Assembly: GCA_007693535.1 (NCBI GenBank)
Contig: REDK01000158.1
Coordinates: forward strand, 1-64,000
DNA length: 64,000 bases
DNA from: Chromatiaceae bacterium
Lineage (GTDB): Bacteria; Pseudomonadota; Gammaproteobacteria; Chromatiales; Chromatiaceae
Reading direction: 5' to 3'
This document shows, piece by piece, positions 1-64,000 of this stretch. Every line of letters begins with the position of its first letter. The first letter of the stretch is position 1. The notes beneath the pieces are model-generated. The model did no database searches. It was given only the letters and a program-made list of their open reading frames with translations, and was not told the DNA's origin. A program made the position numbers and the translations under genes.

Positions 1-134
1 CGGTACCCCGGCGGACAGGGATGGGCATGGGATCGGTCTCCGGTCGAGGCGGACGTGCAGCCTGCCCCGGCGGCCATGCCGCGGGTCAGGTACGCACCCG
101 GATCAGCAGCGGCGCCAGCGGGCGCCGGCTCCGG

Positions 135-153
135 TATGAAATGTTATTTCATA
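135..153. promoter_or_regulatory. AT-rich inverted repeat TATGAAAT-GTT-ATTTCATA (operator-like)
   Basis: Perfect 8-bp inverted repeat with a 3-nt spacer in GC-rich noncoding DNA. Confidence 0.4.
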
Positions 154-280
154 ACGTTCAAATCGGCAAACCCGGCCCGGGCGGCCGACCCCGCGGGCGC
201 GTGCGGAGGCCGGACGCCGGCTCAGGCTTAGGGGCCGGATGGCTAGGCCGCATGGCCAGCCCGGCGGCGCAGGGGCGGGG

Positions 281-1207
281 CTACAGTTGCGCTGGATCGG
301 CGGTGAAGCTGATGGTCAGCCAGCGTTCGGGACCGGCGCCTCCGATGGCGGCGCCGATCTCTGCGCGCATGGCATCGATCGCGGTCACCGGCAGCGACAG
401 ATCCGTCGGCACCAGTACCGTGATCTCGATGAAGCGGGCGCGCCCGGCACGGGAGACATAGCTGCGGAAATCAACACAGCCATGGCGGGCGATGAATGCC
501 TGCATCACCGCGCGCACGGTTTGGTCCAGCTCCGCCGGGCAGATCTGCAGGATCTCGGCAAAGGCCTGCCGTGCCTCGCGCAACGGCATCGGCAACAAGA
601 GTAGGCACAGCAACGCCAGCACCGCCGGATCGGCATAGGGGATCAACCAAGCCGCAGCGGTCCCGTCCAGGGCCAGGGCCGCCGCAAAGGCCAGCAGCAG
701 GGCGGTGGTCACCAGCGCAGCCATCAACCAGGCCTTCACATCCAGGCGCACCAGGCCGGAATCGATGCGCTCGGCCTGGCGCCGCAACCACCACCACAGC
801 CCGAAGGAGATCGCCGTCACCAGACCAGCATAGGCCAGGGCCAGGCCGAACGCCGGCGCATAGCCCCCCTTGAGGATGCCGTTGACGGCGCTGAGGAAGG
901 CATAGGCGACCAAAAAGATCAGCACCGTGGCGCGCAGCGCAATCACCAGCGGCTCCAGATGCCAATAGCCGTACTGAAACCGCGCGTCGCCCTCGTTTGC
1001 CACCAGGCGCGCCACCCGCAGGGTCAGCCAGGTCACCGCCGCATCCAGCAGCGAGAACAGGCCATCGAAGACGATGGCGGGCGAGCGCGCCAGTAGCCCG
1101 AACAGGATGCCCAGGGCGGCAATCAGCAGCGTCGCTCCCAGGGAGAACTGCAGCAGACGCGCCTCCAACTCGCCGCGCAGGCGCATCACGCGCTCTAGCC
1201 TGGCCAT
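281..1207 (-). CDS. Cation diffusion facilitator (CDF) family transporter
   Basis: 308-aa ORF with multiple TM segments, DGLFSLLDAAVTWLTL (TM2-like CDF motif) and a C-terminal cytoplasmic domain. Confidence 0.8.
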   Translation of the reverse strand: MARLERVMRLRGELEARLLQFSLGATLLIAALGILFGLLARSPAIVFDGLFSLLDAAVTWLTLRVARLVANEGDARFQYGYWHLEPLVIALRATVLIFLVAYAFLSAVNGILKGGYAPAFGLALAYAGLVTAISFGLWWWLRRQAERIDSGLVRLDVKAWLMAALVTTALLLAFAAALALDGTAAAWLIPYADPAVLALLCLLLLPMPLREARQAFAEILQICPAELDQTVRAVMQAFIARHGCVDFRSYVSRAGRARFIEITVLVPTDLSLPVTAIDAMRAEIGAAIGGAGPERWLTISFTADPAQL

Positions 1208-1470
1208 CTAACTGGCCATCTAATCGGCCTTCGGGTGGACGCGCACCGGCACTGTCCCGGCCGCTCGCGGCCGGGACAGGCGCGGCCATCTGGTCGCGGG
1301 CAAGGACATGTGGCAGCCTCCAGGGATCGGCCCGGGATGGGGGCGCATTGTGCAGCGCCCGCGCCGGCCTGCCTAGCAGCGCCGGCGTTCCGCGCTGACG
1401 ACCCGACCGGCGCGGGTCATCGCCCTCCAACCAACGGCGCCGGATCGCGGCCCGCACGCCCGGGCAACCG

Positions 1471-1515
1471 CCCGGTGCCGTCCCGGTGCTACTCGGTGCT
1501 ACCCGGTGCTGCCGG
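1471..1515. repeat. Short tandem repeat, about 10-bp period, about 4 copies (CCCGGTGCTA-like)
   Basis: cccggtgccg tcccggtgct actcggtgct acccggtgct gccgg. Confidence 0.7.
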
Positions 1516-1518
1516 GAT

Positions 1519-1559
1519 TTGTGCAGTGCAGCATTTCGACGCGAACAGGGGTCTATAGC
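1519..1559 (+). promoter_or_regulatory. Putative promoter with PhaR-box-like motif (TTGTGCAGTGCAGCATTT) and -10-like TATAGC
   Basis: 18-bp motif identical to the one at 2661; GCATTT-N17-TATAGC geometry. Confidence 0.45.
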
Positions 1560-1692
1560 CCCTATTAGCGGGCTGCGCGGCGCTCTGCCCGGGCGGCGGC
1601 GTTCCCGATCCGATCGCGATCCGCTCGGCATCGGGTCGGCGCGGCCGGCCGCGCGCTGCCAGCACTGCTCCATTCTGCACGGGGACATCCAC

Positions 1693-2409
1693 ATGCCGAG
1701 TATCACCCACGCACGGTCGCCGACCGGCGTTCTCAAGACCCTGCCCGATGGCCGGCGCTACCGGCTACGACCACCGCGGGCCGGGGATCAGGCCCGCGTC
1801 GCCGACTGCTTCGAGCGGCTGTCGGAGCGGTCCCGACGGCTGCGCTTCTTCGTCGCCAAGCAGGCCCTGACCGGCCAGGAGCTGGACTTCTTCACCCTCA
1901 CCGACGGCCAGGATCATATCGCGGTCGCCGCGCTGGCCCTGGATCAGGCCGGTCGCGAGGACCGCCTGCTGGGGATGGCCCGATGTCTGCGCCTGCCGCA
2001 CACCCCCCAGACGGCGGAGCTGGCCCTGGCGGTGGCCGACGAGGCCCAGGGCAGCGGGCTCGGCCAGGCCCTGATCGCACAGGTCATGGCGGCTGCGGCC
2101 GACCAGGGCATCCGTCGGCTAGTGCTGGAAACGGCGCTGGAGAACCGGGCGATGCAGACCCTGGCGCAGCGCTGCGGCGGTGTGGGCCGCCACCTGGGCG
2201 ACGGCCTATTGCAGTACGAGATCCCGGTCGCCGCGCCGGCTACCGCACCAATTGCCTCCACGGACCGAACTGAATTCTGGCCCTGGCTCGGCAGCAGTCG
2301 CCTGCTGGAGGCCTGGTATCGGGACTGGATCGCGGTCGCCGACAGCGCCTTCCTGCTCGGCCGCGACCTCAACGATGGACTGTGGGCGGCACTGCGTGAG
2401 GCGCTCTAA
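1693..2409 (+). CDS. GNAT family N-acetyltransferase with C-terminal Trp-rich extension (paralog 1)
   Basis: Start MPSITHARSPTGVLKTLPDGRRYRLRPPRAGDQARV; GNAT fold motif AVADEAQGSGLGQALI; paralog of the next ORF. Confidence 0.8.
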   Translation: MPSITHARSPTGVLKTLPDGRRYRLRPPRAGDQARVADCFERLSERSRRLRFFVAKQALTGQELDFFTLTDGQDHIAVAALALDQAGREDRLLGMARCLRLPHTPQTAELALAVADEAQGSGLGQALIAQVMAAAADQGIRRLVLETALENRAMQTLAQRCGGVGRHLGDGLLQYEIPVAAPATAPIASTDRTEFWPWLGSSRLLEAWYRDWIAVADSAFLLGRDLNDGLWAALREAL

Positions 2410-2646
2410 ACGCGCTGGCAACCGTTGGCACGGACCCCGGCCAGCGCGCCGGGCCCTGACCCGGACCTGCAGTTGACCGGATGCTGATTCGATCCCGACC
2501 CCACTGGTGTCGCTTGACAACTGGCCACATCCGGCCCCTGCCGACGCCGGACCGGCGGGGACACGCGGCGCCGCAGACCCGCCTTGCGTCCCTGAAAGGC
2601 GTACATCGAGACCGTAAAAGCCATCATTCTGGCTGGATCGATCGCC

Positions 2647-2701
2647 TGCATTGCAAAACGTTGTGCAGTGCAGCATTTTTTTCGGCACGCTGGATTATAA
2701 G
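2647..2701 (+). promoter_or_regulatory. Putative promoter with two TGC-N3-GCA boxes and -10-like TATAAG
   Basis: TGCATTGCA at 2647-2655 and TTGTGCAGTGCAGCATTT at 2661-2678; GCATTT-N17-TATAAG. Confidence 0.45.
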
Positions 2702-2838
2702 GCCCAACTGCGGGGTCAAGCGGGACCACCGACGCAACCAGCGCCTCCCGCGGACCCTGACCGTAGCCCGCCGATCGGCGCTACCCGCCATCCAAGCAAC
2801 CGAACAACTGACGAGCCCATCCGCATCCGGGAAACGCT

Positions 2839-3627
2839 ATGCGCGACGCCACCCACCGAACGCCCGCGGGCGTCATCAAGACCCTGGCCAATGGCCAACG
2901 CTACCTGCTGCGCCCACCGCGGCCCGAGGACAAGGCCCGGGTCGCCGACTGCTTCGCGCGGCTGTCTGAGGAGTCGCGGCGGCGCCGCTTCTTCGCCGCC
3001 AAGAAGACCATCACCGAGCGGGAGCTGGACTTCTTCACTCTCGCCGATGGCGATGATCACATCGCGGTGGCCGCGCTGGCCCTGGACCCTGCCGGGCAGG
3101 AGGTCGGCATCCTCGGCATGGCCCGCTGTCTGCGTCATCGCACCGACCGCGAAGCGGCGGAACTCGCCCTGGCCGTGGCCGACGAGGCCCAGCACAACGG
3201 CCTCGGCCGGGCCATGGTCGAGCAACTGCTCGGCCCGGCCCGGGGGCGGGGTATCCGCCGGCTGGAGCTGGAGACCCTAATGGAGAACCGACCGATGCAG
3301 GCCCTAGCGCAGCGCTATGGCGGCGTTGGCCACCGCACCGAGGATGGACTGCTGCACTATGTGATCCAGTTGCCGCCCGCCCCCGCTGCCGAAGTCGTCT
3401 CCGCATTGATCCCCGAACTGGTCCCCGCATGGGCCCCGACGGCCAGCGGGGTGGCGATTTGGCCCTGGTCCAACGCCGGCTGGCTGCTGGACGCCATGCA
3501 CCAGGACTGGATCGATGTCGCCGAGACCGCCCTGCTGCTTAGCCGCGACCTCAACGACCGCCTCTGGGAGGCGCTCTGGGAGTCCTGGTTGCCTGGTCCG
3601 CGTGCCTTCGACCGCACTCCGGCCTGA
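2839..3627 (+). CDS. GNAT family N-acetyltransferase with C-terminal Trp-rich extension (paralog 2)
   Basis: MRDATHRTPAGVIKTLANGQRYLLRPPRPEDKARVADCFARLSEESRRRRFF...; strongly similar to 1693..2409. Confidence 0.8.
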   Translation: MRDATHRTPAGVIKTLANGQRYLLRPPRPEDKARVADCFARLSEESRRRRFFAAKKTITERELDFFTLADGDDHIAVAALALDPAGQEVGILGMARCLRHRTDREAAELALAVADEAQHNGLGRAMVEQLLGPARGRGIRRLELETLMENRPMQALAQRYGGVGHRTEDGLLHYVIQLPPAPAAEVVSALIPELVPAWAPTASGVAIWPWSNAGWLLDAMHQDWIDVAETALLLSRDLNDRLWEALWESWLPGPRAFDRTPA

Positions 3628-3715
3628 CCGCCCCACAGGCAAGAGGTAGCCCGGGTGTCGGGGTGTAGGGAGACGCTCAGGCAGTTAGCGTTGCCCGGGG
3701 GGCCGCAGCCCCACT

Positions 3716-3745
3716 ATCTCCCATTGCTGATCAGCAATGGGAGAT
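3716..3745. repeat. Perfect 30-bp palindrome ATCTCCCATTGCTGATCAGCAATGGGAGAT
   Basis: Left half is the exact reverse complement of the right half. Confidence 0.85.
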
Positions 3746-3846
3746 GAAGAGACCCGGCGACCACGGCGGCGGGTGCGGTGCCGGTTATCCGGCAGGAGGC
3801 GCGATCGATCAGCGTCTCCTCGGGCCGCAGGCCAGGCTCAGCCAGG

Positions 3847-4614
3847 TCAGCTCGCTGGCAGATCTGCTGCCGATGTGGCCGGCCAGACACCGAGCGCAAC
3901 CAGTTGCGCGGTCGCCGCGGCAGCCCAGCCGCGGTTGGCGGCCGGGCTCGCCGGGCTCGGATGTAGCACGCTGCTGATCCGTACCGATCGTTCGGCCAGT
4001 GCCGCCAGCGCCCGCTGCTCTGCCCAACGGCCGATCCCGATGACCCAGTCTGGAGCGAGCGCCGTGCACAGCGCCTGCAGGTGCCGATCGCAGGCCGCCA
4101 GCAGCGGCTGGCGTGCAGCCACCGGCAGCTTATCGGGGGTCAGATTGCGGGTCTCGGCCAGAAACAGCAACGGGCAGTAGTTGGCCACGTAATGCTGGGC
4201 GAAGAAGGCCTCCGGGGTCCGGAAACGGGCGCGAAAGAGGCCCCACAGACGCTGCCCGGAGACCTCCTGGCGTGGACACGCGAAACCTTGGACCGGGCGC
4301 TGTGGATGCATCTGCGGCGGTTGACCGACCGCGCCGCTCAGACCCAGCCAATCGCGCACCGCTGCGATCTCGCCGAACGGCACGCCAGTCTGCGCCATGC
4401 CGAACGGGCCAGGATTCATCCCAACAAACAAGACCCGGCGTGGCCCGGTCGCATAGCGGGCAATATAGGCAGCATGGACTGCCCAGGCATAGTCGAGCGG
4501 GAGATAGACGTGGGTGACCGGCGCGCCAAAGGACAAGGCACCGGTCTGCGCGGCCAGTGTCCGCGCAGCCGCGAGGACCGCGGCAGTGGTCTGGGTATGC
4601 TCGGGGTTGGTCAT
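3847..4614 (-). CDS. SMUG1-like uracil-DNA glycosylase family protein
   Basis: GMNPGPFGMAQTGVPFGE and HPSPASPAANRGW motifs typical of SMUG1-type UDG. Confidence 0.8.
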   Translation of the reverse strand: MTNPEHTQTTAAVLAAARTLAAQTGALSFGAPVTHVYLPLDYAWAVHAAYIARYATGPRRVLFVGMNPGPFGMAQTGVPFGEIAAVRDWLGLSGAVGQPPQMHPQRPVQGFACPRQEVSGQRLWGLFRARFRTPEAFFAQHYVANYCPLLFLAETRNLTPDKLPVAARQPLLAACDRHLQALCTALAPDWVIGIGRWAEQRALAALAERSVRISSVLHPSPASPAANRGWAAAATAQLVALGVWPATSAADLPAS

Positions 4615-4870
4615 ACGCGCTCGGTGGGCATTGCGTTAGGGAAACGCCGAAGCATGCAGCAGTTCCGGCCGGGCCGACTGACCGACCATTAACAAACGCT
4701 GATCAACCTTTGGGAAGATGAGGAACCCGGCGATTTCTTGGCGCTGAACAGCCGGCGAACCTGGCCCTTAAACTGGTCTTCCTTCGGCAGCCGGCCATCG
4801 TTGGGGTCGGCACCAGCCGCGAGGTCCGTCGGCCTCGTTGCGGGGTCTTGCCGCATGCATCCACCCCGGC

Positions 4871-5977
4871 TCATCCCGGCAGTGCCGGGCCGAGATCACC
4901 CCAGCACAAGGAGGCGCCGCAGCCGGGGGTCTCATAGAGATCGATGCGATCGAGTTGCGGTAGGACGCCGCCAATCTGGTCGCGGATCCACTGCGCGAGC
5001 TGGCCCGGATCGGGATCGCGCAGACCGGGCAACTCATTGAGCAGATGATGGTCCAGACGGGCATAGACCGGCCGGAAGCGCTCTTTGACATCGCCGTAGT
5101 CGATGGTCCAGCCAAGCACGCGGTCGAGCGGCGCGCTCAGATGCAGGCGCAGCAGGTAGCTGTGGCCGTGCAGGCGCCGCCGGGGATCGCCCGCAGGGGC
5201 CTGCAGCAGGCGCAATGCGGCTTCGAAGCGCTGCTCCTTCCAGATGCGGTAATGCCGGCCGTCGAAGTGACAGCCGGCGCTGGCGGTCTCGTAGACGCTG
5301 ATCCACGACAGGCTGGGCAGGCGCGGCTGCACCTGCTGCCAGAGCCAGTGCGCCAGCAATTCGCTGGTCGGGTTCGTCAGGCCCGGCAGGTCGTTCAGGC
5401 ACACCAGGTGCAGTTGCGCATGCAGCGGCGCCCACAGAGCATCCAGGTGATCGTAGTCCACACCGAGGTCGCGGCCGGCCAGGTCCTGGCTGGCGTGCAG
5501 GATGACCTCGAAGCCATGGCCGTGCATGCGCCCGCAGGGATGCCCGGGCGGTACCGCGGGCAGGCGGTGGGCGGCCTCGAACCGGAACCGCCGCCAGACA
5601 TGGGCACGCTCGGCTGCATCCAGGTCGGCACCCTGGTCGGCGGTGCTCTGCACACCGACCTGCTCCAGACCCGGCACGCCGCCCGCCACCGCCAGGCGGG
5701 CGCGCACCCAACGCGCCAGATTTTCATCGGTAGGGACCGGCAGCTCGGCATTGAGGTCCTGATAATCGAGCGCGGCGACGCACGCACGCAGGGCCGCTGC
5801 CAGGGCATCGCTCGCGCCCCCCGGGCATGCGGCCCAGGCGTCCGGCAGGTGCGCCCGCACCCGGGCGATGAAGCCATGCCCGTGCAACCGCCGGGCGCGA
5901 TGACCGGCCGGGAGGATGGACACCCGCCGCGCCGCCGCAAAGGGAGCGCTGGCTTGATAGAGCAGACGTTCGGACAT
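4871..5977 (-). CDS. 6-pyruvoyl-tetrahydropterin synthase / 6-carboxytetrahydropterin synthase (QueD-like) family, three tandem domains
   Basis: Three HGHGF/HGHSY zinc-site motifs (RRLHGHGF, GRMHGHGF, RRLHGHSY); ELP/DLP-type segments repeated; start MSERLLYQAS. Confidence 0.8.
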   Translation of the reverse strand: MSERLLYQASAPFAAARRVSILPAGHRARRLHGHGFIARVRAHLPDAWAACPGGASDALAAALRACVAALDYQDLNAELPVPTDENLARWVRARLAVAGGVPGLEQVGVQSTADQGADLDAAERAHVWRRFRFEAAHRLPAVPPGHPCGRMHGHGFEVILHASQDLAGRDLGVDYDHLDALWAPLHAQLHLVCLNDLPGLTNPTSELLAHWLWQQVQPRLPSLSWISVYETASAGCHFDGRHYRIWKEQRFEAALRLLQAPAGDPRRRLHGHSYLLRLHLSAPLDRVLGWTIDYGDVKERFRPVYARLDHHLLNELPGLRDPDPGQLAQWIRDQIGGVLPQLDRIDLYETPGCGASLCWGDLGPALPG

Positions 5978-6005
5978 TACAAGAGATGGTCTCGAGGGTG
6001 AATAA

Positions 6006-6161
6006 GGCGCTTGCCGGAAACTTTGATGCCAGATGACGCAGGATTGCCATTCGCCTTCAAGGACGGCTGGCGGGCGCACCGCAAGCGCTGGGACCGCCAG
6101 GGCGACGCCGAGGGCGCGCGTCAAGACCAGTCAGATGGTATGAAAGTTGACAGCGATTGCC
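6006..6161. mobile_element. MITE-like element, copy A (156 bp)
   Basis: About 88% identical by eye to 44474..44640; imperfect 32-bp terminal inverted repeats (about 22/32). Confidence 0.6.
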
Positions 6162-6620
6162 CAAAGGGTCGGGTGGGTGGTCGGGCCGTGCTCGGCCGTT
6201 GCCCCGGCAGCCGGCCGCGCCTCTCGTGGCCGACGATCTTACTGTGCATCCGCTTAGGCCCGCAGGTCTTCGGCGAGGCAGCCGCCGGCCGACCCGCCCC
6301 GCGACCGCATCGGCAGATCGTCGGCAGATCGGCCGATTGGTCGCGGTCGCGCCCGCGGGCGGTGACCGGGCGGCGCGGCCCGCCAGACTGCGGGATCTAT
6401 TGGCCCCATCAATGTTTTCGATCGGTCGGGATCCCGATCACGGGTATATTTCCGGCCTTTGCGCATGGCCGCAGGAGGGGGCCGCGCCGGCCACTGTCTG
6501 CAAGACGTTGCCACTGACCGACCCCGGCGATCGCATCGCCGGCGACCCGCCGCCCCCGACCCGGACCGGCCGGGGCACGGCCTCTTTCATCATGATGTTG
6601 TGATCGCAGGAGCGCTGGCC

Positions 6621-8438
6621 GTGTCAAACCTGACCTCCGTCGATGACCGCCCGTCGGGCAGCCCAACCGATGCCGAGCGCCCGCGCGCCCGACCCACCGC
6701 CGCTGGCGGCCGCCTGCAGCGGGTGTTTCCCTTTCTGCGCTGGATCGGGGAGCTGCGCAACCTCAGCGTATTGCGCGCCGACCTGATCGCCGGGATCACC
6801 GTCGCCCTGGTGCTGGTGCCCCAGTCCATGGCCTATGCCCAACTGGCCGGGGTGCCGGTGCACTACGGGCTCTATGCCGCCTTTCTACCGGCCATCATCG
6901 CTGCCCTGTGGGGCTCCTCGCGTCAGCTCGCGACCGGCCCGGTAGCGGTGGTGTCGCTGATGACGGCCGCTGCGGTCACGCCGCTGGCCGCCTCCCACCC
7001 GGAGCAATACGCTGCCTACGCGGTCCTGCTGGCGCTGATGATTGGACTCTTTCAGCTCGCGCTGGGCGTGTTGCGCTTGGGTGTGCTAGTGGACTTTCTG
7101 TCGCATCCGGTGGTGATCGGATTTACCAATGCCGGGGCGCTGATCATCGCCACCTCGCAGATCGGGCGCCTGTTCGGTGTGAGCGTGCCGACCGCCGAGC
7201 ATCATTATCAGACGGTCTGGCACACCGTTCAGGCCGCCACCGCCTATACCCATACCCCCACCTTCTACATGGCCCTGCTCGCCTTCACCCTGATGGTCGG
7301 CCTCAAAGCCTTGGCGCCTAAGGTGCCAGGGGTACTGGTGGCGGTGGTGGTGACGACGCTACTGGCCTATTACGCCGACTTTGCCGAGGGTGGTGGCGCC
7401 GTGGTCGGGACAATCCCGGTCGGGCTCCCGGCGCTGGCCCTGCCGCACCTGAACTGGACGGTGATCGGGGATATGATCAGCGTGGCGGCCACGATTGCCC
7501 TGATCGGTTTCATGGAGGCGGTCTCGATCGCCAAGGCGATCGCTGCCCGCACGCGCCAGCGCCTCGATGCCAATCAGGAACTGATCGGCCAGGGCCTGGC
7601 CAATATCACTGCCGGCTGTTTCTCCGGGTATCCAGTGTCAGGCTCGTTCTCGCGCTCAGCGGTGAACATCAATGCCGGTGCCCGTACCGGCTTTGCCGCG
7701 GTAGTGACCGGCCTGGTGGTGGCCACCACGCTGTTGTGGCTGACCCCGCTGCTTTATCATCTTCCGCAGGCAACCCTGGCAGCGGTGATCATCATGGCGG
7801 TGATCAATCTGGTGCGCATCGAGCCAGTGATCCATGCCTGGCGGGCCGAGCGCGCCGATGGCGTGGTGGCGGTGGTCACCTTCGTCCTGACACTGCTGTG
7901 GGCGCCGCATCTGGATCTCGGCATCCTGGCCGGCGTGGCCCTGTCGCTGGTGCTCTATCTGCTGCGCACGATGCGCCCACGCTTCGCCGTGTTGGCGCGC
8001 TACCCCGATGGGACCATGCGCGATTGTGTGGTACACGGGTTGACCACCAGTCCGAAGATCTCGATCGTGCGCTTCGACGGCTCACTCTATTTTGCCAACG
8101 CCGGCTATCTGGAGACCAAGATCCTCGAAGTGGTGGCCGACAATCCCGAGCTGGAATACATCATCCTCGATGCCGAGGGGATCAATCAGATCGATGCCAC
8201 CGGCGAGGAGGTATTGCACCACCTCTCCGAGCGGCTGCGGGCCCAGGGCATCGAGCTGCTAGTGGCACGGATGAAGAAGCAGTTCATGGATACCGTGCGC
8301 CGGACCGGGTTGATCCACATCGTCGGCGAGAAGCGCTTCTTCTCGCGGGTCACCTATGCCCTGAACTATGCCTGGGATCAGCTCGGCGATCGCTATGATC
8401 GCCGCACCTGTCCGCTGCGCAATCCGCTGACGGCATGA
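6621..8438 (+). CDS. SulP family anion (sulfate) permease with C-terminal STAS domain
   Basis: DLIAGITVALVLVPQSMAYAQLAGVP motif; STAS segment ISIVRFDGSLYFANAGYLETK; start uncertain (GTG at 6621, ORF open from 6459). Confidence 0.9.
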   Translation: MSNLTSVDDRPSGSPTDAERPRARPTAAGGRLQRVFPFLRWIGELRNLSVLRADLIAGITVALVLVPQSMAYAQLAGVPVHYGLYAAFLPAIIAALWGSSRQLATGPVAVVSLMTAAAVTPLAASHPEQYAAYAVLLALMIGLFQLALGVLRLGVLVDFLSHPVVIGFTNAGALIIATSQIGRLFGVSVPTAEHHYQTVWHTVQAATAYTHTPTFYMALLAFTLMVGLKALAPKVPGVLVAVVVTTLLAYYADFAEGGGAVVGTIPVGLPALALPHLNWTVIGDMISVAATIALIGFMEAVSIAKAIAARTRQRLDANQELIGQGLANITAGCFSGYPVSGSFSRSAVNINAGARTGFAAVVTGLVVATTLLWLTPLLYHLPQATLAAVIIMAVINLVRIEPVIHAWRAERADGVVAVVTFVLTLLWAPHLDLGILAGVALSLVLYLLRTMRPRFAVLARYPDGTMRDCVVHGLTTSPKISIVRFDGSLYFANAGYLETKILEVVADNPELEYIILDAEGINQIDATGEEVLHHLSERLRAQGIELLVARMKKQFMDTVRRTGLIHIVGEKRFFSRVTYALNYAWDQLGDRYDRRTCPLRNPLTA

Positions 8439-8774
8439 GCATCAGCGCGGTCGCAGCACCGCGGTCACGCGGGTAGTCGCACTGGGCCGGCGTCGTCGGA
8501 AACCTTTTTTTCATGACGGGGCACATCAGCCCATCGAGGCCACCCCGTATCCTGGTGAAACTTGAAGACAGTCGATCAGAACTCCGGCGCTTTTGACCGC
8601 TTTGGCCGCAATCGACGAGGCCCCAGGTCTTATCGGTCTGGCCGCAATACAGCGCAACGACGGTATCGAGCACCCCGCCCGGGCTGCTGCCCAGCCCGCA
8701 GACGCCCTGAGGCCAGACCAAGCGGGCCGCTTCCGCTGACCCGCGTGGTCTGACAGCAGCCGTTTCCGCTTCCC

Positions 8775-11114
8775 CTATTCCTCGACCAGGGTCGGACGTG
8801 CCGGCAGGGTCAGGCTCGGACGGGCATCGCCGAACCAGTGCATTAGGGCCGAGTCGCCGGCCGGCCATTGCCCCTTCAACTGGTTCTCGGCGGTACTGCC
8901 GCTGAACAGCAGATAGCCGTATTTACCGTAGTGCGGCAGCTTGCGGGTCAGCGCCGGCAGGGCCGCCGGTAGAGCGCTGGCGATCCAGCCGACCGGCTGC
9001 TCGTCGACGCTGGTAGCCAGGGTGACGCTGAGATCGGCCGCCGCGATCGGCGCCGCATCCAGCAGCCCGACCTGCTGCTGCTCGACACCGATGCTGAATT
9101 GGCCGCTCGCCTCGCCGACTGCTACCAGGCGCGGCAGCCAGCGGTTTTCCCAACCCAGCAGCCAGACCGGGCGGTCACTCGGCAGGCTGTCGAGGTCGGC
9201 GTCGCGGACCACCCGCCAGTTGCGCTGTCCCTGTTGCCAGGCCAGGGCCAGGTTGCGATAACCGGCCAGCAGTTCTGGTGCCGCCGCCGTCGGCAATACG
9301 ATCAGACCGGCCTGGGCGCCGAACAGGTTGCTCAGGCTGACCGGCGATTCCGGCGGCAGCAACTCCCGGAAGCTGTCGAAGCCGGGGTCCACGGCGATGC
9401 GCAGCGGCTTGAAGGGCAGCTCCAGGTTGAAGCGGGCGCTACGACCCTCGAAGCGCGCCAGCAGTTCTTGCGGGCGGCCGCGCTCGCCATGGATCACGAC
9501 CGGCACCGACAGCGGGAAGGGGGCCTCAGCCTGGGTCTGATCCACCCGGCCGCTGACCGTCCAGCCCCCGTGTGTGCGCTGTTCGGCGCGCACCCCACCC
9601 AGTGCCAGCCGGAGGGCGCCGGGGCGGTTCAGCCAGGCGTCGAAGTAGCGGTCTAGGAAGGCTTGCTGCTCGCCCGGGGCACTGGCCTTGAAGGCCTGGC
9701 GGATGTCATCCCAGGCGGCCGCCCGGAACAGGTTGTCGCGGTAGAAGCGGCGCAGGCCCTGAATGAAGGCCTGATCGCCGAGATGGATGCGCAGCATGTG
9801 GAAGATCATCATCGCCTTGCCATAGCCGATGGCCTGCGAGGGCGCGCCGTGGCGGGCATGAAAATCGACGACCGGGAAGTCGCTACCAACGCGCACATGG
9901 TCGGCATAAGCCTTGAGCTGATCGCGACGATAATCGGCGCCGTTGCCATCGAGTTCCTGGTTCAGATAGTCAGCCAGATAGGTGGTCAGGCCCTCGCTCC
10001 AGTTACCGCGGGCATAATCGACGAAGACGCCATTGCCCCACCAGTTATGCAGGATCTCGTGGGGATAGGAGGTGTGCAGGATAAAAGGGAGGCGCAGCAC
10101 CCGCGGCCCGAGCAGCGTGAACGAGGGCATGCCGTAGCCGGATTCCCAGAAGTTCTCCACCAGCGCGAATTTGGCATAGGGATAGGGGCCGATCAGGTCA
10201 CTGTAGCGCTCCAGATAGCTGGCAGTCGCGTCCATGTAACGCCGTGCCAGGTCGCGATCGGCGCTGCGCAGCCAAGCCTGTACCTCAGCCATGGGCGTGG
10301 TCTGGCGAAACAGATGAAACGGCGCGGCGATCAGGTAGATCTCGTCCTGGGGCTGGTCTTCGCGCCAGCCGATGCGCACCCCCAGCGGCGCCCCGGGGGT
10401 CGCACTGCCGAGCGGGAACTGGCTGAGTTCCGGACCGCGCCCCTGCGAGACGGCCAGCCAGCCGGGCGGCATCTCCACAGTCAGGCTGAAGCGCTCCAGA
10501 CTGTCGGGCACGCGCGGATACCAGCCGGTCCAGCCGCTGAGGAAGACCCCCTGAGGATCGATGGTGCCGATGGTCTGTTCCCGTGCCCGGCCCATGCCCT
10601 CGCGCACTGGTCGGAGCGGATGCCGGATGCGTCCGCTCCAGGCGATGGTCACCGGACCCGGCTGCTCCAGGACCAGCTCGTAGAGTTGTAAGTGATCGTC
10701 GCGACCGCTGGCATTCAGCGTGGCAGCCCCGTCGATCACACGCGGCTGCAGGCCTGCCTGCATCACTAGGGGCAGCGAGGAGACATGATCCGGCAACGAC
10801 AGCCGGTCACGGCCATCGATAGCGCCGGCGGCGGGATCGATGCGCACGCTCAGGTCATGGGTGATCACCATCGGCGCCGACGCGGGGCGCTCACCGGCCA
10901 CCAGGGGGGACGGCAACAAGGCGATCAGGACCAGCAATGCCAGGCCCGGCCGGAGGCCCGGCCCGATCAGGGGCAGCCTGCGTAGGCGCTTGTCAGCGGC
11001 GGCCGGCATAATGCATTCCGGAAGCAGCTTCGGGAGTTGGGCCAGGCGGCCGATGGAGACGCATGCGAGGATGCTGCGGGGGCTTTGACGAAGGAACTCG
11101 ATCAAGTCGCTCAT
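8775..11114 (-). CDS. M1 family metallopeptidase (aminopeptidase-like), secreted or membrane-anchored
   Basis: HEILHNWWGNGVFVDYARGNWSEG matches HEXXH-X18-E; N-terminal hydrophobic segment. Confidence 0.85.
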   Translation of the reverse strand: MSDLIEFLRQSPRSILACVSIGRLAQLPKLLPECIMPAAADKRLRRLPLIGPGLRPGLALLVLIALLPSPLVAGERPASAPMVITHDLSVRIDPAAGAIDGRDRLSLPDHVSSLPLVMQAGLQPRVIDGAATLNASGRDDHLQLYELVLEQPGPVTIAWSGRIRHPLRPVREGMGRAREQTIGTIDPQGVFLSGWTGWYPRVPDSLERFSLTVEMPPGWLAVSQGRGPELSQFPLGSATPGAPLGVRIGWREDQPQDEIYLIAAPFHLFRQTTPMAEVQAWLRSADRDLARRYMDATASYLERYSDLIGPYPYAKFALVENFWESGYGMPSFTLLGPRVLRLPFILHTSYPHEILHNWWGNGVFVDYARGNWSEGLTTYLADYLNQELDGNGADYRRDQLKAYADHVRVGSDFPVVDFHARHGAPSQAIGYGKAMMIFHMLRIHLGDQAFIQGLRRFYRDNLFRAAAWDDIRQAFKASAPGEQQAFLDRYFDAWLNRPGALRLALGGVRAEQRTHGGWTVSGRVDQTQAEAPFPLSVPVVIHGERGRPQELLARFEGRSARFNLELPFKPLRIAVDPGFDSFRELLPPESPVSLSNLFGAQAGLIVLPTAAAPELLAGYRNLALAWQQGQRNWRVVRDADLDSLPSDRPVWLLGWENRWLPRLVAVGEASGQFSIGVEQQQVGLLDAAPIAAADLSVTLATSVDEQPVGWIASALPAALPALTRKLPHYGKYGYLLFSGSTAENQLKGQWPAGDSALMHWFGDARPSLTLPARPTLVEE

Positions 11115-11466
11115 GGTCGATCTGCGCTTGGACTGCTGGTGATGGCCGGCGGCGCCGGCCGACTGGGTCCCGACCAGTCTAACCCGTGACTGTGGCCGTG
11201 CGGTTGCTGGCTTTGCCCGGTTCCCACTGGCAGTGGGGCCAATGCAGCCGACTGGTAGTTCCCCGGTGCGCCCCAAACCCGTACCCTGCGCAGCATGGCT
11301 GTTCGCCCGCCGCCGGGCCAGCCCGGCTGCTGCCGCGGCGACCCGGCGACTAGTGCAGCGCCAGCCACCGCGGGCGCGATCGCTCGTCCTGCTGTTCTAC
11401 CCGACCCGCGACCGACCCCTGGTTGGCGCCGTCACTTCAGCCTGACCCGACCCCGATCTCCGGATT

Positions 11467-12702
11467 ATGAGCCCCAAGCGTAACCGACCGATCCGCCCGT
11501 CTTCTCTGTCATCCCGCCAATCAGGGCAGCGCCACCGCGGGTGGCTGCGCCGCTGGCGATGCGGGCTACTACCCCGCTTGCTGCTGTTGTTACCACTGGC
11601 GCCGGCCCTGGCCGGGATCGCTGGCACGACGCCAACGGCCACGGCGGCGGACGACATCCCGGTGCTGGAGGTGAGCCGACTCACCACGCTGGATACCCTG
11701 CTCGAACGGCTGGCCGACCGGCGCGTGGTCTATGTGGGCGAGGTCCACGACCGCTACGAGGATCATCTGAGCCAATTCGCCATCATCCGCGGTCTGCACC
11801 AGCAGGGGGCGCCACTGGCGATTGGCATGGAGTTCTTCCAGCAGCCCTTTCAGGAGGTGCTCGACGACTATGTCGCCGGGCGTATCGACGAGGCCGAGAT
11901 GCTGCGCCGCAGTGAGTACTTCGAGCGCTGGCGTTTCGACTATCGCCTCTACCGGCCGCTGCTGACCTATGCCCACACGCATGGCCTGCCCGTGATCGCC
12001 CTCAACCTGCCGACCGAACTCACCCGCAAGGTCGGCGCCGGCGGCCTGGAGGCCCTGAACGAGATAGAACGGGCGCAGCTACCGACCAGCATCGACCGCT
12101 CCGATGCCGAGTATCGGGCGCATCTGGAGGCCATCTTCGCGCAGCATCCCCAGGGGCCCGATGCCGACTTCGAGCGTTTTTTGGAGGTGCAATTGCTGTG
12201 GGACGAGGGTATGGCCGAACGCGCCGCCACCTTCCTGCAGACGCACCCGGACCATCGCCTGGTCGTGCTGGCCGGAGCCGGCCACATCGAGTACGGCCGC
12301 GGCATCCCCAACCGGCTGGCCCGGCGTCTGGCGGTCCCGGCGGCCACCGTGCTCAACGGCAGCCAGCGTCTGGTGACCCCAGACCTAGCCGACTTCCTGC
12401 TGTTTCCGCGCGCGGTCAGCCTGCCGGCCAGCGGTCTGCTCGGGGTGATGCTCGAGACCGGCGCAGAGGGTGCCGGTATCGGGGTGCAAGGCTTCGCTGA
12501 GGTCAGCGGCGCTCGCGATGCCGGGATCGAAACCGGCGACCGCATCGTGCAGATCGGCACAACCGAGATCGCCCGCTACGCGGACATCCGCATCGCTCTG
12601 CTGGACAGCAGCCCGGGTGACACCCTACCCGTCGGGGTATTGCGCAAGGCCCGCCGCGGCCGTCAGGAAGAACGACTGGACTTCGAGGTACGACTGCACT
12701 GA
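11467..12702 (+). CDS. ChaN-family protein with C-terminal PDZ-like domain
   Basis: VVYVGEVHDRYEDHLSQ / IGMEFFQQPFQ ChaN motifs; GLLGVMLE...ARDAGIETGDRIVQIGTTEI PDZ-like tail. Confidence 0.8.
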   Translation: MSPKRNRPIRPSSLSSRQSGQRHRGWLRRWRCGLLPRLLLLLPLAPALAGIAGTTPTATAADDIPVLEVSRLTTLDTLLERLADRRVVYVGEVHDRYEDHLSQFAIIRGLHQQGAPLAIGMEFFQQPFQEVLDDYVAGRIDEAEMLRRSEYFERWRFDYRLYRPLLTYAHTHGLPVIALNLPTELTRKVGAGGLEALNEIERAQLPTSIDRSDAEYRAHLEAIFAQHPQGPDADFERFLEVQLLWDEGMAERAATFLQTHPDHRLVVLAGAGHIEYGRGIPNRLARRLAVPAATVLNGSQRLVTPDLADFLLFPRAVSLPASGLLGVMLETGAEGAGIGVQGFAEVSGARDAGIETGDRIVQIGTTEIARYADIRIALLDSSPGDTLPVGVLRKARRGRQEERLDFEVRLH

Positions 12703-12914
12703 ACCAGTCGCTTTGGGCCGGCCGCTTTGGCCGGTGCGGCACGCTCGGCTGCGCCTTGCAGCGGCCGCCGAATGGTCAATCAAGGCACGGTATCCCGCAG
12801 GTCCCCGGGCGGCTTGGCCGCCAGCATCGCATCCCTGGTCAACACCCGGTGAATCAGTTGCGGTGCCAGATGCAGGTCCATCCGGTGGCTGCCGCGACTG
12901 GTAACAGCGACTGC

Positions 12915-13553
12915 TCAACGGCTCAATAACCCCATGAACTCGGCGCGGGTGCGCGCGTCCTGCTCGAAGGTCCCGCGCATCGCGCTGGCAATAGTGCGGC
13001 TGCTCTGCTTCTGCACGCCGCGCATCATCATGCAGGTATGGCTGGCCTCGGTGACCACCGCGACGCCGTGGGCGCCGAGATGGTGGTGCAGGGCATCGGC
13101 GATCTGACTGGTCAGGCGCTCCTGCACTTGCAGGCGGCGAGCAAAACAATCCACCAAGCGGGCGATCTTGCTCAGGCCCACCACCCGCCCGTTGGGCAGA
13201 TAGCCGACATGGGCGTGACCGAAGAACGGCAGTAGGTGATGTTCGCAGAGGGAATAGAACTCGATGTCGCGCACCACCACCATCTCCTTCACATCCTCCT
13301 CGAAGACGGCCGCCTCGATGATCGCCTGCGCCGACAGCCGATAGCCGCTGGTCAAGAAATCGAGTGCCTTGGCGACCCGCAGCGGTGTGCGCTGCAGACC
13401 CGGACGGGCGGGGTCTTCCCCCAGCAGGCCGAGCAGGCGCTGGATCAGTTGCTCCTTGATCGGGTCGTAGACCTCCTGCGCGGCGACGGGCTCGAAGTCA
13501 TCGGCATAGTGCCCCTCGGTGTTGAGCGGGGGCAGGCGGGCGTTTCCGGACAT
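12915..13553 (-). CDS. folE: GTP cyclohydrolase I
   Basis: Start [36 protein letters not shown] and [15 protein letters not shown] motifs. Confidence 0.95.
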
Positions 13554-14117
13554 CTGTGATACCTGGCTGAAATCATCTGCCGGCCGCGACGGCAGCAGAG
13601 CCGCGCGTCGCACCCGGGCGCACTGGCCGGCCGGCCATGACGGTCGGCCAGGCCGCGCGCGCATTGTGCCGGACCAGCGGCAAACCGCAATCGCCTCGCA
13701 ACCGAATGGCAACCAAATGGCAATGGGCGCCGCGCCGAGCGCACCGCCGCGACGGGGCGGGCTGCTGCAACACAGGACGGCATCAGGTGGCGCCATGGAA
13801 GCCCGGCCGGCGATCCGGTAGACTGCCCGGATGATCCGACCCGCGGCCGTCCCGACCCGAGCGACGCCCCCCTGCGCCCCCCGGTTCGCTCCCTGGCCGC
13901 CACCGGCCAATTCCCTGTTGAATCCCCTATTGCATCCCTGGCCTCGCGCTGTCCACGGCCAGCCGGTGCCGCGGCACCGCCCGCACTGGCCCGCTCGTTA
14001 CCACCACACCCGCTACCCGTGCGCGTGCAGCGCTGCGCTCTGCGTCGCCGCACCGGCTGCGCGCGCTGGGCGACGACCTGAACCCTCCCCTCTCCTGCCA
14101 GCCCCGAGGACCAATCC

Positions 14118-15893
14118 ATGTGTGGCATCTGCGGCGAGATCCGCTTCGACGATCACCCCATCGACATCGCGGCCCTGGCCGCCGTCAGCCAGACCATGCA
14201 GCCGCGCGGACCCGACGGGCATGGCATCTGGCAGCAGGGCCGCACCGCCCTGGGGCATCGCCGGCTCAGCATCATCGATCTCAGCAGCCATGCGGCCCAG
14301 CCGATGGTGGACAGCGACCTCGGGCTCGCGATCGCCTTCAACGGCTGTATCTATAACTACCAGGAACTGCGTGCCGAACTGACCGCGCAGGGCTATCGGT
14401 TCTTCTCGCATGGCGATACCGAGGTGGTACTGAAGGCCTATCACGCCTGGGGCGAGGCCTGTGTTCACCGCTTCCATGGCATGTTCGCCTTCGCCATTGC
14501 CGAGCGTGACAGCGGCCGGCTGATCCTGGCCCGGGACCGCCTCGGCATCAAGCCGCTCTATCTGGCCGCGGTGCCCGGCGGTCTGCGCTTCGCCTCGACC
14601 CTGCCGGCACTGTTGGCCGGCGGCGGGTTGGAGACCGACCTGGACCCGGTCGCGCTGCACTTCTATATGCACTTCCATGCCGTGGTCCCAGCACCCTGGA
14701 CCATCCTGCGCGGGGTGCGCAAGCTGCCTCCGGCGACCCTGCGGGTGATCGAACCCGATGGCCGCAGCCGCGAGCAGCGCTATTGGGAGCCGGTCTTCGG
14801 CGCCCGTCCCGAGGAGCAACAGCTCTCCTACCAGGACTGGCAGGAGCAAGTGCTGGCGGCCCTGCGCACCGCAGTGGACCGGCGCCTGGTCGCGGACGTG
14901 GACGTCGGCGTCCTGCTCTCCGGCGGCCTGGATTCCAGCCTCATCGTCGGCCTGCTGGCCGAGCAGGGCCAGCGCGGGCTGAATACCTTCTCGGTCGGTT
15001 TCGAGACGGTCGGCAGCGAGGTCGGCGACGAATTCCAGTACTCCGACCTAATTGCCAGCCATTACGGCACCCGCCATCACAAGATTCAGGTGGACTCCAA
15101 GGCCCTGCTGCTGCCGAGCCTGCCGGGTTGTATCCGCGCCATGGCCGAGCCCATGGTCAGCCATGACGTGATCGGCTTCTATCTGCTCTCCCAAGAGGTG
15201 GCCAAGCACGTAAAGGTGGTGCAGAGCGGCCAGGGCGCCGACGAGGTCTTCGGCGGCTATCACTGGTATCCGCCCATGGTGGGCAGCCAGGATCCGGCGG
15301 CCGACTATGCCCGCGCCTTCTGCGATCGCGATCACGCCGAGTTTTGCCGGGCGGTGGACCAGCGGTTTCATGGCGAGGACGCCAGCCGCGCCTTCATTGC
15401 CGAGCACTTCGCCGCGGCCGGTGCCGAGGCCCCGGTGGACAAGGCGCTGCGTATCGATCAACTCGTGATGCTGGTAGATGATCCGGTCAAGCGGGTGGAT
15501 AACATGACCATGGCCTGGGGCCTGGAGGCTCGGGTGCCCTTCCTCGACCATGAACTAGTGGAATTGGCAGCGCGGGTGCCGGATCGCTTCAAGCTCGATG
15601 ACGACGGCAAAGGGGTGCTGAAGGCGATCGGCCGGCGCGTGATCCCGGCCGAAGTGATCGACCGGCCCAAGGGCTACTTCCCAGTGCCGGCGCTGAAATA
15701 CCTGCGCGGTGAGGTGCTGGACCTGGTGCGCGATGCCCTGCTCTCGTCCCGTGCCCGCGCGCGCGGTCTGTTCCAGCGCGCCTATCTGGACGAACTGCTG
15801 GCCGCCCCGGACGAGCACATCACCCCGCTGCGCGGCTCCAAGCTCTGGCAGGCGGCCCTGCTGGAGCTGTGGCTGACCGAGCATGGTCTCTGA
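14118..15893 (+). CDS. N-acetylglutaminylglutamine amidotransferase (asparagine synthase family)
   Basis: MCGICGEIRF N-terminal nucleophile amidotransferase, SGGLDSS ATP site; followed by the NAGGN synthetase and M42 peptidase genes. Confidence 0.9.
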   Translation: MCGICGEIRFDDHPIDIAALAAVSQTMQPRGPDGHGIWQQGRTALGHRRLSIIDLSSHAAQPMVDSDLGLAIAFNGCIYNYQELRAELTAQGYRFFSHGDTEVVLKAYHAWGEACVHRFHGMFAFAIAERDSGRLILARDRLGIKPLYLAAVPGGLRFASTLPALLAGGGLETDLDPVALHFYMHFHAVVPAPWTILRGVRKLPPATLRVIEPDGRSREQRYWEPVFGARPEEQQLSYQDWQEQVLAALRTAVDRRLVADVDVGVLLSGGLDSSLIVGLLAEQGQRGLNTFSVGFETVGSEVGDEFQYSDLIASHYGTRHHKIQVDSKALLLPSLPGCIRAMAEPMVSHDVIGFYLLSQEVAKHVKVVQSGQGADEVFGGYHWYPPMVGSQDPAADYARAFCDRDHAEFCRAVDQRFHGEDASRAFIAEHFAAAGAEAPVDKALRIDQLVMLVDDPVKRVDNMTMAWGLEARVPFLDHELVELAARVPDRFKLDDDGKGVLKAIGRRVIPAEVIDRPKGYFPVPALKYLRGEVLDLVRDALLSSRARARGLFQRAYLDELLAAPDEHITPLRGSKLWQAALLELWLTEHGL

Positions 15894-16083
15894 GCCCGGA
15901 ACTGACCGCGAGAGACACCCCTGGTTGGCCGCAGACCCCTGCAACCGGCCGTTCCGGCCTGCGGCACAGTCCGCCCGCGGGCCGGGCAGCGCTGGCCGCC
16001 CGGGGGCCTCGGCCGGTTGCCGCTCGATCGCCTCACCCTGCCCACGCACCGCCGCCGCGCACCGGTACCAAGGGAGCCGCGCC

Positions 16084-17832
16084 ATGACCAGCAAAGACCG
16101 TCATCATCACCGACTCGAACGTCGCCACGCCCCGTCGCTGACCAATTGGGGGGCGCCGCCGCGGCCGGCCCATCCGGTGCGCCCAGACACCGTGGTCGAT
16201 TGTGGCTGGGGCCGGCTGATCTTTGGCCAGACCTTCAGCGATCTGGAGCAGCTTGCCCGCTGCCTGCAGGATGAGCGTCCCGGCCGGCGCGATGTCGCGC
16301 TCTATCTGCGCGATCCTCACGTGGTCCTCTCCTATGCCCCGCAGGATTTGTTCCTCGACCCATCGCATACCTTTCGGCTCTGGCTGGACCGCTACCAGTG
16401 TTCATCGCGCAAGCCGCAGGGCTTCATCGTGCGCCTGCTGCACAGTCGCACCGATGCCGACGCCGTTCACCGGCTCTATCAGACTCGCCGGATGGTGCCG
16501 CCAACACCGGACTTCGTCTGGGACCAGCGTGCCTCCAAAGTGCTGCAATACTGGGTGGCCGAGGACAGCCAGGACGGCAGCATCCTGGGAGTGGTGACCG
16601 GGGTCGATCATGTCGAGGCCTTCGGTGACAGTGAGCATGGCGCCAGCTTGTGGGCGCTGGCGGTGGATGCCCAGGCCCCCTACCCCGGCATCGGCGAGGC
16701 CCTGGTGCGCCGGGTGGCCGAGTTCTATCAGGCGCGCGGGCGCGCCTTCTTGGACCTCTCAGTCATGCACGACAACAAGGGCGCCATCCGTCTCTACGAG
16801 AAGCTCGGCTTCGCCCGCGTGCCGGTCTTCGCGCTGAAGAACAAGAACGCCTACAACGCGCCCCTGTTCATGGGGCGCCCGCCCGAGGCCAAGCTCAATC
16901 CCTATGCCAACATCATCGTCAACGAGGCACGCCGCCGCGGCATCGGCATCGAGGTCATCGATGCCGAGGCAGGCTATTTCGCGCTCAGCCTGGGTGGGCG
17001 GCGCATCGTCTGCCGCGAATCGCTGAGCGAACTGACCACAGCGGTGGCCATGAGTCGCTGCGACGACAAGGCAGTCACGCAGCGCCTGCTGCGCCGGGCC
17101 GGGCTACGGGTGCCGGCGCAGACCCGGTTCGAGGCCCTGGATCAGGCCGAGGCCTTTCTCGCCCGCCACGGTCGCATCGTGGTCAAACCGGCGCGCGGTG
17201 AACAGGGGGCCGGAATCAGTGTCGATATCCGTGACCCCAAGGATCTGGAGCGCGCGATCAAGAACGCGACCCGCATCTGTGAGACGGTCATCTTGGAGGA
17301 GTTCTGCGAAGGTGACGACCTGCGCGTGGTGGTGATCGACTATCGGGTCGTCGCCGCCGCCATCCGCCGCCCGGCCCAGGTCGTCGGGACTGGCCGCCAC
17401 CGGGTCTCCGAGCTGATCCAGACCCAGAGCCGGCGCCGCCGTGCCGCCACCGGCGGCGAATCCTCCATCCCGATGGACGATGAGACCGAGCGCTGCGTCC
17501 GCGAAGCCGGGTATGCGATGGACGCAACCCTGCCCGACGGCGAGATACTCGTGGTGCGCAAGACCGCCAACCTGCACACCGGCGGGACCATCCACGATGT
17601 CACCGAGCGACTCAGCCCGGCGCTGGCCAAGGCCGCGATGGAGGCCGCCCGGGTGCTTGACATACCGGTCACCGGACTGGATTTTCTAGTCCCGGATCTG
17701 AGCGGGTCCGACTATGTGATCATCGAAGCCAATGAGCGGCCGGGCCTGGCCAACCACGAGCCCCAGCCCACCGCCGAGCGCTTCGTCGATCTGCTGTTTC
17801 CGCAGACCGCGACCCGGGAGGCACGCCTTTGA
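16084..17832 (+). CDS. N-acetylglutaminylglutamine synthetase (GNAT-ATP-grasp fusion)
   Basis: N-terminal GNAT region, C-terminal ATP-grasp (GRIVVKPARGEQGAGISVDI); NAGGN gene order. Confidence 0.9.
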   Translation: MTSKDRHHHRLERRHAPSLTNWGAPPRPAHPVRPDTVVDCGWGRLIFGQTFSDLEQLARCLQDERPGRRDVALYLRDPHVVLSYAPQDLFLDPSHTFRLWLDRYQCSSRKPQGFIVRLLHSRTDADAVHRLYQTRRMVPPTPDFVWDQRASKVLQYWVAEDSQDGSILGVVTGVDHVEAFGDSEHGASLWALAVDAQAPYPGIGEALVRRVAEFYQARGRAFLDLSVMHDNKGAIRLYEKLGFARVPVFALKNKNAYNAPLFMGRPPEAKLNPYANIIVNEARRRGIGIEVIDAEAGYFALSLGGRRIVCRESLSELTTAVAMSRCDDKAVTQRLLRRAGLRVPAQTRFEALDQAEAFLARHGRIVVKPARGEQGAGISVDIRDPKDLERAIKNATRICETVILEEFCEGDDLRVVVIDYRVVAAAIRRPAQVVGTGRHRVSELIQTQSRRRRAATGGESSIPMDDETERCVREAGYAMDATLPDGEILVVRKTANLHTGGTIHDVTERLSPALAKAAMEAARVLDIPVTGLDFLVPDLSGSDYVIIEANERPGLANHEPQPTAERFVDLLFPQTATREARL

Positions 17833-18938
17833 AACCGGTCTCTATCGACACCGCCTATCTGCTCGACATCCTGCTCAAGCTGCTATTCACCCCCAGTCCT
17901 TCGGGCTATACCGATCGGGTGGTGCATGTGGTCTGCGAGGAACTCGAGCGGCTCGGGGTGCCCTTCGAACTGACCCGCCGCGGCGCCATCCGCGCCACCC
18001 TCAAGGGCGAGGCGGAGCGGCCCAATAAGGCGATCGTTGCCCACATCGACACCCTGGGCGCGATGGTCAAGGCGCTCAAGCCCAACGGCCGGCTGCATCT
18101 GGTGCCGGTGGGGCATTGGAATTCGCGCTTCGCCGAGGGCGCCCGCTGCACCCTGTTCACCGACCAGGGTCAATACCGCGGCACCATCCTGCCGATGAAG
18201 GCCTCCGGCCATACCTTCGGCCCCGAGATCGATAACCAGCCGGGCGGCTGGGATCACGTCGAGTTTCGCATCGACGAGCGAGTTTCGGACCTAGCTGGCC
18301 TGCTCAAGCTCGGCATCCACGTGGGTGATTTCATCGCGATCGATACCGCCCCCGAGATTACCGCCACCGGCTTCATCAATGCCCGCCACCTGGACGACAA
18401 GGCCGGTGCCGCACTCTTGCTGGCCGCGGTCAAGGCGGTGCTCGACAGTGGGGTGACCCTGCCGGTGGATTGCCATCCGCTATTTACGATTGCCGAGGAG
18501 ATCGGCTCCGGCGCATCGGCCGCCCTGCATCAGGATGTCGCCGAGATGCTGACGATCGACAACGGCACCACCGCGCCCGGGCAGAACTCCAGTGAATTCG
18601 GCGTCACCATCTGCATGGCCGACATGGGCGGGCCATTCGATTATCACCTCACCCATCGCCTACTGCAGCTCTGCCAGGAGTTCAGAATCCCGCATCAGCG
18701 GGATATCTTCCGCTACTACCGTTCCGACAGCGCCGCCGCGCTGGAGGCCGGCAACGATGTGCGCACCGCCTTGGTGGCCTTCGGCATCGACGCCTCCCAC
18801 GGCTACGAGCGCATCCATCAGGACGCGCTGGAATCCATCGCCAGCCTGGTCGCCATCTATATGCAGAGCCCACCGCTGTACGCCCGCGACCGCTACGAGA
18901 TGGGTCCCTGGACCGGCTTCCCGACCCTGCCTGGGTGA
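17829..18938 (+). CDS. Osmoprotectant NAGGN system M42 family peptidase
   Basis: M42 motifs HLDDKAGAALLLAA and IAEEIGSGASAA; start overlaps the preceding gene end by 4 bp. Confidence 0.9.
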   Translation: MKPVSIDTAYLLDILLKLLFTPSPSGYTDRVVHVVCEELERLGVPFELTRRGAIRATLKGEAERPNKAIVAHIDTLGAMVKALKPNGRLHLVPVGHWNSRFAEGARCTLFTDQGQYRGTILPMKASGHTFGPEIDNQPGGWDHVEFRIDERVSDLAGLLKLGIHVGDFIAIDTAPEITATGFINARHLDDKAGAALLLAAVKAVLDSGVTLPVDCHPLFTIAEEIGSGASAALHQDVAEMLTIDNGTTAPGQNSSEFGVTICMADMGGPFDYHLTHRLLQLCQEFRIPHQRDIFRYYRSDSAAALEAGNDVRTALVAFGIDASHGYERIHQDALESIASLVAIYMQSPPLYARDRYEMGPWTGFPTLPG

Positions 18939-18944
18939 TCCCCA

Positions 18945-18974
18945 GCGCCGGTCGGGCGCCGGTTGGGTGCCGGC
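18945..18974. repeat. Short tandem repeat, 11-bp period (GCGCCGGTCGG / GCGCCGGTTGG / GTGCCGG)
   Basis: Read directly in the convergent intergenic gap. Confidence 0.6.
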
Positions 18975-19038
18975 GGAGCACAGGCGGACGCGAGACCCGC
19001 GCGCAGCCGAGTGGATGCAGCGCGGGTTCAGGCCGGGT

Positions 19039-21381
19039 TCAGGCCTGTAGGCGCGCCCGCCGCGCCAAGTCCTGTTCACGCTGGCTTACCCGGCGCCAAT
19101 AGCTGGCCTGGTTCTTGGCACAGACTAGGGTGTAGGGCCGGCCGCGCTTGTCGGTCTTCAGATCGAGATCACACCCGGCGCGCGTGATGGCCTCGGCGAC
19201 GCGCCCCCGCTCGGCCTGGGCCGCCTTGAGATGCCACACCGAAGCGGTCGGAGAGGCCAGGAAGTCGCGTAGGGCCTCCCCATTGGGGCCGGGACAGTCA
19301 ACCTCGGCGGCGCGCGACCAGTCTGCTGGTGGTGCCAGCGGCTCGGCGATGCGTGCCTCCAGATGATCCAAGGCGGCCTGACGCAGCCTGGCGAACGCCT
19401 TCGGCACTGCCGCCTCAGTTCCACCCAGGGCCTGTTCGTGCAGCAACAGTGCTGCCGGAACGATCAGCAGATCCGGGTCATAGCGCGTCGGCTGCGACAG
19501 AAACTGGTCGACCGCCGCTGTCCCCAAGATCGCGCTGCCGCTGCCAACGCCGGCATCGATGCTGACACAGGCGCGCAGGATATCGGCGAGTTGCGCCGGG
19601 GTCAGCGGCTGGGTACGGGCCGCCGAGGGGATGGGGAAGGTTGGCTCGGTTGCGGTGGCCGATGCCTTGGGCAGGCCCGCCAGCAGGGCCTCGGCTGGTT
19701 CCTGCAGGGCAGCAATCCAGGCTGGATCGGGTGGTGACGGTGCGACCCCGGCGAGACCGGCCTCGCTGATCACGCCACAACCGGCGCAACGGGCCAGCAA
19801 TTCGGCACAGGCGCCCGGCCAGCGGGTCACATTGCCGGCGATGATCGCGGTCAAACGGCCGATCACCGCGGGTACCGGCAACTGCCCCAGCACCAGGGCT
19901 AGGGCCGCGACATCGCCCGGCCCAAAGGCCCCGTCGGCGCTGCACCGGTTCATGAAATCGATGCACCCATCCAGGTCCCCCAAGCGCAACTGGGCAGCCA
20001 GCAGATCGACCGCCCGTCCCGCTTCGCTGGCGTCTCGGCGCGACCAGTCATCGCGCGGCCAAGCGGCCCGGATCGCCGTGGCCAGTGCCAGCGCCTCCTG
20101 GCGCAATGCCGCGCCGGCATCGTCCTGCGCCACCTCCCAACGCCGGACCAGTGCCAACAGGGCCGGCACACTGACCGCGAGGCCACCCTTGGCCAGCACC
20201 GCCGCCTGGTGCGCGCGCGGCCACAGGACCAACGCCGCCCGCTGATAGAAGCGCTCGAAAGAGGCCCCCTCGTTGCCAGTCGCCTCGGAGAATTCAGGCT
20301 CGGTCTCGTCCAGATCGTCCAAGGCCTCGGGCGGCACCAGTTCAGCCTCATCGAAGGACAGCGGTCCCATGAGCGGCCGGCTGCCATCAGGCAGGTGCCA
20401 ATCATGGATAGACCAGTCGCTCTCCGTGACTTCGCCGATCTCGAGGTCGGGATCATCCCAGCGCCCGCCGCCGGTATAGTCTGCCCATCCGGACTCGGTC
20501 ACGCTCATCAGGGTCAGATAGAGGTCGCACCCAGCTTCCCGGGCAGCCGCCATGATCACTCCTGCATCCGCCGCATCCTTGCCCTTGAGCCTGGCAAAAT
20601 CGATCTCCGCCTCGCTGTAAGCATGCTCCAGCGGATAGACCAGCTTCTCGGGTCCGGCCCCACCCGCGGCCCAGTCGGCCAGCAGATTGGCCAGGCGCCG
20701 ATGCTCGTGATCGTGATCGGGCGCCATGGGCAGCGGTCCCGCCCCCGGGCGCAGCAGATTATAGACCAGCGCCAGCCGATATCCCTCGGCGACCGGCCGC
20801 ACTTCATGCACACAGTCGGCATAAAAGGCGGCAAAAGCCGCCGCCGAGGGCTCGTCGCACTGTAGATCCACGCTGACCGACTGGCCGTGATGCCGGATTA
20901 CCAGTTCACCGCCGCTGTACTCACCCGGCAGCACCACGACCAGCGTCGCGAACATCCCAGGTGCCTTTTCGGTATCCCGGTGCGGCACGAAGAAGCTGCC
21001 GGCAGCATAGAGCAGCAGCTTGTAGAGGTCGGCCGCGATGGCGCTCTGCACCCCCAGTCCCTGACGCACCCGCTCGACCACACCAGCCAGATCCTCCGAC
21101 CAGCGCGTGCCACCCAGGGTCACGCGGGCGGCATCGATCTGCCAAGTGCGGCGCACCTCGGGATCGACCAGGGTCTCGGTACCGCGCCCATAAGGGGCCG
21201 GGTCGGCCACCCGGATCAGGTCCTGCGCCTGCACCGGCAGCAGTGGCAGGGAAATCGTCCCGACGCCCGCGACGGTCAGCCGCAGCGGGTGGATGTCGAA
21301 ACGGCCATGCACCTGAAAACCGCCTGGGCGCGACACCCCGGCAATGATCTCGGCAAACGCGCTCGGTAGGTCGGCATGCAT
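19039..21381 (-). CDS. 2OG-Fe(II) oxygenase domain protein (780 aa)
   Basis: LLLYAAGSFFVPHRDTEKAPGMFATLVVVLPGEYSGGELVIRH...HEVRPVAEGYRLALVYNL: HxD...H dioxygenase core. Confidence 0.75.
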   Translation of the reverse strand: MHADLPSAFAEIIAGVSRPGGFQVHGRFDIHPLRLTVAGVGTISLPLLPVQAQDLIRVADPAPYGRGTETLVDPEVRRTWQIDAARVTLGGTRWSEDLAGVVERVRQGLGVQSAIAADLYKLLLYAAGSFFVPHRDTEKAPGMFATLVVVLPGEYSGGELVIRHHGQSVSVDLQCDEPSAAAFAAFYADCVHEVRPVAEGYRLALVYNLLRPGAGPLPMAPDHDHEHRRLANLLADWAAGGAGPEKLVYPLEHAYSEAEIDFARLKGKDAADAGVIMAAAREAGCDLYLTLMSVTESGWADYTGGGRWDDPDLEIGEVTESDWSIHDWHLPDGSRPLMGPLSFDEAELVPPEALDDLDETEPEFSEATGNEGASFERFYQRAALVLWPRAHQAAVLAKGGLAVSVPALLALVRRWEVAQDDAGAALRQEALALATAIRAAWPRDDWSRRDASEAGRAVDLLAAQLRLGDLDGCIDFMNRCSADGAFGPGDVAALALVLGQLPVPAVIGRLTAIIAGNVTRWPGACAELLARCAGCGVISEAGLAGVAPSPPDPAWIAALQEPAEALLAGLPKASATATEPTFPIPSAARTQPLTPAQLADILRACVSIDAGVGSGSAILGTAAVDQFLSQPTRYDPDLLIVPAALLLHEQALGGTEAAVPKAFARLRQAALDHLEARIAEPLAPPADWSRAAEVDCPGPNGEALRDFLASPTASVWHLKAAQAERGRVAEAITRAGCDLDLKTDKRGRPYTLVCAKNQASYWRRVSQREQDLARRARLQA

Positions 21382-21384
21382 CGC

Positions 21385-22332
21385 TCAGTCCTTGGTATCG
21401 GAGCGGCCTGTGCGCTCGGCACGCAGTTGCGCCAAGGCGGCCTCGGCGGCCGCGGCCCGGCGCTCGGCGTCGGCCCGTGCCGCTGCCTCGGCCGCGGCCC
21501 GGCGCACGGCTTCATCAGCTCGACGCGCCTGGTCATTGGCCCGGCGCGCCTCGTCATCGGCCCGGCGTGCCTCGACGTCGGCCCGTTGCGCCTCGGCGTC
21601 GGCACGCTGCTCGGCCTGGCGCCAATGCGGCAACACGAAGTGCGCGTAGACCGGATCATCCCGCAGGCTGGCATGGAGCGGGCGCCGGCACAGATCCTGC
21701 CGACGAAACCTGAACCCCGGCAGTACCCGTGAGCAGATCAGCCCATCGGTTGGTGCGATCGGCACATACACCCCGTCCGGACCCAAGGTATAGAAGGCCT
21801 GCTGCGCCGGCTCGCGATGCAGGATCACATATTCCGACACCCCGCCGGCCGCATACTCGGCCTTCTTCACCACCGTATCGCGCTCGCTGCCACGACGCTC
21901 GCGGTCGGACAGGGCCTCGATGCACAGATCGAACACGCCGTGATAAGAGCAGTCGTGTGGCAACAGGGGCTGTGGGTTATCGTTGCGCACCACCCCGAGG
22001 TCCGGTTTGCGGATCACCACACCTTGCGGCAGCGGCAGCCGAAAGCCCATCTCCAACGCCACCGTGCGGGCAATCGGATGGCTGGTCAGGAAATGCTCCA
22101 GCAAGAGCATGAACCAGCGATAGACCAAATAGGTCTCGTAGTCCGACACCGGCTTCTCCTCCAAGCGACCATTGTTCCATTCATAATGGATATCGGAGAC
22201 GAAGTAATACTCGCGCCAGTATGCCTCTTCCGAGACCCAGCGGCCGTCCTCCGAGACCGGTTCGACGCCCGGTGCCGGCGCAACATCCGCGGCCGGTAGC
22301 GTGGCAGGGTCGGCAAGCAGAGATGGAGACAT
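21385..22332 (-). CDS. Uma2 family (DUF820) endonuclease-like protein with C-terminal Ala/Arg-rich coiled coil
   Basis: KPDLGVV...DLCIEALSDRERRGSERDTVVKKAEYAAGGVSEYVI; start MSPSLLADPAT. Confidence 0.8.
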   Translation of the reverse strand: MSPSLLADPATLPAADVAPAPGVEPVSEDGRWVSEEAYWREYYFVSDIHYEWNNGRLEEKPVSDYETYLVYRWFMLLLEHFLTSHPIARTVALEMGFRLPLPQGVVIRKPDLGVVRNDNPQPLLPHDCSYHGVFDLCIEALSDRERRGSERDTVVKKAEYAAGGVSEYVILHREPAQQAFYTLGPDGVYVPIAPTDGLICSRVLPGFRFRRQDLCRRPLHASLRDDPVYAHFVLPHWRQAEQRADAEAQRADVEARRADDEARRANDQARRADEAVRRAAAEAAARADAERRAAAAEAALAQLRAERTGRSDTKD

Positions 22333-22642
22333 CAGCGACTCCGGCAGACAGGGGCGAACGGGACAGTCATGACCGTAAGCATAGGATCTGGGCGCCATGG
22401 CGCCAACCAGGGCATGGACGCGGCATGATCGATCTAGCCGCTGATGGCCTGCGGGCGCAGCCCGGTCGGGATCATCGCCGCCGGGCCAACCAACGGCGTG
22501 CCTGGCTGCACCGGGCTTGCCGCGGCGCGCCGCATGAGCGGACCATGTGCCGGCGTCGAATCGCCCACTTCGGCCAGTATCGGCGCCGCCACCCAGAGCG
22601 CCACCCAGATCGCCACCGGCGCGCACCAGTTCCAGCCCGGTC

Positions 22643-24184
22643 ATGTTCCACCGTCTCGATGCCCTGATCGCTGCCTATTGGCCGCTATTCCTCGGTCTGC
22701 TGCTGGCCTTGCCGCTGTGGCGCGGCCTCACCCGCCGCATCGGCTGGCAGCCGCTGCTGACCTACCTGCCGGTGGCCAGCGCCGCCGCCGATGTGCTGCT
22801 GCTGCCGCTGGCGGTGCTGCTCGCCGGTCACCTGCTGCAGCTCGCCAATGGCACTTTTGGCCATCCGCTCCTGGCAGGCGGGTTGGACACCGCGACCCGA
22901 CTCATCGCCTTCTTGACCGCGGCCTGGGCAATCGGGCGACTGCTGGAGCGCTACTTCGACCAGCGCTCCGAGGGGAACCTGCGCGAACGCCTGCCCAAGC
23001 TGGTGATCGGGCTGATCTACAGCGGGCTGCTGCTGGGCGGGCTGATCCTGTTCTTGTGGCAACAGGGCTACGACTTCACCGGCATCTGGGTCTCCACCGG
23101 TGTGGTCGCGGCGGTGATCGGCTTCGCCCTGCAACGCACCCTGGGCGACCTCTTCGCCGGGATCACCCTGGGCCTGGAGCGGCCATTCCGCATCGGTGAC
23201 TGGCTGGAACTGCCGGCCGGCATCGTCGGCCAAGTGGTGGATATCAACTGGCGCGCGACGCACCTGCGTGGTTGGGACAACGCGACCCATGTGATCCCCA
23301 ATGGCCGCATGGCAGCCGAGGCATTCAAGAACCTGCACGGCGATCAGCATGTCTTCTCGCCCTGGTATTTCATCCAGATCCCGGCCGAGGTAGACCCGCG
23401 CTTCGCCACCGCCCTGCTGCTGGATGCCGCCATGCGCTGCGAGAGCGTGATGAAATTCCCTAATCCCGTCGTGCGCCTGGCCGACGGAACCGGGCCGCCG
23501 TTCCGCTACATGGTCTGGGTGCATCTGCGCAACTATCCCGCCATGTTCCGGGCCCGCGAGGAACTGTTTCGGGAGATCCATCGCGGCCTGCAAGAGGCCG
23601 GCATCGCGGTCTCGCCGCAAGTGCATGAACTGCATACCCGCCGCGCCCCGGTCATCACCGCCGAGCCGCCCACCATCGCGCTCGCCCTGAAGGCGATGGA
23701 CCTGGCCGGCAACATGACCGAGACCGAACTGGAGCAGATCGCCGCGCGCAGCGAATACTGTCAGTACAACGCCGGAGCACTGCTGCTGGCCGAGGGGGCG
23801 GTCAGCGATGCCTTCTACGTCATCGCTGGCGGGCTGGTGGAGAGCGCGATCCGTCTTGCCGATGACACCCGCAAGGCGATCGAGACCCTGGGCCCGGGCA
23901 AGCATTTCGGCATCACTGCGATGCTGACCACCGAACCGAGCTTTCTGGAATTCACCGCCAGGACCGATGTGACCCTGATCCGCATCGATCTCGACTGCGT
24001 GCGCACAGTGGTGGCCGCGCGCCCGGACCTGGCCGAACTCCTCGCGGGGGTGGTCAAGGAACGCCTGGATGCAGCAGAAGCAGCGCGAGTCGCCAGTCGC
24101 CGACCGGCGCGGCGCCTGTCGTTGCGCGATATCCGCCTGGGGATGGAACGCCGGCTGCGCGGGCTACGATCGCCGCCGCGCTGA
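22643..24184 (+). CDS. MscS-family mechanosensitive channel with C-terminal cyclic-nucleotide-binding-like domain
   Basis: ALQRTLGDLFAGITLGLERPFRIGDWLEL (MscS); C-terminal SEYCQYNAGALLLAEGAVSDAFYVIAGGLVE (CNB-like). Confidence 0.85.
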   Translation: MFHRLDALIAAYWPLFLGLLLALPLWRGLTRRIGWQPLLTYLPVASAAADVLLLPLAVLLAGHLLQLANGTFGHPLLAGGLDTATRLIAFLTAAWAIGRLLERYFDQRSEGNLRERLPKLVIGLIYSGLLLGGLILFLWQQGYDFTGIWVSTGVVAAVIGFALQRTLGDLFAGITLGLERPFRIGDWLELPAGIVGQVVDINWRATHLRGWDNATHVIPNGRMAAEAFKNLHGDQHVFSPWYFIQIPAEVDPRFATALLLDAAMRCESVMKFPNPVVRLADGTGPPFRYMVWVHLRNYPAMFRAREELFREIHRGLQEAGIAVSPQVHELHTRRAPVITAEPPTIALALKAMDLAGNMTETELEQIAARSEYCQYNAGALLLAEGAVSDAFYVIAGGLVESAIRLADDTRKAIETLGPGKHFGITAMLTTEPSFLEFTARTDVTLIRIDLDCVRTVVAARPDLAELLAGVVKERLDAAEAARVASRRPARRLSLRDIRLGMERRLRGLRSPPR

Positions 24185-24240
24185 ATCGGGAGACTGCAGG
24201 GGAACGCTTGCCCGCGCCGAACCAGGCCCGGCGTGACCGC

Positions 24241-25323
24241 TCAGGTCGCCTCCATCAGGGCCGCCAGCAGGTCCGCCTGATGTTCCTGTTGCAGGGGCTC
24301 AATGACCTGATCGATCTGCCCGAGCATGATCTCGTCGAGCTTGTAGAGGGTGAGGTTGATGCGATGGTCGGTGAGGCGGTTCTGCGGGAAGTTGTAGGTG
24401 CGGATGCGCTCAGAGCGATCGCCGCTGCCGACCTGCAGCCGCCGCGAGGCACGCTGCTCGGCGGCCTGGGCGTCCTGCGCCTGGGACAGCAGCCGCGCCT
24501 GCAACAGGGACATGGCGCGGGCGCGATTCTTGTGCTGCGAGCGCTCGTCCTGACACTCGACGACGATTCCGGTGGGTAGATGGGTCAAGCGCACCGCCGA
24601 ATCGGTCTTGTTGACATGCTGACCACCGGCGCCCGATGACCGATAGGTGTCCACCCGCAGGTCGCCGCTGTCAATCGGCACGGCCTCCACCGCATCGGGC
24701 TCGGCCAGCACCGCCACGGTGCAGGCGGAGGTATGGACCCGGCCCTGGGACTCCGTCTCGGGAACCCGCTGCACGCGATGGGTGCCGGCCTCGAACTTGA
24801 GTCGGGAGTAGACCCGCTCGCCGCTGATGCGCACCACCACTTCCTTATAGCCACCCAGCTCCCCCTCGCTGGCGCTGACCATCTCGTAGCGCCAGCCCAC
24901 CAGCTCGGCATAGCGCAGGTACATGCGCAGCAGGTCGGCGGCGAACAGGCCGGCCTCGGCACCGCCGGTGCCGGCGCGGACCTCCAGATAGACGTTACGC
25001 TGATCCAACGGATCGGTCGGTAACAGCAGGCGGCGCAGCTCGGGCTCAAGTGCGCTGCGCCGCGCCTCGGCCTCGCCGATCGCCTCGCGCGCCAATTCCG
25101 CCATCTCGCGGTCGGCGAGCAGATCCTCGGCCGCGACCAGCTCGTCTTCTGCCGCCTGATAGGCGCCGTAGCAATCGATGATCGGCTGCAACTGGGAATA
25201 TTCCCGCCCCAGATCGCGAAACCGCCCCTGATCGGCCTGGATTTCGGGATCGGCCAGCAGTGCGGTGACCTCGCCGAAGCGCTCGGCCAGTCGGTCGAGC
25301 TTGTTCCGCAGCGAGGGGTTCAT
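24241..25323 (-). CDS. prfA: Peptide chain release factor 1
   Basis: GGQ motif ([39 protein letters not shown]); follows hemA. Confidence 0.97.
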
Positions 25324-26594
25324 CGGCCGGCGTCGGCCTCCGGACGCAACTGGAACAGCTCGTTGGCGGCCTCCAGCAGGTCGGTCTGACCCTCGCGTCC
25401 GGCGCGACGCAGGCGCACACTGGGCTGATGCAGCAGCTTGTTGGTGAGCTGATGGGCGAGATGCTCGATGACCTCCCGGGGCGGCTTGCCGGCGCTGAGC
25501 TGGCGCGCCGCCCGCATCAGCATCTCGTCGCGGACGCACTCGGCGCGGGCGCGATAGTCCTGGATCAGCGAGACCGCATCCAGCGAGCGCACCCAGGCCA
25601 TGAACTCGTCGGTATGCAGCTCGACGATCTCCATCGCCTGTTCCGCGGCCTGGTGACGCGAGCGCATGCCCTCGTCCACCACGCCTTGGAGGTCATCCAC
25701 GGTATAGAGATAGATGTCGCTGAGCTGCCCGACCTCGGGCTCGATGTCGCGCGGCACCGCGATGTCGACCAGAAACATCGGCCGGCGGCGGCGGATCTTG
25801 AGCGCCCGCTCCACCGCGCCCTTGCCCAGCACGGGCAACGGACTGGCAGTGGAGGAGACGACGATGTCCGCCTCCGGCAGATGATTGATCAGTTCCGTCA
25901 GCGCGATGGCATAGCCGTCGAACTGCGCGGCCACACGGTGGGCGCGCTCCACCGTGCGGTTGGCGACGATGATGCGCCCGATGCCGTGCTGATGCAGGTG
26001 GCGAGCGGCCAGTTCGATGGTCTCGCCGGCGCCGATCAGCAGCGCGGTCTGCTTGCTCAGATCGCTGAAGATCTGCCGCGCCAGGCTGACCGCCGCAAAC
26101 GCCACCGAGACCGGGCTGCTGCCGATGGCAGTGTCGGTGCGCACCTGCTTGGCCACCGCGAAGGTGTGCTGGAACAGCCGCCCGAGCATGCGCCCGGCGG
26201 TACCGCTGCCGCAGGCGGTCTGGAAGCTGGCCTTGACCTGGCCCAGGATCTGCGGCTCACCTAGCACCATGGAGTCGAGCCCGCTAGCCACCCGCAGCAG
26301 GTGCCGCACCGCATCGCGATCGCAGTGGGTGTACAGGTGTGGGGCAAACAGGTGAGGCTCGATCCCGTGGAAGCGCCCGAGCCAGTCGCGCAGCGGTTCC
26401 GCGACATCACGGGTATCGGCAGCGCAGTAGAGTTCGGTACGGTTACAGGTGGAGACGATTACCGCCTCCTCGGCCGGCGTCTGATCGGTCAGCGTGCGCA
26501 GGGCACCGACGATCACATCCGGTCCGAAGCTCAGGCGCTCGCGGATGTCCACGGGCGCGGTCTTATGGTTCAGGCCGAGGGTCAGGAGTGTCAT
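25320..26594 (-). CDS. hemA: Glutamyl-tRNA reductase
   Basis: [48 protein letters not shown] overlap with prfA. Confidence 0.97.
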
Positions 26595-26971
26595 GCCAAA
26601 ATCAGGTGCTGGCCAGTTGGGCTGGTGAACTCGCGCCGCGTGGTCGCGCCGACGGATGAGACCGCGGCGGTTACAGCAGGTGCGGGTCCGGCTGGGTGGA
26701 TGGCAGTGGTTCCATTGCCCCGGGCAGGGCCGCTACCGGGCACCGCTATTCGCCGCGGCCGGGGCAGCTGCCTGCGCTGCCGGATGGTCCGGGAGGCGTC
26801 GTTCCCGCTGAGGTGTCGCCGGCTGCGCAGAGCAACCGGAGAGCTACAGACCGAGACCAGGCAGTTTCCGACCGGCCGCGGTGTTGCGGGTTGGAGTGGG
26901 CACAAGCGGCTATAGCTTGAGTTCGAGAGCCGCCGCCTGGCGGACCAAACTGGTGCGGGCCGGTCGCTTGC

Positions 26972-26985
26972 CGGTTCCGGAACCG
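26972..26985. promoter_or_regulatory. 14-bp perfect palindrome CGGTTCCGGAACCG upstream of a -10-like TATAGT
   Basis: Read directly; lies in the hemA / TPR divergent intergenic region. Confidence 0.35.
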
Positions 26986-27053
26986 CATTATTATAGTGCG
27001 ATCAAACTGCATCACCGGCTGATCGCAGTCAACCGTCCCCGGAAATCAAGCCC

Positions 27054-28928
27054 ATGTCCCCGCGCCCTTTCGCCCTTCAGTCATTGCTCTCGCTGTGCAC
27101 CCTGCTATGGGGCCTGTCCGCTGCCACCACGGCTAGTGCGACACCGGCGACCGCGGCGACCATCCCGGTCAGCGATGGCCACGTGGCCGGCGCCGCCGCC
27201 GATCCCAAGCTATCGCAGGCACCAGACCTGGCCCAGACGGCAGATCCGGCGCCAGACGCCGACAAGGTCCCTGATCACGCAATCGGCAGCGGGGGGGATG
27301 TCGACACCGGCCCCAGCTCCGAATCGGCCCCGGTTGAGCTGACGGCTGACACGGTGTACGCGGTACTGGTCGCCGAGATCGCCACCCAGCGCGCCGATCA
27401 CGCCATGGCCTTCACCCACTACCTGCACGCCGCGCGCCTGACCCGGACACCCGCGCTGGCGGAACTGGCCGCGCGCGCCGCGCTGGCCCAGGACGATCCT
27501 GAAGCGGCGAGCCGAGCCGCAACCCTCTGGGTGGAACTCGCCCCGGCCTCGCCCAAGGCCCAGCAGATGACCGCTTATGCCCTGCTCAAGGCCGGCGATC
27601 GTGCCGGCGCCCTGGCCGCCCTTGAGCAGGTGGTGGACCTAGCCCGCTCGCCGGCCCGCGGTTTTATGCAGGCGGTGCAATTGCTGGCCGGGTTGCCCGA
27701 GGTCGCCGACCGGCTAGAGTTGATGCGCGCCCTGATCGCCACTCACGCCGAGGACGCCGATGCGCAGTTCGCGCTGGCCACCCTCGCCGCCGCCTCCGGC
27801 GCCAGCGACACCGCACTGACGGCCACCACCCGGGCCGCCGACCTGCGTCCGGGCTGGACCAAACCGCGGCTGTTCCAGGTCCGCATCCTGCTCAGCGAGG
27901 ACCGCATGGATGACGCCCTGGCCGCCCTAGAGGCCCATCGCGCGGCGATCCCCGAGGACTCCGAGCTATCCATGCTGCGCGCCCAGTTCCATATCGAGGC
28001 AGAACAGTACGCCGAGGCGCTGACCATCTTCGATCAGATGCTAGCTTTAGGTACGGATCAGTCCGAGGTGCTCTTCGCTGCCGCGGTGCTCGCGCTGCAG
28101 ATCGAGGATGTTGACGCCGCCCGCCGCTATCTGGAAACCCTACGCGAGAGCGGTACACGGCCAGCCGACACCGCCTTCCTGCTCGGCCAGATGGAAGAAC
28201 TGGCCGACAATCCAGACCAGGCGATCAACTGGTACGGTCAGGTTAGCGGCGACAACGCCACCAATGCCCAGGTGCGCATCGCCAGCATCCGCGCCCGCCG
28301 CGGCGAGATCGCCGCGGCACGCGACCTGCTGCAGCAGTTGCGGGTGCAGTTCCCCAACCAGTCGATCACCCTCTACTTGATCGAGTCCGAGTTGCTGCGG
28401 GATCAGAAACTCAAGGACCAGGCTATGGAGGTCTTAGGGGTGGCGCTGGCCGCCAACGCCGACCATCCGGACCTGCTGTACGCCCGCGCGATGCTCGCCG
28501 TGAGCATGGACCGCATCGATGTACTGGAACAGGATCTGCGCCGCATCCTGGTCCGTGATCCCGACCATGCGGATGCCCTGAACGCCCTCGGCTACACCCT
28601 GGCTGATCGCACCGACCGCCTCGACGAGGCCTACCGATTCATCCAGCGTGCCCTGCAGTTGCGCCCGGAGGAACCCGCGATCCTCGACAGCATGGGCTGG
28701 GTGCTCTATCGCATGGGCGATGCCGCGGCGGCTGAGCCCTATCTGCGCCAGGCCCTGGAGCAGGTGCTCGATCCCGAGATTGCCGCCCATCTCGGCGAGG
28801 TCTTATGGGAACTGGGCCGCCACGACGAAGCCCGGCTGGTCTGGCAGCGCGCCCTCGACGCCGACCCTGAACACGAGTATCTGTTGCAGGTGCTCGGCCG
28901 CTATCGGTTTTCCCATACCGGCAACTGA
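27054..28928 (+). CDS. Tetratricopeptide repeat protein, exported
   Basis: Signal-like N-terminus; TPR repeats (GYTLADRTDRLDEAYRFIQRALQLRPEEPAILDSMGWVLYRMGDAAAAEPYLRQAL). Confidence 0.9.
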   Translation: MSPRPFALQSLLSLCTLLWGLSAATTASATPATAATIPVSDGHVAGAAADPKLSQAPDLAQTADPAPDADKVPDHAIGSGGDVDTGPSSESAPVELTADTVYAVLVAEIATQRADHAMAFTHYLHAARLTRTPALAELAARAALAQDDPEAASRAATLWVELAPASPKAQQMTAYALLKAGDRAGALAALEQVVDLARSPARGFMQAVQLLAGLPEVADRLELMRALIATHAEDADAQFALATLAAASGASDTALTATTRAADLRPGWTKPRLFQVRILLSEDRMDDALAALEAHRAAIPEDSELSMLRAQFHIEAEQYAEALTIFDQMLALGTDQSEVLFAAAVLALQIEDVDAARRYLETLRESGTRPADTAFLLGQMEELADNPDQAINWYGQVSGDNATNAQVRIASIRARRGEIAAARDLLQQLRVQFPNQSITLYLIESELLRDQKLKDQAMEVLGVALAANADHPDLLYARAMLAVSMDRIDVLEQDLRRILVRDPDHADALNALGYTLADRTDRLDEAYRFIQRALQLRPEEPAILDSMGWVLYRMGDAAAAEPYLRQALEQVLDPEIAAHLGEVLWELGRHDEARLVWQRALDADPEHEYLLQVLGRYRFSHTGN

Positions 28929-28929
28929 G

Positions 28930-29799
28930 ATGACTCCCACCCCCGATCGCGACGGCGCCTGGCTGGCCCCGGCCAAACTCAACCTCATGTTGCGGGTCCT
29001 GGGACGCCGCACCGATGGCTATCACCGGCTGCAGACCGTCTTCCAGTTTCTCGACGACGGCGACCGGCTATCGCTCGAACTGCGCCGCGATCGCGGCATC
29101 GAGCGGCCACTGGGGGCACCCGGCGTCCCCGCCGAACAGGACCTCGTGGTGCGGGCGGCGCGGGCACTTCAGGCCCACACGGGCTGCAACCTCGGCGTCA
29201 ACATCCGGGTCGAGAAACGGCTGCCTGCCGGCGGTGGTCTCGGCGGCGGTAGCTCCGATGCGGCCACCACCCTGCACGCGCTCAACCAGCTTTGGGGGCT
29301 CGATCTCAGCCTCGATGAACTGGCGCGTATCGGCCTGGCGCTAGGTGCCGATGTCCCGGTCTTCGTCGCCGGGCAGGCGGCCTGGGCCGAAGGGGTCGGC
29401 GAGGAACTGCGTCCGGTGACGCTGCCGGAACCCTGGTATCTGGTCCTGATACCGGACTGCCAGGTCGCGACCGCCGTAGTCTTCAACGACCCCGGATTGA
29501 CACGAGATTCGATCCCGATCAAAATGGCGGACTTCATTGCCGGCGACCAACGTAACGACTGCCTACCGGTTGTCCTGACTCGCTACCCAGCGGTGGCCGC
29601 CGCCTATGACTGGCTTGCGGCTCGCGCCACGGCCAGGTTGACCGGAACCGGCGCCTGCCTGTTCGCCGCCTGCGCTGAGCGAGCGACGGCCGAGACGCTT
29701 CTCGCCGCCGCCCGCAGCGACTTGGCAGGCGTGTTGAACCCGACCCTGCCGGGGTTCGTTGCCAAGGGCTGCAATCGCTCGCCACTGATGGCAGGTTGA
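28930..29799 (+). CDS. ispE: 4-diphosphocytidyl-2-C-methyl-D-erythritol kinase
   Basis: APAKLNLMLRVLGRRTDGYH; LPAGGGLGGGSSDAA. Confidence 0.95.
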   Translation: MTPTPDRDGAWLAPAKLNLMLRVLGRRTDGYHRLQTVFQFLDDGDRLSLELRRDRGIERPLGAPGVPAEQDLVVRAARALQAHTGCNLGVNIRVEKRLPAGGGLGGGSSDAATTLHALNQLWGLDLSLDELARIGLALGADVPVFVAGQAAWAEGVGEELRPVTLPEPWYLVLIPDCQVATAVVFNDPGLTRDSIPIKMADFIAGDQRNDCLPVVLTRYPAVAAAYDWLAARATARLTGTGACLFAACAERATAETLLAAARSDLAGVLNPTLPGFVAKGCNRSPLMAG

Positions 29800-30015
29800 A
29801 GCCGGGCCAACGAGTGGTCTCCGGCACAGCAGCAGCCAGCGCCTTCGCCCCAAGGTGAACGGTACTGGCAAGACTGGCCCACCCGACCGTAGCCGGAGCT
29901 TGCACCGGCCCGGCTCTCAACGGCAAACCGGGCCACGGATTGTGGCGTGGCCCGACCAGACCAGACGCCGTCAGGGTCTCGGTCAGTGGCAGACAGATCG
30001 AGATACCAGCCAACT

Positions 30016-30090
30016 TGGGGCGTCGCCAAGCGGTAAGGCACTGGGTTTTGATCCCAGCATTCCCAGGTTCGAATCCTGGCGCCCCAGCCA
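30016..30090 (+). tRNA. tRNA-Gln (anticodon TTG), CCA encoded
   Basis: TGGGGCG...CGCCCCA acceptor stem, CTGGG-TTTTGAT-CCCAG anticodon arm, GGTTCGAATCC T-arm. Confidence 0.95.
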
Positions 30091-30132
30091 CCGTTCGTGC
30101 GCATCGAGCCGATGCTAAGCAGAGGTCAGCCC

Positions 30133-31086
30133 GTGTCCGCCAGCCACATGATGGTCTTCTCCGGTAACGCCAATCCGGAGTTGGCGGCAGAGGTCGCCGC
30201 ACACCTCAGCATCCCCCTGGGGAAGGCCGTTGTTGGGCAGTTCAGCGACGGCGAGGTCATGACCGAGGTCCTCGAGAACGTGCGCGGACGCGACGTCTTC
30301 GTGTTGCAACCGACCTGCGCGCCCACCAACGACAATTTGCTGGAATTACTGGTGATGATCGACGCGCTGCGCTGGGCCTCGGCCAAGCGCGTGACCGCCG
30401 TTATCCCCTACTTCGGTTATGCTCGCCAGGATCGGCGGCCACGCTCAGCGCGGGTGCCGATCACCGCCCGCATGGTCGCCAAGATGATCGGCTCTGCTGG
30501 TGCCGATCGCGTGCTGACCATGGACCTGCATGCCGACCAGATCCAGGGCTTCTTCGATATCCCGGTCGATAACGTCTATGCCTCGCCAATCCTGCTCGGC
30601 GACATCTGGCGCCAGAAGTACCCGGACCTGATGGTGATCTCGCCCGACGTGGGCGGCGTGGTGCGGGCACGGGCACTGGCCAAACGCCTCGACGACGCCG
30701 ACCTGGCCATCATCGACAAACGTCGCCCGCGGCCCAATGAGGCCAAGGTGATGAACATCATCGGCGATGTGCGCGACCGCGTGTGCGTACTCATCGACGA
30801 CTTGGTCGATACCGCCGGCACCCTGTGCCAGGCCGCCGGCGCTCTGAAGGAACATGGCGCCTGCCGGGTGGTGGCCTACTGCACCCATGCCGTATTGTCC
30901 GGCCCGGCGGTGGACAACATCAGCGCCTCGGTACTGGATGAACTGGTGGTGACCAACACCATCCCGTTGCGCCCGGACGCCAGCACCTGCCCGAAGATTC
31001 GCCAGCTCAGTATCGGCGAGTTGCTGGCTGAGACCATGCGTCGGGTCTCGAACGAGGAATCGGTCAGTTCCCTGTTTGTCGACTGA
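30133..31086 (+). CDS. prs: Ribose-phosphate pyrophosphokinase
   Basis: [13 protein letters not shown]...; [17 protein letters not shown]; start uncertain (GTG 30133 or ATG 30097). Confidence 0.95.
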
Positions 31087-31118
31087 AGCTGGCGATCGAC
31101 CTCCGGGCCGGCTTCCCT

Positions 31119-31166
31119 TGATGCCTCCCCCGGCGTCTCCCCTGGTGCCTCCCCAGGGTGCCTCCC
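31119..31166. repeat. Short tandem repeat, 12-13-bp period, 4 copies (nnGGTGCCTCCC)
   Basis: tgatgcctccc ccggcgtctccc ctggtgcctccc cagggtgcctccc. Confidence 0.65.
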
Positions 31167-31280
31167 ATCACGGCGCCGACCCTAAGCGCGCCTTCAATCA
31201 TGGCGCTGCCGGCCTGGTCGCGGGCCGACCGTGCCGTTGTTCCACAGCGAACCCGACTATCCGTAACGGAGAGACGCAAG

Positions 31281-31904
31281 ATGAGTGAACGTTTCGAGAT
31301 CCTGGCACAGGCGCGCGGCGATGCGGGGACGGGTGCGAGCCGCCGCCTCCGTCGCACCGGCCTGATCCCGGGCATCGTCTATGGCGGCGGCAAGGCACCG
31401 GAGATGATCGCCCTGTCCCACAACGACCTGCTGCTGAACCTGGAGCACGAGGCCTTCTACAGCAGCCTGCTCGACCTCAAGATCGATGGCGAGCCGACCA
31501 CCGTGGTGCTCAAAGACCTGCAGCGCCATCCGGCCAAGCCCTTCATCCAGCATGTGGACTTCCAGCGCACCAGTCAGGACGAGAAGCTGCGCATGGTGGT
31601 GCCGATCCACTTCGAGAACGAGGCAATCTGCGCCGGCGTCAAGAAACGCGGCAAGGTCTCCCATAACCTCACCGAGATTGAAGTTACCTGTCTCCCAGCC
31701 GACCTGCCCGAGTTCATCGCCGTGGATATGACCAACCTAGAGGTGGGCGCCGTCGTGCACGTCTCCGACCTGGTCCTGCCGCCCGGCGTCGAACTCACCA
31801 GCGCCCAAGAGCCCGGCACCCCGGTGGTCATGGTGGTGGCCGGGTTCGGTGGAACTGGCGATGCGACCGGCGACGATGCCGGCGAGGACGAGAGCCTCGA
31901 CTGA
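31281..31904 (+). CDS. rplY: 50S ribosomal protein L25/general stress protein Ctc
   Basis: RRLRRTGLIPGIVYGGG; VVLKDLQRHPAKPFIQHVDFQR. Confidence 0.95.
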   Translation: MSERFEILAQARGDAGTGASRRLRRTGLIPGIVYGGGKAPEMIALSHNDLLLNLEHEAFYSSLLDLKIDGEPTTVVLKDLQRHPAKPFIQHVDFQRTSQDEKLRMVVPIHFENEAICAGVKKRGKVSHNLTEIEVTCLPADLPEFIAVDMTNLEVGAVVHVSDLVLPPGVELTSAQEPGTPVVMVVAGFGGTGDATGDDAGEDESLD

Positions 31905-32050
31905 GCGCCCCCGCGATCAGGGTCGCCGAGGCCAGTCCGGGTGGTCGCGATCCGCGCGCCCACCCTGGCAACCAGCGCTAGCGCCGATCTTGGCAATTCC
32001 GCGGCGGCATCCCAACCGGCCAGCACCCCATCCTACAGGAGCCGCGCCCA

Positions 32051-32650
32051 ATGCCCCCGGCAGGGACCGAACCCGGCATCCGGCTCATCGTCGGCCTCGG
32101 CAACCCGGGTCCACAATATGAACAGACCCGGCACAATGCCGGATTCTGGTTCGTCGATCGTCTCGCCGAGCGGGCCGGGGCGCCGTTGCGGGCCGAGACC
32201 CGCTTCCATGGGCTGGTCGCTCGGATCATGGTCGCCGGCACCGAGGTCCGGCTGCTCAAGCCCGCCACCTTCATGAACCACAGTGGCCGGGCAGTGGCCG
32301 CCATCGCCAGATATTTCGGCATCCCCCCGGCCGAGATCCTGATCGCCTACGACGAACTCGACCTCCCCGCCGGCGGTCTGCGCCTGAAGCGCGGCGGCGG
32401 TCATGCCGGTCACAATGGCATGCGCGACAGCATCAGCGCCCTCGGCAGCCCCGACTTCTGGCGCCTGCGCATCGGCATCGATCATCCCGGCCACAAGTCG
32501 GCCGTGGTCGGCTATGTGCTGAGCCGCCCGTCACGGGAGGACGCCGACGCGATCCTGGCAGCCATCGACCTGGCCGAGGACAGCCTGCCGGACCTGATCG
32601 AAGGTCGGTTCCAACTGGCCATGAACCGGCTGCACAGCCGCCGTCCCTGA
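32051..32650 (+). CDS. pth: Peptidyl-tRNA hydrolase
   Basis: LIVGLGNPGPQYEQTRHNAGFWFVD; KPATFMNHSGRAV; GGGHAGHNGMRD. Confidence 0.97.
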   Translation: MPPAGTEPGIRLIVGLGNPGPQYEQTRHNAGFWFVDRLAERAGAPLRAETRFHGLVARIMVAGTEVRLLKPATFMNHSGRAVAAIARYFGIPPAEILIAYDELDLPAGGLRLKRGGGHAGHNGMRDSISALGSPDFWRLRIGIDHPGHKSAVVGYVLSRPSREDADAILAAIDLAEDSLPDLIEGRFQLAMNRLHSRRP

Positions 32651-32689
32651 GCGCGAGTGTCCAGTCACGACCAGAAGGCCGACCTGGAG

Positions 32690-32945
32690 CGCCGCTCGAC
32701 CCAAACCACGCGCAGGCCACCTATCTGGCCCGTGCGGCAGGCCCTGCCCGCTTCGCCTACAAACTTGGGGGCTGGCCGAGTGGCAGCGCCAGTACGCCAC
32801 GTCCAAGGCTGATCCAAGCCACCCAAAGCCCTCCCAGGGCGCGTTGCGCCGGCAGTTGAACGCCATCAAGCGCGCGCAGTTCCCCTGGATGCTGGCAGTG
32901 ACCAAGAACGCGTCACAGATGGCGATCATCCAGTTGGGCCAGCCC
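32690..32945 (+). pseudogene. Decayed N-terminal fragment of an IS200/IS605-type OrfB/TnpB
   Basis: Split over two frames: LDPNHAQATYLARAAGPARFAYKLG then WGLAEWQRQYATSK...GALRRQLNAIKRAQFPWMLAVTKNASQMAIIQLGQ. Confidence 0.75.
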
Positions 32946-33015
32946 GACGACGCAGGACGTCAGCTCTGTTCATGCGTCAGCATGAATGAGCAAGTCTGAC
33001 TGAACGGCTACTGCG

Positions 33016-33279
33016 ATGACCCTGGTCTATCTCCTCCTGGGCCTACTGCTGATCCTGGTCGGCCTGCCCCTGCTATCGACGCCGCTCCCGTTTGGGCTGG
33101 TCCTGACCGGCCTAGGGCTCACCCTGATCCTGGCCCGATCCCGCCGCGCCCGCGCCTGGCTGCGGCGCCGTCGCAGCCGCCATCCTCGCCTCGATCGCTG
33201 GCTACACCAGGCCGAGCGCCTGCTGCCCAGCGCCCTCGGTCGCATCCTCGCCCGGACCGCGGCCAAGCGCGACGACTGA
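33016..33279 (+). CDS. Small membrane protein (PGPGW-like putative transmembrane protein)
   Basis: MTLVYLLLGLLLILVGLPLLSTPLPFGLVLTGLGLTLILARSRRAR... Confidence 0.6.
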   Translation: MTLVYLLLGLLLILVGLPLLSTPLPFGLVLTGLGLTLILARSRRARAWLRRRRSRHPRLDRWLHQAERLLPSALGRILARTAAKRDD

Positions 33280-33289
33280 ACCCGACAGC

Positions 33290-33551
33290 GCTGCTGACGC
33301 CCGCGGTTCGCTGCTGCGCGAACACGGAACCGAGTCGTGAAGGCGCCATCCTCGGGATCACGATAGATGTCCAGATGCCTGCCGGCGACGTCGACCAGCC
33401 AAACCTCAGGCACGCCGAAGCGGGCATAGAGGGGCAGCTTGCGGTGGCGGTCGTCAGCCAGGGTGCTGTCCGCGACCTCGGGGGGCTTCAGCCTCCCGAC
33501 CAAGGTCGGACTGCTCCGCGCGCAGTGCCCGCGGAGGCCCTGATCGTTCAA
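33290..33551 (-). pseudogene. Uma2 (DUF820) family C-terminal fragment
   Basis: PPEVADSTLADDRHRKLPLYARFGVPEVWLVDVAGRHLDIYRDPEDG without an N-terminal half. Confidence 0.75.
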
Positions 33552-33790
33552 CAGACAGGCGAGTCGGGATTTGCGGTGTGATCGGCTCGGACCCGGTTCA
33601 TGCGTCGCGCGCGGCTGCGGTATGGGCGAGGTTGCGACCGCGGGCGCGGGGATCAGCAGCAGGCCCAGGATGAGATCGCCCCGGGGTCACCGCGACAGCC
33701 CCCCGCGTGTTGCCAGTGCCGGGCCGATGGGTGGGTGCGCTGTGCCGGCTGCTGGGGCGCGCGCAGCACGTGGCTGCGACGCAGCCCACA

Positions 33791-34741
33791 TCAGGCAGCA
33801 GTCTCCTCCACGACCGGGGGCGGCGGGAACCAGGTCGCAGCGATCTCCTGATGCAGGTCGCCGATCCCTAACTGCAGGTCATCGACGAAGGCGTGCAATT
33901 CGATCTGGTCCAGCCGGTGCAACTCGGCGGCATCGAGATTGCGTGCCAGCCGGCCGATGACCCGCAGGGCCGCTTCGTTGCGCGGCAGCCAGCCGAGACA
34001 ACTGCGGGCATGCTCGACGCAATACCGCACCGAGCGCGGGAACTGGTTGTTCTGGAAGATGAAGCGCAGCACCGGTCCGCGCTGTACCCGGATCTGCTCG
34101 CTACGCCGGTACATCTGGTAGGCGGTCATCGATTTGAGCACGCTGACCCATTGGATGGTATCGAATGGGCGCAGCTCTTCGGCCTCGCGCAAGAGGCTGG
34201 CCGAGCGCACATCGGCAATGCGGGTGGTCATGTCGGCGCGCTCCATAAAACGGCCGAGGCGCAGGAAGTTGTGCCCCTGATCATGGAGCATGGTGCCATC
34301 GAGCAGCCCGACGATGGTCTGACTGCCGCTGATCAGGGCGCGCAGATAGGCATGGCGTCCGGTCTTGGTGATGCCCTTCTGCTGGTTCTCGCGGGCATAG
34401 AGATAGAGCCCATTGATCTGCTCCCAGGCCTCCCGCGGGACGATGTCGCGGATGGTACGACAATTCTCCCTGGCCGCCATCAGGGCGGAATGGATGCTGC
34501 CCGGATGGCGCTCGTCGCTGAGCAGAAAGCGCACCACCTGGCGTTCCCCATAGTCCTTGTAATGCTCCTCGAACAGGGCATTGGCGCCGGTGATATCGAC
34601 CAACGGCGCCCAGCCCGGGGCGATGCCCTTGGGAAGATCGAGCAGCAGGTTAGCATTGACCGTGACAATACGGGCGGTGTTCTCGGCACGCTCGATATAG
34701 CGGGCGAACCAGTAGATGTTCTCGGCGACGCGTGACAGCAT
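33791..34741 (-). CDS. Alpha-E domain-containing protein
   Basis: MLSRVAENIYWFARYIERAENTARIVTVNANLLLDLP; adjacent to circularly permuted ATP-grasp gene. Confidence 0.9.
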   Translation of the reverse strand: MLSRVAENIYWFARYIERAENTARIVTVNANLLLDLPKGIAPGWAPLVDITGANALFEEHYKDYGERQVVRFLLSDERHPGSIHSALMAARENCRTIRDIVPREAWEQINGLYLYARENQQKGITKTGRHAYLRALISGSQTIVGLLDGTMLHDQGHNFLRLGRFMERADMTTRIADVRSASLLREAEELRPFDTIQWVSVLKSMTAYQMYRRSEQIRVQRGPVLRFIFQNNQFPRSVRYCVEHARSCLGWLPRNEAALRVIGRLARNLDAAELHRLDQIELHAFVDDLQLGIGDLHQEIAATWFPPPPVVEETAA

Positions 34742-34851
34742 GATGGCCAGGGCTGGGGACAGGCGATAGGGTTGGGGATAGGGATTGGCGCAGCGTCATG
34801 GCTGCCCGTCGGCGCGCGCGCAGGTGCGGGAGGTACCCGCAACGCACGCGG

Positions 34852-36351
34852 CTACGCCTGGCCCTGAGTTTGGCTCTGACTCTGGCTTTGACCCTCGGCG
34901 GGACCGCTGTCGGGCAGGATCCAGGTATCCTTGCTGCCGCCGCCCTGGGAGGAGTTGACCACCAATGATCCTTTGCGCAAGGCCACCCGGGTCAGACCGC
35001 CCATGGTGACCTGGCGGCGATCGGCGGAGAGGATGAACGGGCGCAGATCGACGTGCCGCGGCTCGATGCCGGCCTTGGTCACCGTGGGGACTGTGGACAG
35101 GCTCAGGGTCGGCTGGGCGATGTAGTTGCGAGGGTCCTTCTTGATCGCAGCGGCGATGCGGTCGCGTTCGGCCTGGGTCGAGGCCGGCCCCACCAGCATC
35201 CCATAGCCACCCGACTCGTTGGCCGGCTTCACCACCAGTTCAGCGAGATGCTCCAAGACATATTGCATGTCCGCCGGCTCCATACAGCGGTAGGTGGGGA
35301 CGTTGGGGATGATCGGGGCCTCGCCGAGATAATATTGGATGATCTCGGGGACGAAGGCATAGACCACCTTGTCGTCAGCCACCCCGGCCCCGGGGGCATT
35401 GGCCAGGGCCACCTTGCCGGCAGTCCAGGCCCGCATCAACCCCGGAACACCGAGGCTGGATTCGGAATTGAACGCCTCCGGGTCCAGGAACAGGTCGTCG
35501 ATGCGTCGATAGATCACATCCACCTGCGCCGGGCCATCAACGGTGCGCATGTAGCAGCAATCGTCGTCGGCCACGAACAAGTCGCGCCCTTCGACCAGGG
35601 TCGCGCCCATCTGCTGGGCCAGGTAGGAGTGCTCGAAATAGGCCGAGTTGTAGATGCCCGGGGTCAGCACCACCACCTCGGGGTACTCGGCCGGGCGTGG
35701 CGACAGGGCGGCGAGGGTGTCGAAGAGCTGCGACGGATAATCGTCCACCGGCAGGGGGGCGTAATGCTCGAACAGCTCCGGGAAGACGCGCTTGGTGACC
35801 AGCCGATTTTCCAGCATGTAGGACACGCCGGAGGGGACGCGCAGGTTGTCCTCCAGGACATAGAGGGTCCCATCGGCATCGCGCACCAGATCGGAACCGC
35901 AGATATGTGCCCAGACACCTAGCGGCGGATCGACGCCGACGCACTGGGGCCGGAAATTCACCGACTTGGCCAGCACCTCCTCGGGAAAAACGCCATCCTT
36001 GACGATGCGCTGGTCGTGGTAGAGGTCGTCGATGAACAGGTTGAGGGCCTTGACCCGCTGCTTGAGCCCGGCCTCGACCTGCCGCCACTCGCGCTCCGGG
36101 ATCACCCGCGGGATCACGTCGAAGGGCCACGCGCGATCGATCGCCCCGCCCTCCTCGGAGTAGACGGTGAAGGTGATGCCCATCTCCTTGATGGCCACCT
36201 CGGCCGCCTCCTGGCGAGCGACCAGCTCGTCGAGGCCGAGGGCGGCAAGGTCGGCGGCGAGGGCCTCGGTCTCGGCGCGCGGCTCACCCGGCGCGGCTAG
36301 CAGTTCGTCGTAGAATCCCACGCTTGGATAGTCGGTCCAGTCGATGCCCAT
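34852..36351 (-). CDS. Circularly permuted type 2 ATP-grasp protein
   Basis: GITFTVYSEEGGAIDRAWPFDVIPRVIPEREW; LVVKPANESGGYGMLVGP. Confidence 0.92.
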   Translation of the reverse strand: MGIDWTDYPSVGFYDELLAAPGEPRAETEALAADLAALGLDELVARQEAAEVAIKEMGITFTVYSEEGGAIDRAWPFDVIPRVIPEREWRQVEAGLKQRVKALNLFIDDLYHDQRIVKDGVFPEEVLAKSVNFRPQCVGVDPPLGVWAHICGSDLVRDADGTLYVLEDNLRVPSGVSYMLENRLVTKRVFPELFEHYAPLPVDDYPSQLFDTLAALSPRPAEYPEVVVLTPGIYNSAYFEHSYLAQQMGATLVEGRDLFVADDDCCYMRTVDGPAQVDVIYRRIDDLFLDPEAFNSESSLGVPGLMRAWTAGKVALANAPGAGVADDKVVYAFVPEIIQYYLGEAPIIPNVPTYRCMEPADMQYVLEHLAELVVKPANESGGYGMLVGPASTQAERDRIAAAIKKDPRNYIAQPTLSLSTVPTVTKAGIEPRHVDLRPFILSADRRQVTMGGLTRVALRKGSLVVNSSQGGGSKDTWILPDSGPAEGQSQSQSQTQGQA

Positions 36352-36627
36352 GCCCCCACCGTGCCCCCATTTTGACCTGTTGCCGAAGGCCGTGATTGTG
36401 GCGCCTGCCGTGGTAACAGTTCAATGGGCTGGCGTGCGCAGCCGTGACGTTGGCGCCCGCGTGAAAACACCCCGGAGATCACCCCGCCTGACATGGCACT
36501 GCAACCGGAGACCCGGGGAACCCAAGCGAGTGCGCTCGGGCCGTCGGCCAAGCCATCCGCGCCGATTGCCTTTAGGCCTGACTCCATCTCAGAATCGAAT
36601 TGACCGCCAACCACTGCAGGACAACCG

Positions 36628-37392
36628 ATGACCTACTGCCTCGGCATCGCCGTGACCGATGGGCTGGTGCTGGCCTCGGACTCCCGGACCAACGCCGGTA
36701 TCGACTATGTGACCAGCTTCAGCAAGCTGCACGTGCTGAACCCGGCGCCGGACCGGCTGTTCGTGCTGCTCTCGGCCGGCAATCTGGCCAGCACCCAGGA
36801 GGTGATCAATCTAATCCATCGCGATCTGGATCAGCCCCTAACCGGCACCGGCGCGACCCTCATCACTGCCCGCTACCTGTTCGAGGCGGTCGACTACGTC
36901 GGCCGGGTCAGCCTGGCCGTGCAGCGCGACCGCGGCCCGACCCTGGCCGCCAGCGGGGTCAGCGCCCAAACCACGCTGATCCTCGGCGGCCAGATCGGCG
37001 GGCAGCCGCCAGGACTGTATCTGATCTACGCGGAAGGCAACTATATCTCCGCCTCCCCGGAGACCCCCTACCTGCAGATCGGCGAGAACAAATACGGCAA
37101 GCCGGCCCTGGATCGCATCGTGCGTCCCGACATGTCCCTGGAAGAGGCCGCTCGGCTGTGCCTGGTTTCGCTGGATGCCACCTCGCGCTCCAATCTCACT
37201 GTCGGCCCGCCCTTCGAGCTGGTCATTTATCCCCGCGACAGCCTCGCCATCCGCCAGCGCCTCAAGCTGGCCCAGGATGACCCACTGCTCACCAGCATCT
37301 CCCGCAGTTGGAATACCGGCCTGCGCGGCGCCTTCGCGGCCCTGCCCCACTTCGACTGGGAGCCGCGCGCGGAGGCCCAGCCGGCAGGCTAG
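36628..37392 (+). CDS. Proteasome-type protease, Anbu (bacterial proteasome homologue)
   Basis: MTYCLGIAVTDGLVLASDSRTNAGIDYVTSFSKLH; located next to ATP-grasp/alpha-E partners. Confidence 0.88.
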   Translation: MTYCLGIAVTDGLVLASDSRTNAGIDYVTSFSKLHVLNPAPDRLFVLLSAGNLASTQEVINLIHRDLDQPLTGTGATLITARYLFEAVDYVGRVSLAVQRDRGPTLAASGVSAQTTLILGGQIGGQPPGLYLIYAEGNYISASPETPYLQIGENKYGKPALDRIVRPDMSLEEAARLCLVSLDATSRSNLTVGPPFELVIYPRDSLAIRQRLKLAQDDPLLTSISRSWNTGLRGAFAALPHFDWEPRAEAQPAG

Positions 37393-37488
37393 GGGACGGA
37401 TCGAGCGCGGCTGACGCTGCCGCGCGTTCCGCCGAACAACGGCCGCGGGGCGCCAGTGGCCGCGGCTGGCAGCCACGTCCGGCAGGGG

Positions 37489-40443
<2,955 letters not shown>

Positions 40444-40702
40444 GGCATCGGGGCGGCTGCTGGCGGATCAGCCAGGCAGTATACCCGAGCCGGGGCAGCG
40501 AACCGGCACTGCTCCCGTGACCGCGGCGCATCAATGGGGACAGAGTCGCCAGGACCGACTGGTCACCACCCCATCGGTCCGTGGCATTATTTCGCAATGG
40601 GCAACGATAACTCGTGCAGCAACTGACCAAGCGCACTTCCCCGACACGATGGAGTCGGGTTCAAATAGACGCCGATCAACGACGAGCGAGGAGCCGAAAC
40701 TG

Positions 40703-43477
<2,775 letters not shown>

Positions 43478-43577
43478 CCCCAGGGCCGACCCCGCTACCG
43501 GTCGGTGCCGGTCACCGACAGTGGCGATCACCGCGGCAGATCGCAGAGGTGCCGCGGGGTCGGTCTCCACCATCACC

Positions 43578-43602
43578 AAGCCGCCCCTCCGGGCGGCTTT
43601 TT
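43578..43602 (+). terminator. Rho-independent terminator
   Basis: AAGCCGCCC-CTCC-GGGCGGCTTTTTTC. Confidence 0.85.
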
Positions 43603-43749
43603 CATGGGCGCCGCCGATACCGCCGTGCGGCAACGCGGCCAGCCGCCAGGCCCTGGCGCTGTCCCGCCCGCCCCGCTAGCATACTAGTCATGCGGCTATT
43701 TCCACTCGCTACTAAGGGTAGATTGCCGCACCCTCGGCCCAATAAATCC

Positions 43750-43765
43750 CTCGACGCAAGTCGAG
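43750..43765 (+). promoter_or_regulatory. Hairpin with GCAA (GNRA) tetraloop, CTCGAC-GCAA-GTCGAG
   Basis: 6-bp perfect stem 35 nt upstream of the dsrC-like start codon. Confidence 0.4.
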
Positions 43766-43799
43766 TATTTCTGGCCGTTCAGCGAAGTGAGGTATCGAA

Positions 43800-44096
43800 A
43801 TGGCTGTCACCGTCGCCCTGGATAACGAGGGGTTTCTGGTCAATCGCGACGACTGGAGCGAGGCTCTGGCCGTGGATCTGGCCGGTCAGGACGAGTTCGA
43901 GATGACCGAGCAGGTCATGGGCTTCATCCGTGAGGCGCGGGCGATGTACGATAACGACGGGGTGGTGCCGCCGATCCGCATCTTCGCCAAACGACAGGGG
44001 GTCTCCACCAAAGACCTCTACACTGTCTTCAAGAAGGGCCCGATGAAGCTGATCTGCAAATGGGGTGGTCTGCCCAAGCCCACCGGCTGCGTCTGA
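43800..44096 (+). CDS. DsrC/TusE family sulfur-relay protein with two C-terminal Cys
   Basis: GVSTKDLYTVFKKGPMKLICKWGGLPKPTGCV; Cys residues 11 positions apart. Confidence 0.9.
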   Translation: MAVTVALDNEGFLVNRDDWSEALAVDLAGQDEFEMTEQVMGFIREARAMYDNDGVVPPIRIFAKRQGVSTKDLYTVFKKGPMKLICKWGGLPKPTGCV

Positions 44097-44254
44097 CCCC
44101 CGCCAAGGCTGCGCGTGCGGCTGCCGCTGCGCCGCGACCGACCGTGCACCCGTGGCTGCCCCCGCCGGCGGGGCAACGGGCCCGATCCCAACCGCACCAA
44201 CCAGCGATACAAGGCCTCATCTCAACAACGACAACTGACAGCACGGAGACTGAC

Positions 44255-44473
44255 ATGTCCGGGGTGTTATCCTTCAAAGGCGATCCACTGTGGAAGCGCG
44301 CCGCCGATCCGGGCTACCGCATCGGCTGGCGTAGCAAAGCCGGTTTTGAAAAGGGCCATTTCGACGAGGAAATGACCTATGGCGAGGCCGAGCAGAAGGC
44401 CAGCGAACTGGCTGCGGCCGAGCCCAGCAAGACCTTTTTCCCAGAACTGATCATCATCGAAAAGGGTCGTTAA
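44255..44473 (+). CDS. Small conserved-looking hypothetical protein (72 aa)
   Basis: MSGVLSFKGDPLWKRAADPGYRIGWRSKAGFEKGHFDEEMTYGEAEQKASELAAAEPSKTFFPELIIIEKGR; upstream purine-rich cggag. Confidence 0.6.
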   Translation: MSGVLSFKGDPLWKRAADPGYRIGWRSKAGFEKGHFDEEMTYGEAEQKASELAAAEPSKTFFPELIIIEKGR

Positions 44474-44640
44474 GGCGATTACCGGAAACTTTGATGCCAG
44501 ATGACGCAGGATTGCCGTTCGCCTTCCGTTCGCCTTAAAGGCGGGCTAGCGGGCGCATCGCAAGCGCTGTGACTGCCAGCGCGACGCCGAAGGCAGGCGT
44601 CAAGACCAGTCAGATGGTACGAAAGTTGACAGAAATCGCC
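44474..44640. mobile_element. MITE-like element, copy B (167 bp)
   Basis: Matches 6006..6161; the 11-bp length difference equals a tandem CCGTTCGCCTT duplication; imperfect 32-bp TIRs (about 23/32). Confidence 0.6.
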
Positions 44641-44731
44641 GAAGGTCGCCCCCGGCATCGGCGCTCGCCGCTGCCGGGTGATCGGGTGTCAGGGAGCAGG
44701 CCAGAAACCGTCCCCTTCGGACCCCTCACCC

Positions 44732-47700
44732 ATGGAGACACTCCAGGTCGACGCCAGCAGCGGCAGCCTCACCGGCCTGCTCGACATCGAACAGCTCAAG
44801 CCGCTGCTGGAACGCTTCTGTGCGGCGTTCGGGGTCGCGGCAATGATCACCAACCGGGAGGGCGAGGTACTCGCCAGCGCGACTCGGCAGGAGGAGATCT
44901 GCAGCAACCAGGCCGGCGATCCGGTTGCGGCGACGGCACCGGTGCGTTGTCTGGAGCTGGGGCTACGCCTGGCCGCCTACCAACGCGAGACCCCGGCGCA
45001 GCCCTTTGCGCTGATCGACTGCGCCGATGGCCTGGGGGGCGCGGTCACCCCGCTGTGGATCGAGGGCGAGCATGTGGCCAACATCTGCATCGGCCCCTTT
45101 CTGCCGGCGCCGATCGATGCCGGCACCGGCAAGGTACAGCCCGCCAAGCGTAGCCTGACACTCATGACTGCAGATGCGACCGTGGCAGCCCCAGAACTGC
45201 CGCGGGAACGCCTGCCGGCGATACTTGGGTTTCTGGCCGCCTTCACCGAGACCCTGATCGCCCTGAACCTGGCCCGGCGCCGCGCCGCCGAGGGGCCGCG
45301 CGCCGACGAATTGCGCCGTGGCTGCGAGGCCGCATTGAGTCTGGCCGAGGATGCGGAAGAGGCTCAAGCCGAAGAGGCTCAACAGGCACGCGCGCAGAAG
45401 GCCCGCTATTTCGAGACCCTGGAAGAGCAGGTCCACGAACGCACCGAGGAACTACGCCGCAACCGCGAGGAACTGCAGGCGATCCTGGATAACTCGCCGG
45501 TGCTGATTCATGTCAAGGACAGCGCCGGGCGCTACACCCTGGTCAATCATCGCTGGGCCGAACTGGCCCAGATCCCGGAAGACCAAGCGCTCGGCCATAC
45601 CGACGCCGAGGTGTTTCCGCCGGCACTGGCCGCCGAACTGAGCCGCGACGACCATCGGGTACTGGTCGATGGCCAGGCCTATCAGGTCGAGGACATCCGC
45701 CATCACGCGGGTCAGGACCTCGTGTTCTACACCTACAAATTCCCGCTGCTGGACGATCGGGGCCGGCCCTACGGCATCTGTGGCATCTCCCACGACGTCA
45801 CGGAACTCAAGCGCGCCGAACAGGAACTGCGCCAAGCCCGCGACCTGGCCGAGGACGCCAACCGCGCGAAATCCGACTTTCTGGCCAATATGAGCCACGA
45901 GATCCGGACCCCGCTCAACGCCATCATCGGCATGACCCATCTGGCCCTCGGGACCGATCTCACCCCGCGCCAACGCAGCTTCATCGACAAGACACATCGC
46001 TCGGCCCAGTCGTTGCTGGGCATCATCAACGACATCCTCGATTTCTCCAAGATCGAGGCCGCCAAGCTGAGCCTGGAATCGACTGGCTTCCGCCTCACCG
46101 AGGTCCTCGAGGACCTGGCCACGACGATCGGCCTGAAGGCCGAGGACAAGGGCATCGAACTGCTGTTCGACTGCGACCCGGACATCCCCGACGCGTTGCT
46201 CGGTGATCCGCTTCGGCTCGGCCAGATCCTGATCAACCTCGGCAACAATGCGGTGAAGTTCACCGAAGACGGCGAGATCCTGGTCTGTACGCGCCTGCTC
46301 GAAAGCGACAACCAGCACCTCAAACTGCATTTCTCGATCCACGACACCGGCATTGGCCTGACCCCGACCCAGCAGGCGCGGTTGTTTCGCCCCTTCACCC
46401 AGGCTGACAGTTCCACCACCCGCCGCTTCGGCGGCACCGGGCTGGGGCTGGCGATCTGCAAGCGTCTGGTCGGTCTGATGGGGGGCGATATCTGGGTGGA
46501 GAGCACGCCCGAGGTCGGCAGCGTGTTCCATTTCACTGCCCGCTTCGAGCATGACCGGCAAGCCCTGGCGGCGACGACCGCCGCGGAGGCGATCACCACA
46601 GCGGTGCTGGTGGTCGATGACAATGCCACTGCGCGCCGGGTGCTGACCGCGATGGTGCGCGCTCGCGGCCTGCCAGTCACCGAGGCCGCGGACGGTCGCG
46701 GCGCCCTGGCCGCGATCCGCGCGGCCCAGGCCACGGGCGAACCCTTCGGCCTGGTCCTGATGGACTGGCGTATGCCGGATCTGGACGGGCTGGAGACGAC
46801 GCGCCAGCTCCACGCGGCAGCCGATATCGACCCCAAGCCGCGGGTCATCATCATCACCGCCCATGGGCAAGCCGAAGCGGACGAAGAAGTTGGTGAACTG
46901 CCCATTGCCGGCTATCTGACCAAGCCGGTGAGCCCGGCCCAACTGCAGGCCCTGCTGGCACCAGCAGCAGACGCCGATGATCCCACCGTGCCCGCGGCCG
47001 CCACCGGCACGCTGCCGCCGAACACCCGCGTGCTCCTGGTCGAGGACCATGAGATCAACCAGCAACTGGCGATTGCATTGCTGACCAGTATCGGCATCGG
47101 CGTGGACCTGGCCCATAACGGCTGCGAGGCGGTTGCTATGGTTGCCGCCGACAATTACGACGCAGTGCTGATGGACATTCAGATGCCAGAGATGGACGGT
47201 TACGAGGCGGCCCGGCGCATCCGCGGCGAACTGGGCCAGACCCGGCTGCCGATCATTGCCATGACCGCCAGTGCGCTACCGGCAGACCGGGAACAGGCCC
47301 TGGCGGCCGGCATGAACGACCATATCGGTAAACCCATCGATGTGCAGATCATGCACGCGACCCTGGCGCGCTGGATCGGGCACCCGGTCAGCGCTGCCCC
47401 AATCGCTCCCACTCGAGCGGCCGGGCGCGCCGCTAGCCGGCCCGACGGATCAGCGGTCGCATCCGCTAGCGCCACCCTCCCCGAGCCGAGCGCATCGCCA
47501 TCGCTGCCCGCCGCTAGCGGCCTGGACCTGGCGACTGGCCTGACCGCCTGCCGGCAGAAGATCGGTCTGTATCTGAAGCTGCTCCGACGCTTCCGTGCCG
47601 AATACCGCGACTACGCCGCGCGCCTGCAGACGGACCTGGCGGCAGCAGCCAGCGCGCCGCCCGACCAGCAGGGCCGGTGGCAGCGGCTGGCGCGCAGCCT

Positions 47701-48298
47701 GCATGGCCTAAAAGGCATCGCTGCCAACCTCGGGGCGCAGGCGGTGGCCACTGCAGCCGCTGCCCTGGAGGCGGCGCTGGAGCAGACCCTGACGGATGCC
47801 GACACAGCGGCGCCGACGACGCCGATCGAACCCCTGACCGCCGCACTGATCCAGGCCTTGGCACGCACCGGTGCTGCCATCGACGCCCTCTCCGCCGCGG
47901 ACCTGCGGCCCGCGGCGCCGGCCACCGGACATCAGCCTGCACTGCAGACCGGGCAACTGCGACCGGCCCAGGAACTGGTCGACCGCCTGGCCGGTCTGCT
48001 GGCCGACTGCGATGCTGCCTCCTTGGAGGTGGCCGCGGCACTGGCCGAACGCCTGGCCCCCGATGGCCGTCTGGGCGGCCTCGCCGCGCGCCTGACCGAA
48101 CAGGTACAAGGCTTCGATTTTGCCACCGCCAGCCACCAGCTCGACGAACTCCGCGTCGCGATCGAGGCCGGCATCAAAGCCGGCAGCGGGGCCTGGAACA
48201 CACCCGGCGCCGCGCCAGCGGAGCCAGCAATGGCGCTGACGCCGAACAACACGAGCGATGCTTGCGCAACCCAAGCCGGAACCAGCACCGGGACCTGA
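44732..48298 (+). CDS. Hybrid sensor histidine kinase (PocR-like, PAS, HisKA/HATPase, two REC, Hpt-like)
   Basis: [20 protein letters not shown] (H-box); [15 protein letters not shown]; two receiver domains ([28 protein letters not shown]); [13 protein letters not shown] Hpt. Confidence 0.9.
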
Positions 48299-48314
48299 GC
48301 CGCACTGCCGCGCA

Positions 48315-49283
48315 TCAGCCGGCGCCAGAACGCATCCCCGACCCGACCACGGTCGCCGACGCGACCGGTGCCAGCACCGATCCTCGGTCAAGCTGCTCCG
48401 GGTTCACCGGCCGACCATCCGCGCCAAAACACAGGCCCTGCGAGAGGGCGATCAAATCGCCCTCGCCCAAGGGCTGCCAGCGTTCATCGGTGAGCGGCAC
48501 GCTGGCCACCAGCGCCACATCCTGGCGGATACTCTTCAGGCGCACCCCGGCCTCGGCCAGTTCCGGGGCGGCCCGCCAGCAGCAACGCTGCAGCAGATAG
48601 AGTCCCGGCGCGCGCAGACAGCCGTCGGCCTGGGTCCGCCGATCGGCATGCACGAATAGGGCATCGCCATCGGCATAGATGAAATTGGCCGAGCCCAATC
48701 GGCGCAATTCGCGCGCATAGTCGGCCAGCAGCGCGAGCCGCGCCGACAGCGCCGGGACGGTGCCGGCGGCAGCATCCCACAGCGGGGTCAGGCGGGTCAG
48801 CAGGCCGCAGAAGGCGCGCTCCGAATCGGAATCGCCGATTGGGCGAAAACGGCTGCCAGCGGTCACCGGAACCAGGACCGAGTCCGCAATCGCCGCTGCA
48901 ACCGGGGTCACAACCGGGTTCACAACCGCTGCGGCGGCGGCCAGTGCCGGCAGATCGCCATTGTGGGCAAACACATGCATATGCCCGCCGAGTTCCCGCG
49001 AAAACGGTTGGGTATTGCGCAGCGAGCGCTCGCCGAAGGTGGCCAGGCGGATATGGGAGACGGCCATGCGCGTCCGCAGCCCCTGGCGTTCCATGAACTG
49101 CATCAACGGACTCTTGCAGGCCGGATGCGGTTCGCGCAGCAACAAGCAATCCGGCCCTTCGTAAAAGGCCAAGCCCCAACCGTCGCGGTGCGGGCCTTCG
49201 TCGCCGCCATGCCGGGCCAGGCGCTCCAGGGAGAACCCCAGCGTCGCCGGCACGCGGCTGGACATCGCAAACAGTTCACACAT
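48315..49283 (-). CDS. Class II glutamine amidotransferase (YafJ-like)
   Basis: MCELFAMSSRVPATLGFSLERLARHGGDEGPHRDGWGLAFYEG. Confidence 0.88.
   Translation of the reverse strand: MCELFAMSSRVPATLGFSLERLARHGGDEGPHRDGWGLAFYEGPDCLLLREPHPACKSPLMQFMERQGLRTRMAVSHIRLATFGERSLRNTQPFSRELGGHMHVFAHNGDLPALAAAAAVVNPVVTPVAAAIADSVLVPVTAGSRFRPIGDSDSERAFCGLLTRLTPLWDAAAGTVPALSARLALLADYARELRRLGSANFIYADGDALFVHADRRTQADGCLRAPGLYLLQRCCWRAAPELAEAGVRLKSIRQDVALVASVPLTDERWQPLGEGDLIALSQGLCFGADGRPVNPEQLDRGSVLAPVASATVVGSGMRSGAG
48899..48930. repeat. Coding short tandem repeat, 12-bp period (CAACCGGGGTCA / CAACCGGGTTCA / CAACCG)
   Basis: Lies within the amidotransferase ORF, coding a low-complexity VNPVVTPVAAA insertion. 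Confidence 0.6.
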
Positions 49284-49459
49284 GGACGAACTCGCTGCGC
49301 AGGCTGAATCGGAACGGCACTGCTGCCAAGGCCGCAGCAAGGTCAACGCCCGGCGTTGGCAGTCTTCGTTGCGGCCCCGGCGGCATTCGCGGATGATCGT
49401 GAAGCACGTTCATCAGCCCGCCGCCCCCTGCCCCGCCCTCGACGCGAGAACCATCCCGC

Positions 49460-51247
49460 ATGCTGGACCCCGATAGCTTCGTTCAGGCCGCCGTCGTGGT
49501 ACTGGTGGTTGCCGCCATCGCAGTGGCCCTGTTCCGCCACTTTGGACTGGGATCGATCCTCGGCCTGCTGGTGACCGGCGTACTGATCGGCCCCTACACC
49601 CCAGGACCAGCCATTACCAACCGGGTGGACGAACTCCGTCACTTTACCGAACTGGGGGTCGTCCTGCTGCTGTTCGTCATCGGTCTGGAGATGCAGCCGC
49701 GGCGGCTGTGGGAGATGCGCCATGCCCTGTTCGGGCTCGGTACCGCGCAGGTGCTGCTGTCCGGGCTGGGCCTGACCATCTATTTCGGACTGCTGCTCGG
49801 GACCTGGCCGGTGGCGCTGCTGATCGGCCTGGGGCTGGCGCTCTCCTCCACCGCCCTGGTCATGCAATACCTCTACGAGCGTGGGGAGATCGCCAGCCCC
49901 CACGGCCAGACCGCATTCGCGATCCTACTGCTGCAAGACCTCGCGGTGGTGCCGATGCTGGCCCTGCTGCCGGTGCTGGCGAGCCGTGGACCACTGCCCG
50001 CGGAGACGGCCATCGGCTGGCAACTGGCCGGGGCGGCCCTGATGCTGGGGCTGTTGGTGGTACTGGGACGCTGGGTGATGCCCTGGGTGCTGGAATGGCT
50101 GGCCCGGCAATACAACCGCGAGGCCTTCTTTCTGGTGGTGATGGCGGCGGTGTTCGTGGCCGCCTGGGCGATGGACCTCGCCGGCATGTCGATGGCGCTG
50201 GGCGCCTTCCTGCTCGGCATGATGCTCTCGGAATCACGCTTCAACGTGCAGATCCATGCCAGCGTCGAGCCCCACAAGGGCCTGTTGATGAGCCTGTTCT
50301 TCATCGCCGTCGGCATGTCGGTGGACCCGGCCGTGGTGGCGGCCGAGCCGTTCCGGTTCCTCGATGCCCTACTCGCCCTGCTGGTGATCAAGGCCGCGGT
50401 GCTCTACTGGCTGTGCCGACGCTTCGGCAGTCAGCCGGCAGAGGCGGCGCGGGTCGCCTTCCTGCTGGCCCAGGCCGGCGAGTTCGGCTTCATCCTGTTC
50501 GGGGCCGCCAAGCTTGCCGGCCTGATGGACGATGCCCTGTTCGTGCAGATCGTGGCGCTGATCTCGCTCAGCATGCTGCTAACCCCGCTGCTGGCGCATT
50601 TCGGGACCTGGGCTGGCGGACGCATAGTCAGCGCTGCGCCGCCGGTGGATGCGCATTTCTACTATCAGGCCGGCCGTACTGGCGCGACCCCACCGCGGGT
50701 GATCATCGCCGGTTACGGACGCGTCGGCCACACCATCGGCGCCGTGCTCGCCGCCCATCGCATCCCCTATGTCGCGTTCGATGCCAATCCGGTGCTGGTG
50801 GCACGCTGGCGTAGCGATGGCTATCCGGTCTTCTACGGCGATATCCGCGACCCGCACCTGCTGAGTGCCGCGCGCGTCGACCAGGCGCAGGTGGTGGTGC
50901 TGACCCTCGACGATCAACAGGCGACCCTGGCCGCCACCAGCCTGGTCCGCGGCCATGCCCCTGGGGTGATTATCGTGGCCCGGGCCCGCGACCTGGTCGC
51001 CTGCGACGCCCTGTTCCGGGCCGGCGCCAGCAAGGCCTTTCCCGAGGCAGTAGAGGCCAGCCTGCGCCTCGCCACCGAGACGCTGGAGGGACTCGGCATC
51101 TCCGACCGGGCCGCCGAGGCGATCGTCGACGATGCCCGCGGGCGCGACTATGCACAGGTACGCTCCAACCTGGATGCGGTCCCGGTGGTCCCGCCGGTCG
51201 CTGCCACCGACGCCGGCGGCACCGAGGCCCCGGGCAGCAGTTCTTGA
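49460..51247 (+). CDS. CPA2 family monovalent cation:proton antiporter with RCK/TrkA-N domain (KefB/C-like)
   Basis: MLDPDSFVQAAVVVLVVAAIAVALFRHFGLGSILGLLVTGVLIGP; VIIAGYGRVGHTIGAVLAAHRIPYVAFDANP. Confidence 0.9.
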   Translation: MLDPDSFVQAAVVVLVVAAIAVALFRHFGLGSILGLLVTGVLIGPYTPGPAITNRVDELRHFTELGVVLLLFVIGLEMQPRRLWEMRHALFGLGTAQVLLSGLGLTIYFGLLLGTWPVALLIGLGLALSSTALVMQYLYERGEIASPHGQTAFAILLLQDLAVVPMLALLPVLASRGPLPAETAIGWQLAGAALMLGLLVVLGRWVMPWVLEWLARQYNREAFFLVVMAAVFVAAWAMDLAGMSMALGAFLLGMMLSESRFNVQIHASVEPHKGLLMSLFFIAVGMSVDPAVVAAEPFRFLDALLALLVIKAAVLYWLCRRFGSQPAEAARVAFLLAQAGEFGFILFGAAKLAGLMDDALFVQIVALISLSMLLTPLLAHFGTWAGGRIVSAAPPVDAHFYYQAGRTGATPPRVIIAGYGRVGHTIGAVLAAHRIPYVAFDANPVLVARWRSDGYPVFYGDIRDPHLLSAARVDQAQVVVLTLDDQQATLAATSLVRGHAPGVIIVARARDLVACDALFRAGASKAFPEAVEASLRLATETLEGLGISDRAAEAIVDDARGRDYAQVRSNLDAVPVVPPVAATDAGGTEAPGSSS

Positions 51248-51274
51248 CCCCGACCACACCCAGCGCGCCCCCGA

Positions 51275-52426
51275 ATGAGCAGACAACGACGGTACTGGCA
51301 GCATCGCCTGACGCTGGTCTGGTTGCTACTCATGCTGAGCGGGGTGGCGTTCGCTCTGCGCCCGGCGCCCGCCGGGGTGCAACCCGATCCCGGCCGAACA
51401 CCCGCGGCACCCCCGGTGGCGCACATCGACGCCCGCCTCAGTCGCCCCCAGGCGCGAGTTGGCGAGCAGGTGCTGCTGACCATCGAGGTACGGGCTCCGA
51501 CCCCGCCGCTGGGACATTTCCACCCACCACGGATCGGGTCGGCCCGGCTGTTTCTGTTAGGGGAGACACGCCGGACGCTGGCTGACACGAGCGCGGCACC
51601 AGTCATACTGGAGCGCCGCTATGCCCTGTTCCCAACGGAACCCGGTCCGCTCGAGATCCCGCCGTTGCGCTTCGATGCCTGGGGTCCGGACGGCAGCGGC
51701 CCGGCCGCACTGGCCTCGTCGCCACTGACCCTGAGCGTTGCCGCACCGCCGCCGGCAGCGGCCGAACAGACCTGGTTGCCGGCGCACGCCCTGACCCTGA
51801 CCGAGGCCGGCCCCAGCCAGGTGCGGCTGGCGCCAGGTCAGGCCATCTCGCGCCTGCTGACCCTGCGCGCCGAGGGCCTGCCGGCGGCCGACCTGCCACC
51901 ACTGCCGCTGGCACTGCCGCCGGGCCTGGAGGTGAGCGCGGACGCGCCGCGGCTATGGAACGAGACCGGGCCCGCGGGCATCGTCGGCCATCGCAGCGAA
52001 CGCCTGCTGATCATCGCCCCCGCCGCCGGCGACTATCGCGCCGAGCCGGTAGCGCTGACCTGGTGGCGCATCGCCACCGGCACCTGGGAGACCGCGACTC
52101 TGCCAGCCTGGGAACTGACCGTGGCGCCCCTGGCGGTCGCCGCCCGCCGGCAGACGCCAGACTGGCGCCCGGATCAGGTCGCGATAGCGACGGGGCCAAC
52201 ACCGGACCCGACGCCATCCGCGAGCACACCAGCCGCACCGGCAACGGCCCCCGCCGAGGCCGCGGCAGCGCCGGGCGGGCCGCACTGGCCAGGCGCGCTG
52301 CTGGTCGGCGTCGGATTGGCGGGCCTGACGCTGCTGGGCCTGATACTGCTGGGCCTGCGTGCGCTCTGGGTGCGCCGCCGCCGGCCCGGCTCACGGGTAT
52401 CGGCCGCCACCAACCACCCGGCCTGA
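51275..52426 (+). CDS. BatD-like membrane protein
   Basis: N-terminal TM, HIDARLSRPQARVGEQVLLTIEV Ig-like region, C-terminal TM. Confidence 0.6.
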   Translation: MSRQRRYWQHRLTLVWLLLMLSGVAFALRPAPAGVQPDPGRTPAAPPVAHIDARLSRPQARVGEQVLLTIEVRAPTPPLGHFHPPRIGSARLFLLGETRRTLADTSAAPVILERRYALFPTEPGPLEIPPLRFDAWGPDGSGPAALASSPLTLSVAAPPPAAAEQTWLPAHALTLTEAGPSQVRLAPGQAISRLLTLRAEGLPAADLPPLPLALPPGLEVSADAPRLWNETGPAGIVGHRSERLLIIAPAAGDYRAEPVALTWWRIATGTWETATLPAWELTVAPLAVAARRQTPDWRPDQVAIATGPTPDPTPSASTPAAPATAPAEAAAAPGGPHWPGALLVGVGLAGLTLLGLILLGLRALWVRRRRPGSRVSAATNHPA

Positions 52427-52544
52427 GCCGCCCCAACCGCAACGCCCGGGACCGTTACCAACCCACGGCGAAGCACTGCGGTGTCAACGGGGTCAGACCC
52501 CGCTGAAGCGGAGACTCAGCGACCAAGGCGCTTCGGCAGCCTTG

Positions 52545-52991
52545 TCATGACTGGCCCAGCAGCTTGGTCAGCCGCGCGATCTCCTGCTGCGCCTCCACCT
52601 GCTCGGTCACGTCGTACTGCACCCCCAGATAGTAGAGCAACTGCCCTTGGCCATCGAACAGCGGGCGGATCGACAGGCGGTTGTAGAACAGGCTGCCGTC
52701 CTTGCGATAGTTGCGCAGGGTCACCTCCACCGGACGCTGCTCCGCCAGCGCCGCGCGGATGGCAGCAAGGGCATCCTGATCCTGATCGTCGGTCTGCAGG
52801 AACCGGCAGTTGCGCCCGACGATCTCGTCGCGGCTATAGCCAGTCATGCGCTCGAAGACCTCGTTGGCATAGACGATTGGGTTGTCCGGCAGGTCAGGGT
52901 CGGACAGGGTCACGCCATTGACACAGTTGTCGAGGATCTCGGCCAGGACCGCCGGAATCATGTCCGGATCTTTTTCGACTTCGAAATGCAT
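52545..52991 (-). CDS. Short LOV (PAS) domain protein, putative blue-light photoreceptor
   Basis: GRNCRFLQ motif with adduct-forming Cys, LRNYRKDGSLFYNRLSIRPL, YYLGVQYDVTEQ. Confidence 0.88.
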   Translation of the reverse strand: MHFEVEKDPDMIPAVLAEILDNCVNGVTLSDPDLPDNPIVYANEVFERMTGYSRDEIVGRNCRFLQTDDQDQDALAAIRAALAEQRPVEVTLRNYRKDGSLFYNRLSIRPLFDGQGQLLYYLGVQYDVTEQVEAQQEIARLTKLLGQS

Positions 52992-53115
52992 CGGGAGAGT
53001 CCTCAGGGTGACGAACGGGAAACGAGGCGCTGGCGGGCTTGGCGGTTCTGTGCGCCTGAAGCCGCACCGGCAGCCGCAATGGCGGCCGCGCCGACAGCAG
53101 GGACATGCGGGCGCC

Positions 53116-53649
53116 CTAGGCCGTGGTCGCCGCGGCGTCGGCCTCGATCAGGCGCTTCAGGTTGCGCACCGTGCGGTGGGCGCCATCTTGCACGGCAACG
53201 CGGATGAGCTTCTCAAACGGCTTCATCATCAGCTCCACCCGCCTGATCTCGAAGGTGAAGGTCAGCCTGGTATGGTCGGCGGTGGGCTCCAAACGATAAT
53301 CCACCAGAAACAGCGGCGCGGAGGTGCTTTCCACCGTCAGCCGCCCCGGCGCCACGCGGGTGCCGATGCCGGCCCTGGCCCCATTTGGACTGACAGTGGC
53401 GGCTGCCGCCGGGACCTCGCCCGGCGGCATCATCCGAGTAATGCGAAAGGTAGAATCACTGCGCCGGCCCTGATCCACGCGGATCTGCCGCCCGAAGCTA
53501 CCAACCCGCAGCGGCCCCTTAGAGAGGATGCGCAGTTCCTTGACCTCCGGCGACCAGCGCGGATAGTTGCGCTCGAAGTCCTCGGCAATGAAGGTGTACA
53601 CCGCCCGCGGGGGCCGGTGGATCTCGATGCTGGCTTGCGCTTTGACCAC
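53116..53649 (-). CDS. SRPBCC family protein
   Basis: GTG start after AGGAGG; VKAQASIEIHRPPRAVYTFIAEDFERNYPRWSPEVKEL. Confidence 0.75.
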   Translation of the reverse strand: MVKAQASIEIHRPPRAVYTFIAEDFERNYPRWSPEVKELRILSKGPLRVGSFGRQIRVDQGRRSDSTFRITRMMPPGEVPAAAATVSPNGARAGIGTRVAPGRLTVESTSAPLFLVDYRLEPTADHTRLTFTFEIRRVELMMKPFEKLIRVAVQDGAHRTVRNLKRLIEADAAATTA

Positions 53650-53831
53650 GTTGTCCTCCTGTAGGAAGAGACATACGGCAACTGCCGGGAGACGCGGACC
53701 ACAAGGCGCCAGACCAACCTGCTGATCTGTGACTCGCCGGCACCCGCCGCTACCCGCCAGTGCGACTGATCCCGGTGGGCGGAGGTTCCGGGGTCGCCCG
53801 TACCCTAGCAGACAGACCCTTTCGAAACAGC

Positions 53832-55193
53832 ATGAACCAGGCCGCAACCACCGACGATTCCCCGGCAACGGCACCCCAGGGCAGGTTGGGCAATCTCTAC
53901 GATCTCATCACCGGCGACGAGGATGCCCGCGTCTGCAAGGATATCCCAGCGGCATCCTGCCACGACCAGCCGCGCAACTTCTTCGCCTATCTGGGCGCCA
54001 ACCTACTGACCAAAGTGGCGGACGAACTGGGCAGTGCCAAGCTGATTCTGCCCTGGTTATTCGGCGTGATCGGCGCCCCGGCCGGCCTGGTCGGGCTGCT
54101 GGTGCCGATCCGCGAGGCCGGCGTCCTGCTGCCGCAACTGGCGGTGGCTGCCTACATTCGCCTGCTGCCGATCCGCAAGGGGGTCTGGATTCTAGGAGCG
54201 CTGCTGTCTGCCGCGAGCCTGGCCTTGATGGCCCTGGCCGCGGCAACCCTCACCGGCGCCCTCGCCGGCGGGGTCATCGTCGCCCTCCTGCTGCTGTTCA
54301 GCCTCTCCCGCGGGTTGGCCTCGGTGGCGGCCAAGGACGTGCTCGGCAAGACCGTCTCCAAGGCCCGTCGTGGCAACCTCATGGGCCTGTCCGCCGGCAT
54401 CGCTGGAGCCCTGACCCTGGTGCTGGGGCTCTATCTGGAACTTGCGACCGGGTTCAGCACTGGGTTCAGCACCGGGGTATTCGTCAGCCTGCTCGGCGGC
54501 GCCGCGCTGATCTACATCCTCGCCGCACTGCTGTTTCAGTTCATCGCAGAGCAACCCGGCGCCACCACCGGTGGCGGCAACGCCCTCGACAGCGCCCGCC
54601 AGAGCATCGCCCTGCTGCGCACCGATCCCGGCTTCGGCCACTTCGTGCTGGTGCGCATCGCCCTGCTCAGCGTCGCCCTGGCGCCGCCCTTCTATGTGCT
54701 GCTGGCACAAGCGGCGAGCGGTGGCAACATCGCCGGCCTCGGCGCCATGATCATCGCCAGCGGCCTGGCCAGCAGCCTCAGCGCCCCGCTCTGGGGGCGC
54801 CTCAGCGATCGCTCGTCGCGCCTGGTGATGGTGCTGTCGGCCCTGCTGGCCGGGCTGCTCGGGGTGCTGACCTACGGGCTGTACCGACTCGACGGCGGCC
54901 TGCTGGCGAGTCCGCTGGCCTTCGCCGGGCTGTTCCTGGTGCTCAATGTCGCCCACGCCGGGGTGCGCCTGGGCCGCAAGGTCTATCTGGTCGACATGGC
55001 CAGCAGCGACACCCGCGCCGCCATGGTCGCGGTCAGCAACACGGTCATCGGCGTGGCCATGCTTGGCGGCGGCCTCATCGGCATCCTCGGCGACCTCTAC
55101 GACGCCGCCACGGTGATCCTGATACTCGGCCTCGGCGCCCTCGGCGCCGGCCTCTACGCCCTCGCCCTCAAAGAGGTCTCGGAGCCAGCCTGA
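53832..55193 (+). CDS. MFS transporter
   Basis: Multi-TM, FFAYLGANLLTKVADELGSAKLILPWLFG, AKDVLGKTVSKARRG motif. Confidence 0.8.
   Translation: MNQAATTDDSPATAPQGRLGNLYDLITGDEDARVCKDIPAASCHDQPRNFFAYLGANLLTKVADELGSAKLILPWLFGVIGAPAGLVGLLVPIREAGVLLPQLAVAAYIRLLPIRKGVWILGALLSAASLALMALAAATLTGALAGGVIVALLLLFSLSRGLASVAAKDVLGKTVSKARRGNLMGLSAGIAGALTLVLGLYLELATGFSTGFSTGVFVSLLGGAALIYILAALLFQFIAEQPGATTGGGNALDSARQSIALLRTDPGFGHFVLVRIALLSVALAPPFYVLLAQAASGGNIAGLGAMIIASGLASSLSAPLWGRLSDRSSRLVMVLSALLAGLLGVLTYGLYRLDGGLLASPLAFAGLFLVLNVAHAGVRLGRKVYLVDMASSDTRAAMVAVSNTVIGVAMLGGGLIGILGDLYDAATVILILGLGALGAGLYALALKEVSEPA
54447..54478. repeat. Coding short tandem repeat, 12-bp period (ACCGGGTTCAGC), encodes TGFSTGFSTG
   Basis: accgggttcagc actgggttcagc accggggt. 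Confidence 0.6.
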
Positions 55194-55266
55194 ACACCGC
55201 CCGCCCGAGCAACAGCGATGCGGCTGCAGGTGTGGCTGCAGCTGCACCCCCTCCACCGGTTCCGTC

Positions 55267-56559
55267 ATGACAGCCATCGCCGCCATCCAGCAGCGTAATC
55301 CGGCCCTCGACGGGCTGCGCGGACTGGCCATCCTCTGGGTGGTGGCGTTCCATGCCCGCGCCCTGTTCGGTGCCAGCCTCGGCAGTGGCCTCGGCAGCGC
55401 TCAGCCCGGCAGTGCCGCCGCCCTCGCCGAGAGCGGACTGCTCGGGGTACAACTATTCTTTGTGTTGAGCGGCTTTCTGCTCGCCCTGCCCTGGCTGCGC
55501 CATGCCGCCGGTAATGGGCCACGGCCCGGCCTGGGGGGCTATTTTCGACGGCGCGCACGGCGCCTGCTGCCGCCACTCTATCTGCATCTGGCACTGCTGT
55601 TCGGCTTGGTACTGCCGCTGCTGCCCGGCGGGCTCGCCCTGCTCGCCAGTCAACTCGGGCTGCTGAACCTGGCCGCCCATGGGCTGTTACTGCATTTCCT
55701 GCATCCAGGCAGCGCCAGCTCCTTCGGGCTCAATATGGCCCTGTGGAGCCTGAGCATCGAGGCCCAGTTCTATCTTCTATTGCCCTGGCTGGTGCCCTGG
55801 TTCACCGGCCGCCGGGCCTGGCCCGCCCTGGCCGCGGCGCTGGGCCTGACCCTGGCCTGGCGACTCTGGGCGCCAGCCCTGCTGGCGCCCTGGCTGATCA
55901 CCAACATCCCGCCGGAGCTGCTGATCTATTTCGATCCAGTCAGCGGCCGCGCCATTCCCTACCCGCCGCCGCTGCTGGGGCTGTTCGTAGAACGACAGTT
56001 GCCAGGCGAGTGCTTCGCCTTCGCCTGCGGCATGGCCGCCGCCAGCCTCGCGGCGCGATTGGAGGCGAACGATCGCCGCGCACCGATCTGGCGCCCGGCT
56101 GGCCGCCTGCTCCTGGATCACCTGGCCCTGGCCCTGTTGCTGGGCTGGGCACTGGCGCTGAGCCGACTTCCGCTGATGGTGTTGATCACGGACCCGGGCT
56201 GGCGCCTGCTCGGACAACCGGCCTTACTGGTGTCGCTGGGGCTGGTCGTGCTGGCGGCACACCTGCAGCAAGGGCCGTCAGCGGCACGGCCTGCTGGCGG
56301 TGCGGCGTCCTCCAGCGCCCTCGGACGGCTGCTCGGCAACGGCGCGCTAGCAGCCCTGGGACTGATCAGCTACAGCCTGTTTCTCTGGCACGAGCCGGTC
56401 TTGCGGTTGGCCCGCGCCATCCACGAAGCCGCGGGGTCGATCTCCGGGGCAGCAGCCGGCGCCCTGCTGAGCGGACTGGTAGCGGCGCTCATGGTGGCGC
56501 TGCTGTCCTATCTGCTCACTGAGCGGCGCTGGGGGCGGCGCCACATCCCGACCGGCTGA
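55267..56559 (+). CDS. Acyltransferase 3 family (OafA/YrhL-like)
   Basis: NPALDGLRGLAILWVVAFHA; GVQLFFVLSGFLLALPW. Confidence 0.9.
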   Translation: MTAIAAIQQRNPALDGLRGLAILWVVAFHARALFGASLGSGLGSAQPGSAAALAESGLLGVQLFFVLSGFLLALPWLRHAAGNGPRPGLGGYFRRRARRLLPPLYLHLALLFGLVLPLLPGGLALLASQLGLLNLAAHGLLLHFLHPGSASSFGLNMALWSLSIEAQFYLLLPWLVPWFTGRRAWPALAAALGLTLAWRLWAPALLAPWLITNIPPELLIYFDPVSGRAIPYPPPLLGLFVERQLPGECFAFACGMAAASLAARLEANDRRAPIWRPAGRLLLDHLALALLLGWALALSRLPLMVLITDPGWRLLGQPALLVSLGLVVLAAHLQQGPSAARPAGGAASSSALGRLLGNGALAALGLISYSLFLWHEPVLRLARAIHEAAGSISGAAAGALLSGLVAALMVALLSYLLTERRWGRRHIPTG

Positions 56560-56910
56560 CTGGTCATCCCGCGCAGGCTTCCGACTAATGCCACCGGGGC
56601 CGCGAAATGCTGCATCCGCAGATGGTCCGCGGCAAGCAGCCGATCTGAACGCCAACCAGCGCGGCCGGCACGGCAACCATCAGCCCCCTCGACAACTGCC
56701 CGCCGACTGCCTGGCTGCGAACGGCTTCGCCGCAAACGCTCGGTCACTGCTGGGTGACAACCGCGGGTGCGCAATGGTTTGGTTGTCCACCGGCCGGCGG
56801 CGCGGGCTATGATCCGTGGATCACGCGGACGGACACCGATCTAGGCCAAATCGACCCCGGCGACAGGCATCCGAAAGAGAAAATTGAGGACGACCTCGAT
56901 CTGATCACTT

Positions 56911-58398
56911 TCACCACCAGTCCAGGCCCTTCTCCAGCAGGACCTTCCTCGCCAACTCGTGGCCGCCGCGAGCCGCCCGTCGCAAGTGCTCGACCGCCAT
57001 TTTCTCGTCGGCCGGCATGCCGAGCCCGTTTTGGTGCATCCGGCCCAGGTTCCACTCTGCCGTGGCGAAACGCTGCGCCGCGGCCTGGCGGTACCAGTAG
57101 AGAGCTTGCTGGAGGTCGCGGGCCACGCCCCAGCCCTGCTCGTAGAGGTAGCCCAGGTTGTTCTGGCCGTTCGCGTCGCCCAGCTTCGCCGAGCGCTCGT
57201 AGTAGCGGAAGGCCTCGGCCAGGTCGACCGCGACGCCGAGCCCGAACTGGTACATCCAGCCGAGGCGGTCGAACGCTTGCGGGTGGTCCTGCGCGGCCGC
57301 CAGCCGGCACAAACGGAAGGCCTCGTCGAAGTCCTTCTCGACTCCCATCCCGTCCCCATACCGGACGCAGAGGTTGGTCTGGGCAAACCTGTTCCCCTGC
57401 GCCGCGGCCTTCTTATACCACTCGACGGCCTGTGCGTCGTCGACGGCCATGCCGCCCCGGCCGGTCGCAAGGAAGACGGCGTAGTTGTTCTGCGCCGCGG
57501 GTCGGCCTGCCTCGGCGGCCTGACGGTACAAGCGCAGGGCGGCCGCGTCATCCCGCGGTGCACCGAGGCCATAGTGGAAGGCACTCCCAGCTTTTTCCGC
57601 GGCCTCGGCATGGCCGAGGCCGGCGGCCTTGACGAACAGCTCGAGGGCTCGCACCGCGTCCTGCGACTCCAGGCGCACCCCCTCGTCGAAGATCTCCGCC
57701 GCGGAATCACTCCTCTGGGCGTCGGCGCGCACCTTCTGCGGCTCCTCGCCGGCCCCCGCTCCGGTCGCGAAGATCGCGGCATCCATCGTCGGGGTCGGCT
57801 CGCCCTTGGCATCGACGGCCTCGGCGTCGACCCGCCCGTTGCCCCTCACCCCGCTGACCCGCCAGGCGCCCACGACGATGGTGTCGTCGCCGAAGGAGAA
57901 GCTCAGCTCGACCCGATCGCCGACCACCGGAAAGGCGTCGCGATCGAGCTGGATCGTGACGTCCTGGCCGCGGACCTCGGTCACTTTCCCCGGCACGAAG
58001 GAGCTGTCGCTGCCGGGAACCCGGACATCGGGCCCTTGAGTGAAGCCAGGTCCGCGCGACGACCTGACCAGAGCGCGCATGCCCTCGGACGGCTGGAGGC
58101 CGAAGCCCTCGAGGAGCACGGCAATGACCTCGTCACCCCGCACTTCGGTGACTTGCCAGCGGCCGATGTGGGTCGCATTGCCGTCCCGGTCAGGCCAGTT
58201 CATCACCGTCACAGTGTCGTCGACCGCCGCGGTGGCGCCGGAGGGGATGAGAACGTGAATCGTATCGCCCCCCACCGAGGACACTGTGCCCTCGCTGTCC
58301 GCCCGGACCGGCGCCGCCAGGAGGACCGTCGATATTAGCGCCATTGCGGCAGCTACCCTGCATCCAACGATCATCGTCGTCACTCCCCGCCGCGTCAC
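56911..58398 (-). CDS. Exported Sel1-like repeat protein with two N-terminal beta-rich modules
   Basis: Signal peptide (MALISTVLLAAPVRA); about 7 Sel1 repeats (NNLGYLYEQGWGVARDLQQALYWYRQAAAQ). Confidence 0.88.
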   Translation of the reverse strand: MTRRGVTTMIVGCRVAAAMALISTVLLAAPVRADSEGTVSSVGGDTIHVLIPSGATAAVDDTVTVMNWPDRDGNATHIGRWQVTEVRGDEVIAVLLEGFGLQPSEGMRALVRSSRGPGFTQGPDVRVPGSDSSFVPGKVTEVRGQDVTIQLDRDAFPVVGDRVELSFSFGDDTIVVGAWRVSGVRGNGRVDAEAVDAKGEPTPTMDAAIFATGAGAGEEPQKVRADAQRSDSAAEIFDEGVRLESQDAVRALELFVKAAGLGHAEAAEKAGSAFHYGLGAPRDDAAALRLYRQAAEAGRPAAQNNYAVFLATGRGGMAVDDAQAVEWYKKAAAQGNRFAQTNLCVRYGDGMGVEKDFDEAFRLCRLAAAQDHPQAFDRLGWMYQFGLGVAVDLAEAFRYYERSAKLGDANGQNNLGYLYEQGWGVARDLQQALYWYRQAAAQRFATAEWNLGRMHQNGLGMPADEKMAVEHLRRAARGGHELARKVLLEKGLDWW

Positions 58399-59294
58399 CA
58401 GCCTATTCCCCGACTCGAGAGTTCGGCACGGGCGCGCGCACCGCCGGCGCGGGCGCTCTCCCGGAGCAGCTGATTCGCCCTCTCCTGCTGCCTGTACACC
58501 GCCCCGAGGGTGCCCGCCAGGTCGGTCAGCGGCTCCTGGTCGGGGAACTCGCGATGCTCAGCGGCCAGTCGATACCACCGCTCCGCCGCCGCGAGGTCGA
58601 CCTGGGTGCCTTGGCCGATGAGGTACCTGTGGCCGACCAGCCTGTACGACGGTGCGAACCCGTCCTCGGCGAGGGCGAGGTACACCTCGAAGGCCTCGCG
58701 CCACGCCGCCTGCTTCTCGGCGCCTTCGAGCATCATGGCGCGGCTGTCGAGCATGCCGGCGAGTTCGCGACGGGCGTCGAAGTGGTCCTTCTGGGCGGCC
58801 GCGCGCACCAGCTCGAAGGCCCGGTCCCAGTCCTGCACCACCCCCCAGCCGTGCTGGTAGTGCTTGGCCAACCTCATCTGCGCGCCGCGGCAGCCGGAGG
58901 ACGAGGCGCGCTCGAGCCACTGAAGGTGCGCGTCATCCTCGAGCACGATCACCCGCGCCGCGAGGCCCACGGTCGCCTCCGCCCGGGCCTCGGCCGGGCG
59001 GGCGCTGATTGCCCAAAGGCGGTCGGCGCCCGTCGCCGTGCGCAGGCTCTCGCGGACATTGTCGATGCACCAGAGGCCATAGGAGATCTCGTCGCCGTCC
59101 GGGGTCGCGTAGAGGATCTCCACCGCCGAGCCGAAGGAGAAGGTGCCGCCGGCGAGTTCGAGTCCGACCTGGCCCTCGGCGATGGCGACGACGGTGCCGC
59201 GGGCGGCGTCGCTCGCGGAGACGAGCGCCGCAACCGTCGTCAGGCAGAACAACAGGGCCACCCCGGCAGGCCACCATCTCGTGTGCTCGAACAT
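58395..59294 (-). CDS. Exported Sel1-like repeat protein with one N-terminal beta-rich module
   Basis: Signal-like N-terminus; Sel1 repeats (MRLAKHYQHGWGVVQDWDRAFELVRAAA); 4-bp overlap with the downstream gene. Confidence 0.8.
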   Translation of the reverse strand: MFEHTRWWPAGVALLFCLTTVAALVSASDAARGTVVAIAEGQVGLELAGGTFSFGSAVEILYATPDGDEISYGLWCIDNVRESLRTATGADRLWAISARPAEARAEATVGLAARVIVLEDDAHLQWLERASSSGCRGAQMRLAKHYQHGWGVVQDWDRAFELVRAAAQKDHFDARRELAGMLDSRAMMLEGAEKQAAWREAFEVYLALAEDGFAPSYRLVGHRYLIGQGTQVDLAAAERWYRLAAEHREFPDQEPLTDLAGTLGAVYRQQERANQLLRESARAGGARARAELSSRGIGW

Positions 59295-59307
59295 CTACCC
59301 TTCCTCG

Positions 59308-62300
59308 TCAGAGAGATCTTCCATACACCAGGCAGTACCAGCGGTTGCCGGTGGGCTCGTTCGTCGCGTTCCTGACCTCTCCGCCGACCGCGTAGTGCCC
59401 GTCGAAGTTCTCGTTGGTCCAGGTGCGCTCGAGGATGCCGGTCAGCTTTCCCGCGCTGTCGTACTGGTAAAAGGCGTTGCCCGTCCAGATAACGTAGTCG
59501 ACCGCGCCCGAAGAAGCGCCCATGAGAATCCTTTCACCCTGGCGGTATCCCTGCACCAGCCCCCCGTAGGGCGGAAAGACGAAGCCGACCACTGGCTCGG
59601 TCTCGACCGGCGTCGGCGCGGGGGGAAGCGGAGGGCGACCATCCTGGCCGCACGGCAGTGCGAAGGGCGCGATCTCCTGGATCATCTTCCGGCCGAGATC
59701 GAGTCCCATCCGCTCGTCCCAACCGACGTGATAGAGGCGTACGCGCACCTTCCGCGTGCGGCTGTACAGGTCCCAGTGCGCCGGCCCCAGGATCGGATCC
59801 TCTCCCCTGCGAAACCTCTCGGCGTTGTCCACGTTCGGGTCGACGAGATGGTCCGGCTTGCAGAAGTTCTCGTGCCCACTTGGGTCGACGTCGGTCGCAT
59901 CGGCGGCGATCCAGTGGACACGAATGAAGGTGTCCGGCTCCTTGCAGTACTGGCCCCCCCTGCCCGGGGGCGGGTCCGGCACGTGGTAGGAGCAGGAGAA
60001 CTGACTGCCCCACCTGTTGCCGGTGATTCTCCCGCTCGTGGGGGCTAAGGACCACCACATGTCGGGGCAGTAGTTGAAGGTGCCGCCGACGACCTGCCTC
60101 ATCAGGCGCTGCGGACACACAAGGCTTGGCTGCTCACCCACGGTCGTCTCCCTGACCGGCGCGGGCACCGCCGGCGGCGCAACGCCCGGGCTGTACACCG
60201 ACAGGGTCACCACGGCACCCGCGCTCACCGACGAGCCGGCGGCGACAGACTGGGCCTGGACCCTTCCGTCCTCGCCGGGAACGGACGCCGGCGAACCCGG
60301 TGCGAGAGCCACCGCCAGCTCCTGGGACGCGAGGCGCTGCTTCGCCTCGCCGACGGACAGCCCGACCAGCGCAGGAACGGCTCGCAGGTCGACGAAGCCC
60401 GAGTGCACCCTCAGCGTGACCCGCCTCCCCGGCGCCACCGTCACGCCGGGGGCGGGCTCCTGCGCCTCCACCGCGCCGGCCAGGGTCGGGCTGGGGGCGG
60501 GGGCTCCCGGCACCAGCTCGACGGCGGCAGGGTCGACGCCCGCCGCGGCGAGGGCCGCCCTCGCCTCACGGGTGGACATGCCGACCAGGTCGGGGATGGT
60601 GGTGGTGGCCACGAAGGGCGAGCGCACCCAGATGGCGATCTGGGCGCCCGCTTCAAGGCGGGTTCCGGCAACGGGATCCTGGGCCTCGACGGTGTCCGAG
60701 TCCGTCGGCCTCGCGGCCGGTGACCCCGGCCGCAGGGCCGCGACCAGGCCACGCTCCTCGAGCCGGCGCCTGGCCTCGGGCCGGCTCAGGCCGACCAGAT
60801 CAGGCGCCGTGATCGCCGGCGCCACGTAGGGAGCATGCACCACCAGGGTCAGGGTCTGGCCGCGCCGCAGGTGCTGCCACGACGGCGGATCCTGCCGCTC
60901 GACAGTGCCCTCCCCATCCTTCGTGGACGCCGGCGAGCCGGGCGAGAGCGCAACCTCGAAGCCGGCGGCCTGCACCTCGGCCCGGGCCGCGGCGAGCCGC
61001 GCGCCGCCGAGGTCGCGCACTGCGCCGTAGCGGCCGCGGCAGGGATCGACGGAAAGCCCCTCGAGCCGGGCCACGACGTACTCCTCGAGGGTGCAGTGGT
61101 CGATCGAGTCGAGCCCGGTCCTCAGGGCGGACCACACCCTTGCCTCGGAGGAGACGCCGGCGCCGTAGTCGACCGAGCCGTGGCTCGAGATCGCCCGTCC
61201 GGTCACGCCGCCGCCGCCGATCTTCCGGCCGAGCTCGTCGTAGCGGAAGCTCACCCCCGGGACCGCGTTCTCCGGCGGCTCGGCCACCGACAGCCACTCG
61301 CGGACCAGGTTCGCCACCTCGGGCTGGCGGTCCGGGTCCAGGCTGCCGGGGCGCGAGGCGTCGACCCGCCCGGTCGCCGGTGGCTCGGCTGTCACGGGCC
61401 CGGTGTCCGTGACGGATCCCGCACCGCCCCCGGCGCCCGCCGCCTCGCCCCGCTCCTGACCCTCTGTCGCGCCCGCCGCCCCGCCTGCAGCGACGTCCGC
61501 GTCCTCGGCGATCGGCCCGGCCGATTCCTCCACCTCCGGCCCGACCCCGCCGCCAGTCGGTCTTCCGGCCGGTCCCGGTCCGGTGTAGGGCCGGCTGGAG
61601 TAGATGGCGTAGCCGTAGGAGCGGAGGTTCAGCTTCTGTCCGCTGCTCCACGGGTGGCGGTCGTCGGTCAAGCTGTAGAACACCGGGATAACCCACAGGG
61701 TGGCCGGGTCGTGCAGGTGCCCGGCCAGGTCGCGCTCGGGGTCGCCGAAGCGCGCTCTCCGGTCGCCGCCCGAAAGCTCCAGGCGGACGGTGCACCTGCC
61801 CTCGGTGGGCTCGGGGTTGTAGAAAGGGTTGCCTTGCCACTGCGTCCACACCCAGTAGCCGCCGGTGCACCCCTCGGGCTTCTGCTCGAGCGGCGCCCAG
61901 AAGGAGGGGATCGCGTCACCCTCCACGAGATGCCGGTCGGGCGGCACGGTGGTGGTGGTCACCAGCCGGTGCACGCCGCCCGTGAAGAAGAGCGGGAAGG
62001 ATGCGCCCGAGGCTTCAATCACCTCGAGCCTGGCGTCGAGACGGCCCACCTTCAGGTACTCTGGCTGGAGCTCGGGCGGGAAGTCCACGCTCAGGCGGCT
62101 CACCGCGCGCTGCTCCGGCCGGTCGGGCCGGGTCCGCCAGCGGGCGCGCATATCGACCGTCGCACTCGAGCCTGAGACCCGCGGCGGGCCGATGGTCAGA
62201 GCTCCTGAGTAGGCGCTGCCGGGCAGCGGCAGCTCGGACACCTCCTCGGCCACGAAGCCGGCGAAGACGAGCCGCACGGCGGCCACCTCGAAGCTGCCCT

Positions 62301-63255
62301 CGTCCTGCCACTCGCCGTCGACGTACGGTGTCGCCTCGCCCTGGCCGAACACCGCCGAGCCCTCCATTCGCACGCTCACGGTCTGTACCGTGTAACGTCC
62401 CGGGCCCGCGCGGGCCCTGGCCGGGTCGGGGTCGTCCCGGGGGTTCCACAGCTCGACCGGCACGGCGAAGCGGCCGGGTGAGCCCTCGACGGCGAAGGGC
62501 ATGGTGAGCTCGGGCGCGCCGGCCGCGCCCCGGTCCCGGAACTCGCCGCCCGCCACCCGGGCGCCGTTGGGGCCCAGGATCCGCCAGTTGAAGAACTGGC
62601 TCTCGCCGATCGGCTCGCGCAGGTCACGGGCAGGAGTGAAGAACACCCCGATCCGGTCGCTCCACAGCACCGGCGCCCGCTCCGGGTCGCAGTGCTCGAA
62701 GGCCCGCTCGACCGGCAGGTCCTCGGGCGCGTCGCCCCGGAGGGCGCACACCGCCACCGTGGCCGCGCCGGGCGCCGTCGCCCGAGAGAACCGGAGTGGG
62801 ATCGCGACCTCCCGCTCCGGCGGGGACACGGCCTCGTGACGGGCCTCGACCCGCAGCACGATCCGGGCCTCCTCCCGGTCCTCTCCGGTCGCACGCTCGG
62901 CCGCGGTGTCGAAGACGAGGATCACCGTCTTGGAGTGCTCGCCCGGCGCGAAATCGAGCTGGGGGCCGCCCTCCCAGCGGACGTTCCTGACGAACGCCGG
63001 CTGCTCGGCAACCGACACCTCGAACCGCTGGCCGCCCTCGTCCTGGGGCCCGCGGTCCGACCAGCGGTGCACCACCAGCTCGAGGCGCAGGTCCTTCTGG
63101 TCTCCCTCGAGCGGCACGGCCTCTGGTATCGGCAGCGCCTCCTCCCAGGACGGCGGCCCGGCCTCGCGGCGCTCCTGGGCGTCCTGGGCCGCCGCCGGCA
63201 GGCAGCACAGCGCGGCGGCCGCGACACAGCCCAGGAGCAGGCTAGGGCCTCTCAC
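59308..63255 (-). CDS. Large secreted protein with four PASTA domains (1315 aa)
   Basis: Signal peptide; repeats such as APDLVGLSRPEARRRLEERGLVAALRPGSPAARPTDSDTVEAQDPVAGTRLEAGAQIAIWV. Confidence 0.85.
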   Translation of the reverse strand: MRGPSLLLGCVAAAALCCLPAAAQDAQERREAGPPSWEEALPIPEAVPLEGDQKDLRLELVVHRWSDRGPQDEGGQRFEVSVAEQPAFVRNVRWEGGPQLDFAPGEHSKTVILVFDTAAERATGEDREEARIVLRVEARHEAVSPPEREVAIPLRFSRATAPGAATVAVCALRGDAPEDLPVERAFEHCDPERAPVLWSDRIGVFFTPARDLREPIGESQFFNWRILGPNGARVAGGEFRDRGAAGAPELTMPFAVEGSPGRFAVPVELWNPRDDPDPARARAGPGRYTVQTVSVRMEGSAVFGQGEATPYVDGEWQDEGSFEVAAVRLVFAGFVAEEVSELPLPGSAYSGALTIGPPRVSGSSATVDMRARWRTRPDRPEQRAVSRLSVDFPPELQPEYLKVGRLDARLEVIEASGASFPLFFTGGVHRLVTTTTVPPDRHLVEGDAIPSFWAPLEQKPEGCTGGYWVWTQWQGNPFYNPEPTEGRCTVRLELSGGDRRARFGDPERDLAGHLHDPATLWVIPVFYSLTDDRHPWSSGQKLNLRSYGYAIYSSRPYTGPGPAGRPTGGGVGPEVEESAGPIAEDADVAAGGAAGATEGQERGEAAGAGGGAGSVTDTGPVTAEPPATGRVDASRPGSLDPDRQPEVANLVREWLSVAEPPENAVPGVSFRYDELGRKIGGGGVTGRAISSHGSVDYGAGVSSEARVWSALRTGLDSIDHCTLEEYVVARLEGLSVDPCRGRYGAVRDLGGARLAAARAEVQAAGFEVALSPGSPASTKDGEGTVERQDPPSWQHLRRGQTLTLVVHAPYVAPAITAPDLVGLSRPEARRRLEERGLVAALRPGSPAARPTDSDTVEAQDPVAGTRLEAGAQIAIWVRSPFVATTTIPDLVGMSTREARAALAAAGVDPAAVELVPGAPAPSPTLAGAVEAQEPAPGVTVAPGRRVTLRVHSGFVDLRAVPALVGLSVGEAKQRLASQELAVALAPGSPASVPGEDGRVQAQSVAAGSSVSAGAVVTLSVYSPGVAPPAVPAPVRETTVGEQPSLVCPQRLMRQVVGGTFNYCPDMWWSLAPTSGRITGNRWGSQFSCSYHVPDPPPGRGGQYCKEPDTFIRVHWIAADATDVDPSGHENFCKPDHLVDPNVDNAERFRRGEDPILGPAHWDLYSRTRKVRVRLYHVGWDERMGLDLGRKMIQEIAPFALPCGQDGRPPLPPAPTPVETEPVVGFVFPPYGGLVQGYRQGERILMGASSGAVDYVIWTGNAFYQYDSAGKLTGILERTWTNENFDGHYAVGGEVRNATNEPTGNRWYCLVYGRSL

Positions 63256-64000
63256 CGCCGCATCCAGAACATCAGCCAGGGCGCCGGGTTGTCCACGTCC
63301 TGGAGCTCGGCGCGACCGAGCACGCCCTCATAGATCGCCCTCATCCCGATTTCCAACCCCGCCCGGTCGGCCTCGCTCAGCTCCCGATCGGGCGGGTAGC
63401 GCCGCCGCAGTTCCTGCTGCCGGGTCTCGATCTCGTCGGCCAACCGCTGCCTTCGCTGGCGGTCGGCCTCGATGCCCCGTCGGAGGTCGGCCAGGTGTTC
63501 CTCGGTGCTCAGCCTCTGCTCGACCAGCCGCGTCCGGCCGCTCTCGTCCGTGACCTCGCGAACCCGCACCGGGGGCTGCAGCATGGCCTTGGCGCCGACC
63601 GAGTCGTAGATGTCCGCGGCGCCGACCGTGGTGGCGATGCGGTGGGCGTCCGTGCGCACGGCCCTGATGGCGTCCTCGTCGCCGCTGGCCACGGCCCGCT
63701 CGTGCTCGCGCTGCCACACCGCCGCCGTCTCGGCGAGGATCCGTGGCGCCATGTCCTGCATCCAGGCGGCCAGCGCGGCGGCGTTGGCCGCCCTGGTCTC
63801 CGGCGTGTCGCCGCCGACTACCGCCCAGGGGTCGGGGTTGTCGCCCTTCTGCTTCATCCCGGCCAGGAGCCGCACCATGGGCAGGTCCTCGGCGCTGAAG
63901 ACCGAGCGCGTGGCAGCCCTGAGCGCCTCACCCTCGAGACCGCCGGCCACCGCCTGGAGACGCTGCCGCTGCGCACCGCTGCCTGCGGTCACCAGGGCCT
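63252..64000 (-). CDS. Hypothetical protein, partial at window edge
   Basis: Open frame continues past 64000; 4-bp overlap with the PASTA gene; coiled-coil-like C-terminal half ending PAPWLMFWMRR. Confidence 0.65.
   Translation of the reverse strand, partial: ALVTAGSGAQRQRLQAVAGGLEGEALRAATRSVFSAEDLPMVRLLAGMKQKGDNPDPWAVVGGDTPETRAANAAALAAWMQDMAPRILAETAAVWQREHERAVASGDEDAIRAVRTDAHRIATTVGAADIYDSVGAKAMLQPPVRVREVTDESGRTRLVEQRLSTEEHLADLRRGIEADRQRRQRLADEIETRQQELRRRYPPDRELSEADRAGLEIGMRAIYEGVLGRAELQDVDNPAPWLMFWMRR

Follow-up and report, generated by a model that had tools for sequence, protein, structure and literature searches.

What do the four tightly packed minus-strand genes near the end of this contig encode, and would their products act together in the surface or periplasmic complex that the original prediction proposed? 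The stretch of DNA analysed (the window) covers positions 1-64000 of contig C71, which is 68277 bp long and belongs to a 4.16-Mb draft genome of a Chromatiaceae bacterium; the contig runs on for 4277 bp beyond the window. The four ORFs, read in the order g1, g2, g3, g4, were confirmed where they had been placed, as were both GTGA overlaps and the 13-bp gap between g2 and g3 (59295-59307) (Table 1). An alternative ATG lies 8 codons into g4, and if this start is used, as it may be, the g3/g4 overlap vanishes. Elsewhere in the window, by eye, a short ORF (52545-52991, minus strand) encodes a 148-aa LOV/PAS-type photoreceptor-like protein with the motif GRNCRFLQ.

Table 1. Positions of the four genes and of the features within them, in window coordinates
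Feature	Position	Strand	Basis
g1, C-terminal 248 codons inside the window	63252..64000	-	ORF; continues to contig position 68210 (L002:7253-12211)
g1/g2 overlap, GTGA	63252..63255	-	sequence
g2, 1315-aa exported (predicted) protein with four PASTA domains	59308..63255	-	Pfam PF03793
PASTA domain 1 of g2	60838..61020	-	PASTA search
PASTA domain 2 of g2	60625..60810	-	PASTA search
PASTA domain 3 of g2	60406..60600	-	PASTA search
PASTA domain 4 of g2	60193..60378	-	PASTA search
g3, 299-aa exported (predicted) protein, one N-terminal beta-barrel and Sel1 repeats	58395..59294	-	Pfam Sel1
Barrel domain of g3	58944..59213	-	alignment and profile
g3/g4 overlap, GTGA	58395..58398	-	sequence
g4, 495-aa exported (predicted) protein, two barrels and six Sel1 repeats	56911..58398	-	Pfam Sel1
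Barrel domain 1 of g4	58024..58296	-	structure model and profile
Barrel domain 2 of g4	57736..58005	-	structure model and profile

The first gene had been described as partial, and only three of the products as carrying signal peptides; both statements needed revision. Past position 64000, g1 was completed as an ORF of 1652 aa that begins with TTG at contig position 68210, with the contig ending 67 bp beyond it. Its N terminus (LVWVLVLAAGAMAAPVAA) is signal-peptide-like, as is that of g2 (LLLGCVAAAALCCLPAAAQ), and all four products thus have Sec-like N termini, as judged by eye and by hydropathy, and are predicted to be exported. The GC3 of 0.87-0.93 across g1-g4, together with the Pfam domains in g2-g4, supports coding, and this support matters because antisense ORFs of up to 877 aa are also present in this GC-rich DNA. 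Some 3760 codons run uninterrupted over the four genes.

That the operon belongs to no named system was borne out, given that Pfam, NCBIfam, PHROGs and PADLOC returned just PASTA and Sel1 repeats. Among the PADLOC models for named defence systems, the sole match of g1-g4 was to a PD-T4-6 model, within its PASTA portion, and literature searches gave no description of an operon pairing PASTA with Sel1. The domains themselves were as predicted. Pfam placed PASTA (PF03793) in four stretches of g2 (E 5.9e-44, 148.3 bits against a gathering threshold of 23.2), and Sel1 (PF08238; gathering threshold 30.7) in g3 (3.7e-10, 40.4 bits) and in six stretches of g4 (2.4e-51, 170.8 bits).

In g2 the four tandem PASTA domains, which are of normal length as in PknB/StkP kinases and PBPs, stand between a long N-terminal region and a Cys-containing C-terminal region. 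Unlike those proteins, g2 has no kinase or transpeptidase domain, is predicted to be exported, and has unrelated terminal regions. Neither terminal region had a Pfam match, and the structure model of the C terminus was unusable (pLDDT 39). Pfam found no kinase domain in g2, and NF033483 matched its PASTA part only, at 124 bits against a cut-off of 450. Searches of 55 relatives, of 340 class genomes (with the non-PASTA part), of plasmids and of viral contigs yielded no full-length relative, only PASTA segments.

The original prediction considered it unusual to find PASTA domains in an exported protein that is not a kinase. Within the family of the host, PASTA domains occur in 23 of 204 genomes and in 16 of 61 genera; a crude motif test detected a kinase signature in none of the 26 PASTA ORFs examined, most of which begin with a hydrophobic segment by a similarly crude hydropathy test. 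Given these counts, surprise at a non-kinase exported PASTA protein is unwarranted in Chromatiaceae. The expectation that PASTA and Sel1 genes would be neighbours elsewhere held in a single case among the 26 family PASTA loci (G032:C20), where the arrangement differs and the genes stand beside a Ser/Thr kinase. With no full-length relatives of g2 either, the pairing is hardly conserved, and the PASTA protein is therefore probably an interchangeable part and not the signature of a system. Three PASTA loci show what surrounds such genes. At L009:2-5190 an exported four-PASTA protein has a divergent Sel1 lipoprotein-like gene and, nearby, a Ser/Thr kinase whose C terminus is FGE-like; at L010:1545-11321 a 1070-aa exported PASTA protein has PP2C-like, FHA-like and kinase-FGE-like genes in its vicinity, and farther on comes an exported giant that measures at least 2771 aa; and at L071:3122-11776, in a genome from the genus of the host, an exported protein of 1317 aa combines four PASTA domains with Ig/glucodextranase-B repeats and stands beside a 1370-aa FG-GAP repeat protein.

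Sel1 repeats are protein-protein modules (PMC7108748). Like other exported Sel1 proteins of PF08238 (AlgK, ExoR, MotX, Tli5b/PA5087, Sel1E), some of which are encoded by tandem genes, g3 and g4 have an N-terminal region followed by a Sel1 solenoid; they differ in carrying one (g3) or two (g4) six-stranded barrels before the repeats. Aligned with one another, the barrel domains are 19-24% identical and have G, V, W and R positions in common, and hhalign relates the two proteins over their Sel1 part (E 2.9e-12). Both end in Gly/Trp tails (RGIGW in g3, KGLDWW in g4). The model of the g4 domain pair contains two six-stranded barrels at a mean pLDDT of 67.9, and the best Foldseek match of the g4 barrel was the N-terminal barrel of an F1-ATPase subunit (E 8e-4, TM 0.34 of the two-domain query). 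No NCBIfam equivalog cut-off was passed, the weak matches of g4 to AlgK and ExoR falling well under cut-off.

A barrel profile used to search 199 family genomes recovered one clear relative, on G017:C42 (E 0.003), and over these and 198 class genomes no further clear relative was found, with a weak match in G193; a match in G030 proved to belong to a different lipoprotein. The G017 locus (L109:6994-12837) comprises three coupled genes with predicted exported products and a stop/start ATGA overlap. They encode a helix-rich giant of 1371 aa without a Pfam match, then a Sel1 protein, and then (L109:11674-12834) a 387-aa protein that combines a barrel, PG_binding_1 (4.6e-16) and Sel1 repeats and ends in GVAW. 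The last of these matches g4 with an E-value of 1e-19, mostly through the Sel1 repeats, the barrel-to-barrel alignment being weak. The two operons thus share coupled genes for a giant exported helix-rich protein, a Sel1 protein and a barrel-Sel1 protein with a similar tail (GVAW compared with GLDWW in g4). They differ in that the giants show no relationship in sequence (hhalign E 0.33 for g1), and in that the G017 operon has no PASTA gene, has PG_binding_1 instead of a second barrel, and has a Sel1 gene without a barrel. Two instances of the layout are known, from different genera of Chromatiaceae.

The giant g1 has a helix-rich composition and no family match in Pfam, NCBIfam, PHROGs, PADLOC or PDB sequences. 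Relatives were sought in GTDB genome contigs with peptide patterns, the whole protein and its nucleotidyltransferase-like part, and also in viral contigs, plasmids, and 369 class, 210 family and 399 phylum genomes; all gave weak short matches only, which we took as chance, including the best at class level, inside an outer-membrane FadL-like protein. One stretch of g1 merits mention as a weak lead, and as a lead only. Residues 1181-1203 (AIVQGGAAKGNPEYQGLFGDIDF) include a GG-x13-DIDF motif (residues 1185-1203, contig about 64602-64658, beyond the window), followed by a later putative strand with an Asp (LILDAAVK; DAAV at 1264), in the plausible order of pol-beta/OAS-type nucleotidyltransferases. 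In contrast to those enzymes, g1 is predicted to be exported and has no match to known nucleotidyltransferase profiles or PDB sequences, and the motif hG[GS]x(9-13)Dh[DE]h, found once in g1, also occurs in 4-8% of shuffled sequences. ATP is scarce outside the cytoplasm, where exported proteins act. It is a long shot that g1 represents a new family of giant nucleotidyltransferases, exported by Sec, whose target would lie outside the cytoplasm of the producing cell; the barrel-Sel1 proteins would then be its dedicated adaptors or immunity proteins, and its PASTA partner would be bound to the wall.

The operon differs in composition from its surroundings. Its codon usage deviates from that of 23 other window genes (chi per codon 0.26-0.61 against 0.134 +/- 0.068), with TAT falling from 51 to 13% and CAT from 47 to 15%, while GAG rises from 73 to 94%, CTC from 21 to 42% and AGG from 1 to 14%; GC is 71.3% against 67.6%. 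Given also that g1 and g2 are absent from the other genomes of the genus and family searched, the natural reading is that the operon was acquired horizontally, seemingly from a GC-richer donor. A repeat adjoins g1 on its upstream side, no more than about 15 bp from its start. The last 55 bp of the contig (C71:68223-68277, L002:12224-12278) are identical to two other contig ends (C35:29585-29639 and C175:11341-11395), and in C175 they break an hsdS-like gene. The likeliest identity of this multi-copy repeat is a mobile element that the assembly lacks. Its end holds a promoter-like TTGCCA-N16-TACAAT directed into g1 (one found, 0.0 expected). We saw no clear ribosome-binding site before the TTG, and the native start of g1 may therefore be lost; the repeat may have removed that start or the promoter, genes may be missing upstream, and the operon may no longer work. 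On contig C35, one of the two others with this repeat at an end, a 1967-aa ORF (L014:4222-10122) has an apple/PAN-like stretch close to the N terminus.

Two operons each encode an exported giant, a Sel1 protein and a barrel-Sel1 protein, and each contain one module of a wall-binding type; on this basis we propose an envelope complex. We tentatively favor, at somewhat less than even confidence, a complex that is accessory and rare, in which Sel1 proteins serve as adaptors, encoded by a horizontally acquired operon. In the mechanism that we infer for the assembly of the complex, its attachment to the wall and the part played by g1, the four products would leave via Sec and come together in the periplasm or at the surface of the cell, where g3 and g4 would serve as adaptors, their helical Sel1 solenoids and small barrels holding the giants. 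The large working part would be g1, and g2, by way of its PASTA domains, would fix the complex to the wall, a role that in the G017 operon PG_binding_1 within the barrel-Sel1 protein would fill. That g2 may bind peptidoglycan is suggested by analogy, from the PASTA domains and from PG_binding_1 in that relative. To our knowledge such binding is not universal among PASTA proteins. The tight packing of the genes, the export signals on all four products and the shared barrel and Sel1 architecture of g3 and g4 support the proposal; the layout being known only twice, the unrelated giants and the lack of a PASTA protein in G017 count against it. Of the original prediction, the uncharacterised operon of exported proteins is supported, with a layout that recurs in part in one other genus; the oddity of PASTA in such a protein is not, and the PASTA and Sel1 pairing was seen at 1 of 26 loci.

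The main rival, unlikely in our estimation, is an effector-immunity cassette, in which g1, g2 or both would be exported antagonists and the exported Sel1 proteins their periplasmic immunity proteins. Precedents exist in the Sel1E and Tli5b proteins, which are Sel1 immunity proteins (PMC7108748, PMC13133936), and in Acinetobacter, where Sel1 genes adjoin T6SS toxin genes (PMC6838775); a variable giant beside similar Sel1 neighbors in two genomes, and an operon that is foreign, rare and repeat-flanked, would also fit. However, no toxin, VgrG/PAAR/RHS or other delivery domain was recognized in g1 or g2 with Pfam, NCBIfam or PHROGs, and an order with two giants first is equally typical of structural operons. 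Rather unlikely, too, is a surface or matrix operon, with g1 and g2 released or displayed like adhesins and the Sel1 proteins acting in export or assembly, as AlgK does for alginate. The sub-cut-off matches of g4 to AlgK and ExoR point this way, as do some PASTA giants of the family that have FG-GAP proteins as neighbors or contain Ig and carboxypeptidase-regulatory repeats, in the manner of typical surface proteins; against it, we saw no sorting or anchoring signal and no secretion partner in the operon, and recognized no polysaccharide genes adjacent to it.

The upstream repeat raises the further prospect of a decaying remnant, severed by the mobile element from its promoter and perhaps from its first genes, and now non-functional. 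The closeness of the repeat to g1, its disruption of the hsdS-like gene in C175 and the lack of a clear ribosome-binding site are what such a remnant would leave, yet the reading frames have stayed open over all four genes with a strong GC3 bias, and the repeat itself supplies a promoter-like sequence facing g1; we consider this improbable. Least probable of all is a PASTA sensor that, like those of Gram-positive bacteria, feeds into Ser/Thr kinase signaling. Although in G032 and G018 the PASTA protein has a Ser/Thr kinase nearby whose C terminus is FGE-like, we saw no gene for a kinase, a phosphatase or an FHA protein next to the operon up to the contig end, and such signaling was set aside for this reason; nor does any of the 26 family PASTA ORFs carry a kinase.

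If the envelope-complex reading is right, the operon would add to the many known envelope complexes an exported cassette that is rare, in which six-stranded barrels precede Sel1 repeats in an unusual pairing of domains, and which includes a 1652-aa orphan protein. For Chromatiaceae more widely, the analysis corrects the idea that PASTA domains outside kinases are exceptional, and the barrel profile offers a route to more such operons, and hence to what their giants have in common.
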